DNA from: Clostridium ljungdahlii
GTDB lineage: Bacteria > Bacillota > Clostridia > Clostridiales > Clostridiaceae
Assembly (NCBI RefSeq): GCF_001636845.1
Contig: NZ_LITT01000010.1
Coordinates: 1-64,000 of the forward strand
Direction of reading: 5' to 3'
Length of the DNA: 64,000 nt
The notes below the pieces were generated by a model, which made no database searches, was not told the DNA's origin, and was given only the letters and a program-made list of their open reading frames with translations. A program made the translations under genes and the position numbers. Positions within the stretch are counted from its first letter, which is position 1. Every line of letters starts with the position of its first letter. Positions 1 through 64,000 of this stretch are shown piece after piece.

Positions 1-118
1 AAAATGCTGTGAACAAGACGGTGAACTCTATCTGTTTTTGAGTTTCTTCGCCGTCGGTTGCAATTTTAGAGCATTTATTTATCATGCAGTCAAGGGTGGC
101 GGTTCTAACAATCAAACC
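1..118 (-). other. Open reading fragment running off the left edge
   Basis: The minus strand is open for about 39 codons from a stop at about 119-121 to the window edge; a TTG at 115 could be a start, but there is no clear ribosome site. The peptide (ending in IEFTVLFTAF) is not one I recognise. It lies downstream of the citrate lyase ligase gene, where citrate lyase genes could be expected, but it does not resemble CitD, CitE or CitF. It may be a short fragment or chance. Confidence 0.2.
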
Positions 119-194
119 TTATTTTAGAAAAAATTCACAACTACCTAAGCTCTTACAGGCATATTTTTTAGAGTTATTTTTTTCATAGCTCACT

Positions 195-1247
195 TTACAC
201 TATCATTAAATTTCTTTTATTTTGAATTTTATTAATTATTGGTATTGCCTCTTTTGAACACAAAAATCTGTAGGTAGTGTCCGGTACTAAATCCTTTACC
301 TGTGAAAGCTTCTTCTCTTTTATCAGATTTCTTACCTTTGAGGCACTAATAACTTCTTCATTTATACTAAACCTTGGAATTTCCATAATTTCTACACCAC
401 AATGGGGAAGCATTTCTTTCATCACATTATTATAGGTTCTAGTAACATCACAAAAAAGCTCCTCTCCTACATATCTTCTAGTAATACCTAAAGCAGGTAT
501 TATGTATTTAGTGAAGATTTCTATATCCAGCAGCGATTGCAGCCTGGCTGCCTCATTCTGCTTTTTTATAAAATAAGATGGGAAAGTTGCACTTGAGATT
601 ACATAATCTTCACCTTTATGGAATACTACATTGTTTAAATGCTGTACTCCCTGCCTGGCTAGTTCGTATCTTACATCAGATGGGAAAACTGATTTGTTCT
701 CCCATACCATAAATGCATGAACTACATCACTTTCTCTAGAAGCCTTTTCAATCAAGTACTTATGACCCAGTGTAAAAGGATTGCAGTTCATGACAAGAGC
801 TGAAACTACCCTTCCATCTACCTTCTTCTTTTTTAACTTTTCTATAAACTTATATATACCTAAAGGATCATTTTCCAGCAAAAGAACTTTGTCCATAACC
901 TTGGCCACTTTATAAAATCCCATATCACTGAACATTTTATAGTTCTTAGGCTTTGTGTAAATAAAAAGGTGGCTGTTTCCACGCCTGTACTCTTCTGCTA
1001 CCAGCTCAGATATTATTTTGTTCGAGATTCCCATGCTCCTACAGCTGTCATCTACAGCTATACATTTTAAAATTCTATCTTCAAAGGACCCTGTAGCAAT
1101 TATTTTATCTTCTTCATATATTGCTATCGTGTATTCCACATTTTTGTCAAATCGCAATCCCTGTTTTAAAAGGAATTGTTCTACTTCCTGCAGTCTTCTA
1201 AAGTCTCTTTTATCTATTATTTCTTCTTGTAAACTAAGGTATTCCAC
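195..1247 (-). CDS. citC: [citrate (pro-3S)-lyase] ligase CitC
   Basis: The enzyme acetylates the phosphoribosyl-dephospho-CoA prosthetic group of citrate lyase with ATP and acetate, switching the lyase on in the cytoplasm. The N-terminal third is a GNAT-like fold (CRSMGISNKII at about residue 70). The C-terminal part is a nucleotidyltransferase with the HxGH-type signature NPFTLGHKYLIE near residue 160 and ISASKVRNLI near 305. Length (350 aa) is normal. A GTG at 1247, 8 nt after GGAGG, fits better than the GTG at 1256 that overlaps the ribosome site. It follows the malic enzyme by about 40 nt and is the last gene of the minus-strand run. The lyase subunits it should serve are not in the window. 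Confidence 0.9.
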   Translation of the reverse strand: MEYLSLQEEIIDKRDFRRLQEVEQFLLKQGLRFDKNVEYTIAIYEEDKIIATGSFEDRILKCIAVDDSCRSMGISNKIISELVAEEYRRGNSHLFIYTKPKNYKMFSDMGFYKVAKVMDKVLLLENDPLGIYKFIEKLKKKKVDGRVVSALVMNCNPFTLGHKYLIEKASRESDVVHAFMVWENKSVFPSDVRYELARQGVQHLNNVVFHKGEDYVISSATFPSYFIKKQNEAARLQSLLDIEIFTKYIIPALGITRRYVGEELFCDVTRTYNNVMKEMLPHCGVEIMEIPRFSINEEVISASKVRNLIKEKKLSQVKDLVPDTTYRFLCSKEAIPIINKIQNKRNLMIV

Positions 1248-1286
1248 TGCAGCCACCTCCCCACTAAGCCAACAACAAATACATAA

Positions 1287-2459
1287 TTATGCTGTAACTT
1301 TATTATTTCTTTGTGCTACATCCATAACTGCTTTGGAAACTGCATCACAAACATTTCTATTAAATACACTTGGTATTATATATTCTTCATTTAATTCATC
1401 TTTCTTTACTAAATTTGCAAGTCCTTTAGCTGCTGCAATTTTCATTTCATCACATATTTTCCTGGCTCTTACACTTAAAGCTCCCTTGAAAATTCCTGGG
1501 AAAACTAAAACATTGTTTATTTGATTTGGGAAATCTGACCTTCCTGTTGCTATAACCTTAGCTCCTGCTTTTTTTGCTTCCTCAGGCATTATTTCAGGTG
1601 TTGGATTGGCTAATGCAAAAATTATACTATCTTTGTTCATAACTTCTACCATTTCACCAGTTACTACATTTCCAGCAGAAACACCTATAAAAACATCTGC
1701 GTTTTTCATTGCATCTTTTAATGTTCCCTTTTCTAAACTTCTATTTGTTACCTTTGCTATTTGTTTCTGAGGTTCGTTTAAGCAGTCATCTCCTTCGTAA
1801 ACTATACCATTTATGTCACAAAGTACTATGTTTTTTACTCCTGCTGAAATCAAAAGCTTAGCTGTTGCAATACCTGAAGCACCAGCACCGTTTATAACAA
1901 CTTTTATATCACTAATGTCTTTATTTACTATTTTCAATGCATTGTACAGACCTGCTAACACTGCAATGGCAGTACCATGCTGGTCATCATGATATATTGG
2001 TATATCTAATTCTTCTTTTAACTTATCTTCAATATAGAAACATTCAGGTGCTTTTATGTCCTCAAGGTGTATTCCGCCAAATCCCGGTGCAATGTTTTTA
2101 ATAGTATTTACTATATCATCAGGATCTGTAGAATCTACACATATTGGTATTGCATTTACATTTGCAAATCTTTTAAGTAAAAGAGCTTTGCCTTCAACTA
2201 CAGGAAGACCTGCTGCTGGTCCTATATTGCCAAGTCCTAGTACTGCAGTTCCATTTGTAACTACAGCTACTGTCTTCCCTTTTATTGTATATTCATATGC
2301 CTTTTCTTCATCCTTGGCAATTTCCAGACATGGCCCTGCCACACCTGGTGTATAAGCTACTGCCAAATCATCACCGTTTCTCAATGGCATCGTTCCAACG
2401 ATTTCTATAGTACCGTGCTTTTCTCTATGTAATTTTAAGGACTCTTCTTCTACATTCAT
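1287..2459 (-). CDS. NAD(P)-dependent malic enzyme
   Basis: The enzyme oxidatively decarboxylates malate to pyruvate, and many bacterial forms also decarboxylate oxaloacetate. The protein (390 aa) has the short bacterial architecture without a phosphotransacetylase tail. Visible are the N-terminal YTPGVAGPCLEI segment, the catalytic/metal region with YHDDQHGTA near residue 155, and a Rossmann GAGASGIATAKLL loop near 190. The ATG at 2459 lies 9 nt after GAGAGGG; an ATG 18 nt upstream is possible. It sits between the chemoreceptor gene (about 75 nt) and citC (about 40 nt), probably in one operon, and would route C4 acids from citrate cleavage to pyruvate. Confidence 0.94.
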   Translation of the reverse strand: MNVEEESLKLHREKHGTIEIVGTMPLRNGDDLAVAYTPGVAGPCLEIAKDEEKAYEYTIKGKTVAVVTNGTAVLGLGNIGPAAGLPVVEGKALLLKRFANVNAIPICVDSTDPDDIVNTIKNIAPGFGGIHLEDIKAPECFYIEDKLKEELDIPIYHDDQHGTAIAVLAGLYNALKIVNKDISDIKVVINGAGASGIATAKLLISAGVKNIVLCDINGIVYEGDDCLNEPQKQIAKVTNRSLEKGTLKDAMKNADVFIGVSAGNVVTGEMVEVMNKDSIIFALANPTPEIMPEEAKKAGAKVIATGRSDFPNQINNVLVFPGIFKGALSVRARKICDEMKIAAAKGLANLVKKDELNEEYIIPSVFNRNVCDAVSKAVMDVAQRNNKVTA

Positions 2460-2533
2460 ATTTTCTCGCCCTCTCATTTCCTGCCTAACTTAAATTTTAT
2501 TCATTAAAATTTACAGTTTAATATAAAAATATC

Positions 2534-3607
2534 TTATTTCTTCATCATATCTATTAGTTTGCCTCCGACATCGCTCAGTTCTTCTAACATATGAGCAATA
2601 TTTTGATTTGCCTGTGCTTGCTCTTGTGTAATAGCGTTACTCTGTTTAACATTTTTTAATACAAATTCAACAGAGTTACGTAATCCATTCAGCATAGTAC
2701 CTATTTTGCTAGCAGAAACCTTACTTTCCGCAGATAATTTACGAATTTCTGATGCAACAATAGAAAAGCTTCTTCCATATTCACCAGCTCTTGATGCCTC
2801 AATAGCAGCATTCAAGCCTAACAAATTCGTACTCTTGGCCACTTGCTGAATAATTTTCAATATTGATGAAGTATTATTTACTTCTTTGAAGGCTTTAGTT
2901 GCAATATTAGCAGTTTCTTGACTCATAGAAGCAAGTTCCTCTGAAGAGGAAGCCAGTTCTTCAACAGCAGCATTAGACTGTTCTATAGCTGAATATAATT
3001 TGGAAGCATATTGATGAATCTCTTCAGCCCTTTTTTTCTCCTGTAAATATTCATTTTCTTTTGATTTAGCAATTCCAATAGCTTCATCTATAGCCCGTTT
3101 AATAGAAACTTTTTTTGTATCTAGCGGCTCAACTTTCATACCATACTTTTTTGCTGCCTTAATTGCAGTTGATCCAGCAACAACGCCTCTTATTCCTTGC
3201 TTTTCAAGTTTTAAAACTAACTTATCCAACTCTTCCAATTCATAGGGACGAATATATATTTCAGTGTTTCCCACTTTATAATCATAAAAACCTTCACCAA
3301 TTAGAAATGGTGATGCTACTACAGCAATTTTATCAATTCCATAAGTAGTTAGCCTCTGTATCGGTTCTAGAATATCACCAGTTGAACATGTAACGTAAAC
3401 TACAGTTTTGCCAGAAAATTGTTGTAGTAATTTTGCTGTCTTGCCTCGGCTAATAAAAACACTTATATTAGAATTGTTTTTTACAATATCTCTACTTTTT
3501 TCCATAGAACTAACTATAACAGGAATATCTAAACCCATGTCTGAATTCACTTGCAAAGCTACTTCTTTCATTTTTTCCGATACTGCAACAAACATTATAT
3601 TTTTCAC
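2534..3607 (-). CDS. Soluble chemoreceptor with PrpR_N-like sensor and MCP signalling domain
   Basis: No transmembrane segment or signal peptide is visible, so this is a cytoplasmic chemotaxis transducer. Residues 1 to about 170 look like the PrpR_N ligand-binding fold found in sigma-54 regulators ([40 protein letters not shown]). Residues about 190-355 form a short coiled-coil MCP domain whose tip reads [19 protein letters not shown] followed by EIRKL, the part that contacts CheA/CheW. GTG at 3607 is placed 6 nt after GGAGGTC and preferred to the ATG at 3625. It is embedded between aconitase and malic enzyme. Receptor length is short, and no methylation sites were assigned. The same sensor fold recurs in the activator at 9402. 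Confidence 0.85.
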
Positions 3608-3712
3608 ATTAATGACCTCCAACATCCTAATAGCAATCTATTATTTATACGTCATTAGTCCATTTAAGTACGATCTATCTAATAACTTTTATTTACGTAA
3701 CCATAAATTATA

Positions 3713-5650
3713 CTATAATAATTTTTTAATATAATTTAGCTGTCCACCACTTAATAACACATCTTTTTGTCTATCTGAAATAGTTGCAAAAGCTTCTATT
3801 TTCATATTCTTTGTTTTATTCAATATTATAAATCTACTATTTTTAATTTTATCTTTAACATTATCTATAACTAAAACATCATCTTGACTAATCTTGTCAT
3901 AATCAGATTGATCCTTAAATCTTAATGGTAATATACCATAGTTAATTAAATTATCATGATGAATTCTAGCAAAAGATTTAGCTAAAATAGCTTTTACTCC
4001 TAAATACATAGGTGCAAGTGCTGCATGTTCTCTACTAGAACCTTGACCATAATTTACTCCTCCTACAATAATTCCACCATTGTTCTCTTTTGCTCTTTTA
4101 GGGAATGTTTTATCTATTCCATAAAATACATATTGTGAAATTGCTGGTACATTTGATCTAAGAGGAAGAATTTTTGAGCCAGCCGGCATAATATCATCAG
4201 TTGTAATGTCATCGCCAACCTTCAAAAGTACTTTACCGTCTACCTTGTCTTCCATTGCTCCTCTTAATGGTAAAGGTTTGATGTTTGGACCTCTTCTTAC
4301 AACAACATCTTCTGTATTCTCTATTGGTGAAAGTATCATTCTATCATCTATAATACGTTCTGCTGATTCTTTTACTTTCTTTAAATCTTCTACATTTATA
4401 CCATCTAAATCTCTAGGATCAGTTATTACTCCAGTTACAGCACTAGCAGCAGCAACTTCTGGACTTGCTAAATAAATTTGTCCATCAGCAGTACCACTTC
4501 TTCCAATGAAGTTTCTATTATTTGTTCTTAATGATACTCCACCTGATTGTGGTGCTTGTCCAATACCTATACAAGGACCGCATGCACTTTCTAAAATTCT
4601 TGCTCCAGTGGAAATTAGTTTTTGAAGTATTCCATCTCTAGTTATCATTTCAAAAACTTGTCTTGATCCTGGTGCTATACAAAGACTTACTTTAGGATTT
4701 ACAATCTTACCATCTAATATAATTGCAGCCTTAGCCAAATCTGAGTAAGATGAATTAGTACAGCTTCCAATGAATACTTGGCTAACTTTTACATCACTAG
4801 CTTCTCTTACTTTAATTACTTTATCTGGCATATGTGGTTTAGCAACCATTGGCTCTAATTCATCAAGGTTTATCTCTATTAATTCATCATATTCAGCATC
4901 TTCATCTGCTTTAAGTTCTATCCAATCAGCTTCTCTTCCCTGTGATTTCATGAATTCATAAGTAAGCTTATCACTTGGGAAAACAGATGTAGTAACACCT
5001 AATTCTGCACCCATGTTAGTTATAGTACATCTTTCAGGTATACTTAAAGTTTCTACTCCTGAACCGCTATATTCTACCACTTTCCCTACTCCATTTTTAA
5101 CAGTCATTCTTCTTAAAAGCTCTAGTATTATATCTTTAGCTGCAACTCCTGCTCTTAATTTTCCAGTTAATTTAACATTAATTACTTTAGGCATAATTAG
5201 TGGAAATGGTTGCCCTGCCATAGCCATTGCTACACTCATTCCACCAGCTCCTATAGCTATCATACCTAATGCACTAGAAGTAGGAGTATGACTATCTGAA
5301 CCTAAAAGAGTTTTTCCTGGTACTGCAAATCTTTCTGAATGTACTTGATGGCATATTCCATTTCCTGGTCTTGAGCAGTATATGCCATATTTTTGAGCAA
5401 TAGTCTCTAAAAATGCATGATCATCTGCATTTTCAAAGCCTGTTTGCAGAGTATTATGATCTATGTAACTTACTGAAACTTCTGTTTTAACTCTTGGCAG
5501 GCCTAATGCTTCAAAAGATAAATATGCCATAGTTCCTGTAGCATCTTGAGTTAGCGTCTGATCAACCTTAATTGATATCTCCTGTCCAGCAATCATTTCT
5601 CCTTCTATTAAATGTGACTTTAAAATTTTCCTAGTTATGTTTTCTGCCAT
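3713..5650 (-). CDS. Aconitate hydratase
   Basis: Interconverts citrate, cis-aconitate and isocitrate using a [4Fe-4S] cluster. The 645-aa protein is the shorter bacterial/mitochondrial-like type. Cluster cysteines are visible in IGSCTNSSYSDL (about residue 297) and in ACGPCIGIGQAPQSGG (about 357-370). The C-terminal swivel domain carries YGQGSSREHAALAP near 545. The start has a good site (AAAGGCAGG) in front of ATG. It lies between the CitMHS transporter, from which a perfect inverted repeat separates it, and the PrpR_N chemoreceptor (about 105 nt). In this context it probably feeds aconitate or isocitrate into citrate, or citrate toward glutamate. Confidence 0.96.
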   Translation of the reverse strand: MAENITRKILKSHLIEGEMIAGQEISIKVDQTLTQDATGTMAYLSFEALGLPRVKTEVSVSYIDHNTLQTGFENADDHAFLETIAQKYGIYCSRPGNGICHQVHSERFAVPGKTLLGSDSHTPTSSALGMIAIGAGGMSVAMAMAGQPFPLIMPKVINVKLTGKLRAGVAAKDIILELLRRMTVKNGVGKVVEYSGSGVETLSIPERCTITNMGAELGVTTSVFPSDKLTYEFMKSQGREADWIELKADEDAEYDELIEINLDELEPMVAKPHMPDKVIKVREASDVKVSQVFIGSCTNSSYSDLAKAAIILDGKIVNPKVSLCIAPGSRQVFEMITRDGILQKLISTGARILESACGPCIGIGQAPQSGGVSLRTNNRNFIGRSGTADGQIYLASPEVAAASAVTGVITDPRDLDGINVEDLKKVKESAERIIDDRMILSPIENTEDVVVRRGPNIKPLPLRGAMEDKVDGKVLLKVGDDITTDDIMPAGSKILPLRSNVPAISQYVFYGIDKTFPKRAKENNGGIIVGGVNYGQGSSREHAALAPMYLGVKAILAKSFARIHHDNLINYGILPLRFKDQSDYDKISQDDVLVIDNVKDKIKNSRFIILNKTKNMKIEAFATISDRQKDVLLSGGQLNYIKKLL

Positions 5651-5710
5651 TGCTAATTCCTGCCTTTCTTAAATAAATACATTTAACATTATAATCTTAT
5701 CTAAATCATC

Positions 5711-5754
5711 CTTTATGGTATAATGTTTTGATTGAAAATTACTATACCATAAAG
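5711..5754. promoter_or_regulatory. 12-bp perfect inverted repeat between transporter and aconitase
   Basis: CTTTATGGTATA at 5711-5722 is repeated as its exact complement at 5743-5754, with a 20-base A/T-rich loop. There is no run of T after it on the minus strand, so it is not a classic terminator. It could attenuate or protect the transcript between the transporter and aconitase, or bind a regulator. Confidence 0.5.
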
Positions 5755-5801
5755 TGATAATTTATTGATTTTTTACACTCACTGTTTATCTAGCTACCTA
5801 G

Positions 5802-7112
5802 TTATACATAAATACCTGTAATCAAGCCAAGAACGATTATAACTACATTACAAACACTCTGTACACGAACTGCAAGGCTAACATACTCATCCATATCAAT
5901 TTCAGCCATACTAACTCCTACATATGTTCCACCTGTCATAGGAGAAGATCCTGTACCTAAGCCTATATTGGAAACATACGGTGTAACTACTTGTACTGGA
6001 GTCAGTCCAAACCCGTGTCCAACACCAATCAATATTGGTAAAAGTGACAAATAAATTTGGTAAGGAAGATAACGCAAAACAATAACTGCACAAGCCAATA
6101 ATATAAGATGTGCATATCTTACCAAGCTGTGTGGGAAAATCCACATAATTAATTTAACAAAGCCTTTAGTCATGCCTGTACTATTAAAAACTCCAGTAAA
6201 CACTGCAATGGCCATAAGCATAAATAATAGATTAAAATATGAACGAGCAACTTTGCCATTAATTTTATTTTGATCAGATATTTTTGGATAATTAATAACA
6301 GCTGTAACGCCATATGCAAACATAAATACTATATATGCTGGATATCTAAATGCAACAAGAGCTACTATGGCCAATATTAATATAAAAAGATTTACCAAAA
6401 ATAGTTTTGGCCTTCTATTTGAACTTTCTTCTTCTATTGCTGCTTCCTCTTCTGATATTGTTTCTACAATACCAATAGTACTCACATTTTTCTTGTGTAA
6501 CTTTCCAAAATACATAATCATAAAAGGAAATATTGGAATAAATAGTAAAGCTGCCTTCCAACAATGAGCTGCTAATAAATCTGGTGACACCCCAGAAAAT
6601 GCTGACATAGTAGCAAGTGCAATTCCCCATGGAAGAAATCCCATCATAGCTATGGATGAAGTAGTAAGTATTAATAAATATCTCCTATCTAAATTTAACT
6701 TTTTATATAATGGAACTAAAGTAGGAAATGCAATCATATATGTTGTTGCAACATTAGCACTTAGCATTGCTACACTGCTAATTATAATTGTAAGTACCAT
6801 AGCTACATAAATATTCATCTTATCTTTACTTACTTGAAGTACCTTTTCAATAATAGTGTCAAACATTCCTGACTCAGAAGCCATATTAAAATAAAGCATC
6901 GCAAACATAAGCATGAATGCTGTTTTTATAAACATACTAGAAATAGCTGGTTGTAAAAATTTATCCATAGCATGTATGCTAAACCCTAATGCAAGCCATG
7001 CTATTAGTATAGGAATAACAGACGTAGCTATTGGAAATGATAGTTTTTTAGTAGTTAATGCCACTATAATAACAGCCAACATTACTAATCCAACAATGGT
7101 TGTATAATTCAT
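5802..7112 (-). CDS. CitMHS-family tricarboxylate transporter
   Basis: A 436-aa polytopic membrane protein with about 11-12 hydrophobic segments, matching the size of Bacillus CitM (divalent metal-citrate:H+ symporter). Family-like stretches are the N-terminal LVMLAVIIVALTTKKLSFP, the SANVATTYMIAFPTLVPLY segment near residue 120 and the C-terminal GTGSSPMTGGTYVGVSM. A cytoplasmic acidic loop (EEEAAIEEESS) lies near residue 222. ATG follows AAAAGGAG. It is preceded by the DUF3237 gene (about 40 nt) and followed by aconitase. The locus suggests citrate, isocitrate or aconitate as substrate, but specificity cannot be read from sequence. Confidence 0.85.
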   Translation of the reverse strand: MNYTTIVGLVMLAVIIVALTTKKLSFPIATSVIPILIAWLALGFSIHAMDKFLQPAISSMFIKTAFMLMFAMLYFNMASESGMFDTIIEKVLQVSKDKMNIYVAMVLTIIISSVAMLSANVATTYMIAFPTLVPLYKKLNLDRRYLLILTTSSIAMMGFLPWGIALATMSAFSGVSPDLLAAHCWKAALLFIPIFPFMIMYFGKLHKKNVSTIGIVETISEEEAAIEEESSNRRPKLFLVNLFILILAIVALVAFRYPAYIVFMFAYGVTAVINYPKISDQNKINGKVARSYFNLLFMLMAIAVFTGVFNSTGMTKGFVKLIMWIFPHSLVRYAHLILLACAVIVLRYLPYQIYLSLLPILIGVGHGFGLTPVQVVTPYVSNIGLGTGSSPMTGGTYVGVSMAEIDMDEYVSLAVRVQSVCNVVIIVLGLITGIYV

Positions 7113-7151
7113 AATAAATTCTCCTTTTGTTCTAATATTTTAAATACACAT

Positions 7152-7577
7152 TTATAGTACTCTATATATTGATATTTCAAGACCATTTTCTGTTCGTTCG
7201 CCAGTGCCAATAAAAATACTAGTATTTAACCATAAATACTTTTTTGATGCCGTTATAAAACGTGGTGTTGTTCTAAAATACCTTTCACCTTCAACGTTTT
7301 CATTAATGATTCCATTATTCTCAATAAAAATTTTTTCTCCATCATCTGTCTCAATAAAATAACGTGCTGAAACCCTTTTTAATCCATCCGCCCGAATTTC
7401 CTGTGTATCTACTCCATTAGGCAAAACTTTACCACTAAAATATGGACCTGATACAGTTCCTGTAAATGGAATCATGACTTGTTTACCAAAATCATGCTCT
7501 AATATTATCCTTCCAGACTTATCACTATGTATAAGTATTGTTACTATTTCCTCTAGTATTGGTTTTTTATCTCTCAT
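7152..7577 (-). CDS. DUF3237 family protein
   Basis: A 141-aa soluble protein of the DUF3237 beta-barrel family. Conserved-looking features are the GTVSGPYFSGKVLPNGVD stretch near residue 40, the YFIETDDGEKIFIENNG stretch, and FRTTPRFITASKKYLWLN near 100. It is the first gene of the minus-strand catabolic operon, about 120 nt from the proposed start of the sigma-54 transcript. Family members often sit in catabolic clusters, but I know of no proven reaction. Its leading position suggests a step on the substrate or protection of an intermediate; this is inference. Confidence 0.8.
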   Translation of the reverse strand: MRDKKPILEEIVTILIHSDKSGRIILEHDFGKQVMIPFTGTVSGPYFSGKVLPNGVDTQEIRADGLKRVSARYFIETDDGEKIFIENNGIINENVEGERYFRTTPRFITASKKYLWLNTSIFIGTGERTENGLEISIYRVL

Positions 7578-7708
7578 TTAAAATCAATCCTTTTTAAATT
7601 TGTTTAATTTTCCGATAATTAAAACACTTCTTGACACTCTAACAAACAATTCAGCTCCTTCTTATAATCAATTCAAATTTTTATATGGTACCATTGTCTA
7701 TTATCAGA

Positions 7709-7724
7709 GCAAAATCCATGCCAA
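7709..7724 (-). promoter_or_regulatory. Sigma-54 promoter for the DUF3237-transporter-aconitase operon
   Basis: Read on the minus strand the sequence is TTGGCATGGATTTTGC. The GG (7722-7721) and GC (7710-7709) dinucleotides are exactly 10 bases apart, the diagnostic -24/-12 spacing of sigma-54 promoters. Transcription would begin near 7697 and give a leader of about 120 nt. Confidence 0.8.
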
Positions 7725-7821
7725 CGTTTACTTTCTCTACTCAAAAATCTTTTTTATTTGAAAAATCAAAGTTTTCGCTCCATAAGCAACATATATTTTA
7801 CTTATTTTAACAAATTCTAAT

Positions 7822-7870
7822 GTTGCTTTTTTAAATAACTGTCGTTTATAAAAACATTTGTTGTTTTTTG
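7822..7870. promoter_or_regulatory. Candidate activator binding sites (UAS) between divergent sigma-54 promoters
   Basis: The stretch contains GTTGCTTTTTTAAATAACTG followed by AACATTTGTTGTTTTTTG. Closely similar words (GTTGCTTTTTTTAAACAATT then GTTGTTTTTTG) occur upstream of the sigma-54 activator gene at 9321-9367. Their position about 100-200 bp upstream of both sigma-54 promoters is typical for enhancer sites. The activator at 9402 is the obvious candidate ligand. Confidence 0.5.
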
Positions 7871-8011
7871 TAATACTGATTTCAAAGCAGAACTTAAGCC
7901 AAGATTAAATATAAACTTTTTAAAAATTTCATTTCATCAATTATGTATAGTTTTATAAGCAAACCACTTATCATTATTTATTAAAAAGAGAATTCAAATA
8001 AATAATAAGCA

Positions 8012-8029
8012 TTGGCATTAATATTGCTT
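8012..8029 (+). promoter_or_regulatory. Sigma-54 promoter for the MBL-fold gene
   Basis: TTGGCATTAATATTGCTT has GG at 8014-8015 and GC at 8026-8027, spaced exactly 10 bases, with TGGCA and TTGCT matching the sigma-54 consensus. The start would be near 8039, leaving about 150 nt of leader before the gene at 8190. Confidence 0.8.
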
Positions 8030-8189
8030 TACTAATCTATGATGTCACATTTAAAATTTCAAAAAATTAATCTTAATAGATATGTGATTGTTTAAAATAA
8101 TGATACAAGTTTTCATTTTAAGAATGTAACTTAATCAACTTAAACGTTAATAGTTACTAAAACAATTCAATTGTAGGAGGAAAATATTA

Positions 8190-9200
8190 ATGACAAATTA
8201 TTCTTTAACATCTACTAAGATGTTAAAAGCAAGCAAAAAAACTAAATCAACTGCAATTCTTGATAAAGATATGGATTCATCAAATTGGGATGAAAATTCA
8301 ACCCCTTCAGTACGTATTAAATGGAATGGTTATGCTTTCAATGAAATCAAACTTCCAAATGGCAAAAACATTGTTATAGATCCTTACTATCATAATGTAG
8401 ATAATAAATATATACTTGATAAAACAAAGACTGCTGCTGATATTGTTGATGGCTGCGATTATGTGTTATTTACACATACCCACTTTGATCATAGTCAAGA
8501 CTTTCCATACATACTTAAAAAATATCCAAGGGTTCCAGTTGTTATGCCTGAAGCAGCTATATCATCCTTTAACTATACTTATGAAATCATGAGCTTAAAT
8601 TATAATGTACAAGGGGTTTCCAATAACGATAAGCTTGAGTTCCCTGATTTCACATTAGAAACTTTTTTTGGGAAACATACTACTCGAAATTATATAACTG
8701 AAGATCCTAAAACAGTTCCACTTTACTTTGGAAAAGATGGAAAATTTGATCCTTTAAAGCTTGATTTTTTCGAAACAGGTACCATCATATTGAACTATAA
8801 AATTACCACCAAAGAAGGTTTCACAATACTTATATATGGTGGACAAATTCCATCAGACTTCAGGAAATATAATTATATTGGAACTAATCCTGATTTAATG
8901 TTTTATCAAATGGCCGCTAACAATCTAGGCGATGGCTCAAAACTAAATATTGGTAACAGAGAAAATCCAGTAGCCACCATGCTTGGAGATTTTATAGCTT
9001 CTGTTAACCCTAAAATGGCATTACCATATCATCAGGAAAAATTCAGCATGAACACTCTTTACTCTATTAGTAAACAATGTGCCAAACGTGCAAATCTTAA
9101 AGGAACAACAACAGGTTTCATTGCACCTGAGACTCACAAATGGTATCGTTTTTCCAAAGATTCTTATGGCAATATAAATGTCACTTCCGTAAAAAAATAG
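8190..9200 (+). CDS. MBL-fold metallohydrolase of the tricarboxylate locus
   Basis: A 336-aa cytoplasmic protein with the metallo-beta-lactamase metal motif HTHFDH near residue 96. Further likely ligands lie in GKHTTRN (about 165) and LPYHQEK (about 280). The fold is in the UlaG/lactonase-like part of the superfamily rather than the beta-lactamases. ATG follows TAGGAGG by 7 nt. It is transcribed alone from a sigma-54 promoter, divergent from the catabolic operon, and ends at a strong hairpin. A lactone, thioester or phosphoester hydrolysis step in the pathway is plausible, but the substrate is unknown. Confidence 0.75.
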   Translation: MTNYSLTSTKMLKASKKTKSTAILDKDMDSSNWDENSTPSVRIKWNGYAFNEIKLPNGKNIVIDPYYHNVDNKYILDKTKTAADIVDGCDYVLFTHTHFDHSQDFPYILKKYPRVPVVMPEAAISSFNYTYEIMSLNYNVQGVSNNDKLEFPDFTLETFFGKHTTRNYITEDPKTVPLYFGKDGKFDPLKLDFFETGTIILNYKITTKEGFTILIYGGQIPSDFRKYNYIGTNPDLMFYQMAANNLGDGSKLNIGNRENPVATMLGDFIASVNPKMALPYHQEKFSMNTLYSISKQCAKRANLKGTTTGFIAPETHKWYRFSKDSYGNINVTSVKK

Positions 9201-9225
9201 AAACAAATTATTGATTTAATTTAAT

Positions 9226-9270
9226 AAAGCATGCAGTCTATAACATGTCAATTATAGGCTGCATGCTTTT
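9226..9270 (+). terminator. Rho-independent terminator after the MBL gene
   Basis: AAAGCATGCAGTCTATAA pairs with TTATAGGCTGCATGCTTT around an 8-base loop, giving a stem of about 18 bp ending in TTTT. Confidence 0.85.
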
Positions 9271-9320
9271 CTAATTTTTAAACGTTAACTTATTATTGTG
9301 CTTGTTTTCTAAATTTTCGA

Positions 9321-9367
9321 GTTGCTTTTTTTAAACAATTGTTGTTTTTTGAAATAATTGTTGTAAA
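9321..9367. promoter_or_regulatory. Candidate activator sites in the activator promoter
   Basis: Contains the perfect palindrome AACAATTGTT (9334-9343) and a second AATAATTGTTGT (9354-9364), preceded by the same GTTGCTTTTTTTAAA word as at 7822. The duplication suggests that the activator recognises both places and regulates itself. Because the sites overlap the first in-frame ATG at 9339, translation more likely begins at 9402. Confidence 0.5.
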
Positions 9368-9401
9368 CTATAAATATGCATTTGTAAAAATTAGGAGTGA
9401 T

Positions 9402-11381
9402 ATGTCCATGTCAAAAATCTTATTCATTGTACCCAAGAAAGAAATTAAGACAATAGTTTACAATTTTATTGAAGAATATAAGGATTACTATGGTCCAATC
9501 TTTAATGAAAAAGAAGATTCTGAAATAGAAATAATTTCATCTCTATCTATAGAAAAAACTAATCTTCTTATTTATAATGCCGACATTTTTGTTGCACGAG
9601 GGGCCACTGCCATGAAATTAAAAAAACTTTACCCTAATATCCCTGTTGTAGAAATTCCTGTTACTACTATGGATCTAGTATCCTCCATTATAACATTACA
9701 AAAAGAAAACATTAATAACGATCCAATTGCCTTAGTAGGTTTTGGCAATATTTCATATCAAGCTCATGCTGCAAGTAAATTATGCAAAACACACATTGTT
9801 CCTTTTCACTTTTACTATAAAAATACTGATGCTGAATATATTTCTATGTTACTAGATAAAATATCTTCAAAAGGTTTCCGATATATTATAGGCGGCGTCA
9901 GAATATTAACTATAGCCAAACAAAAAAATTTTATTTCAACATTTCTTAATTGGGAATGCGAAGCTATTTGGGTTGCAATAAGAGAGGCTGAACATATTGC
10001 AGGCATACGTCGTAAAGAACGTGAACGAGCCGCTCATTTTGAAACTATTCTAAACCATTCTTATGAAGGCATTATATCAACAGATGTTAATAATAAAATT
10101 ATTCATATTAATTCATCTGCAGGCAAAATTTTAAATATAGATACTTCATCATGTATTGGTACTAACATGGAAAAAATTATTTCTAATTCAAAATTTGTAA
10201 CAATGCTCAATAATAAACAAGAGTATTCAAATGAACTATTTAAAACAAAGAACGGCAGCATCATATTAAATAAAACTAGCGCATCTCTTGAAAATGAAAT
10301 GATAGGGAATGTTATTACCTTTCAAAATGTTGACAGTGTACATAATACAGAATTTAAAATAAGAACTAAACTTCACCATAAAGGCCTTATTGCCAAATAC
10401 TCATTTACCAATATCATTGGTAAAAGCCCTATCCTAAAGGAAACTATAAAAAAAGCCAAAATTTTTGCCAAAGCACCTTCAAACGTATTAATTGTAGGTG
10501 CTACTGGAACAGGTAAAGAACTTTTTTCGCAAAGCATTCATAATTATAGCAGCCGAAAAAATGGGCCTTTTGTAGCTGTAAACTGCGCAGCTATTCCAGA
10601 AAATCTTATTGAAAGCGAATTTTTTGGTTATGTAAGAGGTGCATTTACTGGTGCTTCTAAAGAAGGAAAAATGGGATTTTTCGAACTCGCTCATGAAGGT
10701 ACTATATTTTTAGATGAAATTTCCGAAATTCCATTAAACTTGCAGGGAAAGTTACTTAGGGTGATTCAAGAAAATGAAGTCATGCGTATTGGAGATGACA
10801 AAGTTATTCCTATAAATATCCGTATTATTTGTGCCACTAATAAAGATTTAAAATTACTTGTAAAGCAAGGAGAATTTAGAGAAGATTTATATTACAGGTT
10901 GTGTGTTTTGCAGCTGAAACTTCCTTCTCTTCGTGAGCGAGGACAGGATATTTTACTACTTACTAATCACTATATATATGAGTATGCCTCTACCACTTCG
11001 AAAAATAATCCTATTTTATCCCCTGAAGCACAAAAGTTATTTTTAAACTATTCATGGGATGGTAATATACGAGAACTTCGTAATATATGTGAACAATTAG
11101 TAGTATTAAATGAAACAGGAATAATTTCTGAACAAGAAGTATCTACAATACTTCCAATTACCACTAATAATGATAAAAAAACTCCTTCTTTATTAGAACC
11201 TTATTCATCAAATGATCTTTCTGCACAACGAAAACATTTTGAAAAAGATTTAATTATAAAAGCCCTTAAAGAAAGTAATTATAATAAAACTAAAGCTGCT
11301 TCGTTACTTGGTATGAATCGTTCTACACTCTGGAAGAAACTAAAGGAATATAATATTGAGTTTAAAACAACTATTTCATAA
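9402..11381 (+). CDS. Sigma-54-dependent activator, PrpR type (PrpR_N - PAS - AAA+ - Fis HTH)
   Basis: A 659-aa enhancer-binding protein. Residues 1 to about 205 are a PrpR_N-like sensor (NADIFVARGATAMKL). A PAS-like segment follows at about 210-310. The AAA+ module at about 330-560 has Walker A GATGTGKELF, the sigma-54 contact loop GAFTGA intact, and Walker B GTIFLDEI. The C-terminus is a Fis-type helix-turn-helix (NYNKTKAASLLGMNRSTLWKKL). The start is ATG 9402, 4 nt after AGGAG, or ATG 9408; the earlier ATG at 9339 lacks a ribosome site. It presumably drives the two sigma-54 promoters at 7.7-8.0 kb. No methylcitrate-cycle gene is nearby, so propionate is unlikely to be the pathway. Confidence 0.92.
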   Translation: MSMSKILFIVPKKEIKTIVYNFIEEYKDYYGPIFNEKEDSEIEIISSLSIEKTNLLIYNADIFVARGATAMKLKKLYPNIPVVEIPVTTMDLVSSIITLQKENINNDPIALVGFGNISYQAHAASKLCKTHIVPFHFYYKNTDAEYISMLLDKISSKGFRYIIGGVRILTIAKQKNFISTFLNWECEAIWVAIREAEHIAGIRRKERERAAHFETILNHSYEGIISTDVNNKIIHINSSAGKILNIDTSSCIGTNMEKIISNSKFVTMLNNKQEYSNELFKTKNGSIILNKTSASLENEMIGNVITFQNVDSVHNTEFKIRTKLHHKGLIAKYSFTNIIGKSPILKETIKKAKIFAKAPSNVLIVGATGTGKELFSQSIHNYSSRKNGPFVAVNCAAIPENLIESEFFGYVRGAFTGASKEGKMGFFELAHEGTIFLDEISEIPLNLQGKLLRVIQENEVMRIGDDKVIPINIRIICATNKDLKLLVKQGEFREDLYYRLCVLQLKLPSLRERGQDILLLTNHYIYEYASTTSKNNPILSPEAQKLFLNYSWDGNIRELRNICEQLVVLNETGIISEQEVSTILPITTNNDKKTPSLLEPYSSNDLSAQRKHFEKDLIIKALKESNYNKTKAASLLGMNRSTLWKKLKEYNIEFKTTIS

Positions 11382-11483
11382 TTATTGTATTTTTCTAGGT
11401 TAGATTAAATAATTAAAAAAATTTCATTGGGATACTTTTTATTCCACTTTTTTCACATCCATAAATTCTTTTCATATAAAAAT

Positions 11484-11530
11484 AAAAAACTGCTTAACAC
11501 CACATACAAACAGTATTAAACAGTTTTTTA
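11484..11530. terminator. Bidirectional terminator
   Basis: AAAAAACTGCTTAA pairs with TTAAACAGTTTTTT across an A/C-rich loop. It lies between the convergent activator gene and the chitinase-like remnant and can serve both strands. Confidence 0.7.
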
Positions 11531-11582
11531 TAATTAAACTATGGAGAAAAAAACTAATTTTGTAGTTATATTCTAAACCATA

Positions 11583-12032
11583 TCACCTAGCTGGTATAAC
11601 TTTTTCAATATTGAACATATTATCAAGTACCTGCCAATTTTCTGGGAACGGCTTTGCTAGAACCCAGTAGCTAACACCTCGAAGCCCATATTCACTTACA
11701 AGTTTATATTTGGCCTCTACACTTCTTGCATCTTCAAACCAAACTACATGCTGCCGTCTTTCTTCATCTATATAGTTATAATATGGTGATTGTGCTTTTT
11801 GATCATACCTTATGACAGATCCATATCTTCTTGCTCTATCCACCGCTTCTCTATTTCCTATACTTTCTGCAAATTCTCCTCTTGGTGTGTATGGAAGTGT
11901 CCAATCGTACCCATAAAGCGGCATTCCCATCATTATCTTCTTAGGAGGTATTACAGTTACAGCATAGTTTATTACTTTTCTCACCTCATTAATTGGAGCG
12001 ACGGCCATTGGTGGACCACCTGACCAGATTAA
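11583..12032 (-). pseudogene. 3' remnant of a GH18 spore-cortex/germination glycosidase (YaaH/SleL-like)
   Basis: The translation GGPPMAVAPINEVRKVI ... GMPLYGYDWTLPY ... VVWFEDARSVEAKYKLV ... GLRGVSYWVLAKPFPENW is the C-terminal third of a glycoside hydrolase 18 domain as in spore peptidoglycan lytic enzymes. The reading frame is closed by a stop just before LIWSGGPP, and neither the LysM repeats nor the catalytic DxxDxE region is present. The internal ATG at 12008 has no good ribosome site. The gene has lost its 5' two thirds. It may mark the junction between the intact catabolic locus and the accessory region. Confidence 0.8.
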
Positions 12033-12459
12033 TTAACATCATCAACAAATGGCCTGGTTGCTGAGTTCATGAATATTATAACATACCACAGAATAGAATA
12101 TGAAGGAGTAAAATCTATAAACAATTTATTTTCTCTATAAATTCACAGATTATCTTTTTACAGCAGTTGTATTATTTTGCAATAAAAAAGACTTCATTAA
12201 ATCATAAAAACATTTATATTTGTGCACCCATAAAAATTTCAACTACAAGCCTCTGGATTCGAAATTTAAAATTCTATTAATGTTATTTCAAGTAATTATA
12301 TTAATAAGTCATTATACTATCAATATCTAATAGTGGCTTCTAATTTTTATAATATGTTGTACTTATAAGACTGAATTCCTGCAAAAATCCTTCACAAAAT
12401 TATTTAGATTTTAATTTAAAAATTCTATATTACTCAATTAAATTTAGATAATTCAATTG
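12033..12459. other. Non-coding AT-rich stretch
   Basis: No open frame of useful length and no strong hairpin was seen. The missing part of the glycosidase gene is not found here, so the truncation is a deletion or replacement and not a short insertion. Confidence 0.5.
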
Positions 12460-13056
12460 TTATATTATATTTGAAATATAAGGTATAACTAATTTATGTT
12501 TTAAACCTTGTGTATGTCTTGCCGCATCTTTCAATCCAGGAACACTATTAATAATTTTTTTATTTTTAGTACTAAAATAAAAATTTAATCCAATATTTAA
12601 ATTGCAGAATCTTTGTTTATATATATTTAATTTTTCATTATAACCCCCCCAGACATACCAAAGGAAAGGAAAATGCTTGCTTTCTGCATCACAAATTATT
12701 ATTTTTGAATACTCTTCGATCCTTTTAGTAGCTTGAGAAAGATCTTTATCACATATATATATTAGATTTAGAACTTGAATATATGAATTTTTATATATCG
12801 TTTTATTTGAATATTTATATGCTTTTAAAAATATACTTCTTACATTTGGTAATAGCTTATCCCCATTTAAATCTATTTTCTGAAGATTATTACTATCATA
12901 ATAATAAGGCAGAGCAGAGCCTGGATTTTTTCCTACAACTCCTCCAATACATAAATCGTTATCTGAAGGATTTTCTACTAGATTCAAATAAATTCTTGTA
13001 TCAAATCTAAAAATATTATTATTTAATTTTTTAAATTTTGCCCAATAATAATTCAA
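12460..13056 (-). CDS. DUF1643-like hypothetical protein
   Basis: 198 aa from a TTG at 13056, which lies 6 nt after GGAGGAG; upstream ATGs at 13113 and 13089 have no ribosome site. The order of features (NPGSALP near residue 50, then YIQVLNLIYICDKDL near 100, then PFLWYVWGG near 140) resembles the DUF1643 family, in which an NPS-type motif is followed by a VLNLF strand. The match is by eye and weak. There is no signal peptide and no close partner gene. Function unknown. Confidence 0.5.
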   Translation of the reverse strand: MNYYWAKFKKLNNNIFRFDTRIYLNLVENPSDNDLCIGGVVGKNPGSALPYYYDSNNLQKIDLNGDKLLPNVRSIFLKAYKYSNKTIYKNSYIQVLNLIYICDKDLSQATKRIEEYSKIIICDAESKHFPFLWYVWGGYNEKLNIYKQRFCNLNIGLNFYFSTKNKKIINSVPGLKDAARHTQGLKHKLVIPYISNII

Positions 13057-13210
13057 ATTTATCTCCTCCAATAATAAATAATTTCTCATTCTACTAATAT
13101 GTATTATAAACACATAAATATAACCTATCCAATTATATTAATAAATAGGAAGTCAAATTGGAATAGATTTCATGACAAAACTATAGCTATTCTTTTTATG
13201 AGTTTAATAT

Positions 13211-13241
13211 AATAAGGAACTTAAAAAGTTTCTTATTATTT
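13211..13241. terminator. Hairpin terminator
   Basis: AATAAGGAACTT and AAGTTTCTTATT pair over 12 bp with a 3-base loop, followed by TTTTG on the plus strand and AT-rich sequence on the minus strand. It lies downstream of the minus-strand gene at 13392. The rest of 13057-13391 shows no gene. Confidence 0.6.
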
Positions 13242-13391
13242 TGTATTGCTTCTGCTTGATCTTTCAAATTCTCTTTAATTTGCTAGTTTCCAATGTCAAT
13301 TCGCTTATAATCGTGCTTTTTAAAATAAAACTTCTTCAGCCCATCATGATTGTTGATAAACTCAAAAAAGTCATAGTTAAAACTCATTCTT

Positions 13392-13898
13392 TCACAATAT
13401 ATACATACATTCATGTTCTTCATAATTTTGCCTTGCATTCCTAATTGTTTTGTATTCCCCTATTTTTAATATTCTAACTAAGATAGAAAGTCTTTTCTCC
13501 TTCTGTGCATAATCTTCTTGTATGAGACAATATCGGCAGCTACCTTCTTGCTCTGTGAAATTTGCATTTAATTTTACTTGTGCCCCCTTTTTTAATAAAT
13601 GTGCTACTACGCAAACTCTATGCTGTCCTCCTGAACAGCAATAATGTCCACATTTTTTATTTAAATAAATGTCTGCAGGAGTAGAAAACTTATTATCTAA
13701 AAATAGTTTTGCCATACCTCTGCAATATTTAATACTACTTTCATTACACTCACCTATATAAGATTCGCAATTGAATAATTCTTGAATTGTTATATCATCC
13801 AAAGAACATATTCCTGTTTTACGCCTATAGCAGGAATATTGATCTAGAACAAAGTGAAACATTTTGTCTCTTGGATCAAAATTCTCAACTTGCTTCAT
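13392..13898 (-). CDS. Cysteine-rich protein, possibly ParB/sulfiredoxin-like
   Basis: About 168 aa with roughly thirteen cysteines, clustered in KKCGHYCCSGGQHRVCV (near residue 85) and GSCRYC (near 120). The segment CCSGGQHRVCVVAHLLKKG recalls the DGxHR motif of ParB-type nucleases, but I cannot confirm it. The spacing suggests bound metal. GGGGGAG lies 7 nt before a TTG (13901) and 10 nt before an ATG (13898), so the upstream ATG at 13934 is unlikely. Its 5' region carries a copy of the element-wide leader repeat (14121-14198), which ties it to the element's DNA-metabolism genes. Confidence 0.5.
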   Translation of the reverse strand: MKQVENFDPRDKMFHFVLDQYSCYRRKTGICSLDDITIQELFNCESYIGECNESSIKYCRGMAKLFLDNKFSTPADIYLNKKCGHYCCSGGQHRVCVVAHLLKKGAQVKLNANFTEQEGSCRYCLIQEDYAQKEKRLSILVRILKIGEYKTIRNARQNYEEHECMYIL

Positions 13899-14120
13899 CA
13901 AATCACTTCTCCCCCTAATCTTCACTTCTGCCATATTCTAAAATATAATTTAACTTACATCATTATCATAAACTTATATCTAATGAAATACATACTATTT
14001 TGTTTATTTTAGCTTGCATATTAATAATTCTAACTCAGATTTTGACCCTAATACTGAAACACTTATAATTTTATCATCTCTACTTATACACTATACATTT
14101 CACATTTTCGTAAAATTTAT

Positions 14121-14198
14121 CCTTATAGCAAAACTAAATATCATCTCTATAGGAACACTAACTAATTTTCTTCTCATTATAAATATGTGGTAAAATAA
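14121..14198 (-). repeat. Leader repeat, copy D (diverged)
   Basis: Shares GCAAAACTAAAT, CACTAACTAATTTTCTTCTCA and AAATATGTGGTA with copies at 17905, 43436 and 53878, in the same order and spacing. It precedes the minus-strand gene at 13392 and overlaps the terminator of the antitoxin gene at its other end. Confidence 0.6.
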
Positions 14199-14236
14199 TC
14201 CGGCAACACAATTAAGTATTACCAGATTATTTTTTG
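14193..14236 (-). terminator. Terminator of the antitoxin gene
   Basis: On the minus strand AATAATCTGG pairs with CCGGATTATT, followed by TTACC. The loop is about 19 bases. Confidence 0.55.
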
Positions 14237-14239
14237 CAA

Positions 14240-14524
14240 TTATCTCAAATCAATGTGAATATCTTTTCCTAACCCTCTTGCTAATTTACATATAAAGTCA
14301 AGAGATGGATTATAATTTCCACTTTCCATTCTACTTATATTAGATTTTGTAGTTCCTGTACGGTTAGCCAATTCTTGTTGAGTGATATTTTGCTCTCTTC
14401 TTGCCTTTATTATTTGAGATATCAAGTCATAACGTGGCTTTAATTTTTCATATTCAGATTTAAAATTTTTATCCTGCATAAGCATTTTTTCAACATCTTC
14501 AAATTTAACACCAGCATTACTCAT
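14240..14524 (-). CDS. HigA-like XRE antitoxin
   Basis: 94 aa with a helix-turn-helix of the HigA/XRE kind (QQELANRTGTTKSNISRMES, residues about 50-70). ATG 14524 follows AGAGGTG by 5 nt; the ATG at 14542 has no site. The gene lies 3' of a RelE/HigB-type toxin gene in the order toxin-antitoxin typical of higBA, and the toxin is truncated. The protein would act as an operator-binding repressor and toxin neutraliser. Confidence 0.8.
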   Translation of the reverse strand: MSNAGVKFEDVEKMLMQDKNFKSEYEKLKPRYDLISQIIKARREQNITQQELANRTGTTKSNISRMESGNYNPSLDFICKLARGLGKDIHIDLR

Positions 14525-14545
14525 TTGAACACCTCTTTTCATAAT

Positions 14546-14704
14546 CTATTTTACATAAGATTCCTTTAAATAATATCCATGTTCAGCTAAAAGCTTTATT
14601 TCATTATATGCTTTTGCTCTCATTTTTGGAGAAAGCGATAGTAAAAATTCAAAAACTGGAATTTCTCCATTTCCTTTTTTGTAATATTCAACTTTCCAAT
14701 TCAT
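14546..14704 (-). pseudogene. Truncated HigB/RelE-type toxin
   Basis: A 52-codon frame (MNWKVEYYKKGNGEIPVFEF ... LLAEHGYYLKESYVK, then TAG) with a perfect ribosome site AAGGAG. It matches the N-terminal half of phage-derived Gp49-like HigB toxins, which are about 110 aa and whose catalytic C-terminal strands are absent here. The antitoxin starts about 20 nt later. The toxin is therefore most likely inactive, leaving an orphan antitoxin. Confidence 0.7.
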
Positions 14705-14804
14705 TCGTTCTCCTTAACAATTATATGTTATCATATATGATAACATACTTCAATGTAGTTTATTTTAAAATTTCACTGTATATACTTTTTTCTTTCACTT
14801 AACA

Positions 14805-15920
14805 TTAGTTTTCTCCCCTCGCTGCCAATCTAACAGGCAATACAACTCCTGCGTAATTATTATTGTTCTTCTTTCTTATAACTACTGGAGATGTCTTATT
14901 TGAAAAAGAAAATTCTAACTCATCATCCTCATGAGCCAGTAGCATATCTGAAAGATATTTTAAATTAAACGCAATTTTTAACTCCGATCCTTGAAAATCC
15001 TTTACTTTAATTTCCTCCTTTACTCTTCCTTTAGAACACTTAGTTGACAAATCAAGTTTACCGCTTGTCGTAAATGACATCTTAACAAGTTTATTGCTTT
15101 CTCCTGTCAATATGGCTGAAGTTCTATTTAATGCAGTCAACAACTCTAATCTATTTACCAAGCATACAGTAACATTATTTTCAGGAATTATTTTTTGCCA
15201 TTTTATATAACTTTCTTCTAACGGAACACCGCTAATAACAGTATTACTAAATGTAAAAACAACCTCATTTTTTGAAATTCCTATGCTTACATTCTGCTCA
15301 TCATTTTCTAATATTCTCTGTAATTCAAATGTTGATTTTTGTGGGACTATAAATGAAATGTTTTTTCCACTATCTACAGGAATACTGCTTACAGACATTC
15401 TATAACCATCCAATGCCACCAAAGTTAATTTGCCATTATTAACTTGAAACAAAACCCCTGTGAGTACAGGGCGCGTTTCATCTTGTGCAACTGCAAAAAT
15501 CACTTCTTTTAGGGCTCTTTTCAATTCTTCTGATATAACATTCAGCTCTATTTTTTTCTTAATTGATTTTGGGGCTGGAAAAATATTTCTATCCATAGAC
15601 ATAATTTTTGATTTAGATTTTTCTGAAATTATAACCACTGAAATATCTACAGTCTTGATTAATAATTCTTGATTGTGCAAGGACTTTACATAAGACAGTA
15701 AAAATTTTGCATTTACAAGTACTGTACCATTCTCAAAATCTGTACATGCAAAAGATGTTTTAATCGTAGTTATAATATCTGTGCATGTAAGTGTTATTTT
15801 GCCATATTCAACTTCTATTAAAACGCCATCTAAATTTTTATTCAAATTCGCCTTTCCACAGGCTCTAATAACCTTTTCCAATGAATCCTGAAATATTTCT
15901 TTTTTTACTTTAAATAACAT
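14805..15920 (-). CDS. dnaN: DNA polymerase III beta subunit (sliding clamp) paralogue
   Basis: 371 aa covering the three clamp domains: N-terminal VIRACGKANLNKNLDGVLIE, central FAVAQDETRPVLTGVLF and the C-terminal YAGVVLPVRLA that ends in the usual clamp motif. ATG 15920 lies 7 nt after AGGTGGA; the ATG at 15932 sits inside the ribosome site. The neighbours are a Toprim primase and an SSB-like protein, not dnaA or recF, so this is an element-encoded replication clamp and not the chromosomal oriC gene. The same leader pattern, GGTGGAATGTnTT then ATG, precedes the gene at 17413. Confidence 0.9.
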   Translation of the reverse strand: MLFKVKKEIFQDSLEKVIRACGKANLNKNLDGVLIEVEYGKITLTCTDIITTIKTSFACTDFENGTVLVNAKFLLSYVKSLHNQELLIKTVDISVVIISEKSKSKIMSMDRNIFPAPKSIKKKIELNVISEELKRALKEVIFAVAQDETRPVLTGVLFQVNNGKLTLVALDGYRMSVSSIPVDSGKNISFIVPQKSTFELQRILENDEQNVSIGISKNEVVFTFSNTVISGVPLEESYIKWQKIIPENNVTVCLVNRLELLTALNRTSAILTGESNKLVKMSFTTSGKLDLSTKCSKGRVKEEIKVKDFQGSELKIAFNLKYLSDMLLAHEDDELEFSFSNKTSPVVIRKKNNNNYAGVVLPVRLAARGEN

Positions 15921-15942
15921 AACACATTCCACCTTTCCTAAA

Positions 15943-15973
15943 AAATAAAAAAACAGCCAATTCTTTAATTAGC
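15943..15973 (-). terminator. Hairpin between primase and clamp genes
   Basis: On the minus strand GCTAATT and AATTGGC pair around AAAG, followed by TGTTTTTTT. It ends the primase transcript or partly attenuates read-through into dnaN. Confidence 0.7.
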
Positions 15974-16010
15974 TACTCTTTCTTTAATATTTTTATTATT
16001 TTATACATCA

Positions 16011-17105
16011 TCATTTATTCAAAAGACTTTTAAGATACTCATCTATTCCCTTATATAAAGGATTCCATGTTGATACTTTTATGTTTGTAAATCCACCTGA
16101 TTTTAAGTACTGTATTAATTTTATCTGCTGGTTCATAACTTGAGGGTTATTAAATCTATCCATATCATAGGCAATAAATATAGTCTTAGCATCCATTTCT
16201 CTTAAAATCTTTAAGCATCCCCAGTATGAATTTACTCCAGGTACAGCTAGAAATGTTGTATCTGAAAAAATGCTTGCTATAGTTGCTTTCAGCGGACCTT
16301 CAGTAATAACTACTTTCTCACTTAAATGTTTGGAATTCCAATGTATATGAAAGAAACCAATTGCCTGGCATCCATCCTTCATATATCCTGATGAAAACCA
16401 AGGATATTTTCTTTTATCACTATTTTTACGTATTTGACATCCTTGTATATGCTTGTACATATCTAAAACTGGAACTAGGAATCCTCCTTCTTTTGGTGTC
16501 CAAAAAATATAATCTCCATAATAATCAGTATAGAATCCAGGAATTCCTTTAAGATAAAAGCCTTCTTTCTGTATTTTTAAACAAATTTTCTTTTTTAGGT
16601 TTTTATCTTTTGGAAGGGTTACATATCCATTTTTACGGATATCATCCCTAGTAAGGCCTCTTGAAAGAAGATTATCCAAATGTTCGTCACTAAGGGAAAG
16701 CATTGAAATAAGCTTTCTGTAGACTCTATCTCTACTTATTAAATCAGCCATGGGTACAGCAGGTTTGTCAAAATGCTTTTCAATATTTTTAAGTTTATTT
16801 ACTACATCACTTTTTGCCTCAATACCTATTATTTCTTTAAAAGCTTCTTTAGTTGAACAATTATGAAGTTCAGCATATAGTTTTATATTTGATCCTGCTT
16901 CCCCACATTTTACACATCTATATACATTTTTATAGTTGGGATTTCTTTTATCTACCGGAGTTAGATAAAAATGACCTGGTTTAGCACCACAGAAAGGGCA
17001 TGTTGCTGTAAATCTATATCCTTCTTCTTTTATGTTCATTAGTCCACACAGATAGGCAATATTCAATATGCTTAACCTGGGATCAGTATCATAGTCTATT
17101 TCCAT
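16011..17105 (-). CDS. CHC2/Toprim primase-like protein
   Basis: 364 aa. A zinc ribbon at about residues 33-75 (CPFCGAKPG ... YRCVKCGEAG) is followed by a Toprim region near 270-340 (VITEGPLKATIASIF, then FIAYDMDRF with acidic metal residues). This is the arrangement of plasmid/phage DnaG-like and DUF3854 proteins that prime DNA synthesis. It is about half the length of full DnaG and has no helicase-binding tail. ATG 17105 lies 8 nt after AAGGTGG. Between the clamp and SSB-like genes, it completes an element replication module. Confidence 0.8.
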   Translation of the reverse strand: MEIDYDTDPRLSILNIAYLCGLMNIKEEGYRFTATCPFCGAKPGHFYLTPVDKRNPNYKNVYRCVKCGEAGSNIKLYAELHNCSTKEAFKEIIGIEAKSDVVNKLKNIEKHFDKPAVPMADLISRDRVYRKLISMLSLSDEHLDNLLSRGLTRDDIRKNGYVTLPKDKNLKKKICLKIQKEGFYLKGIPGFYTDYYGDYIFWTPKEGGFLVPVLDMYKHIQGCQIRKNSDKRKYPWFSSGYMKDGCQAIGFFHIHWNSKHLSEKVVITEGPLKATIASIFSDTTFLAVPGVNSYWGCLKILREMDAKTIFIAYDMDRFNNPQVMNQQIKLIQYLKSGGFTNIKVSTWNPLYKGIDEYLKSLLNK

Positions 17106-17123
17106 TAAAAACACCACCTTCCA

Positions 17124-17155
17124 ATTTTAATATGTGATATTTTGAAATAAAAAAG
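17124..17155 (-). repeat. Partial leader repeat, copy E
   Basis: ATTTTAATATGTGATATTTT (17124-17143), continuing into GAAATAAAAAAG, matches the distal third of the leader repeat (compare TTTTAATATGCGGTATTTTC at 17967-17986). It lies directly upstream of the ribosome site of the primase gene. Confidence 0.5.
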
Positions 17156-17180
17156 CTGCCAATTTAACATGACAGCTTTT
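17151..17180 (-). terminator. Terminator of the small gene at 17185
   Basis: AAAAGCTGCC pairs with the complementary GACAGCTTTT around a short A/T loop (one mismatch), with T-rich sequence following on the minus strand. Confidence 0.65.
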
Positions 17181-17184
17181 TATC

Positions 17185-17349
17185 CTATAATCTTGAAAGT
17201 TTTTCACCTAAAATATAAATTTCCTTATTAACTATTTTTAATTCTTCTCTTCTTATTTTTAGACCGGATTTTCCAAGTGACCTAAGCTCATTCAAATCAT
17301 CCATCTTTTCTTCCATTTTACGTTTTAACATTTTTTGTTTTGTTTTCAT
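17185..17349 (-). CDS. Small charged hypothetical protein
   Basis: 54 aa, ATG 6 nt after GGGGGAG and a TAG stop just before a terminator. The sequence (MKTKQKMLKRKMEEKMDDLNE ...) is lysine/glutamate rich and should be a helical hairpin or coiled coil. It lies between the primase and SSB-like genes of the replication module. It resembles Spo0E-type small helical hairpins in size, but the Spo0E SxxLD signature is absent. Function unknown. Confidence 0.55.
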   Translation of the reverse strand: MKTKQKMLKRKMEEKMDDLNELRSLGKSGLKIRREELKIVNKEIYILGEKLSRL

Positions 17350-17412
17350 GTGGTACTCCCCCTATAATTGATTATTTGTTTGCCACACAAAAAGGCTATT
17401 CTTTAAACAAGT

Positions 17413-17874
17413 TTATATATTTTCTAACTTAGACCATAAATATTTAGTTTCTTCTCCTATAACCTCTGTAACATATCTCTTTGTACCATCCTTTTCTTCA
17501 TAATTTCTGGTCTGGATTCTCCCACTAACTGCTATAAGCTTTCCTTTACCTATATTTTTTCCAGCTGCTTCAGCAATTTTTCCCCACAATTCAACAAATA
17601 ACTTTCTATTGAATTTATTTTTATCTTCATTAGATGTAGGTTTTACCCTAGCAGGTAAAGCATCCCTTAACTTTTTTATACAGGAAACTACCAATTTAGG
17701 CTTACCATTACATAACACTTTATAATCTGGTCTTTTCCATATCTTATCTTTAACGCAAAACTTAAAAGCTTCCCTATCAGATAAGCAATCTAGATCAGAA
17801 ATCAAAAAATTTCTTTCTTTCCAGAGATCTTTTTTCGCTCCACCTATTTTTTCTCCAAAGTTTTCAATTTTCAT
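17413..17874 (-). CDS. SSB-like protein with an LPD-type N-terminal segment
   Basis: 153 aa from ATG 17874, 7 nt after AGGTGGA. The C-terminal half (VELWGKIAEAAGKNIGKGKLIAVSGRI ... YVTEVIGEE) has the strand pattern and GxxIAVxGRIQTRNYE motif of single-strand DNA-binding OB folds. The N-terminus begins IENFGEKIGGAKKDLW, which resembles the polyvalent-protein-associated LPD5 segment of mobile elements. It lacks the acidic SSB tail. A full leader repeat lies upstream. A role in protecting or annealing single strands during transfer or replication is likely; the domain fusion call is by eye. Confidence 0.55.
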   Translation of the reverse strand: MKIENFGEKIGGAKKDLWKERNFLISDLDCLSDREAFKFCVKDKIWKRPDYKVLCNGKPKLVVSCIKKLRDALPARVKPTSNEDKNKFNRKLFVELWGKIAEAAGKNIGKGKLIAVSGRIQTRNYEEKDGTKRYVTEVIGEETKYLWSKLENI

Positions 17875-17904
17875 AATACATTCCACCTTTTTAATTTAAA
17901 ATTT

Positions 17905-17995
17905 GTTAACCATAAGGTCAAAACTAAATGTTACCTTTTAAAGGCATTAACTAATTTTCTTTTCACTTTTAATATGCGGTATTTTCAAATAAAAA
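17905..17995 (-). repeat. Leader repeat, copy A
   Basis: Contains in order GTTAAC, GGTCAAAACTAAATGTTACC, GGCATTAACTAATTTTCTTT and CACTTTTAATATGCGGTA (plus-strand reading). It is the 5' region of the SSB-like gene. Three further copies and one partial copy all precede minus-strand genes of the element. Confidence 0.75.
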
Positions 17996-18074
17996 GATTT
18001 AGCTATAAAAAAACATGAAACAAATGAAAGTCATATAGCCCCCTCGATATGTATTAAAACATATATTTTTGTAA

Positions 18075-18209
18075 GTGGATATCCAATTAGATCATTTAGT
18101 TAGAGTAGCCATACATATTAATAAAGGACAATATAGCATTGATAAGATCTTTCTTGATATAGCCTTTTCTGAAAATAGTGGATTATCAGAAACAATCTTA
18201 AAATTGTAG
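18075..18209 (+). other. Short coding fragment in an otherwise empty stretch (18000-18505)
   Basis: A frame of 44 codons from a GTG reads DIQLDHLVRVAIHINKGQYS ... SGLSETILKL and looks like real protein, but it has no ribosome site and nothing continues it. It is probably the relic of a deleted gene. The rest of 18000-18505 shows no gene; a GAAGGTGGA ribosome site at its end belongs to the next gene. Confidence 0.3.
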
Positions 18210-18505
18210 AAAAGTGTTATGGATTACATAATTATAGGAGACAATCAATATTGCAGTTTTAAAGAAAGGGTTTATTGTAGATGTCTTATAATAAAAAATA
18301 TGTATTATTCTACTATTCAAGAGTAGTAATAATATCAAGATGTTGTACAAAATGATATAATTTACTTGTAAGTTAATTCACAAAAGTAATTTATTACGTC
18401 ACAATTATTAAACATAAAAAGGTTAAATTAATATGAGTATTATCGGATGACCACATGTAATGGTAGAAAGTAGTTATAAATTAAAGATATAGAAGGTGGA
18501 ATAAA

Positions 18506-19024
18506 ATGAACGCAGTTTTGACAGTAATTCCAATTATACTTATTAGGTATGGACTTTTAAGTATAGTAAACAAAAAAGCACTTAAACGTGCGGGTTTATT
18601 TGCTCCAGTAATCGGAAGAGAAAAAGTAGCATATTGGGTTTATCAAATTTCAACTACCCTTATTTTACTATATTTGTTATTACTTAAAATCAGGGCAGGC
18701 TCTGAGTGGTTTTATATAGGTCTAATAATCTATAGTTTAGGGATTATTTTATATGGGGTATCTATAATAAATTATGCTAAGCCTAAAATGAGCGGAATAA
18801 ATTTAAATGGGTTATATCGAGTGTCCCGAAATCCTATGTACATTGCATATTTTATTTATTTCTTAGGATGTGTATTTCTAACTCAATCATGGATATTGCT
18901 TGTGCTATTAATATGTTTTCAAATATCAGCGCATTGGATTATTCTTTCAGAAGAAAGATGGTGTATTAAGGAATTTGGAGAAGAATATTTAAAATATATG
19001 AATAGAGTAAGGCGTTATATTTGA
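18506..19024 (+). CDS. Isoprenylcysteine carboxyl methyltransferase-family membrane protein
   Basis: 172 aa with about four to five membrane spans. The C-terminal signature of the ICMT/PEMT family is present: GLYRVSRNPMYIAYFIYFLG near residue 105 and SEERWCIKEFGEEYLKYMNRVRRY at the end, the region that binds S-adenosylmethionine. ATG follows GAAGGTGG. Bacterial members methylate unknown lipid or protein carboxylates. It stands alone on the plus strand before the APH gene and is probably cargo. Confidence 0.8.
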   Translation: MNAVLTVIPIILIRYGLLSIVNKKALKRAGLFAPVIGREKVAYWVYQISTTLILLYLLLLKIRAGSEWFYIGLIIYSLGIILYGVSIINYAKPKMSGINLNGLYRVSRNPMYIAYFIYFLGCVFLTQSWILLVLLICFQISAHWIILSEERWCIKEFGEEYLKYMNRVRRYI

Positions 19025-19072
19025 TAGGTATAATAAAATTTTATTTGACCCATAATTCACATTTTTCTTATC

Positions 19073-19170
19073 TAACGTATCAACCGTTGATGTGCCTTTT
19101 ATTTATGTTAATTACCATAGTTTTGATACTTTGCCCCTGGTAACACGTTCTCTAGTATTACCCCCTTTAG
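19073..19170. repeat. Dispersed repeat R, copy 1
   Basis: Begins with the hairpin ACGTATCAACCGTTGATGTG, then TTAATTACCATAGTTTTGAT, TTTGCCCCTGGTAACACGTTC and TAGTATTACCCCC. The same order is seen on the opposite strand at 45116-45211, and, without the hairpin, at 39710-39780. The surrounding gap 19025-19453 otherwise holds only a 24-codon frame at 19269 (MKLFDEIKEYLL ...) that looks like a gene relic. Confidence 0.65.
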
Positions 19171-19453
19171 AGTATAGTTTCTGTGTTTTGCTACCTGGTC
19201 TCCTTCGATGATATACATTATTATTAGGTACCTATTCAGACCACATTACTATTAAGGAAACATAAAGAATGAAATTATTTGATGAAATAAAAGAATATCT
19301 ATTAATGATAATGGTGGTATTATTGCTATATACGATACAATAAATCTACAACTTGCAAGAAAACCATAACTTACTGTTATTATCATAATAGGAAGTTCAA
19401 CAAATACTTTTTGTAATCAATATAACTTTACCGATATGAGGAGGAAAATCACT

Positions 19454-20383
19454 ATGCTTGAAGAAGCACTTAAAAACTACAATTTTGCGCATCCTGAAAC
19501 AGTTTTTATTAGACATAATGAAAATATGACATATGAAATATCAGATAGAAATAGAAAATACTTGCTGAGAATACATAAGTCAGTAGAAAAGTTAGATTTC
19601 TCAATAAGCTATGGAGATACTCCAAGGCAAGTATTCATTGAAAGCGAAATTGAACTTTTAAAGAAATTACATTATATTGACAGTATAAAAACACAATATC
19701 CAATCAGAAATTTAGCAGATGAATACGTGACACGTTTAGAAAGTGGTGATTTAGTAACTGTTCTATCGTGGTTGGATGGCCATAATTTGGTAAATACCAC
19801 TATTACAGAAGGACTCATATATCAAATAGGACAAATGATTGGGAAACTTCACAATGCCACAGCTCAAATGTCTTCTGTAAAAAGATGTTGCTATGATGCA
19901 GTATATATATCTAGAGTTTCAAATGAGATAAGAAAAGCATATGAAGTGAAACATATAGGAGAACGGTCATACGAACTAATAGAGAAAGTTCTAAGTCATA
20001 TAAAACAGATTCTGGCAGAGGAAAAACGGAACTTTATATTAATACATGATGATTTAAGTAAATCTAACATAATATATAATAAGGGTAATCTTTCACCAAT
20101 TGATTTTTCATTATCAGGTTATGGTATTCCTGAAATGGAGTTAGGTCAGATTATCTGCAGTCTTCATAAAGATGAGTATATTCCCTCTCTTGTAGCTGGA
20201 TATGAATCAATTGGCAATCGTAAAATAAATAATTCCTATATTAAAGCATTTACTGCTTTATCAATTATTTTATATATTGTTATCCATCATAACAAGGTAT
20301 ATAAAAGCGAAAAATTTGTGGAAGCAATGAATAGATGGTGTAATACATTCTTTATACCAGCAAATATACAATTAGAAGGATGA
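19454..20383 (+). CDS. Aminoglycoside phosphotransferase (APH) family kinase
   Basis: 309 aa kinase-like protein. The catalytic loop is ILIHDDLSKSNIIYN near residue 200 (HDD where APH has HGD) and the metal loop is PIDFSLSGYG near 222 (DFS instead of DFG/DFD). The N-lobe ATP region is ENMTYEI ... YLLRIHKS. ATG 19454 lies 9 nt after GAGGAGG; the ATG at 19436 overlaps the ribosome site. Many members of this family phosphorylate small alcohols or antibiotics. The substrate cannot be told from sequence, and resistance should not be assumed. It is followed by a strong terminator. Confidence 0.8.
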   Translation: MLEEALKNYNFAHPETVFIRHNENMTYEISDRNRKYLLRIHKSVEKLDFSISYGDTPRQVFIESEIELLKKLHYIDSIKTQYPIRNLADEYVTRLESGDLVTVLSWLDGHNLVNTTITEGLIYQIGQMIGKLHNATAQMSSVKRCCYDAVYISRVSNEIRKAYEVKHIGERSYELIEKVLSHIKQILAEEKRNFILIHDDLSKSNIIYNKGNLSPIDFSLSGYGIPEMELGQIICSLHKDEYIPSLVAGYESIGNRKINNSYIKAFTALSIILYIVIHHNKVYKSEKFVEAMNRWCNTFFIPANIQLEG

Positions 20384-20451
20384 TATATTAGTATTGTGAA
20401 ATTCCAACTTATAGAACATATTGGCATAATAATTTATTACATAAGTTTTTT

Positions 20452-20486
20452 AAAAGACGTATCCAAACATTAATGCGTCTTTTTTG
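20452..20486 (+). terminator. Terminator of the APH gene
   Basis: AAAAGACGTAT pairs with ATGCGTCTTTT around CCAAACATTA, followed by TTTTT. The stem resembles the hairpin part of repeat R. Confidence 0.8.
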
Positions 20487-20509
20487 TTTATTCCTATGTT
20501 CTACGTTTT

Positions 20510-21205
20510 TTACACTGATTTTATATGCACTTTTTTATTCTTAAATACGGCCTCAAATCTATGAACCTGTATATCTTCAAAATCTATATGCCTAAGAAAG
20601 CTTAACATTTCAAAAAAAGATGTCTGAACCAACATGCGCTCAATTAGGAATGTAACTTTATCACTAAAATTTAATTTCTCATGACTAAGTAACTTTAATT
20701 TAGTATCTTCCATAACTTTTCTTACAGCCTCTTCTGCAGAGTTTATATCATAATTAATAATTTTATTATGTGACCTAATTACCTTTTTTTCAAACAAAAC
20801 ATATATAGCTCCATGAGTCCTAAATTTGTAAACTTCTCCCTCTTTTATTTTAAACTTTCTAGGATCAAGAGCTGCCACCTCAAATCCATTTATAAATTCG
20901 TCTACAATTTTATTTAAAACATATATGCTATTATGATTTTTTACCTCTTTAATATTTATAGCAGTATTCATATTTATAGAATGACTAACTTTGTCAATGC
21001 ATAAAGCATTATTTATAGGATTTGAAAATTTTAATGTAATCATTATAACGACAGTTATAAAAAATATATAAAAAGATATGGAAAACTTATATAAGATCAA
21101 AGACATAATAATTATAAATACTCCATAGTTATCTATAGTAACCAGCAGCAAATTTATAATTTTAACTAAACTGAATAGGGCAATCAAGAATAGCTTGTTT
21201 TTCAA
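20510..21205 (-). CDS. Membrane-anchored hypothetical protein, last gene of the Tad-like operon
   Basis: 231 aa from a TTG that lies 8 nt after GGGGGA. Residues 1-65 form two to three membrane spans; the remaining 165 aa are soluble and mostly cytoplasmic by the positive-inside rule. No known domain was recognised. It follows the second ATPase by about 110 nt on the same strand and is probably part of the pilus or transfer apparatus. It appears intact, unlike several genes upstream. Confidence 0.55.
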   Translation of the reverse strand: MKNKLFLIALFSLVKIINLLLVTIDNYGVFIIIMSLILYKFSISFYIFFITVVIMITLKFSNPINNALCIDKVSHSINMNTAINIKEVKNHNSIYVLNKIVDEFINGFEVAALDPRKFKIKEGEVYKFRTHGAIYVLFEKKVIRSHNKIINYDINSAEEAVRKVMEDTKLKLLSHEKLNFSDKVTFLIERMLVQTSFFEMLSFLRHIDFEDIQVHRFEAVFKNKKVHIKSV

Positions 21206-21316
21206 AATGGCAATCCCCCTTTTAAAAGGCTTATTTTAAAGTACAATTTAGAATTGAAAAATTAGAAAACTGAATATTATATTTAATTTCCTAAATGTAA
21301 ATAAATTTGATTATTT

Positions 21317-22757
21317 TTAAATTTTCATTTTTTCATAAAGGTTATTAAGCTGGTCTAAATTATCTTGTGTAAATTCATAATCTAAAGCTCTATCTAAAAA
21401 GCTGTCAGATATTCGATTTATAGAAAGTAATTCATCACATTTTCTGTCGTATTGAAAGAGTGTGCTTAGTTCATATGGCTTGTGATACTTTTCTGGCTTA
21501 AATATTACCTCTGAAACTTTCTTTATATATCTTCTCCCTGTATGTCTGTTTATTGAAAGGAATATTAAAAGATTAACAGCTCTAGCTATATCATATAGTG
21601 CAGATTCTTCGTTCTTATATATTCCTCCACGTATAAGCATATTTTTATAATCATACATGAAATCTTCATTGGATGACGTATGGAAACTTCCCATACTTCC
21701 CCTATTTTGCCTGGTCATTGCCTCTAAGGTTATATATGCTTCTTCTGGAGTTCTAACTTCACCATCTATGATAATATCACGGTTCATTCTAATACCCGTT
21801 TTAAAACAATCCTCTGGAGATTTTAGTTTAAAGAATTTTAAATTCTTAACGTCTTTATCAGGAAAATATTTAAGTATGTTTAATTCCATAGTAGATTCTA
21901 TGGTTAAAATTGAGACATTCTCAGGAATAGAAGATATGATTCTAAAAAGATATGTGGTTTTACCAGTTCCCTGCCCTCCCAATACAAAAATGTTGGGCCG
22001 GCCTTTCATAATTATATCCATGAACTCTTCCATATATAAATTTGAAGTTTTAGATTCTATTAAAGTATTTTTTGAAAAGAAATCAGCTCCCGTATACCTT
22101 AAGTCAAGTGAATAATACCTGCTGTAAGGGGGCATTACAGCCGTTACCCTAGCACCACAAATCCTCTCACATAAAACCTCTGGATTGTTGGGGTCAAGTG
22201 GATGAAAATTATCTAATTTTGAAAATGATACACTTCTTTTTATCATATTCTCATAAGAAACTTCATCTTGAAAAAAAAGCTTTTGAACCCGCTGCTTTTT
22301 TGCCTTTTATCTGGAAACTTATAAAATCCTTAGTATTCACATCTATATCATTAAGTCCTTCTATATCATTATAACTGTATGGATCTATTACTGACAAACC
22401 ATACAATTCTTGAAATATTATCTGTGCTAAAAGCTCTATTTTTGTATCAAGGCTATCATCCTTACAAATACACAAACTATTTATAACACTGTCAAATTCT
22501 TTATTGCTACCTGTATATATTTTTTCAAAATAACTTACATGGTACTGTTCTATTAAAGAGTCTATATTTTTTGTATCTATCGATTCATTTATATAATTTA
22601 TAATAATAATCTTCAAACTCTTTTTACTATTAATATCTCCAAATTCAGCTAATTCCTTCAAAGAGTTTAAATTCTTGATATTAGCACGATTATCATCTAC
22701 CAGATCTCCTATAAACCTTAGCAGTCTATCAAGAGTGTCTATTTTATAAAGTGCCAA
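21317..22757 (-). pseudogene. Frameshifted CpaF/TadA-type secretion ATPase (second copy)
   Basis: Two frames join into one 479-aa VirB11/CpaF ATPase. The N-terminal part (to residue about 165) ends FISFQIKGKKAAGSKAFF and the C-terminal part resumes with DEVSYENMIKRS, NPEVLCERICGARVTAV, Walker A GGQGTGKTT, and AMTRQNRGSMGSFHTSS (the His box). The break is a run of eight A (22271-22278, T on the coding strand); seven would restore the frame, and the total length then divides by three. A TTG start at 22757 follows GGGGGA. The protein would power assembly of the Tad-like pilus. As written it yields two non-functional pieces unless slippage occurs. Confidence 0.8.
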
Positions 22758-22809
22758 GTAGATTCCCCCTTCCATATATTTATAGGGCAGCCATTTAACT
22801 GCCCACTAA

Positions 22810-23868
22810 TTACCTTACTTTTCTTATAAGCCTTACAAGGTTAGCATCTATACGCCTCAATTTAGGATCTTCCGATTGTAAAATTCTCTTTAATTTTATT
22901 ACACATATATCACCTAACCCTTGATTAAAACCTTCCCAATGAGGATATGGACATAAGGCACTTACATGTTTTAAATGTTTGAGTTCAAAAAATATACCAA
23001 AGGGTTCAACTCCTGTAACTACAGCTTCATAGCAGCTATTTTTTGACACCTTCTTAATATTTTCAAAATAAGGATCTCCTGCAGCTCTTTTTATTGAAAG
23101 CTTCAATACACCTTTTTCTAAATCAATTTCCTGAATTAAAGCAGTTTTTATATCTCCCATCTGAATTACATTTCTTAAATCTCCAATATAACCCCAGTCT
23201 ATTTCCTCTTTCGGTATTCTAACCTCCATTCCATAAGCTTCGACATAAGCTGTTGTACGTCCTATACCTACAATCCTAACTGGAATTTTATCTTTCTCAT
23301 TATGCTTAGGCAACTCTAATTTAGATCTTAAAGCCATAGCTTTTTTTCTCGATCCAACGGCAATATTTTTTTCTGCATCCAATTCAACAACTATAAAATC
23401 TACAGAAGCTCCTATCATAGTTTTCATTATGTTATAAATTTCACTTTGCTCCTTACGGTTAATATTCATCTCACTGGCAGGAACAAGTACCTTAAAATCT
23501 CCTTTGACACTGTATAGCCTCAAATCTTTTATAGAAACCTTACCTATAACTGAAGTATTCTTAGGTAAACTTTTAAGTTCTGAATTAAGATTGTAGTTTT
23601 TGATTAAATATTCTTTAAAAGTATCAAAAGCTGGAATTACATCTGTTTCTTTAAAGATTACGATGCCGTCTCTCGTAAGTTCCTTCTGATTAATACTTCT
23701 AATAACAGCAAGGTTTGAAGCTTCAAGCTGGTTTCTAAATCTTGAATATTTGTCATTTGCTATAACATTTTCATACAAAAACAAGCAAAGTATCCCTACA
23801 AGCATAAAAATTATTAAAATTAAAGGGGCTAATTGTATAGATCCCTTTTTCTTATTAATTTTCATCAT
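22810..23868 (-). CDS. Chimera: Tad-like pseudopilin N-terminus fused to S1-type RNA-binding repeats
   Basis: 352 aa, single frame. Residues 1-35 are a class III prepilin-like leader and helix (KINKKKG, then about 22 hydrophobic residues), and residues to about 125 look like a TadE/TadG-type ectodomain. From about 128 on the sequence becomes cytoplasmic S1-like: FKVLVPASEM, then VRIVGIGRTTAYVEAYGMEV with IPKEEIDWGYIGDLR and LKLSIKRAAGDPY, then YEAVVTGVEPFGIFFEL. That second part is the S1-domain protein often found in Firmicute integrative elements, beginning part way through its first S1 unit. An in-frame deletion joining two genes is the simplest explanation. ATG is preceded by GGGGG. Confidence 0.65.
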   Translation of the reverse strand: MMKINKKKGSIQLAPLILIIFMLVGILCLFLYENVIANDKYSRFRNQLEASNLAVIRSINQKELTRDGIVIFKETDVIPAFDTFKEYLIKNYNLNSELKSLPKNTSVIGKVSIKDLRLYSVKGDFKVLVPASEMNINRKEQSEIYNIMKTMIGASVDFIVVELDAEKNIAVGSRKKAMALRSKLELPKHNEKDKIPVRIVGIGRTTAYVEAYGMEVRIPKEEIDWGYIGDLRNVIQMGDIKTALIQEIDLEKGVLKLSIKRAAGDPYFENIKKVSKNSCYEAVVTGVEPFGIFFELKHLKHVSALCPYPHWEGFNQGLGDICVIKLKRILQSEDPKLRRIDANLVRLIRKVR

Positions 23869-23882
23869 CTTCTTCAGCCCCC

Positions 23883-24371
23883 TTAATGAGTTACAGTTCT
23901 TATTCCTTTACTTGTTGTATCCCAGTGCACAGTTATAGGTATAACATTTCCCTTTTCAGTAGTTACCTGCGTCCATCCAATCAAATGATGTTTTGTAGGA
24001 GTATAATTATAAGTCAGAGCTAGGCTTATAGGTTCTCCATAATTAGCATAGTTTTTATCATCTGTTGGATTTGGTGAATGATTATCTGCTGTATTTGAAG
24101 CTTTAATTTTTAACCTGCTGGCATCAAACCCTTTCATTTTACTTAAAGAATCAATAATATATTGCTTAGTATCTTCAGTTAACCCCCCGTCTGTTTCCAT
24201 ACGGAGGGATGCCTGCCGATCTACTTGATGAAGCTGCAAATTAATATAGAAAGTTTGAAGATCAACTACAGCTGTGAAGGTCACTACAAGAACTACAAAA
24301 ATAGCTATTAAGGAGCCAAGCATAGTCTCTGTAACTCCCTTTTTCTTTTTGGGGAATATTTTCTTTAGCAT
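23883..24371 (-). CDS. TadE-like pseudopilin
   Basis: 162 aa. It begins with a basic stretch ending KKKKG, then VTETMLGSLIAIFVVLVV, a prepilin-peptidase-type cleavage site (G/V, with Glu nearby) followed by one long hydrophobic helix. The rest is an extracellular domain with no cysteine. Length and layout fit TadE/DUF4320 minor pilins. ATG follows GAAAGGGG. It overlaps the operon trend, with 14 nt to the chimeric gene downstream and 23 nt to the small membrane protein upstream. Confidence 0.7.
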   Translation of the reverse strand: MLKKIFPKKKKGVTETMLGSLIAIFVVLVVTFTAVVDLQTFYINLQLHQVDRQASLRMETDGGLTEDTKQYIIDSLSKMKGFDASRLKIKASNTADNHSPNPTDDKNYANYGEPISLALTYNYTPTKHHLIGWTQVTTEKGNVIPITVHWDTTSKGIRTVTH

Positions 24372-24394
24372 CTAACTTGCCCCTTTCATAAAAT

Positions 24395-24598
24395 TTAATT
24401 AAATGGATCAGTAATATGTCTCCATAATGGTCCAGTAACAAACTCGTCTATTAATGTTACAAGGTCGGCCCATTTTAATCCTTTTACTGCAAGTACTATA
24501 GCAATCATAATAACAGTAAGAGCAACAACTCCAAGTAAGTGTCTTATATCTCCTTTCTTCTTTTTCATTAGCATCACTGCCGATAATTTTTTTAACAT
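24395..24598 (-). CDS. Small pilin-like membrane protein
   Basis: 67 aa with a KKKKG motif followed by DIRHLLGVVALTVIMIAIVLAV, a single hydrophobic helix, and a short polar tail. This resembles Flp-type pilins in size and in the basic-Gly-hydrophobic layout, but the conserved Glu at +5 is missing. ATG lies after GAGGAGG. It could be the major pilin of the Tad-like system or a small accessory subunit. Confidence 0.6.
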   Translation of the reverse strand: MLKKLSAVMLMKKKKGDIRHLLGVVALTVIMIAIVLAVKGLKWADLVTLIDEFVTGPLWRHITDPFN

Positions 24599-24636
24599 GT
24601 TTCTACTTCCTCCTCTTTTTATAGAATTATTTTTTA

Positions 24637-25269
24637 TTAGAATATATCTTTAAAGCTTGAGAATATTTGTATTCCAAAGCTGTAAAGTATAAGACTTGTA
24701 AGCCCTATAAATATAAATCCACCTACAACACCAATCCACATGCTTATTTCCTTGGTCCTAACGGATATTCTAGAAATTGCAGCATCTTTTAAAAGCTCAC
24801 TTTGGCTGTCAAGGAGTTCCTTAGAACGTCCTGTTGTAACAGCTTGTTTTAATGCCAGTACAAAACTATCCACTTCCGGTATATCAAAATTCTCAGCAAA
24901 TTTATCCAACGCATCTGGTATATTTTTTGTAAGTGATATTTCAATTGAAAGTTCTATAAGTTTATCCTTTAGCCTTTTACATCTTGCTACATCAAATACT
25001 TCCACAAGGGCACTTCCTAAATCCATGCCTGCAGCTCCTGATTGTATATTGAGAACATCATTTATATTTGGAAGATCGCTAAGTATTTCAAATTTTTCTT
25101 TTTTATATAGGGACTTAATCATAAAATCAGGAAGGAAAACTGCAATTAATAATGCAGTTACTAAAGAAAAGCTTACATCTGATGTTAAAAACAGTATTGT
25201 AAATAATATGAGAATTACAACTTTATAGAGGTAATAAGTAAATCCATTTATTTTTAAAGGGTTACCCAT
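24637..25269 (-). CDS. TadC-like type II secretion F-domain membrane protein
   Basis: 210 aa. Two N-terminal membrane spans (about 12-50), a cytoplasmic T2SF-type helical domain (about 60-175, LPNINDVLNIQSGAAGMDLGSALVEV and IPDALDKFAENFDIPEV), and a C-terminal span. This is the inner-membrane platform that contacts the secretion ATPase in Tad systems. The start lies 5 nt after the stop of the preceding gene. It appears intact. Confidence 0.75.
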   Translation of the reverse strand: MGNPLKINGFTYYLYKVVILILFTILFLTSDVSFSLVTALLIAVFLPDFMIKSLYKKEKFEILSDLPNINDVLNIQSGAAGMDLGSALVEVFDVARCKRLKDKLIELSIEISLTKNIPDALDKFAENFDIPEVDSFVLALKQAVTTGRSKELLDSQSELLKDAAISRISVRTKEISMWIGVVGGFIFIGLTSLILYSFGIQIFSSFKDIF

Positions 25270-25274
25270 CTTTT

Positions 25275-25508
25275 TTAAATTTTTATCTTTTTTTCAACAA
25301 TGTTTTTTACCTTATCGTTTTTTTCAATTCCTGATTTCAAACCTTGAAAAGCAGAATATTTTTTTCTATGTTCACCTTTAGCCTCTGATATACTCTTATT
25401 GCCTCTAAAGTATAAATAACCAACTGCAAAGTATATTATAAAAAATAGAGCTGCCAAGAAAACTATTTTTAATATAAAAAGCAATATGCCACACCCCCTA
25501 AAAATCAA
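25275..25508 (-). CDS. Small membrane protein of the Tad-like operon
   Basis: Up to 77 aa with a single hydrophobic segment (GILLFILKIVFLAALFFIIYFAV) and a basic, probably cytoplasmic C-terminus. The first ATG overlaps the end of the T2SF gene; a TTG at 25484, preceded by GGGGGTG, is a more natural start and would give 69 aa. No family recognised. Confidence 0.5.
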   Translation of the reverse strand: MIFRGCGILLFILKIVFLAALFFIIYFAVGYLYFRGNKSISEAKGEHRKKYSAFQGLKSGIEKNDKVKNIVEKKIKI

Positions 25509-26454
25509 ACCTAGCTAGTTTTTCTATTACAAGTATCCCTACTAAGTATGCAAAAACATTAATTGAAACAATAACTTGTCCTATTACTGAAACTTGAAGT
25601 TCTTGAAATAATCCCGGATTCATATAAATAAGCATTAAAACTATAACAATTGACATTCCTACTAAAGCAGATATACCAAATACACCTCTACTTATTTCCT
25701 TTTTTCTTAGATTCTGCTCTTTAGCAAATCCCATCATCAACTTTTCTGATTTCTTTAATACTTCAAGGTACTCATTTCAATGTTTTGAGCATATCTGCAA
25801 ATTTTTTACGAGAAGACTATACTGATTACTGTCAACCTTGTATTTTATATTCTCAAGGGCAGTATATGGGGGAATTCCATGTTTAACTTCATACTTGAAA
25901 CTTTTACAAATACTATTAAGTGGCTCCTTCATATAATCTCCCATTGAAGAAATAGCATAACAGATATCATTTCTTACCATACAGAAATTTTTAAGCAGAT
26001 TTATAAAATCTATAAGTCGTTTTGTTATCTTATTTGAATTTATTCCTACCAAAATGTTTAATAACACAGACGGCACCTTATATCCTATTAATGCTATAAA
26101 AATTGAAGGTACCAATATCTTTATAAACTTTTGAGACAATATGAAAAATACTACTGATATGATACAAGACATGCCTATTATAAAAGTTGGAGTTATAAAT
26201 TTATACTTAAGATTTAAAGCAGACTGCTGTATTAAAAGAGATAAATTTTCAATATACTTGGGTTTCTTCTTTTTGGATACATATTGAATGTCTTCCTTGA
26301 ATTCTTTAATATTAAGTTTATTTAGGCCATTATCTACCTTTTTCTTAAACCGTAAATCCCTTATATATGAAATTGCCATATATATAAGATTATATAAAAT
26401 CAGCATCGTTACAATTTCAAATATAATTATGAGCCAGTTATACAAAATCACCAT
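25498..26454 (-). pseudogene. TadB-like T2SF protein interrupted by an in-frame TGA
   Basis: One frame of 318 codons contains a TGA at about 25777-25779 in the cytoplasmic domain: LLVKNLQICSKH, stop, NEYLEVLKKSEKLMMGFAKEQ. The N-terminal span, the T2SF domain (KRLIDFINLLKNFCMVRNDI) and two C-terminal spans are all present across the stop. The residue replaced may have been Gly or Arg. The 5' end overlaps the ATPase gene by about 17 nt, with AAAGGAG 9 nt before a TTG at 26445. Without read-through the membrane platform is truncated. It would have paired with the TadC-like protein. Confidence 0.75.
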
Positions 26455-27771
26455 CTCCTTTCAGTCTCCCTGAAATAATGGCCTTTTCTACTTTCTTCAT
26501 TACCTTTTCACAACTGCTGCCTACTTTTAAAAATTCACCCTTATAACTTCCATCTGGATTCTTAAAAGTATTATATTTAAAAACTGGATTAAATATAGGT
26601 TTCTTTTTATTTTCATTCCACCCTGCCACCTCAGTTAATTCAAAGCACTTGTAATCCTCCATATATATAATTAAGTCTATCTCCGTAAGCATCTGCAATA
26701 AATCTTCTCTTGGAAGATCCGTCTTAGAATACTTCATAAGATGTACAATCTTATTCATGCACTCTTCTGATGACGGCGAATGAACACTAGTCCTCCCTAT
26801 ATGTCCACTATAAACAGCATTGAAAAATTCCATAGCCTCTCTTCGTCCTTAATTTCTCCTATTACCATTCTATCAAGACTCATAATAAGTGCATTTATAG
26901 TTAAATCCTTAAGGGTATATTCTATATCACTCTCACCTAGTTTTTTCTTTACTTTTTGAAGATATGTAGCTTTATGTGAAGTAAATAGCTCTTCAGATTC
27001 CTGCATAATTAGCTGTACATCATCGGGAGGTACATAGTCAAGACATGAATTAATTAAAGTAGTTTTACCACTACCACCTCGGCCAGTCCATACTATATTC
27101 AATCCTGCCCTAACTGCAGTTATCAAATATTTTTGTATTTCAGCATTTAACATGCCGTCCTTTATAAGATCCTCAAATGTCTTTTTCTTTTTTGGAAGCC
27201 TCCCTATCTCAACCTGTGAACCTGTATACGTAATAGGATCTATGACTATATCTATTCTAAGTATGGCATCCTTCTGTGTTTTTGAATCAGATAAGATTTG
27301 TTTTGCATTTATATCAGAAAGGCTTCCTCCATTTTTTATTGCAAGGTTATAGCAAAAATTCAGAAGTGATTTGTCTGTTGGAAACTTTACATCTGTAAGC
27401 TCTAATTTCCCATATTTTTTTATGGCTACGCAATTCTTATTAAAGATATAAATATCCGAAATATCTTTATTATTGACAAATGGCTGAATTGGGCCATATC
27501 CCCAGATGTAATTATTTATAGAAGTTATTAGAGTATTTAATTTATTTTCTGATACTACTGAAATTTTATTTGTTTTTATATATTTTAAAATTTCATCATT
27601 TATTAATGTTACAGGCTTCTTATTTTTTTCTATATCGTTTATCATAAGTTCACAATTTTTAACAAGATAGTCTACTATATCATCTATAATTTCATTTAAG
27701 TTTTTCTTTTGAGATACATCCATAACATGATGAGAATAGTTAATATCATCTAAATCTACTGTCAATGGCAA
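26438..27771 (-). pseudogene. Frameshifted CpaF/TadA-type secretion ATPase (first copy)
   Basis: 443 codons if repaired. The N-terminal part has Walker A TGRGGSGKTTLINS (about residue 220), an acidic box MQESEELF and DRMVIGEIKDEE; the second frame continues AMEFFNAVYSGHIGRTSVHSPSS, the expected His-box region. At the join the coding strand reads GAAGAGAGGCT where GAAGAGGCT would keep the frame, so an AG dinucleotide is duplicated near 26838. The TTG start at 27771 follows GGGGGA. It is the motor of the Tad-like machine, directly downstream of the TadZ-like gene. Confidence 0.8.
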
Positions 27772-27784
27772 AATACATTCCCCC

Positions 27785-29236
27785 TTACTTTAAATTTTTT
27801 AACTTTTCTATAAACGGCAAATTTAAATGTATGTTAAATACTTTTTTATGGCTTCCATTATTATTTTTGCAGTTTTCTTTTCCTGTCTGATGCTGGCTTT
27901 TAACTACAATTGAATTTGACAGGCCCATAAAAGAAACTATTTTACCATAAGCTTTTTTATCAGATTTTGAACAGTACAGCGAATTAATTAAAATTTTCTT
28001 AGCATTTATAGAGCTATTGTAATTTTTATTAAGCGGCACCTGGGATATTATTTTATAATCTTCAAAAATCTTCTCCATAACTCCTATATCCAATGCTCCA
28101 TTAGCTGCAGCAGCCACTATTCCAAACTTATCTTTATAAATTCCTGTACTTTCAAAAGTTTTTAATGCATTTATCGTACTTCTAGCTGAAAGATAATTTG
28201 ACTCTACAACAGTTATTATTTTATCGCTGTTCAATAATGAGAAAATAGTTCCTGCAGCCGCTTTAAAAGGATTAACTGCTATAAGAACTACATCATATAT
28301 CTTTCTAGCTGTATCAATAATGCCCTTATAATGCTTAGATTCCATTTGTTTTAGAATACTTTCATCATAAATTCCAGTTAAAACATCTATTTTACTGTGC
28401 TTAACAGGTATGACGAATTTTTTTAATAATTCTGATGTAAAAGTAAAATTTTCTATAGATGTATAACATGCCGAAAGACCTGTATCTATTGAATTTGTAT
28501 TAAAATTGTCTTTTACTAAAATTTCTTTACCTATTCCAAATAAATGATCCAAGCATGGTACTGCATTATCGTCTATGACAAGTATTCTGTTTTCTGATTT
28601 TTTACTAAAGGCTGCTGCTGAATTGGCAAGGATGAGACTTGCTAAAATATTATTATCACTGGAATAAAAGGATACTACATTCTGCTTATACAGCCTTGTT
28701 TCTATTACTTTTTTCTCAACTAATTTTATCTTCTCGACCTCTTTTATTTTCTCTTTCACTTTTACAGGTTTCTTTGCATAACTCTTTACTTCTTTTTTAA
28801 CATTAACAATAGGTTTTTTTAGAACTTCCTTAGGATATAAAGCTACCTTTTCTTGAAAGTTTAAATAAACAGGGCTTACATCCGTAAAAGTACGCTGGTT
28901 TTTTATGCAGTCCACTATATCATCTACAGTAACTGGATCAAATAAGAAATCATATACTGCAAAATCAAAGCACGCTGCTACACCTTCTATATCCTCCTGG
29001 TTAGTAAGATAAATAATTTTTTGAGCTTTATCCCCTTTTTTCAATTCAAATATCAACTGTTTTTCTGGTATATCACCTGGAAGCCTTTTAGATAAAATTA
29101 CAATGTTTGAATTAACATTGTCACCTATAAGGTATTCTCTATACCCTATAATTTTTGTATCATCAATGTGTTCCCTGTCAATTGCCTCTTTTATCTGCTC
29201 GTCAAAATCATTTATTCCCGTTGCTATTAGTATCAA
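27785..29236 (-). CDS. TadZ/CpaE-like MinD-family protein with degenerate Walker A
   Basis: 483 aa from a TTG 9 nt after AAAGGAG. Residues 1-120 look like an atypical receiver domain (YLTNQEDIEGVAACFDFAV); a basic linker rich in Lys/Val follows (about 150-195), then a MinD/ParA fold (NVVSFYSSDNNILASLILAN; ILVIDDN; DVVLIAVNPFKAAAG). The P-loop position reads YSSDNNILAS, without the GKT/GKS expected for nucleotide binding. TadZ proteins localise Tad pili to a site on the membrane. It is the first gene of the operon, and about 200 nt of non-coding DNA precede it. Confidence 0.7.
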   Translation of the reverse strand: MILIATGINDFDEQIKEAIDREHIDDTKIIGYREYLIGDNVNSNIVILSKRLPGDIPEKQLIFELKKGDKAQKIIYLTNQEDIEGVAACFDFAVYDFLFDPVTVDDIVDCIKNQRTFTDVSPVYLNFQEKVALYPKEVLKKPIVNVKKEVKSYAKKPVKVKEKIKEVEKIKLVEKKVIETRLYKQNVVSFYSSDNNILASLILANSAAAFSKKSENRILVIDDNAVPCLDHLFGIGKEILVKDNFNTNSIDTGLSACYTSIENFTFTSELLKKFVIPVKHSKIDVLTGIYDESILKQMESKHYKGIIDTARKIYDVVLIAVNPFKAAAGTIFSLLNSDKIITVVESNYLSARSTINALKTFESTGIYKDKFGIVAAAANGALDIGVMEKIFEDYKIISQVPLNKNYNSSINAKKILINSLYCSKSDKKAYGKIVSFMGLSNSIVVKSQHQTGKENCKNNNGSHKKVFNIHLNLPFIEKLKNLK

Positions 29237-29445
29237 AGGTTCAGTCTCCTTTCTTTAAAAATTTAGTACACACTCAGTATAAGTGAATATGAAAATCATA
29301 AATTGTGATAATTTCTTATTTATAATTGCTTTAAAATTTGATATTTCTTGCAGTATAAAATTAGAAAGATTCCCATTAAAAATAGGAACCTCTCTGATTT
29401 TATGAAATAGAATTATGTTTTTCTATAAATTTCGAATAAAATACT

Positions 29446-29634
29446 TCAAATTTCTTGATTAAAATTCTTAATATAGTCAACTATAACATTATCAAGTTCT
29501 TCACTTGCAGCCAATATATCTTTATTTCTTTCAATATCTTTGCACTCTATATTTTTGATGATATCATTATTAAGTTTTTCTCTTAAATTTTCTATCTTTT
29601 CTTTAATTGTCAATCTATTTTTTACTTCATTCAA
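29446..29634 (-). CDS. Spo0E-like aspartyl-phosphate phosphatase
   Basis: 62 aa helical hairpin with the Spo0E signature: IENLREKLNNDI in helix 1 and LAASEELDNVIVDYIKNF (SxELDxxI type) in helix 2. The TTG start at 29634 is preceded by AGGGG. Family members dephosphorylate Spo0A~P and delay sporulation. Carriage next to a transfer operon may let the element influence the host's decision to sporulate; this is inference. Confidence 0.75.
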   Translation of the reverse strand: MNEVKNRLTIKEKIENLREKLNNDIIKNIECKDIERNKDILAASEELDNVIVDYIKNFNQEI

Positions 29635-29850
29635 AATATATCGTCCCCTAACATCTTGTTAATATCTGCATTACTTGTTATTTATCTTTGACATAAAAAA
29701 TGGTGGATAATTTTGAGAATATATTAGTATAAAGGAAATAAAAATATACTATGTATTATTTATACATCTTTAATTCTATTATTAATATCAGTTATTTTAT
29801 ACTATAAATCATTATCATTTTTCATCACCTCAAATATTAATTATTTAACA

Positions 29851-30042
29851 TTAGAGAAATTTTCTAATATCCACTTCTAAAATTTTCGATAGTTTGTCCA
29901 ATGTTTTTATCGAAGGATTTGTTCTTCCAACCTCAACATCTGAAAGATATGTATTAGAAATACCTGCTTTCTTTGCTAACTCATATTGTTTTAACCTTTT
30001 TTTTAATCTTTCTTCTTTAACCTTTTTACCTATATTGTCCAA
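29851..30042 (-). CDS. XRE-family repressor (small)
   Basis: 63 aa from TTG 30042, 6 nt after GGAGGTG; the ATG at 30057 lies inside the ribosome site. Nearly the whole protein is one helix-turn-helix (KQYELAKKAGISNTYLSDVE). It is divergent from a second XRE gene at 30209 and shares an intergenic region with repeated operator-like words, which suggests a bistable switch of the phage or ICE kind. Confidence 0.8.
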   Translation of the reverse strand: MDNIGKKVKEERLKKRLKQYELAKKAGISNTYLSDVEVGRTNPSIKTLDKLSKILEVDIRKFL

Positions 30043-30098
30043 ATTTTCCACCTCCATAATATCATTATACGATTTTAGCGTATTAATTCAAGTAATTA

Positions 30099-30192
30099 TT
30101 ATGTTATTTACGTAATGATTGTAATTTTTTCTTGTTATTTTACATTCTTTCTGATTTTGTTTATACTCTAATTATTACGTTATTTACGGAAT
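30099..30192. promoter_or_regulatory. Operator-like repeats between divergent XRE genes
   Basis: TTATGTTATTTACGTAATGA (30099-30118) and ATTACGTTATTTACGGAAT (30174-30192) share GTTATTTACG and form imperfect inverted repeats of the type ATTnCGT/ACGnAAT. They flank the region where both divergent promoters must lie. Confidence 0.6.
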
Positions 30193-30208
30193 AAAAGAGG
30201 CTTACATT

Positions 30209-30568
30209 ATGAGTATGATAGGAACTAAATTAAGAAAAATTAGAAAAGCAACTGGACTTTCATTAAAACAATTATCTACTAAAATTAATGGTAGAATATC
30301 TATATCCTTTTTAAGTGATATTGAAAATGGGAGAAGTAATCCTTCCTTTGAAAATTTAAAGCTTATTGCTACTGCCCTTGAAACCCCAATTTCTTATTTC
30401 ATAGAAGATTCAAAGGATAGCATATTCTCTAGCACCATTGATGATGCAGATTTTATTCATATAATTAATCTGCTTCAGGACTTTAAAGATTGGAGTATAG
30501 AAGATAAAAAAGAACTTCTATTCTATTTAAAGGCTAAGAAAGTTATTAGGGATAGCAACCATCAGTGA
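30209..30568 (+). CDS. XRE-family transcriptional regulator
   Basis: 119 aa with an N-terminal helix-turn-helix (LSLKQLSTKINGRISISFLS, residues about 18-37, then DIENGRSNPS) and a C-terminal helical part likely to mediate dimerisation or sensing. It is similar in layout to SinR and ImmR repressors. It is divergent from the small XRE gene. The pair probably controls the Tad-like operon or element genes nearby. Confidence 0.8.
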   Translation: MSMIGTKLRKIRKATGLSLKQLSTKINGRISISFLSDIENGRSNPSFENLKLIATALETPISYFIEDSKDSIFSSTIDDADFIHIINLLQDFKDWSIEDKKELLFYLKAKKVIRDSNHQ

Positions 30569-30810
30569 AATTTATATACTATATGTTTACTAAAATATAA
30601 TTTAATGCATAAAAGTAATTTATTGCGAATTAAATGGTTGATTGTCGTTTGATAGATAATAGGAATATTATCCTATGCTTTATCAAGTTTTATAAATTAC
30701 ATACAATCAAAATTACCATTATTTGATTTAAGGTATGAACTTTTATCAAACTTAAGTTAAGACAGTTGTTGAAACAAAAGAATGAGCTGAAGCTAAAAAT
30801 AATGTAGTTA

Positions 30811-30862
30811 AAAATCCTCCTATGTTAAGTCTTATTTTACATTAACATAGGAGGATTTTTTA
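30811..30862. terminator. Strong bidirectional terminator
   Basis: AATCCTCCTATGTTAA and TTAACATAGGAGGATT form a perfect 16-bp stem followed by TTTTTT; the reverse strand also has a T run. It separates the XRE gene from the flavoenzyme gene. The rest of the gap 30569-30810 shows no gene. Confidence 0.9.
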
Positions 30863-30892
30863 AACTGTTCTATATTACATATATTTTATTTT

Positions 30893-32890
30893 TTAAATTG
30901 CCATGGCAACTTCATATGCATCCCAAATAGCTCCCATTAGATTAGATACCTTTGATGCATCTCCAATTAAATGCACATCTGCACCACAATCTTTTATTGA
31001 TTCATATAAAGATTTATCGCTGATGTATCCAATACTTGTAATAATTGTGTCGGCATCTAATTCAACAGTGTTGCCGTTTTCCTCAAACTGTACACCTTTC
31101 GATGTGATTGCAGTAACCTTTGCATTGGTATGAACACCAATGTTATGAGATAATACAAGATTTTGAAGCATCGTTTTATTGGCAGCATTTAAGCCCTGTA
31201 CTTGTAAAATGTCAGGAAGCATTTCAAGTATTTCGACTTGTTTTCCTTTATCTTTTGTTAGGCTATACCCGATTTCAACACCAGTAAGTCCTCCGCCTAT
31301 AACAACCACTTTATCACCGATTGGTTTTGTCTCCAATAATGCTTCCACTGCGGTTATAACTTTTTCTGAACTTGCTCCATCTACGTTTAGCTTTCTTGCA
31401 GTGGAACCAGTTGCTACAAAAATAGAATCTGGTTTAGAAGCTTTTATAATGTTTTCATTTACTTCTGTGTTCATATGAACTGTTACACCAGTATCTTTAA
31501 GTTGTTTCTCATACCACTTTATTAGCTTTTTATCCTCTTCTTTAAAACTCATAGAAGAAGCAGGAATGAAAACACCGCCAAGACTGTTTGTGCGTTCATA
31601 TAAATCTACTTTATGCCCTCTAAGTGCACTAACTCTTGCAGCTTCCATACCGCTTATACCGCCACCGATAACCATAATATTCTTTTTAACATCAGCAGGT
31701 TTAATTTCATATTCTCTTTCCATGCCAACTTGTGGATTAATTGCACATGAAGTATACTTTCCAGAGAAAAATCTCTCCAAACATCCTGCATGACATCCTA
31801 TGCAAGGCCTGATATCATCAAAGTTTTCAGTTTGTATTTTATTTGGCCATTCAGGGTCAGCAAGTAGTGCTCGTCCAACAGAAATAGCATCTATACTTCC
31901 GCTGGCAACAGCTTCGGCTGATATTTCAGGGTCATCCATTTTACCTGCACATATAACAGGAATATCAACAAATTGCTTTATATATTGAGCATCTGCCAAG
32001 TTACATGCTTTTGGCATATATACTGGCGGGTGTGCGAAATACCATGCTTCATATGTGCCATTGTCTGCATCTAAAGCATCATAACCAGCATCCTGAAGAA
32101 TTTTTGCTATTTTAGCACTCTCTTCTAAATCACGACCAAATTCTTCAAACTTTTCTCCAGGAAGGGCACCTTTATCAATACCCAATCCTTTCATATAGCT
32201 TTTAACACTATATCTTATCAAAACAGGAAAATCATTTCCGCATTTCTCCTTTATTGCTTGTACTGTTTCTGTAGCATAGCGAAGCCTGTTCTCTAAGCTT
32301 CCGCCATATTGGTCTGTACGACGATTAGTACATTCCATAGAAAATTGATCCATTAAGTATCCTTCATGAAGTGCATGAACTTCTACCCCGTCAAAGCCTG
32401 CCTGTTTTGCAACATAGGCACCATTAGCATAAGATTGTATAAGAAATTGAACTTCTTCAGTTGTTAATGCGCGATGCATTATTTCAGGATGCCAAACATT
32501 TGGATTTTCAGATGAAGAAATAGGGTCATTGTCCATAAAGAAACCATCTTTACGATTTCTGCCAGCACCGTTTGCTATTTGAATTATAATTTTAGCACCA
32601 TACTTATGCACTTCGTCGGTAAGCTTTTTGGAAGCTTCCACATAAGCATTACCTGCTGTTGCCAATGTACCATGCGTTACATCGAGTTTATCCTGACATG
32701 ATATGCCTGTTGTTACAATTAATCCTACACCGCCTTTAGCGCGTGTAACATAAAAATCCACACCCTTTTGATTAAAACTTCCGTCATCATTTTTTGCATG
32801 TGAACCCATTGGAGCCATTGCTATTCTGTTTTTTACTTCCATTGTACCTATTTTCATAGGCTGAAATAATGCATCAATTTTACCTTTCAT
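30893..32890 (-). CDS. Old-yellow-enzyme/2-enoate reductase-type Fe-S flavoprotein
   Basis: 665 aa. The N-terminal FMN barrel (about 10-370) has the NRIAMAPMGSH start and QIANGAGRN strand. A cysteine cluster CIGCHAGCLERFFSGKYTSC near 335-355 binds [4Fe-4S]. The C-terminal half has two dinucleotide-binding loops (VIGGGISGMEAAR and VVIGGGLTGVEIG). This is the layout of 2-enoate reductases, 2,4-dienoyl-CoA reductases and bile-acid BaiCD/BaiH enzymes. ATG 32890 follows GAGAGGGG; the ATG at 32968 lies upstream of the operator. Divergent from a TetR gene. The substrate is unknown. Confidence 0.9.
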   Translation of the reverse strand: MKGKIDALFQPMKIGTMEVKNRIAMAPMGSHAKNDDGSFNQKGVDFYVTRAKGGVGLIVTTGISCQDKLDVTHGTLATAGNAYVEASKKLTDEVHKYGAKIIIQIANGAGRNRKDGFFMDNDPISSSENPNVWHPEIMHRALTTEEVQFLIQSYANGAYVAKQAGFDGVEVHALHEGYLMDQFSMECTNRRTDQYGGSLENRLRYATETVQAIKEKCGNDFPVLIRYSVKSYMKGLGIDKGALPGEKFEEFGRDLEESAKIAKILQDAGYDALDADNGTYEAWYFAHPPVYMPKACNLADAQYIKQFVDIPVICAGKMDDPEISAEAVASGSIDAISVGRALLADPEWPNKIQTENFDDIRPCIGCHAGCLERFFSGKYTSCAINPQVGMEREYEIKPADVKKNIMVIGGGISGMEAARVSALRGHKVDLYERTNSLGGVFIPASSMSFKEEDKKLIKWYEKQLKDTGVTVHMNTEVNENIIKASKPDSIFVATGSTARKLNVDGASSEKVITAVEALLETKPIGDKVVVIGGGLTGVEIGYSLTKDKGKQVEILEMLPDILQVQGLNAANKTMLQNLVLSHNIGVHTNAKVTAITSKGVQFEENGNTVELDADTIITSIGYISDKSLYESIKDCGADVHLIGDASKVSNLMGAIWDAYEVAMAI

Positions 32891-32929
32891 AAAAAGCCCC
32901 TCTCTCTTATAAGTTAAGAAGAATTTTGT

Positions 32930-32964
32930 TACCGCGGTATACCTTAATTGTATACCGCGGTATG
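32930..32964. promoter_or_regulatory. Twin TetR operator
   Basis: The palindrome TACCGCGGTA occurs twice (32930-32939 and 32953-32962), with centres 23 bp apart, in the region between the flavoenzyme and the divergent TetR gene. Their GC-rich core stands out in this AT-rich DNA. Confidence 0.85.
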
Positions 32965-33048
32965 CCATGTGTCAATATTTTCACAAAAATAAATTTATAT
33001 ATTTTAATAAGTATGATATAATGGCATATATTCATCGGAGGGATAAAT

Positions 33049-33639
33049 GTGATAGAAAATATAAAACATACAATTTTGGATAAAGCTATTGAACTTTTTA
33101 AGAAAAATGGGTTTAATAATGTAACTATTAATGAAATATGTGAAATTTGCAATATTACAAAGAGGACATTTTATTATCATTATGATTCAAAGAAAACTCT
33201 ACTTTTAGATTATTTTTCTTTAGTTGATGAAAATATAGATAATGCTTTAAAGGATATAGATAATGAGACAACATGGCTTGATAAATGTTGGAAAGTGAAG
33301 CGAATTTATATAAACGGTATTGCAAATTTGAATGCAGATATATTAAAAAATTTAATTAAAATTGATATGGAACAGCAAAATCATATGTTCAGCGTTAGGT
33401 TAAATAATTTTGACCCAAATATGAAAAGATTGCGACAAATGGTTATTGAATATACGCGTAAAGCACAAGAAACAGGGGAGATTGATGCCGATACTCCTGC
33501 TGAAGATTTATCATATTGTTTTGCATCTGCATTTTTAGGCCTAGCTGTAAACTGGAGTTCAACAGGAGGAAACTATGACCTGGTAGAAGCATCAAAAAAA
33601 TATTTTGATTTAATATATAAAAAAATTTCAAGTCCTTAA
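33049..33639 (+). CDS. TetR-family repressor
   Basis: 196 aa from a GTG 8 nt after GGAGGG. The N-terminal helix-turn-helix is typical (INEICEICNITKRTFYYHYDSKKTLL, residues about 24-50); the C-terminal ligand domain is of the TetR_C_33-like type. A likely -10 TATAAT lies at 33016-33021. It is divergent from the Fe-S flavoenzyme, and the twin palindrome lies between. It probably represses the enzyme until a substrate or oxidised compound binds. Confidence 0.9.
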   Translation: MIENIKHTILDKAIELFKKNGFNNVTINEICEICNITKRTFYYHYDSKKTLLLDYFSLVDENIDNALKDIDNETTWLDKCWKVKRIYINGIANLNADILKNLIKIDMEQQNHMFSVRLNNFDPNMKRLRQMVIEYTRKAQETGEIDADTPAEDLSYCFASAFLGLAVNWSSTGGNYDLVEASKKYFDLIYKKISSP

Positions 33640-33848
33640 TGATGGTTAGGTTAATTGCATGAGAATATAGACATAAAAAACGATATTTGTGTACCTTACC
33701 ATATAGCTTCGACTATGTGGAGATTCTATAAGGAAAATGGATGTGTTGTAAACTATCAATTATGAGGTGATGAGAAACATTTATTGGTCAAGTTCGTAAT
33801 TTTCTTATATAATGAACTAAAATTGATAATCATATGTGAGGTATTATA

Positions 33849-34292
33849 TGTTTATACGAAAATCAGCAAGAGGGGTATTAATTAATAGTCAAAATAGAAT
33901 ATTATTATTTAAATTTGTATTTCCTGAAATTCAAAGCAAAAAGGTTTTATGGGTAACTCCCGGTGGTGGAGTTAAAAAGAGAATTATTTGAAGAAACAGG
34001 ATTAGTATTAAATTTGATAGGACCTTGGATATGGACTAAAAAAGTAGTCTTTAACGGTAGAAAAGGAGATTTTATTAGTTACAAAAGGTACTATCTTATT
34101 AAGATGAATAATTTAGATATTTCCTTTGGAAACATGACACTCAATGAAGCAAGGACTCTAAAAGGTAATAAATAGTGGAGCTTAGATGAAATAGTATCAT
34201 CGAACGAAGAATTTTTCACGCCACAAATTGGCAGTCTTTTTTTAGAAATTATTACTGGTAATATACCTAATTGTTCAATAAATATCTACTAG
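33849..34292 (+). pseudogene. Degenerate Nudix hydrolase gene
   Basis: The start (MFIRKSARGVLINSQNRILL ... WVTPGGGV) and the later REL-FEETGL segment in another frame are both parts of a Nudix domain. The Nudix box GxxxxxExxxxREUxEExGU is broken by a deletion and frameshift near 33975, and a TAG follows GNK at 34175 before WSLDEIVSSNEEFF. No complete active site remains. Confidence 0.75.
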
Positions 34293-34463
34293 GTAATATT
34301 TTACTTTTATCTATTTTTATAAATTTAGGATACAACGTTCTTATTTTGTAATCAAATAAGTTATTGTAAAAATACTATATACAAATTTAATTAGGCTTCT
34401 ACAAGCAAAGAAGGCTATACATAGTGTATTTTTATTACCATGTATAACCTTCTTTATATTATG

Positions 34464-34658
34464 TCATTTTATATATTTAGAAATAATGCTAAGAATCTTC
34501 TCAAGATTTGTTTTTGAACTGCTTTGGGGAAGCGATTCTACAAGTGATGCAGCTAAATCAAAATCTGATTTCGACTTTGTTCTAGAAACCTTGGTTACAG
34601 CTACATTTTCTTCATTTACTTTAGCTGCAGTTGCCCCTTGCACTTTTTTTATCACCAC
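34464..34658 (-). CDS. Small hypothetical protein
   Basis: 64 aa from a GTG; the ribosome site is weak. The sequence is charged and Ser-rich, with a helical C-terminus (LEKILSIISKYIK). It lies downstream of a 32-aa gene and a phage-like regulator on the same strand. No family recognised. The start and even its coding status are uncertain. Confidence 0.35.
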   Translation of the reverse strand: MVIKKVQGATAAKVNEENVAVTKVSRTKSKSDFDLAASLVESLPQSSSKTNLEKILSIISKYIK

Positions 34659-34681
34659 ACTTGGCGGCTTTTAACAGTGTA

Positions 34682-34780
34682 TTATCCATAGAACTTTTTT
34701 ATATTTTGTCTCCTTAATGTTGCTACTTTCTTCTTTTTTGCCTCATAGCTGGCATTTAAATTTTTAAATCCATAATTCAT
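34682..34780 (-). CDS. 32-aa basic peptide
   Basis: MNYGFKNLNASYEAKKKKVA, then a basic tail, stop TAA. The ATG is placed after GAGGAGGGTAATAAAT, a strong ribosome site. The peptide is strongly basic and lies in the small-gene cluster of the element. Confidence 0.4.
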   Translation of the reverse strand: MNYGFKNLNASYEAKKKKVATLRRQNIKKFYG

Positions 34781-34917
34781 ATTTATTACCCTCCTCTCTG
34801 CTTTTTCTAAAGCTATTATAATTTAATTCTGCATTAAACTTTCTTATATATTTCTTATATATTATTGGCCTTATTATTGGATTCTTTTTTGGCATCCTCT
34901 ATAGATTCATCATCCAA

Positions 34918-35298
34918 TCACTGATATATGTATTCATATAAATCATTTTCTTTCTGCCAAATTGTACTTTCATTGTAACTAAGCATAAGGCTTATTTTAC
35001 TGTTTAGAAGTCCCTTTTTAAACTTAAGATCTAAAATTTCACAGTCCTTTTCATTGCTTTTTCTTATGCTTCCTACTATCAAATCTATTTGGCAGTTATT
35101 GAACTTTAAAACTTCTATTTTCTTTTTAATGGAAGCTATCTTTTTTAATGTTTTATCCTTTTCAGCATCTGTAACAACTCTATCTTTATTAAGTCCATAA
35201 TCCAATACTTCTATTTGTCTCTCAAATAAAGCTATTATTGCAAGATCTTTATAATAATTTTTTAAAATTGAAGTTACAACTTTAGTATGTTTTTTCAC
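34918..35298 (-). CDS. Phage-type late regulator (ArpU/RinA-like)
   Basis: 126 aa from a GTG after GGTGGGGG. A helical N-terminus is followed by a sigma-region-4-like helix-turn-helix (DCEILDLKFKKGLLNSKISL and the following ESTIWQKENDLYEYI), the layout of phage ArpU/RinA-type regulators of late genes. After the TGA the same frame stays open for 20 codons (DDESIEDAKKESNNKANNI), which may indicate a former longer C-terminus. Confidence 0.55.
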   Translation of the reverse strand: MKKHTKVVTSILKNYYKDLAIIALFERQIEVLDYGLNKDRVVTDAEKDKTLKKIASIKKKIEVLKFNNCQIDLIVGSIRKSNEKDCEILDLKFKKGLLNSKISLMLSYNESTIWQKENDLYEYIYQ

Positions 35299-35314
35299 TT
35301 GTGGCCCCCACCTT

Positions 35315-35803
35315 CTATATTAATTTCTTACTTTTATCAATAAAAAATTTATATTGCTTACCTTTTATATTTATCTTTGTTATTTGCTCTTCACTGTCAA
35401 TAACAATTATTATCCTCGTAGATGTACTTCTTTCTATAGCTGGAATAAATATAGATTCCTGTCCTTCTTTTATTAGTGAAATATCAAAGAATTTATTTCC
35501 CTCTATAAAAGACAAAATATAGGGAAACTGTGATATACCACACCAGTTTATATTAAACATTTTATGTATATAACTATAGGCATCCAATGCCCTAAGTAAA
35601 TCCTTATTAATTTTCTTAACTGATGGGTGAATGAGAAGGTCACCTTCTCTTTTTAAATAAGGCATTATTTTATATGTAAGAGGTTCTATTAATTTATCTA
35701 TATTATTCATCCCTGTTATATCTCTAATTTGAGAAATAGTAAGATGTACAAATTGCTTTAATAGATCCACTATTTGTTTTTGCCCTTTTGATAAATAAAA
35801 CAC
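35315..35803 (-). CDS. Plasmid/ICE-type hypothetical protein with winged-helix-like N-terminus
   Basis: 162 aa from GTG 35803, 5 nt after AGGAGTG; the ATG at 35881 has no site. Residues 10-60 (IVDLLKQFVHLTISQIRDIT) have a helix-turn-helix pattern seen in replication-relaxation and DUF5697-type proteins of conjugative elements; the rest is a mixed alpha/beta domain (FIPAIERSTSTRIIIVID). It precedes the ArpU-like gene by 16 nt. The role is unproven. Confidence 0.5.
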   Translation of the reverse strand: MFYLSKGQKQIVDLLKQFVHLTISQIRDITGMNNIDKLIEPLTYKIMPYLKREGDLLIHPSVKKINKDLLRALDAYSYIHKMFNINWCGISQFPYILSFIEGNKFFDISLIKEGQESIFIPAIERSTSTRIIIVIDSEEQITKINIKGKQYKFFIDKSKKLI

Positions 35804-36203
35804 ACTATCACTCCTATTTATTAATACTTTAGGAGGGAGGGCTTCACATAAGGCAAAGCCCCTATAAAGATATAAGGACATGCTTAAAATTGATATGATA
35901 TATATTTAAGATAAGCTGTTCTCTTTACCCTACATTTACATGATAACGAAAATTTGAAAAAATAAACTTGTTTATAAAATTATTTTTTTATTGGCTCAAA
36001 ATTTGGGTTATAATTTTATTAGAATTTGAGATTTTTTAGAGTTCGTTTACTGTTAACTTAAAATAAAGTTTGCTTCAAATATAAAAAAAACAACATTATT
36101 AGATAATGCGATATTTAGAAAATATTATGATATACTTAAGCTATAATTTGTAAATAAGATAGAGCTTACCATAGGATAATTAAACAAATTTGGGGGAATA
36201 ATT

Positions 36204-37154
36204 ATGACAAATCTAAAAAAATTAATAAACAACCATATTGTAACCAAGTCCTTTCAGAAAAGCGCTAACAAGAAGAAAGAAGATTTACAATATTATAGTA
36301 ACCATTTAACAAAATTTACAGATAGTCCTATATTTGAGCAACTAATAAGTTTTTTTATAGATAACAAACAAGCTGATTTTCCTATATCTTTTACCCACAA
36401 AGATGAATATTTTCAAAAAGGGAGCACAATTTATAAAGCAATAATGGGAGAGAACTATGTAAAAAAAATAAAAATAATGAACTCACTTGATTGTGATGGT
36501 AAGACAGAAATAAACATTAAAGTTAGCAAAGTAGAAATAATAATATCTATTGCATCAATTAAACTAGGTATTGGAAGTGGCGGAGGTGTTAATGAATTTA
36601 CTGTAAAACAATGTGAAGAGTCTGCCGATGTTTTAGCTCATGAGTTATTTCATGCTCGAAACAATATAGATATTATTAACTATGTAGGAATTCAGGAATA
36701 TAAATCTATACGTTATTCACAAAAACCATGGACTAAACTCGCATGGAATATATTTGATGAATACTGTGCCTATAGAAAAAATGCTGAACTATTTAAATCA
36801 TTTAATTCTGTTGAATCTGTTGATAATACAGAACATATTTTGGAAAGTATACAATTTGAACTCAAATATAATGATGGCCTCAAATATAATGATAGTTTAG
36901 ATTCAAGTTTAAAGTTTATGATTAAGGACCTGTTTTATTCAACAGCTACAATCAGTGCTTTTGCAGATGTATCAAAACAAAAAGAAGAAACACTTTTAGC
37001 AGAATCGAATAAGTCAAAAAAGATATTTCAAGAAGTCAGGTGTTTATTTAATAATCTTTACCCCAGCATTCCATTAAATAGTGAAAAATACTATGATATG
37101 GGTTGTAAGCTTGAGCAAATATATAATTTGCATATCAAAGGTAATCTCAATTAG
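36204..37154 (+). CDS. Putative zinc metallopeptidase
   Basis: 316 aa cytoplasmic protein with an HExxH motif: VLAHELFHARNNIDI near residue 150, followed by FDEYCAYRKNAEL (about 190), which may supply the third ligand. There is no signal peptide. ATG follows GGGGG. It is the only plus-strand gene in this part of the element and is surrounded by AT-rich DNA, which suggests late acquisition. The substrate is unknown; peptidases of this type accompany toxins, phages and regulators. Confidence 0.55.
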   Translation: MTNLKKLINNHIVTKSFQKSANKKKEDLQYYSNHLTKFTDSPIFEQLISFFIDNKQADFPISFTHKDEYFQKGSTIYKAIMGENYVKKIKIMNSLDCDGKTEINIKVSKVEIIISIASIKLGIGSGGGVNEFTVKQCEESADVLAHELFHARNNIDIINYVGIQEYKSIRYSQKPWTKLAWNIFDEYCAYRKNAELFKSFNSVESVDNTEHILESIQFELKYNDGLKYNDSLDSSLKFMIKDLFYSTATISAFADVSKQKEETLLAESNKSKKIFQEVRCLFNNLYPSIPLNSEKYYDMGCKLEQIYNLHIKGNLN

Positions 37155-37295
37155 TTTATACACATAAATTGTCTCTACATAAACTACAAAAATAATATTA
37201 CCTTACATTAAAAATATCGTATTATCCAGAATCAATATACGATATTTTTCGTTCATATTCCAAATCTATTCCATCAAACCATTACGAAACCATAT

Positions 37296-38210
37296 TTACC
37301 AAAATGATCCGTTATCTTCCCCTATAGAATTGTCGTTATTTTGTTTGGAACTGCTGCTTTTAACAGCATCACAATTGTCCAAAAAATTTAATTGGGTACC
37401 ATTTTCTCTGGCTTTTTTATCTTTTAACTTTTCTAACTTACGTATCTCTTTTTTTATTTCATTTTCTGATAAATTACTATACTCATTTACTTTATTAAGT
37501 TTAATTTGAGTCTTCTCATTTTAGGAATATTTATATTTTTTCTATCACCTTTACCCTGGACATTTTCACATTTACAGTCAATATCATCCTTTTTAATTTC
37601 AGCATTTTCCAATTCATCATCTGTAGATTTTTCACTTTCCTGGTAATTGCTTTTGTTAATATCTTCATTACTGTTTCCTGAGTTAGAATTTATTTTTGCC
37701 TCTACAACTTTTAAAATTTTACTTATAAGAAAAAGTACTTTTTTCTTGAAGATTTCAAAACTTGTCATTTTTTTATTAACTTCTAATTTACGTTTTTGAG
37801 CTTCCCTTCTTGCCTTCTCAATCATTTCTTCTTCAGCCGGATAATACTTTTCAGCCTACGGCAATTTATAATTTCTAACACCCATGCTTTTTAATGCTCC
37901 CGCCATCTCATGTTCTGAATAATCCATTTTATACAGCATAAGCGGTTGGTATCCCCTTTGCATGAGTACAGCTTTCCTTTTATCAAGCTTGAGAAGTTCA
38001 TCAGGATTCAATAAATTTCTCTTACTCGAAGATGTATTTTTTGAGCCAAAGTCTGTAAGTCCTTGAATTCCTGCTTTCCTGTTTTCAGAATGAGTTTCTA
38101 CTGTAGAAATTCCCATGTGATCAGAAACCTGCTTTGCTGTCATATCATCTGATGCCCCCAAAAAAAGCTGACTGTCACAGTTACCCAAAATCTCCAGACA
38201 CCCATTATTT
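37296..38210 (-). pseudogene. 3' remnant of a VirD4/TraG coupling protein
   Basis: The frame LEILGNCDSQLFLGASDDMTA ... LLNPDELLKLDKRKAVLMQRGYQPLML is the C-terminal ATPase region of a conjugation coupling protein, lacking the Walker motifs and membrane part. A TAG (37856-37858) interrupts it before AEKYYPAEEEMIEKARRE. Further on, near 37519, loss of one A shifts the frame; reading on gives EKTQIKLNKVNEYSNLSENE ... GSFW. So the gene is truncated, stopped and shifted. Conjugation cannot depend on this copy. Confidence 0.75.
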
Positions 38211-38425
38211 TTCAGTACATATCATTGTTGCCAGTATTACTCCAATTTAATCTCCTATTATTGATAATTTGTGAATATCTTGTTCATAACTAGCTGATAA
38301 CTTTCAATTCATAAAAAAAGGGCGGCTATGCAATAAGTATAGGTATTATTCTTTATCAATCATTTCAAAATAACCTATAAAATATACTTGGTTTAGTGAA
38401 CTCTTTTGCTTATACACTTTTTAAA

Positions 38426-38971
38426 TTACCTGGGTAAATTAGCCAAATCTTTCAGAGACAGCTTAGTGATGATTTCATACCCTTTACCTCGTCCCAATGG
38501 CTTTATAATTACTGTCCCCATATCTGTAATTTGACCCAAACCGATTCCCTGTGGAAAGCTGTGGGAAATAATAACCTTATTGCTTCCTTGAGGAGGGATG
38601 GCTTCTAATTGTAATTGAAAATAATCTAATATTCTTTTCTGTTCTGCAGTGAGCAAATTTCCACTTAACCTATAGATTTGAAAAAGAAATGGATCAATTT
38701 GTATATTGGCTCTTCCAAAAGCTAATCGACCCGTTTCTATGGCTCTGCAAAAGGGGCTGGTCAGAATAGGGTAACTAACAGGAATCCCCAGAATGCGAAA
38801 TAGTTGTCCATAATAAATCGCTTGTCTTCTTCCCGCTTCGGAAAGATTTCTTTGGGTATTACAGTAATAAAAATTCAAATTAGGCTGGTCCTCTCCAACT
38901 GTCGCTTCCCCATGCTTAGCATATAATATATATCCTCCACTCCTAAGTAAATTTAATAATGAAATATTCAA
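38426..38971 (-). CDS. Histidine phosphatase-family protein with KHG in place of RHG
   Basis: 181 aa. The active-site motif is YAKHGEATVGEDQPN near residue 17, where the family has RHG; later phosphate-pocket residues are present (SPFCRAIET near 78 and VIISHSFPQG near 147). The length fits Bacillus/Clostridium histidine phosphatases. Arg to Lys keeps the charge but is unusual at this site. It stands alone; ATG follows AGAAGG. Upstream 38972-39311 shows no gene. Confidence 0.75.
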   Translation of the reverse strand: MNISLLNLLRSGGYILYAKHGEATVGEDQPNLNFYYCNTQRNLSEAGRRQAIYYGQLFRILGIPVSYPILTSPFCRAIETGRLAFGRANIQIDPFLFQIYRLSGNLLTAEQKRILDYFQLQLEAIPPQGSNKVIISHSFPQGIGLGQITDMGTVIIKPLGRGKGYEIITKLSLKDLANLPR

Positions 38972-39311
38972 AGTAACTTCTCCTTCTACACATAATTTCT
39001 ATATTGTTACTAATATATGATATTTGCTTTAAATTGTTCAAATTTATATATCTAGTATTTCAATAGTTAAATTTAGCCCGTTTCTATATTCACCAATACA
39101 CATATTTAGAAACATATACTAAATCAATGAGTATTTATAAGAAGTTTTAGCAAAATCCTGAGTATAGTATGCTAATAAGCACACTCCTAAATCAACATAA
39201 TACTGCACAAAGATTAACTGGTAACATACCCTATACATTATCATTAAAAAACACCTGCTATTACAAAATTAGCCTTAATTTAATTCACTTATTGTCTTTA
39301 TTATATAGACC

Positions 39312-39584
39312 ATGTATGATCCTCATTCTGCTCGTGAAGATACAGTTATATTTCCGGCATTTCATGGGTTGGTGACATCGGAAGAGTTCAATGAACTTGG
39401 AGAAATTTTTGAGAATATAGAAGAAGAGAAATTCGGTGCAGATGGATTCAATCATATAGCTAATGATATTGCAAAATTTGAACAAGTATCGGGTATTTAT
39501 AATTTATCTCAATTTACCCCAACAGAAATAAGCATTAGTTCTTTAAACATAAACATTACACAAAAAATCAGCTATGCAAACTAA
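39312..39584 (+). pseudogene. C-terminal remnant of a hemerythrin-domain protein
   Basis: MYDPHSAREDTVIFPAFHGL and the following FNELGEIFENIEEEKFGADGF ... SGIYNLSQFTP match the last two helices of hemerythrin-like oxygen/iron-binding proteins, with the HxxxE-type ligand region APHxxRED. A TAG directly upstream removes the first helices and their iron ligands. The tail after FTP is unrelated. No ribosome site lies before the ATG. Confidence 0.65.
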
Positions 39585-39709
39585 AAATTACTGCTATTAT
39601 TGAAGCTATGCTATATGACAAAATTGTCTCGACGTAGCTCATAATAAAAACTTCAGCTAACTACTATTACAATTTCATGTAGTGATAGTGCGTTATTTCA
39701 TAAAAAGTC

Positions 39710-39780
39710 ACCTGGAAGGGGTAATACCAGCGAACATGTCACCAAGGGCAAGGTAGTAAAACTATGGCAATTAATTATTA
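39710..39780. repeat. Dispersed repeat R, copy 2
   Basis: GGGGTAATACCAGCGAACAT, GTCACCAAGGGCAAGGTA and AAACTATGGCAATTAATTA match the inverted form of copy 1 (19073-19170). The hairpin part is absent here. Confidence 0.65.
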
Positions 39781-39795
39781 CACCCTACACACATA

Positions 39796-40242
39796 TTACC
39801 TTTGCTTAGGTTTTTTCTTAATACACACAAGTTTTTGGACATCCATCAGTTCATTATCATTTTCTACCCTGTAATGTATCCAACCCCCATTACCACATGG
39901 ATAACGATTTTCTCATAGTTTTTTTGTTTTAGGAATCATTTTATCCAACTCTTTATATAGCTTTTTTAATTCATTTTTGCCTATTGTTATTGTGACTGTA
40001 AATGAACCTCTTTCAAAAAATACATAACACAATAATTTATTTTTATGGCTATATTTATACCCCCACCCATAGTTGTTGCCAAATGGAAATTTTAATTCAC
40101 GAATTAAATCATAACTATCATGTAAAAATGTTTCAAGCTTTGATAGTCTGTTATAAGATTCTTTCCCTAAAAGATCACCTATTTCTAAAGACGTAGGAAT
40201 TACATTCTTATCCATAAACCTTTCAACTGTACTCGTATACAT
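39796..40242 (-). pseudogene. DUF3788 family gene with in-frame TGA
   Basis: The frame starts at ATG 40242, 6 nt after AAGGAGTG. After LKKLYKELDKMIPKTKKL a TGA (39913-39915) interrupts it, and the same frame continues ENRYPCGNGGWIHYRVENDN and so on to a TAA at 39796. YPCGNGGWIHYRV is the typical C-terminal part of DUF3788 proteins, which shows that the stop is inside the gene. The full protein would be 148 codons. Function unknown. Confidence 0.7.
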
Positions 40243-40572
40243 AATTAGCACTCCTTTGTTACAAGTATTCATAGTTCATAAATTCAATTTCAACAAGATA
40301 TCATTATATTCTATTTTACCCAAATTACATTATTTTCTAAAGTCATTTCTATAATCAAATAATTTAAATATTTCATATTATTAACTTATAAATTTCTATC
40401 TATACATTATAGTAACATATTAAATATGACAACTGTATGTCATAATAACTTACAACTGTGCATTTATTCTATTATGCAACACATTATTATAGAGGCTTGC
40501 TATCAATCAAAAAATATAACATTTCTTAAAATATTTCATACCTAATTTAGTTAACTAGAACCAATGAATTAT

Positions 40573-40606
40573 ATTATTTTAACGAACATATGTTTGTTAA
40601 AATAAT
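40573..40606. promoter_or_regulatory. 34-bp palindrome containing an SOS (LexA) box
   Basis: The centre CGAACATATGTTTG (40583-40596) matches the Firmicute LexA box CGAACnnnnGTTCG with one change. The palindrome extends over 34 bp with a single mismatch. It overlaps a likely -35 (TTGTTA) and precedes a -10 (TATAAA) of the LexA-like gene, so autorepression is probable. The surrounding gap 40243-40645 holds nothing else recognised. Confidence 0.85.
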
Positions 40607-40645
40607 ATTAAATACTATAAAGCCATTGACCAAAGGGGTGCGTTT

Positions 40646-41254
40646 ATGTTAAACAGAAAGGGGTCTAATCAATTAAAGATTTATAACTTTATAAAATTGT
40701 ATATTAAACAAAAAGGATATTCTCCATCCATAAGAGAAATATGTAAAGCTGTAGGATTAAGTTCTACATCTAGTGTACAGAGAGATTTAAAAATTTTAGA
40801 AAACGCTACCCTTATAAAAAAAGATCCAGCTAAACCTAGGACTATAAGAATTACAAAAAATTCCTTAGATAAAAAATTACTGATAAATGTTCCTATTATG
40901 AATAACATAGTTATAGGTAATTCTATTTTTTCATCAAATAATATAATAGGTACATTCCCTCTTCCAATAAGCTACACAAAAAACAAAAACCAGCTTTTCA
41001 TCATTAAATCCCATGGGGAAAGCATGATAAATATAGGAGTCCTAACTGGCGATATGGTCATACTTGAAAAAACAAATTACGTTGAAAGTGGAGAAATAGC
41101 AGCTGTCATACTTAAAAATAAAGTTATTTTAGAAAGATTGTTTAAAAGTAAAAATTATATAAAACTTCAACCTGAAAACGCCACAATGAAATCAATAATC
41201 GTATCTAATTGCACTATCGTTGGGAAATTAGTAGGAGTATATAGATGTTACTGA
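40646..41254 (+). CDS. LexA-like repressor lacking the cleavage alanine and catalytic lysine
   Basis: 202 aa, normal LexA length. The N-terminal winged helix is intact (GYSPSIREICKAVGLSSTSS). In the S24 domain the segment NVPIMNNIVIGNSIF aligns with the cleavage loop, so the scissile Ala-Gly has become Ile-Gly. The nucleophile Ser remains (HGESMIN), but the EATVKRF lysine is Glu (KVILERLF). Self-cleavage should therefore fail. ATG follows GGGGTG. It would bind SOS boxes, including its own, and stay bound after damage. The host's true LexA must be elsewhere. Confidence 0.85.
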   Translation: MLNRKGSNQLKIYNFIKLYIKQKGYSPSIREICKAVGLSSTSSVQRDLKILENATLIKKDPAKPRTIRITKNSLDKKLLINVPIMNNIVIGNSIFSSNNIIGTFPLPISYTKNKNQLFIIKSHGESMINIGVLTGDMVILEKTNYVESGEIAAVILKNKVILERLFKSKNYIKLQPENATMKSIIVSNCTIVGKLVGVYRCY

Positions 41255-41278
41255 AAAATGGGACCTTCCTATCAGAAA

Positions 41279-41587
41279 CTACATAAAAATATACTTTTTT
41301 AACACATTGCGTCTTATATCCTTCCACTTAGCAGACAACTCTGGATGTTCTTCAACTTGCCTAATTCTATCATTTAAAATTCTCTCTTCTTCCTTCTGTT
41401 CTAGTTCCATAAGTCTTTCATACATTTTTTCAAATTGGTCATATGATAAAATTACTGTATCAATATTGCCATTGTCTGATATATATATTGGGTTCTCTTT
41501 AGCTTTTTTTCTATATTGCCCCAGACTTTTAGAAACTATAGAAGATTTTACAATTTGCTCTTTTGTTATTTTAAGCCTAGTGTCCAT
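41279..41587 (-). CDS. Phd/YefM-family antitoxin
   Basis: 102 aa; ATG 41587 follows GGGAG by 5 nt. The N-terminal fold (VKSSIVSKSLGQYRKKAKEN followed by PIYISDNGNIDTVILSYDQFEKM) matches Phd/YefM antitoxins, which bind DNA and a RelE/Doc-type toxin through their C-terminal helix. No toxin gene is adjacent: the next gene downstream is the convergent LexA-like gene. It may be an orphan or act only as a repressor. Confidence 0.75.
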   Translation of the reverse strand: MDTRLKITKEQIVKSSIVSKSLGQYRKKAKENPIYISDNGNIDTVILSYDQFEKMYERLMELEQKEEERILNDRIRQVEEHPELSAKWKDIRRNVLKKYIFM

Positions 41588-41690
41588 AACATCTCCCATT
41601 TTTATTCCTTCCTTACAGCCTATTTTAAATTAAATATAATATATTACGTAATATTTGTCTATATGTTTAAATCAAAATATATTGGCTGGA

Positions 41691-42416
41691 CTATAAAAGT
41701 TCTAACTCTAAACCTTCATCTGCTGCATATACAGGCTTACCAGTTAATTTTTCAATCTCTTCTATAAACATTTTTTCGTCGCTGTTATCACCACTTAAAT
41801 GCAATAAGGTAATCTCCCTAACTTCACTTAGATCTGTTTCACTTAGGAATTCTTTAACATTTTCCAGGCTAAAGTGAGACTTTATAATTCTATTTCTTAG
41901 CTTATACGGTATAGTACCGTTCTCTATATTCTTGTTTAAAACATTGACATCATAATTACATTCAATCATAATGTGAGTTATTCCTGAAAATTTATATCTG
42001 CAGTAATAACTATCAGTTATAAATAGAAGTCTTCCGATTTCATTGTGGTATATTAGAAATCCTAAAGGTTCCACTGCATCATGATCGGTTTTAAAAGGCA
42101 TTACAGTAAAATCTCCTACTGCAAATTGCTCTTCACTTCTAATACTGTGAACCCTATATCCTGACATACCATAAAAATCAATTGTTCCTTTTCCAGTATA
42201 AATATCTATACCTGCCTTTATTATATCTTTTATAGCCTTACAGTGATCCCTATGTTCATGTGTTATTAAACATGCTGCTACATCACTAACGTTGAAATTC
42301 AAGCCTTTTAAAATAGTCCTGTAAGATAATCCACATTCCAACATTAAAGTTTCATTTTCGTTCTGGAGTAGATAGCAGTTTCCTGCTGATCCACTCCCTA
42401 GCACTTTAAGTTTCAT
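41691..42416 (-). CDS. MBL-fold hydrolase next to recT
   Basis: 241 aa with the MBL motif ITHEHRDHCKAI near residue 53 and further ligand regions (FKTDHDAVEP, FITDSYY). It resembles YycJ/WalJ-type exonuclease-like MBL proteins found in phage recombination modules. ATG 42416 overlaps the recT stop (TGATG), so translation is coupled. It probably acts with RecT on DNA ends; this is inferred from context. Confidence 0.75.
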   Translation of the reverse strand: MKLKVLGSGSAGNCYLLQNENETLMLECGLSYRTILKGLNFNVSDVAACLITHEHRDHCKAIKDIIKAGIDIYTGKGTIDFYGMSGYRVHSIRSEEQFAVGDFTVMPFKTDHDAVEPLGFLIYHNEIGRLLFITDSYYCRYKFSGITHIMIECNYDVNVLNKNIENGTIPYKLRNRIIKSHFSLENVKEFLSETDLSEVREITLLHLSGDNSDEKMFIEEIEKLTGKPVYAADEGLELELL

Positions 42417-43365
42417 CAAAATCCCGGTCCTTCCATTTCAATCTGTTCTAAGCTATCTTCATTACTGTCTTCATCTGACTGTACATCTTTAGGCTTAACA
42501 TCAATTATGCTTTTAGATTTATCTTTACTGTTCTGATCCTGATTTTCAGGTACCTCAACGTCTATTTCCTTTTTATTAGCATTGTCTTTTATTTCTTCTT
42601 TAACCTCATATTCAACATTATCAACCATATCTTTATCCTCATGAACTTTGTCAGTATTATTGAAAGCTTCAATTAAAAGATCACTGTCATCTGAAGTATT
42701 TGCATACATTTTGCAAGCCCTGTTTATTACTGTTTTCTTAGCCATTTCATCAGTAAAATTATTATGGGCAGTGCTTTTTCCTGTTTTATAGGCAATACCT
42801 TGCCCCCATGCTTTCTTTATCTGGTTTATGTTCATTATTTCAGTGTGAATAGGGTCATTTTCTCCAATTATTACTGCAAATGCCCCTTTGATCTTATTGA
42901 TATCTATATTTTCAAATTTAGGATTAAATTTGCTAATACTTAGGGTTGCTGTATCTAAATTATATGTCTCTTCAAATTCATCACCCTCATATATGCAATA
43001 GGCTTTTACATCCTTAATACCATTTAATCTTTTAGTTACTGCTACAGTTCCCATATAACTTCTCATAAGCTGGAGCTGTTTTCCATATACTACAAAATAG
43101 CACTGCTTCTTTGCAGGTGTTAATCCCTGCAGGCACATATCATATAGTGAACCTACAATCGAATTCTTAGTACATATTTCTAATGCAGGAGCTCCTGATT
43201 TATCCTTAACCTCTTGAAGTAATAACCATACACTGTTAATTGCATTTGCAACTGAGTAACTTTTAGGAAAAACTATATCACTGCTCTTTCTTAATTCATT
43301 AATCTTTGCTGTTACCTGTTTTAAAGCTTCTTCCTTAGCCTTTCTAAAAATATTGTTTTACTCAT
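42416..43365 (-). pseudogene. recT: recT single-strand annealing gene, frameshifted near the start
   Basis: From ATG 43365 the frame closes after 14 codons, but a +1 frame encodes KAKEEALKQVTAKINELRKS ... MCLQGLTPAKKQCYFVVYGKQL ... YKTGKSTAHNNFTDEMAKKTVINRACK, a RecT protein with an acidic tail. The coding strand has AGTAAAACAAT; one more A would restore MSKNNIFRKAKEE and make the length divisible by three. RecT pairs single strands in phage and ICE recombination. A truncated product could start at an internal ATG at 43138, lacking about 75 residues. Leader repeat copy B lies upstream. Confidence 0.8.
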
Positions 43366-43394
43366 TCTCATTCTCCCGTTTATCTTTTTTATAT

Positions 43395-43420
43395 AAAAAA
43401 ACTGCCTAAAAGACAGTTTC
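43395..43420 (-). terminator. Hairpin upstream of recT
   Basis: AAACTGCC and GACAGTTT pair around TAAAA; on the minus strand the stem is followed by AGGCAGTTTTTTT. It lies between the leader repeat and recT and could act as an attenuator. Confidence 0.65.
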
Positions 43421-43435
43421 TAATATCAATATGTC

Positions 43436-43515
43436 GTTAGCTGTACGGCCAAAACTAAATGTTACCCAATTACGGACATTAACCAAATTTATTTCTCACT
43501 TTTAATATGCGGTAA
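43436..43515 (-). repeat. Leader repeat, copy B
   Basis: Contains GGCCAAAACTAAATGTTACC, GACATTAACCAAATTTATTT and CACTTTTAATATGCGGTA (plus-strand reading), the best match to copy A. It precedes the recT-MBL operon, with a hairpin between. Confidence 0.75.
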
Positions 43516-43563
43516 AATCTTAAAGGCGGAACAGTTAACTTGTTTATAATTTAAATTTTTATA

Positions 43564-43590
43564 TAAAAAAACCCCACCTCTGCAGGTGGA
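43564..43590 (-). terminator. Terminator upstream of the recT leader
   Basis: CCACCT and AGGTGG pair around GCAG; on the minus strand a run of T follows (GGTTTTTTTATA). It belongs to the XRE-TPR gene at 43729. Confidence 0.8.
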
Positions 43591-43728
43591 AGAAATCCAC
43601 ATATGATACCTAATTCGGTTATCTATATTTGTGATACAGTTCACAATAATTATCATAAGCGATGTTTTCACATTTTATACTTATGCAGTGTCCAATCTTT
43701 ATAATTAGATACTTTATCAATTTTAGTA

Positions 43729-44763
43729 TTATTCCAGCAGAAATTTTATTCTAGGATCATCTTTTACAAAATCAAGTTTTTTGTCTTTTTTAATTCTCAT
43801 TTTTGCTAACCTTTCATATTTATCTTTGCTCCAACTATTGGATGATTTCCATTTTCTATGCTTGTATAGCTTTGACTTCATAGTATCCATACTGTCTGCT
43901 TCGTTTACCATATTTATAATCGTCTCTATAGTTTTTTCTTTATCTTGTTTTTCCACTGCTAAATATAAATCTAATTCATATTTCTGATACAATCCTAAAT
44001 CAAATACTTCAACTATACTTTTTGCACGCTCTTTGTATTCTTCTGCCTCAGTAAATTTATTTTCTTTTAATAGCATCTTTATTATAAAAGATAAAGCTAC
44101 CAATGCTTCATGTGCATCTCTAAATAATATGTATTCACAAACGTTGTAAGCCTCATCAAATTTCCCGCTGCTTTCAAGTAGCAGTACCTGTTGAATTTTT
44201 TTCTCCGTGTCTAGATCCATATCTGGAACTTTTTCTAATATTTCTTGAGCTTTTTCATAATCTTTTTTCTCTCTATATATTGCAGATAGTGATATCTTCG
44301 CCATAGAAGCTGTCTTTTCATTGCTACTTGCTGCTGCAAGTTCAATCCAAGCAATAATTTTCTCCTCATATTTATCCTTTTCTTCCATTGGGTGTGTAAC
44401 TAAAAATAACCTTAATATTGATGATATTCTGAGTATTAATTCATCACTGATTGAATACTGTTTGATTAAATCGCTGCCTCTTTCAAAAGCCTTTTTAAAA
44501 CCCTCTTTTGAGGCTATTTCACTAACTTCTTTTCCAAGTTTATTAACTTCTGTCTCTGTTAATTTTTCATTAAATGCTAATAGAGTATTAACATCAATTT
44601 TCAGAACACGTGCGAGAGGTGATAGCAACGTTATATCTGGATATGATATTCCATTTTCCCACTTGTTCACTGCCGGTGCACTAATATTTAAATAATTAGC
44701 AACTTGTTCTTGAGTAAGATTTTCTTTTTTTCTACAATTTCTAATAACTTCACTTATTCTCAT
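43729..44763 (-). CDS. XRE regulator with TPR-like C-terminal domain
   Basis: 344 aa. An N-terminal helix-turn-helix (LTQEQVANYLNISAPAVNKW, about residues 16-36) is followed by about 270 residues of helical repeats (EKASMAKISLSAIYREKKDY, FDEAYNVCEYILFRDAHEAL and so on). The arrangement resembles RRNPP/PlcR- or Rgg-type regulators that bind peptides, as well as element-borne XRE-TPR repressors. ATG follows GAAGGAG. No small peptide gene was found beside it. Confidence 0.8.
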   Translation of the reverse strand: MRISEVIRNCRKKENLTQEQVANYLNISAPAVNKWENGISYPDITLLSPLARVLKIDVNTLLAFNEKLTETEVNKLGKEVSEIASKEGFKKAFERGSDLIKQYSISDELILRISSILRLFLVTHPMEEKDKYEEKIIAWIELAAASSNEKTASMAKISLSAIYREKKDYEKAQEILEKVPDMDLDTEKKIQQVLLLESSGKFDEAYNVCEYILFRDAHEALVALSFIIKMLLKENKFTEAEEYKERAKSIVEVFDLGLYQKYELDLYLAVEKQDKEKTIETIINMVNEADSMDTMKSKLYKHRKWKSSNSWSKDKYERLAKMRIKKDKKLDFVKDDPRIKFLLE

Positions 44764-45115
44764 AAAATAAACTCCTTCACTTATCTATACATTTAGTTAA
44801 CTTCAACTCCTGTTAATTAAATCATATCAAAGCTATGTAGTTTAAACAATTGAAGCATTTTCATTTTTTATTCACAAAAATTAACCACTGGTTAACTTAA
44901 TTTTCTTGATAAAGTATTCAGGATATTACTTGTGATACATATTTTCACTTACAAATATAGCTCTACTAAGATTATACCAATGGTTAAGACTAGAAAAGAA
45001 GAATTAATTATAAAATTAGAATAATAAAATATAAACAAGTTGGGGTAAAAGCAGCATTCGTATCATGTACTGAAAAGTAAATGTTATAATATCAAATTGC
45101 TATTTATAAAAAAAA

Positions 45116-45211
45116 CTGTGTAATATCAGTGAACATGTCCACGAACAAATTATCTAAACTATGGTAATTAATATAACAAAAGGGCGCATCAATGATTGAT
45201 ACGTCTTTTAA
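45116..45211. repeat. Dispersed repeat R, copy 3, with terminator hairpin
   Basis: TGTAATATCAGTGAACATGT, AAACTATGGTAATTAATAT and the hairpin GGCGCATCAATGATTGATACGTC (10-bp stem with T-rich flanks) match the inverse of copy 1 over about 95 bp. The hairpin also serves as the terminator of the GNAT gene at 45237. Confidence 0.65.
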
Positions 45212-45236
45212 GGAAAATATGTAATAAGAGTTATAT

Positions 45237-45692
45237 TCATACTATGAATGTTGGATACCATCTATTTTCATCTTCTTTAAAAATAGCACCACATTTTTCA
45301 AACATTCTTTTTGAACGTGGATTCCATTTTTGAATACTTCCTATTAGGTACATATAATTGTTCTTTTCTATCATTGTCATAAATATTTCGAGTATCTGCG
45401 TTCCTAATCCTAAGTTCCAATAGGTACTTGAAATCCACATACCAACAGAGGCACTTTCAGTATCTTTATGAATATAAGATATTGAACCTATCGGAATTTT
45501 GTTAGATAATATGCAAAAATTATGACCGTTCCTTTTGTTTTCCCAATTTAAACAGCCCTTATAGTAATCATCACCAGATATTTCTAACATTGCTTGATTT
45601 GGAGATAAAAATTTATGTAATGCTATATCTGTAGACAAAATATTCGCAAGAATATCACAATATTTTGGGTTTAATTTAACGATTTCCAGCAA
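45237..45692 (-). CDS. GNAT-family N-acetyltransferase (RimJ/RimL-like)
   Basis: 151 aa from a TTG about 6 nt after GGTGG. Acetyl-CoA loop GLGTQILEIFMTMIEKN (about 95-110) and the RSKRMFEKCGA ending are typical of the RimJ/RimL type, which acetylates N-termini, amino groups or antibiotics. It stands alone and is followed by repeat R copy 3. The specific substrate cannot be read. Confidence 0.8.
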   Translation of the reverse strand: MLEIVKLNPKYCDILANILSTDIALHKFLSPNQAMLEISGDDYYKGCLNWENKRNGHNFCILSNKIPIGSISYIHKDTESASVGMWISSTYWNLGLGTQILEIFMTMIEKNNYMYLIGSIQKWNPRSKRMFEKCGAIFKEDENRWYPTFIV

Positions 45693-46054
45693 AGTATCAC
45701 CACCAGCCTAAAATAAACAATCTTTAATTCACATTTGCTTACTTTACTTAAAAATTTACTTTTAAGTCACATAATAAGAATTTAACGTAACAAGTAACTA
45801 TTCAGGTATTAACAATATTTAATTTTATTATTAATGCCTGAATAGTTACTAAAAAAATATTTGTTATTTGTACTCTATACTTTCATTCTAGCCAATGCTC
45901 CACCCAATTGCCTTTTTTCTAACATTTATAAATTCACTATAAATTCAATTTTATATATACTACTCTTTAGTGTTTAATCCAGTGCAGGGAATAGCAGATG
46001 ACCTTTTATTTTTATTAACATATAACTTAAGAAAAATGCAAATTAAATCAATTT

Positions 46055-46390
46055 CTATCCTCTTGGATAATACATAATTACTAAAACTCCAATAAGTGCG
46101 ATAGCTCCTCCAATTAAATCAAACTTATCTGGAATAACATTATCTATTTTCCATCCCCATAGAATTGAAAGAACGATAAATATTCCACCATATGCTGCGT
46201 ATACTCGTCCAAAACTGGTACTTGGTGGTTGTAATGTTGGTATAACTCCATAAATAATTAATGCTACAGCTCCAACTAAACCGTAACATATACTTTTACC
46301 ATCTCTTAACCATAACCATACAAGATATCCTCCGCCTATTTCAAATACTCCTGCTAATACAAAATAAAATATTGATTTAAATATTTCCAT
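46055..46390 (-). CDS. YnfA/UPF0060-family membrane protein
   Basis: 111 aa with four membrane spans. Family stretches are [21 protein letters not shown] (N-terminus), [20 protein letters not shown] and [18 protein letters not shown]-like ends. This resembles a small drug/metabolite transporter fold. ATG follows AAGGAAT. It is a single gene with a plausible promoter region upstream. Confidence 0.85.
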
Positions 46391-46600
46391 AAATAATTCC
46401 TTCTTTGTTTTTAAAATTAGTTCGTAATACCTTTACGATTGTGATTTAATTGATATAAAAATTGTACCACATTTTTTCATATACTTTCACAGGTATATAA
46501 AAAGTATAGGTATCTTTAACACTGCATTATTCAATTATCAAATAGCATCTATACATTCAAATTTATTGATTTATACATATAAAATTTGATTTACAAACAT

Positions 46601-46641
46601 AAAAACACCCCAAAATTCATTTCTGAATAATACGGTGCTTT
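46601..46641 (-). terminator. Terminator of the secreted Ig-like protein gene
   Basis: GCACCGTATTATTCA and TGAATTTTGGGGTG pair around GAAA (minus strand), followed by TTTTTATG. Confidence 0.7.
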
Positions 46642-46658
46642 AGCAAACTATTTATTAT

Positions 46659-47744
46659 TTACTTAGTTTGAGGCGGAACATCTCCTCCTTGATCTAAATA
46701 GTCATATCCATTTGGGAGTACTCTAAACCTCCAATAATGCTTTCCCACAGTTTGGGTACAGCCATTATAGTAATATCCTTTAGTATTCCAAGTTTCAATT
46801 AATGTAATAATATATGTTGGTTTATCTGATTCATCTACTTTTGTTTCAAGCTCTACTGGTATACTTTTATTTTCAACATTAACAGACGTTTTAATCTTAG
46901 TTGCTGATTGAGGAAATTGTAAATTACCAACTTTTCCTGAGATTTCACTTGGATCTGAGAATAACATAGATAAAGCATCGCTTGCATTATAATTAATTTT
47001 TGTGCACCTATGTCCATCTTTATCACTAAATTTTAAAATGACGCCATATGAACTGCTAACTCCAGGTATTTGATATATATATCCCCCATCACTGGTTTGT
47101 CCAATTTTTTGCCCATTTATTGGTCCACATCTGCCATCTACAGCATATACTTGCTTATTCCACACAATTTTACAAGGAATACATGTATGGCTATGGTTAG
47201 GAATCGTATCTGATTCAGGATTATACCATCCACCTGTAACACTTTCTTTCCATTCTTTTAATTGTTCCGTATCATTAGGTCTAGATGGATAGCCATAATA
47301 TGTAAGTTCTTCATTAGAAGCTGTAAATGGATTCCAATCTGTTGGAGGTAAATGGGCAAGTATATCTTCCTGACTTTGAGTTGAAAAAACTTTAGTAACC
47401 GCCTCTAAAGCTGCTCTTCCCTTTAATGACTTAACATTCTTATTTATAGTTATTTTATAAACTTCACCAGGTGTATATTTGACTTTAGGAGTTACTGTAA
47501 CTGTTTTGCAATCATTTTTCAAGCTTAAAATAGTATCAATCATTTTTCCGCTAGAATCTGTTATAGTTATATTATTATATAACGTTTTATCATCGATTTT
47601 CTGATTAAACTTTATATTCCATATTTTATTAATAGATACACCATTTTGTTGAGGCAGTTCCTTAGCATAAACACAAGTATATGCACAAAATGGCAACATC
47701 AGCATAAATAAAGATGCAATTGTAATTGTTTTTAAATTACTCAT
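46659..47744 (-). CDS. Secreted protein with SbsA/Big_5-type Ig-like domain
   Basis: 361 aa. A signal peptide (MSNLKTITIASLFMLMLPFC) ends near AYTCVYA. Residues about 35-125 are a bacterial Ig-like fold (IWNIKFNQKID ... ITDSSGKMID ... GEVYKITINKNVKSLKG). The C-terminal 230 residues (YYGYPSRPNDTEQLKEWKES ... GGWYNP; CIPCKIVW; WRFRVLPNGYDYLDQGGDVP) are a further domain I do not recognise. GAGGAAG lies 8 nt before GTG 47747 and 11 nt before ATG 47744. It is exported and probably wall-associated. Confidence 0.7.
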   Translation of the reverse strand: MSNLKTITIASLFMLMLPFCAYTCVYAKELPQQNGVSINKIWNIKFNQKIDDKTLYNNITITDSSGKMIDTILSLKNDCKTVTVTPKVKYTPGEVYKITINKNVKSLKGRAALEAVTKVFSTQSQEDILAHLPPTDWNPFTASNEELTYYGYPSRPNDTEQLKEWKESVTGGWYNPESDTIPNHSHTCIPCKIVWNKQVYAVDGRCGPINGQKIGQTSDGGYIYQIPGVSSSYGVILKFSDKDGHRCTKINYNASDALSMLFSDPSEISGKVGNLQFPQSATKIKTSVNVENKSIPVELETKVDESDKPTYIITLIETWNTKGYYYNGCTQTVGKHYWRFRVLPNGYDYLDQGGDVPPQTK

Positions 47745-47887
47745 CACTAGTATACTTCCTCTCACTAAATTTAACTATATATGAAAATTATAACATACAA
47801 TTCATCTTCATGCTTTCATCAACTTAATTATTATAAAATATTTTTAATATCACATTATTCAATTTTCATTTTACATCCATTTTTATT

Positions 47888-48094
47888 TTAGCAGTACCTT
47901 CTATTTAACATATCTATAATTTCCTGACCCCTTATACCTTTTCCTTCCTCTACTCCATCCTCATAAGCAGCCTTTAGTAAATACTTTATTAGTTCACAGT
48001 TCCACTTATTATTCAAATCTACAGTAATATTACTATTTTTACCAATTTCCTTTTTACCTTCTTCTATCAATTCATCAAAATACTTGTCCTTCAT
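47888..48094 (-). CDS. Small acidic hypothetical protein
   Basis: 68 aa, mixed helical, beginning MKDKYFDELIEEGKKEIGKN; ATG follows GAAGGTGAG. It lies about 85 nt downstream of the gene at 48181 and may be co-transcribed with it. No family recognised. Confidence 0.5.
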   Translation of the reverse strand: MKDKYFDELIEEGKKEIGKNSNITVDLNNKWNCELIKYLLKAAYEDGVEEGKGIRGQEIIDMLNRRYC

Positions 48095-48180
48095 TTTTTA
48101 TTTTCTCACCTTCCTCATAAAAAATTATGCCATGTAATTATCGTCGTATTATTTTAATACTATATGTAAATAGTATACCT

Positions 48181-49131
48181 TTATAGTATACTGTCTGGTA
48201 CAGTTTTTATTGCCAAGTTTTCAAACTCTCTTTTGAATTTTCCATATTGGCTTTCAAGGCATACAACTACTAATTTAAATTTATCTGTTCTATTATACCT
48301 ATTTATCATCTGACTCTGCTTTACCTTTACTATTTTCTCTCCATCATTAGTTACCAAAATAACAACCTGTCCCTCTTTTGTTGTATAGTCGGCATATGCC
48401 CAATCAGGGGAATCATAGTCCTCATAGAGATATCCCATAACCTTTTCTTCTATATTTTCACTGCCTATCTTTCTAATTAAGTCAAAACCAAGATCTTGCC
48501 ATGGAATTATAAGCTGTTCTTTTACATTCAAAGACACAAGGCTTTCATTATACAGATCCATAACCGCTTTATCTTCAGCTAAAAGTATTACCCGTTCTAT
48601 CTTTCCTCCCTGTGACTTACTTATTATTTCTTCTCTAATTTTCTGTATATATCTCTTTTTTAAACTTACGGCTTTATTTATATACTTTGTGCTTGTAATT
48701 CCACCTAAGTTATAAACAAAATAGGATTTGCCATTTATCTTGCTTACTATTTTTCCATAGTACTTATCTTTTCTTTCACTTATAATATCACTGTCCTTTA
48801 ATTCCCAACTTGGATACGTATTATAAATTGTCTCAAGCTCTATAAGTACCTCTGCTATTTTTCCAATACGTGTTCTTATATATTTTGCAGATGCAACATC
48901 CCTTATATGTTCTATTCCTAATTCATCTTCCAGATACTTTCTCCCCTTTACGCCAAGGCTGCAGTATTTATTATTTTTTATAATATACTTTGCATCAGCT
49001 AACTTTTTCCTCCTACGTACAGGATATTGAACTGCACTTCCATATATTTTATCTATTGTTTTATTATTTAGAATTCCATATTCACCTATCTTTTTAAGCA
49101 GATATTCATCTCGTCTTTGAATCCTAATCAT
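48181..49131 (-). CDS. Replication-relaxation-like winged-helix protein
   Basis: 316 aa. The N-terminus (RRDEYLLKKIGEYGILNNKT ... VRRRKKLADAKYIIKNNKYC) is a winged helix-turn-helix of the sort in replication-relaxation/MobC-type proteins of plasmids. The rest is alpha/beta with a possible nuclease-like strand pattern (DWAYADYTTKEGQVVILVTN). ATG follows GGAAGGA. It is part of the ParM/ParR/RusA neighbourhood. The assignment is tentative. Confidence 0.5.
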   Translation of the reverse strand: MIRIQRRDEYLLKKIGEYGILNNKTIDKIYGSAVQYPVRRRKKLADAKYIIKNNKYCSLGVKGRKYLEDELGIEHIRDVASAKYIRTRIGKIAEVLIELETIYNTYPSWELKDSDIISERKDKYYGKIVSKINGKSYFVYNLGGITSTKYINKAVSLKKRYIQKIREEIISKSQGGKIERVILLAEDKAVMDLYNESLVSLNVKEQLIIPWQDLGFDLIRKIGSENIEEKVMGYLYEDYDSPDWAYADYTTKEGQVVILVTNDGEKIVKVKQSQMINRYNRTDKFKLVVVCLESQYGKFKREFENLAIKTVPDSIL

Positions 49132-49362
49132 AAGTAATTCCTTCCCATTCTTTTACTAATACAATTTCCTGTTTTATCATTGAGCTGCATCCTTTTTAAG
49201 CATTATTTTATATATTAAAAATACCTTAAATATAATTTATCAATAAAAATCAATTAAGTGCCTTAAAGCATTCTTTTTTCAATCTTGAAAGTCAAGGAAC
49301 TGCAAGGGTTTGAGGTGTTTTTTGTATATACATATTTAACTTGCACAAATTGAAGTCATTTC

Positions 49363-49436
49363 TGTATACCTTTTTGATCCCGCAAACCCGCATTTTTAGG
49401 TAAGCATTTTTAAGTGGTTTTTGTATACCTTTTTGA
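49363..49436. repeat. Direct repeats in the gap upstream of the replication-like gene
   Basis: TGTATACCTTTTTGA occurs at 49363-49377 and 49422-49436, 59 bp apart, and a shorter TGTATATAC lies at 49323-49331. The repeats sit between the RusA-like gene (minus) and the gene at 48181. They may bind a regulator or serve as iterons. The remaining gap, 49132-49362, shows nothing else. Confidence 0.55.
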
Positions 49437-49438
49437 GG

Positions 49439-50035
49439 TTAAAAAATGCCCTTTTTAATAAACTCAGGCATATTGTCATCTCCAAATATATACAATTCCA
49501 TGTGTGGATTTTTTCTATCAAGAAACCCTTCCATACCGTATTTAACAATTTTAAAACTGTCATCTTTTATTATATTAGACTGCCTTATACCATCTAAAAA
49601 AGGCTTAATAAACTTATTATCCATATCATAGGGAGTTACTGGATTATAGCATTTAAGCCATACAAATACCCTTTCAAAATGAAGGTTATAATTTTTTAAA
49701 ACGTCTTTGGTTTTATACTTCCACAATTCTATAAAATAGCCAACTGCCTCATTTCTAACTTTAGTATAAACAGTTGGAGGCACCTCAGGCACATAGACTT
49801 CTATGCGGGTTCCATTATATTCTGAAGTCCAGTTATTTTCCACAGCACTTCTAAATTTTTTCTCATATTCAGGACTTAAAGCTAAAGATTTCACCAATTT
49901 AACATGCTCTGCAGCACTCTTATACAAAAACATTCTAAACCGTTCCAGTGATTTAATCATATCTATCATTTCTTTAGTTTTGGTGTCACTCTCAAAAAAA
50001 GTATCTATATATTCTATCCTTTCTTCTTTTCCCAT
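49439..50035 (-). CDS. RusA-like Holliday junction resolvase
   Basis: 198 aa. The C-terminal half contains the RusA-type acidic core: PYDMDNKFIKPFLDGIRQSN, then IIKDDSFKIV. Residues 1-90 are helical and variable. RusA enzymes cut four-way junctions in phage or element recombination. ATG follows GAAGGAGG. It is next to the ParR gene (about 30 nt) and belongs to the element's DNA processing set. Confidence 0.7.
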   Translation of the reverse strand: MGKEERIEYIDTFFESDTKTKEMIDMIKSLERFRMFLYKSAAEHVKLVKSLALSPEYEKKFRSAVENNWTSEYNGTRIEVYVPEVPPTVYTKVRNEAVGYFIELWKYKTKDVLKNYNLHFERVFVWLKCYNPVTPYDMDNKFIKPFLDGIRQSNIIKDDSFKIVKYGMEGFLDRKNPHMELYIFGDDNMPEFIKKGIF

Positions 50036-50067
50036 AGTACATAACCTCCTTCACATATAACACAAAA

Positions 50068-50415
50068 CTAGAATTTAAATATATCTTCAACTGCACTAGA
50101 CCATTTATCCTTGGCCTCTTCCGATTCCTTATCATATAAATTAGTTTCAATACCACTACTTTTTATTTCAATACCTGAAGACTTTAGTTCATCAATTTTT
50201 AAAAGTACTTTCTGTATGTCTTTCTCTACATTATTTAAAACATTGACTTTATCCTTATTTTCTGCATAAAAATTAAGAGCTTCCCTGGTTAGATCTGACC
50301 TTTCTTTATTTGTAGTGCATCCAGAAAATAATTTTCTAATCTTATCATCATCAGGATTTTTTCTTATCCTAAACCTTACAGTAACATCCTCAGAATCTCT
50401 AATAACATTTTTCAT
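50068..50415 (-). CDS. ParR-like ribbon-helix-helix partition protein
   Basis: 115 aa. The start is ATG 50415 after AAAGAGGTC. The N-terminal part (DVTVRFRIRKNPDDDKIRKLF) and the helix SDLTREALNFYAENKD fit a ribbon-helix-helix DNA-binding fold; an acidic C-terminal tail would bind ParM. It lies downstream of parM and a cluster of CGTTAC repeats. Its product probably binds those repeats and couples them to the filament. Confidence 0.65.
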   Translation of the reverse strand: MKNVIRDSEDVTVRFRIRKNPDDDKIRKLFSGCTTNKERSDLTREALNFYAENKDKVNVLNNVEKDIQKVLLKIDELKSSGIEIKSSGIETNLYDKESEEAKDKWSSAVEDIFKF

Positions 50416-50438
50416 ATTTTTGACCTCTTTCTTCGAAA

Positions 50439-50660
50439 CGTTACACAGCAAAGCTTTGATTATACAAAGTTTAGATGCTCAATTAATATTTTTCGTTACG
50501 AAATGATGTATGGATATTTTCTTAATCGTTACATCTTTAATAATTAGTTCTTATAAAAACCTTTATATTACTGAATTAAAGGTACGTTACACTATTCTGT
50601 TACGATTTCATTGTAACTATACTAGTAACGGCTGCAATATCAGTTAATCACAGCCGTTAC
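50439..50660. repeat. CGTTAC repeat cluster, candidate parC centromere
   Basis: Eight copies of (C)GTTAC or its complement lie at 50439, 50494, 50527, 50585, 50599, 50613, 50625 and 50655. The last two form the arms of the inverted repeat GTAACGGCTG ... CAGCCGTTAC (50625-50660), which may also end parM transcription. ParR-type proteins bind arrays of this kind. Confidence 0.7.
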
Positions 50661-50669
50661 AAATTATAT

Positions 50670-51731
50670 TTAATGTCTAACCTTAGATTTTAGCTCTGCA
50701 AGTTCTGCAATCTTATGATATCCAAGTGCATTTCCCATTTGAGAATCCTTATCCAGCTCTAATTTTAGAGATTCTGAAACAACTTTCAAGTAATCAAACA
50801 TGTCTATACTTCCTCCACCAGATGCAAAAACTGCATTAAAATACAAGATTATATCTGTCCATTTCTTTGTAATCTCATTAAGTACTTTTTCAGCCCTATA
50901 CCTTTTTATGTCTTTAATGTCTTGTGAAAAATCAAGCTGCTCTCTGTTAAAATACACTTTCCCTGTTTGAATTAGTCTCAACAAATTACTATAAATAAGT
51001 TCAGCGCCATGCTTTTCTTTAAATAGGGTGCTGACATCATTCTCTATTTGAAACATCCCACCATCAATAGTGCCTGAATATTCAGGAACATACTGCGGAA
51101 ACCCTGCATCATCTATACGAAAAACGGCGTAATCAACCGTTTTACCTCCCCATTCTATAAGCCCAATATAGCTTCCTGGTATAGAATACTTTTTTATATT
51201 TTCCCATACAGCCGCATATATAGCTGCAAGACCCTGGGGTACCAGCTCAACCCGTTGGAATTTAACATGCTTTTTTACATTGTATTTCGGTATCTCAACA
51301 GTCAAGTTATAATTTAAGAGCATGTCCCTAAATAAGCTTTTTTGTTGAGTGAAGCTTGAAATAGGCAATCCCGATACTAAAAATATATCTTCTTCTTTTT
51401 CTGGAAATAATAAAGATGAAGCTGCTGCCAAACATATTTTATTTTCTATACTGTTACATTTGTTATCTAAAAATGTTGACCTAACATTTCTTTCATTTAT
51501 GGCTGCATTTCCAACTTTAAATCTTTCCTTATACTTTCCGTTTGAAATAGTTATATATAGATTATTTTCGATTCCTGTATTTTGGTACTGTTTAGAAAAA
51601 AACTTTTTAATATCACTATCAACTCTTGAAGATTTATCCTGGGCAATAATTGAAGAAAAACATACTTTCTTTCCATTGTCAGCTACACCTTTTGTATATT
51701 TATATCCTAAATCTAATCCTATCTTATACAT
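50670..51731 (-). CDS. parM: ParM/StbA-like actin for plasmid segregation
   Basis: 353 aa of the actin fold. Phosphate-1 loop: GLDLGYKYTKGV (about residues 5-16). Phosphate-2 loop: GLIEWGGKTVDYAVF (about 190), with EWGG where most have DxG. Adenosine region: FASGGGSIDMFDYLK near 305. ATG follows GGAGG. ParM filaments push sister plasmids apart. With ParR and the repeats it forms a type II partition module, suggesting that the element once lived as a plasmid. Confidence 0.8.
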   Translation of the reverse strand: MYKIGLDLGYKYTKGVADNGKKVCFSSIIAQDKSSRVDSDIKKFFSKQYQNTGIENNLYITISNGKYKERFKVGNAAINERNVRSTFLDNKCNSIENKICLAAASSLLFPEKEEDIFLVSGLPISSFTQQKSLFRDMLLNYNLTVEIPKYNVKKHVKFQRVELVPQGLAAIYAAVWENIKKYSIPGSYIGLIEWGGKTVDYAVFRIDDAGFPQYVPEYSGTIDGGMFQIENDVSTLFKEKHGAELIYSNLLRLIQTGKVYFNREQLDFSQDIKDIKRYRAEKVLNEITKKWTDIILYFNAVFASGGGSIDMFDYLKVVSESLKLELDKDSQMGNALGYHKIAELAELKSKVRH

Positions 51732-51771
51732 ATCCAGCCTCCTAAAATATATTTTCTCTTTTTGAAAGTTC

Positions 51772-52101
51772 TCAAATAATATGAATTGAATTTACCAGTA
51801 TATCTTCCTGCATGAAATTAGGGAAAGATATATATTGCCTAAGATCCTTGTAAATGGGATGGTCTTCTTTCAAATTCACTATATACTGAAGGACATTATT
51901 TGCCATTTCAATATCATCCGGCTCACTTATAATGCGTTTGAATTTTTCATCTTCAATTAATACTAAACTTGAAAATCCTCTTATGAAATTTAAATAGAAT
52001 TGTTCAAAATTAACAGTACCTTGTGATTGTAAATACAGATGTGTCCTTTCTATGGCCATGTCAAGAATGGCCTTGTTTTTCTTCGATAATTGTTTTTCCA
52101 T
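51772..52101 (-). CDS. Hypothetical protein upstream of parM
   Basis: 109 aa, helical (KNKAILDMAIERTHLYLQSQ ... IEMANNVLQYIVNLKEDHPI). ATG follows AGGAAAG. It lies about 40 nt upstream of parM on the same strand and is probably in the same transcript. No family recognised. Confidence 0.5.
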   Translation of the reverse strand: MEKQLSKKNKAILDMAIERTHLYLQSQGTVNFEQFYLNFIRGFSSLVLIEDEKFKRIISEPDDIEMANNVLQYIVNLKEDHPIYKDLRQYISFPNFMQEDILVNSIHII

Positions 52102-52276
52102 GATATGATTACTTTCCTACAGATATTTTTCTCTTAAACATAATATCCGTCTACATATATTATATCAGGCTTATCCTGATGAAGCTAATCAAAACAAGTC
52201 AAAATGAAATGTATACGTAAATAATTTATGGGACTTCATAACATAAAAAGCCCTACAAATTTATCTACTATTAAAC

Positions 52277-52571
52277 TCAACTTACTGATTCTTTAGCTAT
52301 GTCTTCTTCTTTATACTTAGCCATTACAGCATAAGTTATAGCTGCCCTTGCTTCCCTTGAAATAGGATAAGCAATATTCTTTCTTAAACCATTTTTTCTT
52401 ACCCGTGTTGGAAAACCTAAAAATGTTCCCTTACTTCCATTTATAATCCTTATATCATCCAATCGTATGCTATCTTCCAAAGTAACTGCTACATAGGCAA
52501 GTACCTTACTATTTGGATTATCTTTTAAAAGAGAACCTGCTTTTTGATATTCTAATATTTGATATTTCCAA
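52277..52571 (-). pseudogene. SpoVG-family gene with +1 frameshift
   Basis: A TTG at 52571 lies 9 nt after GAGGAG and starts LEISNIRISK; the body then continues in the next frame as AGSLLKDNPNSKVLAYVAVT ... GFPTRVRKN, RKNIAYPISREARAAI. One A fewer in AAAAA (near 52542) restores a 97-aa protein, the usual SpoVG length. SpoVG binds RNA or DNA and affects septation and sporulation. The in-frame GTG at 52624 has no ribosome site. Confidence 0.7.
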
Positions 52572-52736
52572 GTGTTATCACTCCTCATATATGTTTTATA
52601 ATTCTTATATAGAGTAACATACACACGTAATTTAATTTATGTCTTATTATTGGATTATTTATTGGGTAATTTCGTGATATTTTCTCAGTATTTTTTTGAA
52701 AAAAATAAGGCCTGCTATAATAAACAAGTCTTGATT

Positions 52737-53765
52737 CTAATTCAATTTTTTTTGTTTCAATTTTTCCTTAAATTCTTCAATAGAATTACTTTTAACTGCA
52801 TCCTCAAATACAGAATTCAAGGTATTCTCGTCCTCTATCTCCTTTATTGTACTCATATAGGAAGTATCAGAAAATTTAATACCAAGCAATTTCTCCAATC
52901 CCTGTAATAATCCATCCTTGCGTCCTTCTTTTAGTCCTTTTTCTATTCCTCTTTTTTCTACAGCAGGGTCATAAAAAGATTTTATCATCTTACTCACCTC
53001 TTCTTCTATATTTTCATTCTTACAATAGTTTTGATTCAAATACGCCATAAGACTTTGAATTGCTACCAGCATACTGTTGAAATCATTATCCAGAACTTCT
53101 TTTTCATTATTAAGTTCAGATATCTCTTTTGCAAGCCTGTATGCCAGATCTTTAGCTTTTAATAATATCTCTTCAAAATCTGTATCACTGCTTCCCTTTC
53201 TTTTCTTTATACTCTCAAATACTTTCCTAAATTTAAATATTTGAAGCGGCAGCAGTATATATAATTTTTTATCAATCAAATCTCTATCTGTATACTCCCA
53301 GTATTTCATTACAGGAACAGTGTAATTAACTTCTTCCCCACTTGGAAATACAATTTTAAGCTTTAACTCATTTTCTATTTTTGAATTTTCTTCTATAAAG
53401 ATAACCAGCTGTTTTGGAAAATATACTACTTTTGTATTATTATCCAGTATACTATCTTCTTTTCCTATATGGAACCCATACTGAAACATCCTTATAGCCA
53501 TTGATGTATCATTTTTAGTCTGGAACTCGATATGATATACTGTCTTCCTCTCCTTACGAGAAAAATTAAGTATTAAGTCTGCTTTTATAAAATCATAGTT
53601 GAAATCTTCAAGCGGAAATTCTGTTTTTCCTGGAATGACTATAACATCATCTTCACTATAATCTACATCAAACATCTGATTTATGAAATTTATAAGTACC
53701 TGGTGGGATGTTGAAAACAATGTTTTTAAGATTCCATCTAATTTTACTTCTTCGTTTTTTATCAT
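52737..53765 (-). CDS. Rpn/PD-(D/E)XK nuclease-family protein
   Basis: 342 aa. The N-terminal domain resembles Rpn recombination-promoting nucleases and transposase_31-type proteins: DAYFKKLF-like opening (LDGILKTLFSTSHQVL), PLEDFNYDFIKADLILNF and VYHIEFQTKNDTSMAIRMFQYG with the D, ExQxK nuclease residues. The C-terminus is helical (GIEKGLKEGRKDGLLQGLEK). These proteins nick DNA and are often found near mobile DNA. Leader repeat copy C precedes it. Confidence 0.75.
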   Translation of the reverse strand: MIKNEEVKLDGILKTLFSTSHQVLINFINQMFDVDYSEDDVIVIPGKTEFPLEDFNYDFIKADLILNFSRKERKTVYHIEFQTKNDTSMAIRMFQYGFHIGKEDSILDNNTKVVYFPKQLVIFIEENSKIENELKLKIVFPSGEEVNYTVPVMKYWEYTDRDLIDKKLYILLPLQIFKFRKVFESIKKRKGSSDTDFEEILLKAKDLAYRLAKEISELNNEKEVLDNDFNSMLVAIQSLMAYLNQNYCKNENIEEEVSKMIKSFYDPAVEKRGIEKGLKEGRKDGLLQGLEKLLGIKFSDTSYMSTIKEIEDENTLNSVFEDAVKSNSIEEFKEKLKQKKLN

Positions 53766-53877
53766 GTCTTTTCACCTACTTTTATTATACCAAATTTTTA
53801 GATAATTTAGGATATAATTTTATTAATTTCAATACACTTGATTTTCTAACTTTTCAATTTAGCCTCCCTTAAAATCT

Positions 53878-53955
53878 GTTAGCCTAGCAGCCAATACCAA
53901 TTGTTACTTATAAAAGCATTAACTAAACTCCTTTTGCTTTTAATATGTGGTACTT
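53878..53955 (-). repeat. Leader repeat, copy C
   Basis: Contains GTTAGCCTAGCAGCCAATAC, CAATTGTTACTTATAAAAGC, ATTAACTAAACTCCTTTTGC and TTTTAATATGTGGTA (plus-strand reading) in the order of copies A and B. It precedes the Rpn-type nuclease gene. Confidence 0.7.
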
Positions 53956-53961
53956 TAAAGA

Positions 53962-53999
53962 TAAAAAATAAGGAACTACTTAAAATTCAGTAATTCCCT
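53962..53999 (-). terminator. Terminator of the CWB2 protein gene at 54006
   Basis: On the minus strand GGAATTACT pairs with AGTAGTTCC around GAATTTTA, followed by TTATTTTTTATC. Confidence 0.7.
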
Positions 54000-54005
54000 A
54001 CATCT

Positions 54006-56288
54006 CTATCCTATAGGTGTCGTATATATTCCCTGATATACATTTCCTTTTATATCAAGCCTAACTGTAGTATCTGCTGTAATATATCCGTTGGTTTCTA
54101 TAGCATGAATTTTAATTATATACGGATCTCTTATCCTCACACCATCATCTTTTATAGTTACCATAGTAGTCATAGGTACATAGAATTCTACTTTTTCAGC
54201 ATTGTATTTCCATATCTCCCCATCATAATATCTTGCCGAAAGTGTTGGTATTGACTGCATGTACCATTGCATATAAGAACTTATAGGACATAGATTCAAG
54301 TTATCTTTTAGAGCTCTATTGAGACCTTCTCCTGTGGTATGGCTAATTTTATCTGGAAATGTGAATTGAAGTATAGCTGCTGAAAAATATTGTACAGGAC
54401 TTCTATATATAGTCCCTTCATAATCCTGTCGATATTTCCAATGAGATACCCAATGTGAACTATGACGGTGGTGTACCCAGTGTCCGAAATCATAGGCTTC
54501 TTCTCCTTTTCCAAACAAAATACCATAGAAACCACCTTGATTGTAAATAACATTATTCGGTGTATGTGAGTCCTGCCACCCCCTGCTATCAGTTATAGGA
54601 CGCCTATAATCATCAGAAGATGTATTAACTGTAAAAGTAACAAGCTGTCCCTCTTTTGCTATTGTTGCTCCTGTATCCGGTGCCTTATGGGGTTCATTTT
54701 TTCTATACCATGTAGCATCTACGGTAGCATTTACTGTAAGTGTAGAACTTTCGTCTCCATAAATCTTATCTTTGGCATCACTTTTCAGCACATAGTAAGC
54801 AACAAGGGTTGTACTCTTGCTTATCGAAACATTGTTGCTGCTATCAGGTTTTACATTATCACCTTCCATCACTCCCCAATGGTCAAATTGCCAGTGGCTT
54901 TGTGATGGTGCCTTGGTGCTTGCAGATTGAGTAATTTTATAATCTGCTTTACCATCAGTAAGACTCTTATTTTCACTTATGGTACCGTCAGTTCCACTTG
55001 TCTTTCCATCTAATGTAACTGTTCCAGCATCTCTAGGGCTTACATCTACAGTAAGATTTACTATACCGCTATTTGGAGTTGTTGGAGTGAACTTAAATCC
55101 TGCTTCCAAATACTGAAATACAATTTGTCCTGTACTAGGATTACAAAGATAGACCTTAAGGTATTTTTCATTTTGTGCATCTTTTTTTGCATCACCTGTA
55201 GGTGCACCATCAAAACCTCCTATTGTAAGTGCAGGAGTACCAAACTGTATATTTGTTTCAGCATGTGGATTAGCATTACCTACTTTAGTTGATAATGCTA
55301 GTTTTACAGCTCCAGTGAAATCATTGTTTTTTAACCTTTGGGAAATTGAAGCTTCAACACTAGGATTTATAGATCCATCTGATGTTAAAGAATACTTACT
55401 GTCTAAGTTGTTATCAGGCTGCTCTGGATTATCATAAACATTCTCAGGCAGCTCTTTTACAAACCTTGCAGTTTGTGCATAGCTTGTACCTCCTATTCTC
55501 ACCATATCTGTACCAGTAGTCCCAACACCAGTGAGTGATGAAAATACAGCAGCTCCACCATTTGCCCCTGTACCACCAAGGAAAACCGCATGTTTGGCTT
55601 TTAAATTGGCTAATTTTGATGCTAAACTGGAATCCTTAGAACTTGAGAATAGTATAGGATATTTACTACCATAAAGAGTTGCTATCGCTTTTGCATCACG
55701 CAGATAATATAAAGGTTCAGTAGATGCAACATATACTCTATCGCTGCCTTGAGAGAATAATAGATTTGCAAAATCCACAGAATCTTCTTCCTGAGAAGAC
55801 TGATTGCGGTTACCTACCTCGGAGTCGATTAACGGTCCATAGGTGCTATTATACCAGGCTGAGGATTTCTTCTGACAATTAGCATCTGTAAAATAAGTAG
55901 TATTCAGATAAAGGTGTTCATTAGAAATTCTTTTATCCCCTTCAACTTCTGGAATACTTGGATCGCCAACCGGTTTGCCATCTGCAAGTGAATCCACAAC
56001 AGTATATGAATTATAGTTCTTATCGTAATTATCCATATAATCTTTTACGATATGTGTTGTACCTTCGTTACCGGCAGAAGGATCATTTTTGACTGCTCGG
56101 TCCAAGCTCTTTTTTAAATTATTTGAATTTAAAAAAATATCGTTTTTATATATTTCCCAATTACTATTATGACCATTTGCACTAGTTTTTGTCCCTACCA
56201 CATTAATAATTGCTATTTCCGCTACACCAATACATACAAGAAGTGATAAAATAGTTTTCTTTATAGTTCTTTTTTTCAATTTTAGCAT
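54006..56288 (-). CDS. Secreted surface protein with CWB2-like and InlB-like segments
   Basis: 760 aa from ATG 56288, 9 nt after AGGAGGT. A basic N-terminus and one hydrophobic segment form a signal peptide (TIKKTILSLLVCIGVAEIAI). Residues about 170-265 resemble one cell-wall-binding-2 unit (YGSKYPILFSSSKDSSLAS; HAVFLGGTG; MVRIGGTSYAQTARFVKELP). About 405-500 resemble InlB-type repeats (DVSPRDAGTVTLDGKTSG; FDHWGVMEGDN). The C-terminal 230 residues (WVHHRHSSHWVSHWKYRQD) are unusual, rich in His, Trp and Tyr. It is followed by a terminator and preceded by another CWB2 gene. Probably non-covalently bound to the wall. Confidence 0.75.
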   Translation of the reverse strand: MLKLKKRTIKKTILSLLVCIGVAEIAIINVVGTKTSANGHNSNWEIYKNDIFLNSNNLKKSLDRAVKNDPSAGNEGTTHIVKDYMDNYDKNYNSYTVVDSLADGKPVGDPSIPEVEGDKRISNEHLYLNTTYFTDANCQKKSSAWYNSTYGPLIDSEVGNRNQSSQEEDSVDFANLLFSQGSDRVYVASTEPLYYLRDAKAIATLYGSKYPILFSSSKDSSLASKLANLKAKHAVFLGGTGANGGAAVFSSLTGVGTTGTDMVRIGGTSYAQTARFVKELPENVYDNPEQPDNNLDSKYSLTSDGSINPSVEASISQRLKNNDFTGAVKLALSTKVGNANPHAETNIQFGTPALTIGGFDGAPTGDAKKDAQNEKYLKVYLCNPSTGQIVFQYLEAGFKFTPTTPNSGIVNLTVDVSPRDAGTVTLDGKTSGTDGTISENKSLTDGKADYKITQSASTKAPSQSHWQFDHWGVMEGDNVKPDSSNNVSISKSTTLVAYYVLKSDAKDKIYGDESSTLTVNATVDATWYRKNEPHKAPDTGATIAKEGQLVTFTVNTSSDDYRRPITDSRGWQDSHTPNNVIYNQGGFYGILFGKGEEAYDFGHWVHHRHSSHWVSHWKYRQDYEGTIYRSPVQYFSAAILQFTFPDKISHTTGEGLNRALKDNLNLCPISSYMQWYMQSIPTLSARYYDGEIWKYNAEKVEFYVPMTTMVTIKDDGVRIRDPYIIKIHAIETNGYITADTTVRLDIKGNVYQGIYTTPIG

Positions 56289-56406
56289 TAAACTTATACC
56301 TCCTTTCGCATTTATATTTTTACTATAATTCAAATCTACTTTTAAAAAATTTGATTATTTCTTATTTATTTTTGGGGTTATTATTGTATCTTTTCTTAAA
56401 TAAAAG

Positions 56407-56446
56407 ATAAGGAACCAAAGTTTTTAACTTCAATTCCTTATTTTTA
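56407..56446 (-). terminator. Terminator after the second CWB2 gene
   Basis: On the minus strand AAGGAA ... AAGTT pairs with AACTT ... TTCCTT (imperfect stem), followed by ATCTTTTATTT. Confidence 0.65.
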
Positions 56447-56451
56447 CCTAT

Positions 56452-57873
56452 TCAATTTATTTTTTTACCATCTGATACAATCTTTATATTTTTAGATATT
56501 GTAGAAATATCCGATTGATTAAAAGTACACTTTTCTAAATAAAGTCCCTCAAGTTTATAAAGAGAATTTATTGCACCAATATTTTGCGGCAATTTGCCAC
56601 CTTCTAAATCTAAATCATATATACCACTAAAATATTTGATATCAGATAAGTCATTTATCTGATATCCACCATCACTACTATTCTGATATAAAGTTAAAGA
56701 CGTAGCTTTTTTTGCATCAGCAAGGGTTATATTAGTTTTACCTAATGCTTGCTCTGCATCTCTTTTAAACCCATCATCAGCAAATGGTATTATATCCGAA
56801 TCTTTCAACCCATTAGGATTAGCTGGTATGTTCTTATTTAATATAGCTGATATCTTAGAAGTCATACTGTCTGACATTACCTGAGTACCGCCAAAGATTA
56901 ACCCTCCCGACAAATGATTCTGAGTAGAATCAACAGTATAAGGAAAATCTTTTCCATTACTTAGAACTAATTTATATCCTAGCTTTGCAGCTAAAGCCGA
57001 ACCTGAAAGTGCATCAGGGAATATAGTATCACTTGCTACAGCCACACCATTATAATTTTCTAAAAACCCTTCATCCTTTTTAAGTTCAGTAATGTTATTA
57101 CAGTTATCTATATTGAATAGTGAAAGATTACCATTATACAAATCACCTTTTACTTCCAAGACTTTACTTCCACCTATAGTATCTATACTTTGGATGTTTT
57201 TATCTCCTGCTATCAAATTTTCTACATCATAATTTAAAGTATCACCATCTGAATATAATATTGCTGTATTTCCTGCTGTGCTTGCAACACTCATAGCATA
57301 CTGAAATTGCTTACCCGTTGTTAATATGACGCTTGTATCTGAACCAACCTTGTCGTTAGTGCTAGGATATTTGTTCCACAACTCTTTTGCTATTTGAATA
57401 GCAGTATCATATCTAGTTTGTCCCGCTATCCTAGTTACATTATATCCTTTTGCCTTTAGTCCATCTTCTATGCCTTGTGATACAACCCCTGTTCCACCAA
57501 GAATTACAATATTTTTAGGTGTAAGACTTGTTATTTCAGCCCTAATATCGTCCGGTAATGCTGATACTCTAGTTAAAAGTATAGGCGCATCATAAGCATG
57601 TGCAAGTGGTGTACCCGCTATAGCATCTGCAAAATCATTATTATTTTCCGCTCCTGCTATAAAAACCGTATCTGCTTGCTTCCATCCGTATTGTGCTATC
57701 TTGGCAGAAGTATCATATCTATCCGTTCCATCAAGCCTTGTTATATTACTTGGAGCTTGTACCGTTTGCGTATCTGCTTTTACAACGTTATTTGTTGAAA
57801 ATTTAGTCATTCCTAAAAGTGATATGCATACAGCTACTGACATTATTATTGCCATTAATCTTTTACTTTTCAT
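56452..57873 (-). CDS. Cell-wall-binding repeat 2 (CWB2) surface protein
   Basis: 473 aa. Signal peptide KSKRLMAIIMSVAVCISLLG, followed by three CWB2 units: RLDGTDRYDTSAKIAQYGWK with VFIAGAENNNDFADAIAGTP and NIVILGGTGVVSQGIEDGLK; RIAGQTRYDTAIQIAKELW; and GVAVASDTIFPDALSGSALA. The last 110 residues (LKDSDIIPFADDGFKRDAEQ and an L-rich tail SLYKLEGLYLEKCTF) look like a leucine-rich segment. CWB2 units hold proteins to the wall teichuronic or PSII-like polymer. ATG follows GGAGG. It has its own consensus promoter. Confidence 0.85.
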   Translation of the reverse strand: MKSKRLMAIIMSVAVCISLLGMTKFSTNNVVKADTQTVQAPSNITRLDGTDRYDTSAKIAQYGWKQADTVFIAGAENNNDFADAIAGTPLAHAYDAPILLTRVSALPDDIRAEITSLTPKNIVILGGTGVVSQGIEDGLKAKGYNVTRIAGQTRYDTAIQIAKELWNKYPSTNDKVGSDTSVILTTGKQFQYAMSVASTAGNTAILYSDGDTLNYDVENLIAGDKNIQSIDTIGGSKVLEVKGDLYNGNLSLFNIDNCNNITELKKDEGFLENYNGVAVASDTIFPDALSGSALAAKLGYKLVLSNGKDFPYTVDSTQNHLSGGLIFGGTQVMSDSMTSKISAILNKNIPANPNGLKDSDIIPFADDGFKRDAEQALGKTNITLADAKKATSLTLYQNSSDGGYQINDLSDIKYFSGIYDLDLEGGKLPQNIGAINSLYKLEGLYLEKCTFNQSDISTISKNIKIVSDGKKIN

Positions 57874-57933
57874 CCCATTACCTCCAAAATAGTCGCCACT
57901 AGATGCTAGTATTTTCTGTCTCCCTATAATTTT

Positions 57934-57962
57934 ATTATACTATCCTGCTTTTGCCATATCAA
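57934..57962 (-). promoter_or_regulatory. Vegetative promoter of the CWB2 gene
   Basis: On the minus strand TTGATA (57962-57957) and TATAAT (57939-57934) are separated by exactly 17 bases. This is close to the sigma-A consensus, with about 50 nt of leader. Confidence 0.8.
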
Positions 57963-58065
57963 ACGAAAACAGGCTACTATAACATACTTTTATTGTATTA
58001 CAGAAAAATTTTCAAAAATTTGATTATTATTGGGTTATTTTCGGAGTTATTTTTTGATAAAAATA

Positions 58066-58107
58066 AAAAAGCTACTGCACTAAATAATTAATGCAACAAC
58101 TTTTTTC
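58066..58107. terminator. Bidirectional hairpin
   Basis: AAAAAGCTACTGCA and TGCAACAACTTTTTT pair with one mismatch around an A/T loop; T runs occur on both sides. No minus-strand gene now lies upstream of it. Confidence 0.6.
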
Positions 58108-58149
58108 AAGTTACTCAATCTACAAATACAAAAGCCTCCTTAAATTTTT

Positions 58150-58396
58150 AGTATATATCACAATACTCATCAACTTTTAGATAGTACTCCAAAAGGTTAT
58201 TGGACATTAGGAAAAGCTATACAAGCTACAAAATGGCTTGTTGAAGAGAAACTTGAATTATCTCCTAACTGTATTAAAGGTAATGTAAAACTAAATAGTT
58301 TCATTACAAATGGACTAAGAGGAATGTTGGTAATGTGTTTTGGTAACTCATATAAAAAGAGCTTTAAAAGCTGCATATACTGAATTAGAAATATAG
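58150..58396 (+). pseudogene. 3' remnant of an unidentified gene
   Basis: The frame reads QLLDSTPKGYWTLGKAIQAT, then KWLVEEKLELSPNCIKGNVK and NSFITNGLRGMLVMCFGNS; at about 58352 an extra T shifts it, and the expected end KRALKAAYTELEI then stops at TAG. A terminator follows immediately, so this is the true 3' end of a lost gene. I do not recognise the family. Confidence 0.55.
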
Positions 58397-58426
58397 CCTT
58401 TAAGGATACTATCTTAAAGGCTTTTT
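58395..58426 (+). terminator. Terminator of the remnant at 58150
   Basis: AGCCTTTAAG and CTTAAAGGCT pair around a short A/T loop, followed by TTTT. Confidence 0.8.
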
Positions 58427-59536
58427 GCTATTCTTATATTATTTCGCTAAATCCAGGTTTAGCGATTATTAGAGAAATTATTTATCTATGGTTATGCTCT
58501 TAGCAGTTTACTATATGATTTTAGACAATAAAATTCTATCTGCCCTTACCTTCTACTTTTGAACTTTATTACTTTGCTTTCAATTCTTTTAACAACTCGC
58601 TGAATCCATCCATTGCTACTTGCAAATTCTCAATAATAATTGTATCAATATTATAGTTTATGTATAGTGGAAACGAAAGGTTTTATCTCCTAGTAATAAT
58701 ACTTAATGTTTCCTACCACCGTATCACCAAACATATCTAATTTTAACTATTTTCTAATTCCAGCTATACCAATACTCTTAGCTGTTTTTCCTTTTAAGCC
58801 TAACTATACTCTCCACGTGTGTTTTGGCTGTAAGATGATACAAATACGCATTAAGATTGATTTTGCGTAAAGATGTACCCCCTTTAAGCAAGGGAGTTGT
58901 AAATACATAAGGCTTATACTTTTACGCAATAATATATCATATCATAGAGCTAACTGATCTTTAAATTAACTTCAATCATCTTGTCATCAGTTATAAAATT
59001 GATGACATTCTATGCTGTATTTTATTAAAGAGTGCTAATATATTGTCTAGCTTAACCTAATAATAAACGAGCTTAAATTCAGAATATTACCTTTCTCTTC
59101 TTTATCTATTAATAACTTCCAACGTTCCTTATTTCAAGTAACCTGCAAAGGAGCTCTATCCACTAATTTTCTTCTTATTAGCCTCACGTGACTCATTGCC
59201 ACAACCTTTGATTTTTTCCAATCACTCGTTCTCTTTTGAAACGCCAAGATAGATCGTCTTATCATGTGCATTTAATTGCTTGTTAAACTCTGATACATCG
59301 AATTTCAACTTAGCTCTAGATTTCCATACACCATTTTCGATTCCAGTATCTGTTCTATCGCATTGTGCGAGTAAACAAACCTGAACTACTTTTTAACGAT
59401 AAAAAATTAAGGTTCCCAGCAATCGGTGATTATCACCGAAAGTCAGAAAACCTTTTATTTAAGCAATTTTGCAGCCTATTTATTTATCTTTGCGTGACAT
59501 CAACACCACATACTCCATGGGTCAACTTAATTATTT
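58427..59536. other. Decayed stretch with gene fragments
   Basis: No intact gene. On the minus strand a frame ending at 59222 encodes CDRTDTGIENGVWKSRAKLK, FDVSEFNKQLNAHD and so on, and another near 58580-58665 encodes IDTIIIENLQVAMDGFSELL; both look like real protein but lack starts. Several plus-strand pieces are also interrupted. I could not tell which genes they come from. It is a graveyard between the surface protein genes and the flavoenzyme. Confidence 0.45.
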
Positions 59537-61471
59537 TTAAACTAATTCTTCTAGCAAACGAACTGTATGAAATCCCTGTTGCACCGCATCAATGATTTTG
59601 CCTGCCTTAACATTATCGCCTATTTTAAACACTCTCTTTCCTTTTTGTTCCAACGAATCACTGAGAGTTGTGTCTGCTTTATAGCCAACAGCAAGCACTA
59701 GAGTATCACAGGGAACTTCCTTCTCTTCACCGTCGATAGAAACCTTGACCTTATCTTCATAGACAGCAGTGAGCTTTGTACCAGTCATCACCTTAATATT
59801 AGATTTAGCAATCATATCTTTAATTGCCATGTCGTTATTCGGAGCATGTACAGCTGTAAGGAGCAGTTGATCCAGCATCTCAACAATGGTAACATCTTTA
59901 TCTTCACTATCAAGCTGTAAAGCTGTTTCGCAACCCACTAAACCGCCTCCTAAAACTACTATTTTATGTCCAGTTATTCCACCATTTGAAAGAAGATCAG
60001 TAGCTTCTAAAATATGTCCCTTTCCATTTCCATTAAGGTTAGGAATAATAGGCTTAGAACCACCAGCAAGAATAACTACATCCGGATTCTTTTCAAGAAT
60101 ATTTTCTAGGGTAGCTGCCTTTGCTAACCTCACTTTTATATCATGCTTGTTCACTTGCGCTATCAAATGTTCCATATATTTCTTCGTATCGTTTTTGAAA
60201 TAAGGTGCTCCTGCTGCTTTTAGAGTTCCACCGAGGGTATAATCCTTCTCCCAAAGTTCTACATCATATCCTCTTTTAGCAGCTGTGATTGCGGCCATCA
60301 TTCCTCCGGGGCCACCTCCGACAACTAATATGCTCTGTTTCTCTGTCGCTGGAGTCAACTCGTATTCCTCTTTTGAATTATTAGTTGGATTTACTGAACA
60401 GACGTCCCATTTGTTTGTAAAGCCTGCATATATACATTCGTTGCAACCGATACATGGAATGATATCATTAAATGCTCCAGTCTTTGCCTTTCTAGGCCAA
60501 TGCGGATCTGCTATAGATTGATGACCATGTCCAATCAGCTCTGCAAGTCCATCAGCTACCACCTTTTCAGCTAACTTAGGCGAGTTCAATTTACCCTGTA
60601 CTAAGAAAGGAGTTTTAATACCAGCCTTTTTCAATGCTTCTGCAATGTAGAGTTGTAAACCTTCCTCTTGGTAGCAAGTAGTTACCGCATTGAACCAGTT
60701 TTCATAAGTACCCATATCTATGTGTAACAAACAAAAACCTTCATTATCCAGCATTTTCACCATTTCAATGCCTTCTTCCAATGTTCGCCCTCCATCGAAG
60801 TGATGATCTGGTGTGATTTTGATAGCGATTGGATAATTCTTACCGCAGTACTTCCAAATTGAATCTCGCAATTCAAATAATATTCTCATTCTGTTTTCTG
60901 GACTTCCGCCATATTCATCAGTACGATTGTTCCAATTAGCGCTTAAAAACTGGTCAATCAGGTATCCACCATATGCATGAAGTTCGACCATATCAGCGCC
61001 CGCGTTCTTTGCCAATAATGCAGAATAGCCTAATTTATCTACCAACCATTTTACTTCTTCTGTTGTATATGGTTCACAAGTGAGATTGGTAAACCAAAAA
61101 CTCGGATTATTACTTGATGACTTTGGTGCCGTAAATGGATCAATGAATGACACTCGACCAAGTCCAATGGTCAACTGTACGGCAAGTTTTGCCCCATATT
61201 GATGTAATTTATTTGCTAAAAGTGATAGACGCTGGCCGTGGCGAGGAGTTTCCAAAAAATTAGATTCACTTTTTTCAAATTTGCCTGTTACATATTGGCC
61301 TGAGGTGAAAATTAATCCATATCCACCTTTAGCCCGCTCAACATAATATTCAATTTGATGATCTGAAATTCCACCATCTGCATCAGGGGAGCCATACCCC
61401 ATAGGACACATAACCATTCTGTTTTTTAGCTCTACATTGCCGATTTTTACCTTTTCAAATAATGTTGCCAT
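59537..61471 (-). CDS. Second old-yellow-enzyme/2-enoate reductase-type Fe-S flavoprotein
   Basis: 644 aa with the same three-part build as the protein at 30893: FMN barrel (NRMVMCPMGYGSPDADGG; VELHAYGGYLIDQFL), Fe-S cluster CIGCNECIYAGFTNKWDVC near 340-360, then FAD and NAD(P)H domains (LVVGGGPGGMMAA; VVLGGGLVGCETA). Identity between the two is clearly below that of recent duplicates. ATG follows AAGGAG. A perfect 22-bp palindrome lies upstream. It probably reduces an activated C=C bond; the substrate is unknown. Confidence 0.9.
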   Translation of the reverse strand: MATLFEKVKIGNVELKNRMVMCPMGYGSPDADGGISDHQIEYYVERAKGGYGLIFTSGQYVTGKFEKSESNFLETPRHGQRLSLLANKLHQYGAKLAVQLTIGLGRVSFIDPFTAPKSSSNNPSFWFTNLTCEPYTTEEVKWLVDKLGYSALLAKNAGADMVELHAYGGYLIDQFLSANWNNRTDEYGGSPENRMRILFELRDSIWKYCGKNYPIAIKITPDHHFDGGRTLEEGIEMVKMLDNEGFCLLHIDMGTYENWFNAVTTCYQEEGLQLYIAEALKKAGIKTPFLVQGKLNSPKLAEKVVADGLAELIGHGHQSIADPHWPRKAKTGAFNDIIPCIGCNECIYAGFTNKWDVCSVNPTNNSKEEYELTPATEKQSILVVGGGPGGMMAAITAAKRGYDVELWEKDYTLGGTLKAAGAPYFKNDTKKYMEHLIAQVNKHDIKVRLAKAATLENILEKNPDVVILAGGSKPIIPNLNGNGKGHILEATDLLSNGGITGHKIVVLGGGLVGCETALQLDSEDKDVTIVEMLDQLLLTAVHAPNNDMAIKDMIAKSNIKVMTGTKLTAVYEDKVKVSIDGEEKEVPCDTLVLAVGYKADTTLSDSLEQKGKRVFKIGDNVKAGKIIDAVQQGFHTVRLLEELV

Positions 61472-61505
61472 TTAATGAACACTCCTTTATTATGTATTAT
61501 TTAGT

Positions 61506-61527
61506 CGCTTGCGGAATTCCGCAAGCG
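61506..61527. promoter_or_regulatory. Perfect 22-bp palindrome upstream of the second flavoenzyme
   Basis: CGCTTGCGGAA is followed directly by its complement TTCCGCAAGCG. Its size, perfect symmetry and position 35 nt from the start codon fit a TetR-family operator. No regulator gene sits next to it because an IS element follows. Confidence 0.75.
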
Positions 61528-61537
61528 TTGATTCACC

Positions 61538-63225
61538 TAACTTTTTAGCCGTTGGACTTTTATATTTTCCTCCACTGTGAAATAATAATTGTGACCAAAC
61601 AATGTAAAAATTCAAAGAGGAGGAGAACATTCATGTTTTGTCTTAATAAATTTAAACAACTTAATATTTTTGAACAGATATCTGAATTTAAAAACATGAT
61701 TGCTAAACAACCCGTAGGGTTTGTTAAATTACTTGCCGATAACTTTGATATCAGTGCCTTTATACCAAATTCATTTAAAGAACACTATTATTCTGATTTA
61801 GGAAAAGATAGAGAATATGAGCTTCATTCTGTATTATCAGCTTTATTAATCATGCAAATATTTCATATACCTACCACTGTTTTATTAACGATTTTCCTTG
61901 TGTTTTCTACTGAATTAAGGGAATTTTGTGGTTTCTACAAATCTGTGCCTGATGAATCTTTTTTCAGCAGATTCAAAACTACATTTGAAAGTGATATTGC
62001 TAAATTATTCAATTCAATGGCTCTTAAAGTTATTGATATCTGTGAAGATATCAATAATAATCTTCCAGACGATTCACCTTATGAAAACCTTAATTCTGCA
62101 CTTATATATGATACTTCTGGCTTAAAACCAAGAGTTAAAGAGAATAATCATAAAACACTTGTAGCTGAAGTTAACAGGCAAAAATCTTATGCTAAAGCTA
62201 CAAATAAAAAAAATTTCAATCCTTATGCTGCCGCATATGAGAATATGCCTAAATTTGCACAAGCTAACCCAAATATTAAATTAGACTTTGTTAATGGGCA
62301 TTTCAGATACTTCTACAAATTCGGCCTTTTAACAAATGGTTGGGGTATACCTTTAAGTATAAAACTCTTCGATGAAGGTTTTTATGAATCAATAGGTAAA
62401 AAAGAATTTGATACCCCTGAAGAATAAAAATATTTTTATGATAATGCTTCACTAAAGCCTGTAATTGTACCATTTTTAGAAAAGTTACAAACTCATTCTG
62501 ACTTTAAATTTAAAACATTTTTAGGTGATTCAGAATTCGATAGTTACGATAACTTTGGCTTACTTAAACATTTAGAATTTGAAAAAGCTTTTATTCCTCT
62601 TAATCCTTGTAATCAAGGCAATAGTAAAATTGGAGATTTGGAATACAATATTGAAGGTATTCCTCTCTGCCCTTTAAACAGGGAACCTTTTAAGGCTGAT
62701 GGTCCATGTAAAGGTAAAAATAGAAGCTTAAGATTTAAGTTTACATGCCCTAAATCTCGTAGAGATAAACAAGGTAAATGCTATCATACATGTGAAAATC
62801 CATGTACTGATAAGAAAAGTGGTCGTATGACCTATGTTTATCTTAACAAAGATTTTAGACTTTATCCTAGTGTTCAAAGAAATTCTTCAGAATGGGATGA
62901 AACTTATACTATTCGTGCATCTATTGAACGATGCTTATCTTCCTTTAAGTTTAATCCATGCATTGAACAACCCAAAACTGTAAATACCACTACTATGCGT
63001 ACTGATCTATACTTAACTGCTATCTCTAAACTTATAAATGTTATACTGGCTTACGCCATGAATAATATAGAATATATTAGAAGTATAAATAAACTCCTTA
63101 AGATAGCTGCATAATCAACATATCCACAATTAAATATCGAGCCAACATGCTACGCATGCCTTTTTACTAAAAGGCTTTTTGTCGTGGTCTTTTTCTCACA
63201 CTTCTAATTTAAATCTAAAAAGTTA
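61538..63225 (+). mobile_element. IS1182-like insertion sequence
   Basis: A single transposase frame (interrupted) is bounded by an 11-bp inverted match, TAACTTTTTAG at 61538-61548 and its complement at 63215-63225. These ends are tentative, because the match does not extend and no target duplication was recognised. The element lies between the flavoenzyme operator and a TetR gene. Confidence 0.5.
61633..63114 (+). pseudogene. IS1182-family transposase with in-frame stop
   Basis: From ATG 61633 (after GAGGAGG) the frame encodes FCLNKFKQLNIFEQ ... LRGFC-like N-terminal DUF772 domain (EFCGFYKSVPDESFFSRFKT) and the DDE part (NSALIYDTSGLKPRVKEN). A TAA at 62425-62427 interrupts it after DTPEE, and the frame continues KYFYDNASLKPVIVPFLEKL to CPKSRRDKQGKCYHTCENPC and the final TIRASIERCLSSFKFNP, where the last DDE glutamate lies. 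The total would be 493 codons. Two partial proteins cannot transpose unless read through. Confidence 0.85.
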
Positions 63226-63647
63226 TCCACATCTTTTAATTTTTAATTCTGCAATCATCTATATGTATTATTTGATGTATGGTAGTGAATTATTAATTCT
63301 AAAATGCAAAAGGAACTATACACTTCTTAACTATATCTCTTGTTATTATTTTATCATTATCATTGAACATTTCAATTTTCAATTTACCTTTAATGTTTAT
63401 ATAAAATTGACATTTTAATATATTTGTAACTCAAAGCCAAAGGGTAAGTTTTTATCTTGTTATTTTTCAAATCTATTTAACAAAAGGACTTTTATAGTTT
63501 TTAATGTTCATCAAAGTAATTAATACGTATTGTATTGTCAATAAATAAATATGGGTTATGTAAAGAAAAGCCCCCTTTGGTTTAGTAGAATTGTCCAGAT
63601 TCTAACCAGAGGGGGGTTGCAATATTAAATAAGGTAGTATAAAATCA
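63115..63647. other. AT-rich gap with terminator at 63565-63619
   Basis: Apart from the likely right end of the IS, no gene was found. At 63565-63619 GCCCCCTTTGGTT and AACCAGAGGGGGG form the arms of a long hairpin, with T-rich flanks on the minus strand, which terminates the TetR gene at 63648. Confidence 0.7.
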
Positions 63648-64000
63648 TTATTCGTAAAATTTAACCAAATTCTTTGGCATGCTCCTTGACAAATATTCTG
63701 CCAACTCTCTTGGAGACATGTCCATTTGTTTTTGAATCCACTCTATTATTAGATTCGTAGCACCTATGGAATAGAGTTTTATCGAAAATAAAATCTCTTC
63801 ATTTAATCTATCCTTACCTATATGTGCTTTGCAAGCATTGACTATTTGATTATTAAAAAAAGCAGAAAAAGAATTGGGTCCATCTAAGGTAACGATATGC
63901 TTATAAAAGTTTTTATATCTTAACATCGACTTTAAAGAGATATTAAAGCTCTCAAGAACATCTTCATTTTCTTCAAATATAGCTATTGATAATTGATTCC
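63648..64000 (-). CDS. TetR-family regulator, C-terminal part (runs off the window)
   Basis: The frame is open from the edge to a TAA at 63648; its beginning (NQLSIAIFEENEDVLESFNI ...) continues past 64000. The visible 117 codons are a TetR C-terminal ligand domain of the DhaS/TetR_C_8-like type (FSIKLYSIGATNLIIEWIQK, then MSPRELAEYLSRSMP). The DNA-binding domain is outside the window. It lies on the same strand as the flavoenzyme at 59537 and is separated from it by the IS. It may have been the regulator of that gene. Confidence 0.75.
   Translation of the reverse strand, partial: NQLSIAIFEENEDVLESFNISLKSMLRYKNFYKHIVTLDGPNSFSAFFNNQIVNACKAHIGKDRLNEEILFSIKLYSIGATNLIIEWIQKQMDMSPRELAEYLSRSMPKNLVKFYE

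Follow-up and report, generated by a model that had tools for sequence, protein, structure and literature searches.

RecA filaments trigger the self-cleavage of LexA, and an uncleavable LexA, such as those encoded by lexA Ind- alleles, is expected to be dominant. The locus studied here raises the question of what a second LexA, predicted to be uncleavable and encoded behind an SOS box of its own, would do on a mobile element. The gene, lexA2, lies in the window (by which we mean the whole 64,000-nucleotide stretch of DNA analyzed, G000:C11:1-64000) of a 4.36-Mb genome (G000), and a preliminary description made from the sequence had proposed that its product could hold SOS genes silent after damage. 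We put at roughly 50% the probability that lexA2 is a mobile-element copy of a host lexA turned into an uncleavable, damage-induced repressor.

40646-41254, + strand: lexA2, a LexA paralogue with I90-G91 in place of Ala-Gly, S126 kept, and E163 in place of the catalytic Lys

Read directly, lexA2 is an open reading frame of 202 aa with no internal stops, and its product has both the winged-helix DNA-binding domain and the S24 domain of LexA: the Pfam profiles PF01726 and PF00717 scored 61.0 and 75.9 bits (cut-offs, 23.7 and 23.3, respectively), and the TIGR00498 lexA model scored 164.6 bits (cut-off, 110.95). In tblastn comparisons with host and related LexAs and in HMMER alignments with solved LexAs, I90-G91, S126, and E163 fell on the Ala-Gly bond, the catalytic Ser, and the catalytic Lys of E. 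coli LexA, respectively. As the preliminary description had it, the scissile Ala-Gly is thus Ile-Gly and the catalytic Lys is Glu, with the Ser kept; neither Ala-Gly nor Cys-Gly is present at the cleavage site, and the Ser-Lys dyad is incomplete. A shifted Ala-Gly or Lys was ruled out by the agreement of the tblastn and HMMER alignments on this register. In one of the three HMMER alignments, that with Thermotoga 3k2z, an Ala lies opposite E163 and the Lys adjoins it; because the residue beside E163 in LexA2 is Arg, no shifted Lys rescues the protein. Because the Ala-Gly bond and the catalytic Lys are both missing, and the check for an alignment shift found none, we predict from the sequence, in agreement with the earlier claim, that RecA-stimulated self-cleavage of LexA2 is absent. 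The other LexA of G000 (L001) has the canonical Ala-Gly, Ser, and Lys, as did 41 of 41 host LexAs (the best-matching copies fetched from Clostridiaceae), G000's own included; the G000 host protein shares 98% identity with the LexA of Clostridium ragsdalei (L047). An AlphaFold model of LexA2 (mean pLDDT 83.9; 91-95 in the C-terminal blocks) found its best structural matches among solved LexAs, with E. coli C-terminal domains at ~2 Å over ~125 columns, and in this model the C-terminal fold of LexA is retained.

The region upstream of lexA2 contains three overlapping features:

40571-40608, no strand assigned: 38-bp near-perfect palindrome (18/19 pairs) with the operator
40579-40606, + strand: weak (9/12) promoter-like pair TTAACG-16-AATAAT whose spacer contains the box
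40583-40596, + strand: SOS (LexA) box CGAACATATGTTTG, assigned by resemblance to the host's lexA and recA operators

The SOS box that the preliminary description had placed on the lexA2 promoter lies 62 bp upstream of the start codon, at the center of the palindrome, and is bracketed by the weak promoter-like pair, so that its position on a promoter is predicted (17 pairs of that grade were found in the stretch against 10 expected). Given its similarity to the operators of host lexA (TAGAACATAAGTTTGA, at -69) and host recA (CAGAACATGCGTTCGT) in G000, we regard the lexA2 box as being of the host type, with a GTTTG half as at host lexA. Under the strict pattern [AC]GAACN4GTTY[GTC], the box is the single site within 64 kb, and no further SOS box was found on the window island under that pattern. 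The loose pattern GAACN4GTTY occurred three times in the window against 2.3 expected, which is chance level, and the case for the box therefore rests on its position and its resemblance to the operator of host lexA rather than on a count. The palindrome itself proved real, being the best of its size in the window (18/19 pairs, whereas ten shuffles of the window reached 14-16), but it is 38 bp long and not 34 bp as had been described. In G006 (L020), the core and right arm of the palindrome are conserved and the left arm is different. That the left arm differs while the core is kept weakens the idea of an ancestral extended operator, and a local template-switch origin of the long palindrome is possible. 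Elsewhere in G000, no box was found before uvrB in the fetched stretch, but the uvrB ORF is open at its 5' end there, which makes this negative uninformative; two DNA adenine methylase-like genes (so labeled by eye; L156 and L158, on C8 and C17) are each preceded by an SOS-like box, ~50 bp from the start.

The genes around lexA2 that bear on its setting are as follows:

21317-22246, - strand: T2SSE/Tad-type secretion ATPase, common to the G002 island
34918-35881, - strand: two ORFs (one DUF5697) in a stretch with 76% DNA identity to the G002 island
37856-38188, - strand: VirD4/TraG coupling-protein fragment of 110 aa, whose relative on the G002 island has 776 aa
41279-41599, - strand: Phd/YefM-antitoxin-like ORF, convergent with lexA2 (29.3 bits; cut-off, 29.8)
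41691-42419, - strand: MBL-fold hydrolase (phrog_392), also in the G002 island
42416-43138, - strand: RecT-like ssDNA-annealing protein, matched by the profile only from position 34; the G002 island has a RecT too

The mobile-element setting suggested earlier is upheld by the VirD4/TraG fragment, the T2SSE ATPases, and the RecT nearby, and by a related island in another genome (G002), which matches five stretches of the window of >500 bp, lexA2 included, at 69-76% DNA identity. The window also contains an actin-like partition protein and a sliding-clamp-like gene. The VirD4 and ATPase ORFs are truncated, and, judged by its gene content, lexA2 is on a decayed conjugative-type island. At the same locus of G006, lexA2 is disrupted by a premature stop codon and by a ~2.9-kb deletion (window positions 40770-43704 compared with L101; the two matches overlap by 15 bp at the junction) that has taken most of the gene together with the RecT and MBL genes, and the SOS core is kept. 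Because the window island is decayed and the G006 orthologue is broken, the function of lexA2 is dispensable there.

The statement of the preliminary description that the DNA-binding domain is kept stands for the fold of the domain but not for its recognition helix, which reads STSSVQRDL in LexA2 compared with STSTVHSHL in the host protein (VHSH to VQRD), so that three consecutive residues are altered (H-S-H to Q-R-D). Among the 56 rows of our tree that are labeled cleavable, Gln occurs at the first of these positions in one and Asp at the third in none. The labels of these 56 rows, and of 15 rows called noncanonical, were given by their A-G, S, and K residues; therefore, only the helix counts and the Gly-Asp counts given below are informative, and the unselected control is the set of 41/41 hosts. 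Because its recognition helix is altered, the LexA2 of the window may not read host boxes, and the binding of host boxes by this copy is the main doubt. Most other SOS-boxed paralogues have a host-type recognition helix. Overall, LexA2 resembles canonical LexA (TIGR00498) in its two-domain length, equivalog score, and SOS box on its own promoter, but it differs in having no Ala-Gly or catalytic Lys, in being a second copy on an island, and in its altered helix.

The two changes in LexA2 recur in the closest relative found, that of the G002 island (G002p; 59% identical), which also has I-G and is without the Lys (here Gly); it follows an ORF of 151 aa, and a perfect SOS box heads the two-gene unit. 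Among 206 Clostridiaceae genomes, two LexA matches at E 1e-20 were present in 11; in one of these (G197), a single gene was split over two contig ends, leaving 10 genomes with an extra copy. The extra copy was without cleavage determinants in 8 of these 10, a count that holds for E 1e-20; a second match appears in more genomes at 1e-15. The extra copies of G000 and G002 are altered at Ala and Lys, and those of G038 and G046 at the site, the Ser, and the Lys. The copies of G016, G035, and G044 differ at Ala and at the Gly before Ser, and their non-cleavability is less sure because Ser and Lys are kept. In G017 and G020, both LexA copies are cleavable. From the E 1e-15 list, the second match of G115 (L141) is a cleavable Cys-Gly LexA, and those of G019, G083, G142, G153, and G178 consist of the C-terminal domain only, as part of longer ORFs. 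The copy of G131 (L112:7908-8456) is truncated, with its N-terminal part fused in frame to a phage-integrase end, behind an SOS box; the fusion adjoins a gene labeled by eye as rpsI-like. In G020, L076 encodes a cleavable LexA without an SOS box and has the same sequence, in the stretch seen, as the LexA of phage contig L169; being cleavable and boxless, L169 and L076 have the opposite design to lexA2.

A sample of phage and plasmid loci gave similar proteins, and the pattern thus recurs on unrelated elements: in the 14 loci checked among 132 records with matches, at least one determinant was missing in 5, and 9 encoded a normal cleavable LexA. The five are on three Paraclostridium plasmids, one Virgibacillus plasmid, and one unannotated phage record (L125). 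The three Paraclostridium loci are on complete plasmid records with phage structural genes, and in the P. bifermentans copy, the gene is divided between two ORFs. On the three Paraclostridium plasmids, an ORF of 42-44 aa follows the non-cleavable lexA (L171:22875-23003, L172:6390-6524, and L173:27956-28084) and precedes a convergent HTH regulator, a place that recalls gp7, the small LexA partner of GIL01. The G+C-rich LexA on phage record L125 (MT835640.1) keeps Ala-Gly and Ser, but its Lys is replaced by Thr, and the SOS-like boxes lie farther upstream. IMG/VR lists as viral the contigs that carry the G044 and G016 copies, an identification made by length and match. Scans of viral contigs with the queries P0001 and A1 gave weak matches only; scan A2 gave five loci, of which two were the G044 and G016 contigs, one was a new G016-type relative, one was the cleavable phage LexA of L169, and one was cut before the helix, with A-G, S, and K present.

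Of 12 loci (8 Clostridiaceae and 4 plasmid copies, with L125 and the 10 noncanonical copies of the class survey described below left out), 10 had a box no more than 200 nt from the gene, compared with 0.08 expected from shuffles; for G002p, the 200 nt upstream of the leading ORF in its two-gene unit were taken, and the background was 10 of 205 ORFs with a box, the lexA ORFs themselves included. The copies without a box near the start were G016p and that of Virgibacillus. Strict boxes were confined to the region before lexA in 10 of 11 stretches scanned (the two G002 stretches counted as one), most of which are parts of elements and not whole elements; the three complete plasmids had no match to the loose pattern away from lexA either. 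Because the boxes are so confined, self-control and host operators are the obvious targets of LexA2: on these stretches its own gene is its one evident target, and the other consensus targets belong to the host. Accordingly, we propose a group to which lexA2 belongs, namely extra LexA copies without the determinants, with a box within 200 nt, and in a mobile-element setting. The TIGR00498 equivalog model named 5 of 5 such proteins scanned LexA, above its cut-off, and because this NCBI model names them LexA, the annotation "transcriptional repressor LexA" hides such copies.

Beyond these loci, 24 further extra copies were fetched from Clostridia, comprising 12 Cys-Gly and 2 Ala-Gly proteins with Ser and Lys and 10 noncanonical ones. 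Just 1 of the 10 noncanonical copies had a good box (L131, at -87), and several cleavable Cys-Gly copies had perfect boxes; therefore, non-cleavable copies are not alone in having a box. Eight of the 10 (L144, L146, L147, and L149-L153) have no Ala-Gly, Arg for Lys, and no good SOS box; they have a common recognition helix, TPGAVQGILNRLE, and are present in four families of Clostridia. Judged by these residues, the L144-type proteins are a separate LexA-like family.

We next consider where the element-borne copies come from. In a careful tree of 69 rows (the long rows L117 and L049 of 71 were dropped, and the columns of the trait itself were retained), the window copy and that of G002 were sisters (100/100); they grouped with the lexA genes of G001, G009, G010, and G012 (100/97) and apart from the host lexA genes of G000 and G002. 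Because they do not group with the lexA of their own hosts, this placement agrees with a gene captured from a different lineage within the genus and transferred horizontally. The tree requires a minimum of five state changes, four of them in element-type copies (window plus G002; four genus-g3 copies; G038; and two P. sordellii copies) and the fifth on the L144/L131 side. A single clade was rejected (AU p 0.0016); long branches restrict how well individual rows can be placed. A change of Gly to Asp two residues before the catalytic Ser was found in 9 of 11 noncanonical rows outside the L144 group and is absent from the window copy; on the alignment, this change beside the Ser is a convergent mark. 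The dN/dS between the window copy and G002p was 0.28 in the DNA-binding domain and 0.45 in the C-terminal domain, and the corresponding ranges were 0.07-0.19 and 0.17-0.43 for five genus-g3 paralogue pairs and, mostly lower, 0-0.11 and 0.04-0.15 for host pairs (one not computable), all of these figures being rough because synonymous change is near saturation. Thus, by these estimates, LexA2 is maintained, its DNA-binding part most, and its C-terminal domain is loosened but not free.

How, then, would such a protein act? In the resting cell, host LexA on the box at 40583-40596 would hold lexA2 nearly off. Upon DNA damage, RecA-driven self-cleavage would remove host LexA, and lexA2 would be transcribed; LexA2, being itself uncleaved, would accumulate and close its own box (autoregulation). 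By re-occupying host SOS operators, it would turn the SOS response into a short or damped pulse, and the element would be spared an SOS-induced division block, rival prophage induction, or mutagenesis during its replication or ssDNA transfer. The element in the window, which the earlier idea of protecting a mobile element would concern, is itself decayed. Because an SOS box stands in front of the gene, LexA2 would be a damage-triggered brake and not the constant silencer implied earlier. In a toy model with hand-chosen parameters, the response was damped, mildly with a weak promoter and a tight operator and almost completely when promoter and operator were equal; it was nearly abolished if lexA2 was not tightly repressed. 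Laboratory lexA3-type Ind- alleles are uncleavable and repress SOS dominantly, and LexA2 would be alike in its expected phenotype; it is instead natural, element-borne, and SOS-controlled and would therefore be a brake rather than a constant block. Promoter activity, host-box binding, repression, and the benefit to the element are the parts of this mechanism that we infer, and host-box binding and repression are least sure for the window copy among such LexAs. That LexA2 silences host SOS genes is a reasonable reading of the sequences, which is strengthened by the confinement of the strict box to the region before the paralogue in 10 of 11 stretches and weakened, for the window protein, by its altered recognition helix.

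The chief rival to the brake is an altered-specificity regulator resembling gp6 of phage GIL01, which would be derepressed by SOS, read another site, and control (perhaps activate) element genes and not the host regulon. As described in PMC6182141, gp6 is a truncated LexA homologue, reduced to the DNA-binding domain; once derepressed by SOS, it reads a distinct palindrome and activates late genes. It is thought to be host-acquired, and gp6 and LexA2 are both element-borne LexA relatives with SOS release. The altered helix of the window copy fits this proposal, as does the existence of the L144-type proteins, which are noncanonical LexA relatives with a different recognition helix. We nevertheless consider it unlikely, given that most other SOS-boxed paralogues keep the host-type helix, that LexA2 is a full-length two-domain protein whose complete C-terminal domain is unlike gp6, which has the DNA-binding domain only, and that a second operator was not found in a search that used the SOS pattern.

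A different possibility is that lexA2 is a decaying duplicate on a dead island, in which the catalytic losses are neutral and the box was inherited from the source lexA. The decay of the island, the broken G006 orthologue, the broken or fused P. bifermentans and G131 copies, the long tree branches, and a C-terminal dN/dS raised ~2-5 times over host LexAs are all in line with it, but an expressed uncleavable LexA should be dominant and hence not neutral, and separate lineages keep the ORF, the helix, and the box. The Gly-to-Asp change beside the Ser, common to those 9 of 11 noncanonical rows outside the L144 group, also speaks against neutral loss. The ORF of the window is moreover intact, with dN/dS <1 in both domains, which rules out lexA2 as a pseudogene in the window and leaves slow decay improbable in our judgment. 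LexA2 might instead pair with host LexA and alter its operator affinity or cleavage rate, for which the dimerization domain, retained as a fold, would be suited; because little partner would be left once host LexA is gone at damage induction, we hold this to be very improbable. The brake reading, with its doubt about host boxes, is the one that we carry forward.

Mobile elements are already known to blunt SOS via RecA or LexA cleavage. GIL01 gp7, PsiB, and RamT/RamA of ICEBs1 are mobile-element SOS dampers acting on LexA, RecA, or RecA filaments, ICEBs1 providing the precedent for dampening by an ICE, and none of them is described in the excerpted text as a LexA relative competing at operators, unlike LexA2 as read here (PMC11841131). 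Leptospira LexA2 is, like the window lexA2, a second, element-borne LexA copy, is encoded on a prophage, and binds its own promoter; unlike the window protein, it has Cys-Gly with Ser and Lys, is depleted by UV, and binds a different motif (PMC3789691). Among the matches listed in a literature search, which covered sources other than subscription papers and preprints, there was no element-borne or paralogous uncleavable LexA class.

A captured, cleavage-dead LexA under SOS control would be a distinct and simpler means of blunting SOS, with more than one evolutionary origin. It is a tentative proposal, on balance somewhat doubtful, that, in Clostridia, phage-plasmids and conjugative islands have captured host lexA on repeated, independent occasions, removed its self-cleavage, and kept its SOS box, thereby making a self-limiting brake; if this were true, the brake, competing with dying host LexA for SOS operators, would represent a convergent anti-SOS class. 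Overall, the similar copies on several elements suggest that mobile elements of this kind may equip their host with a brake on its DNA damage response, and such a brake could change host damage survival, mutation rate, and prophage induction.
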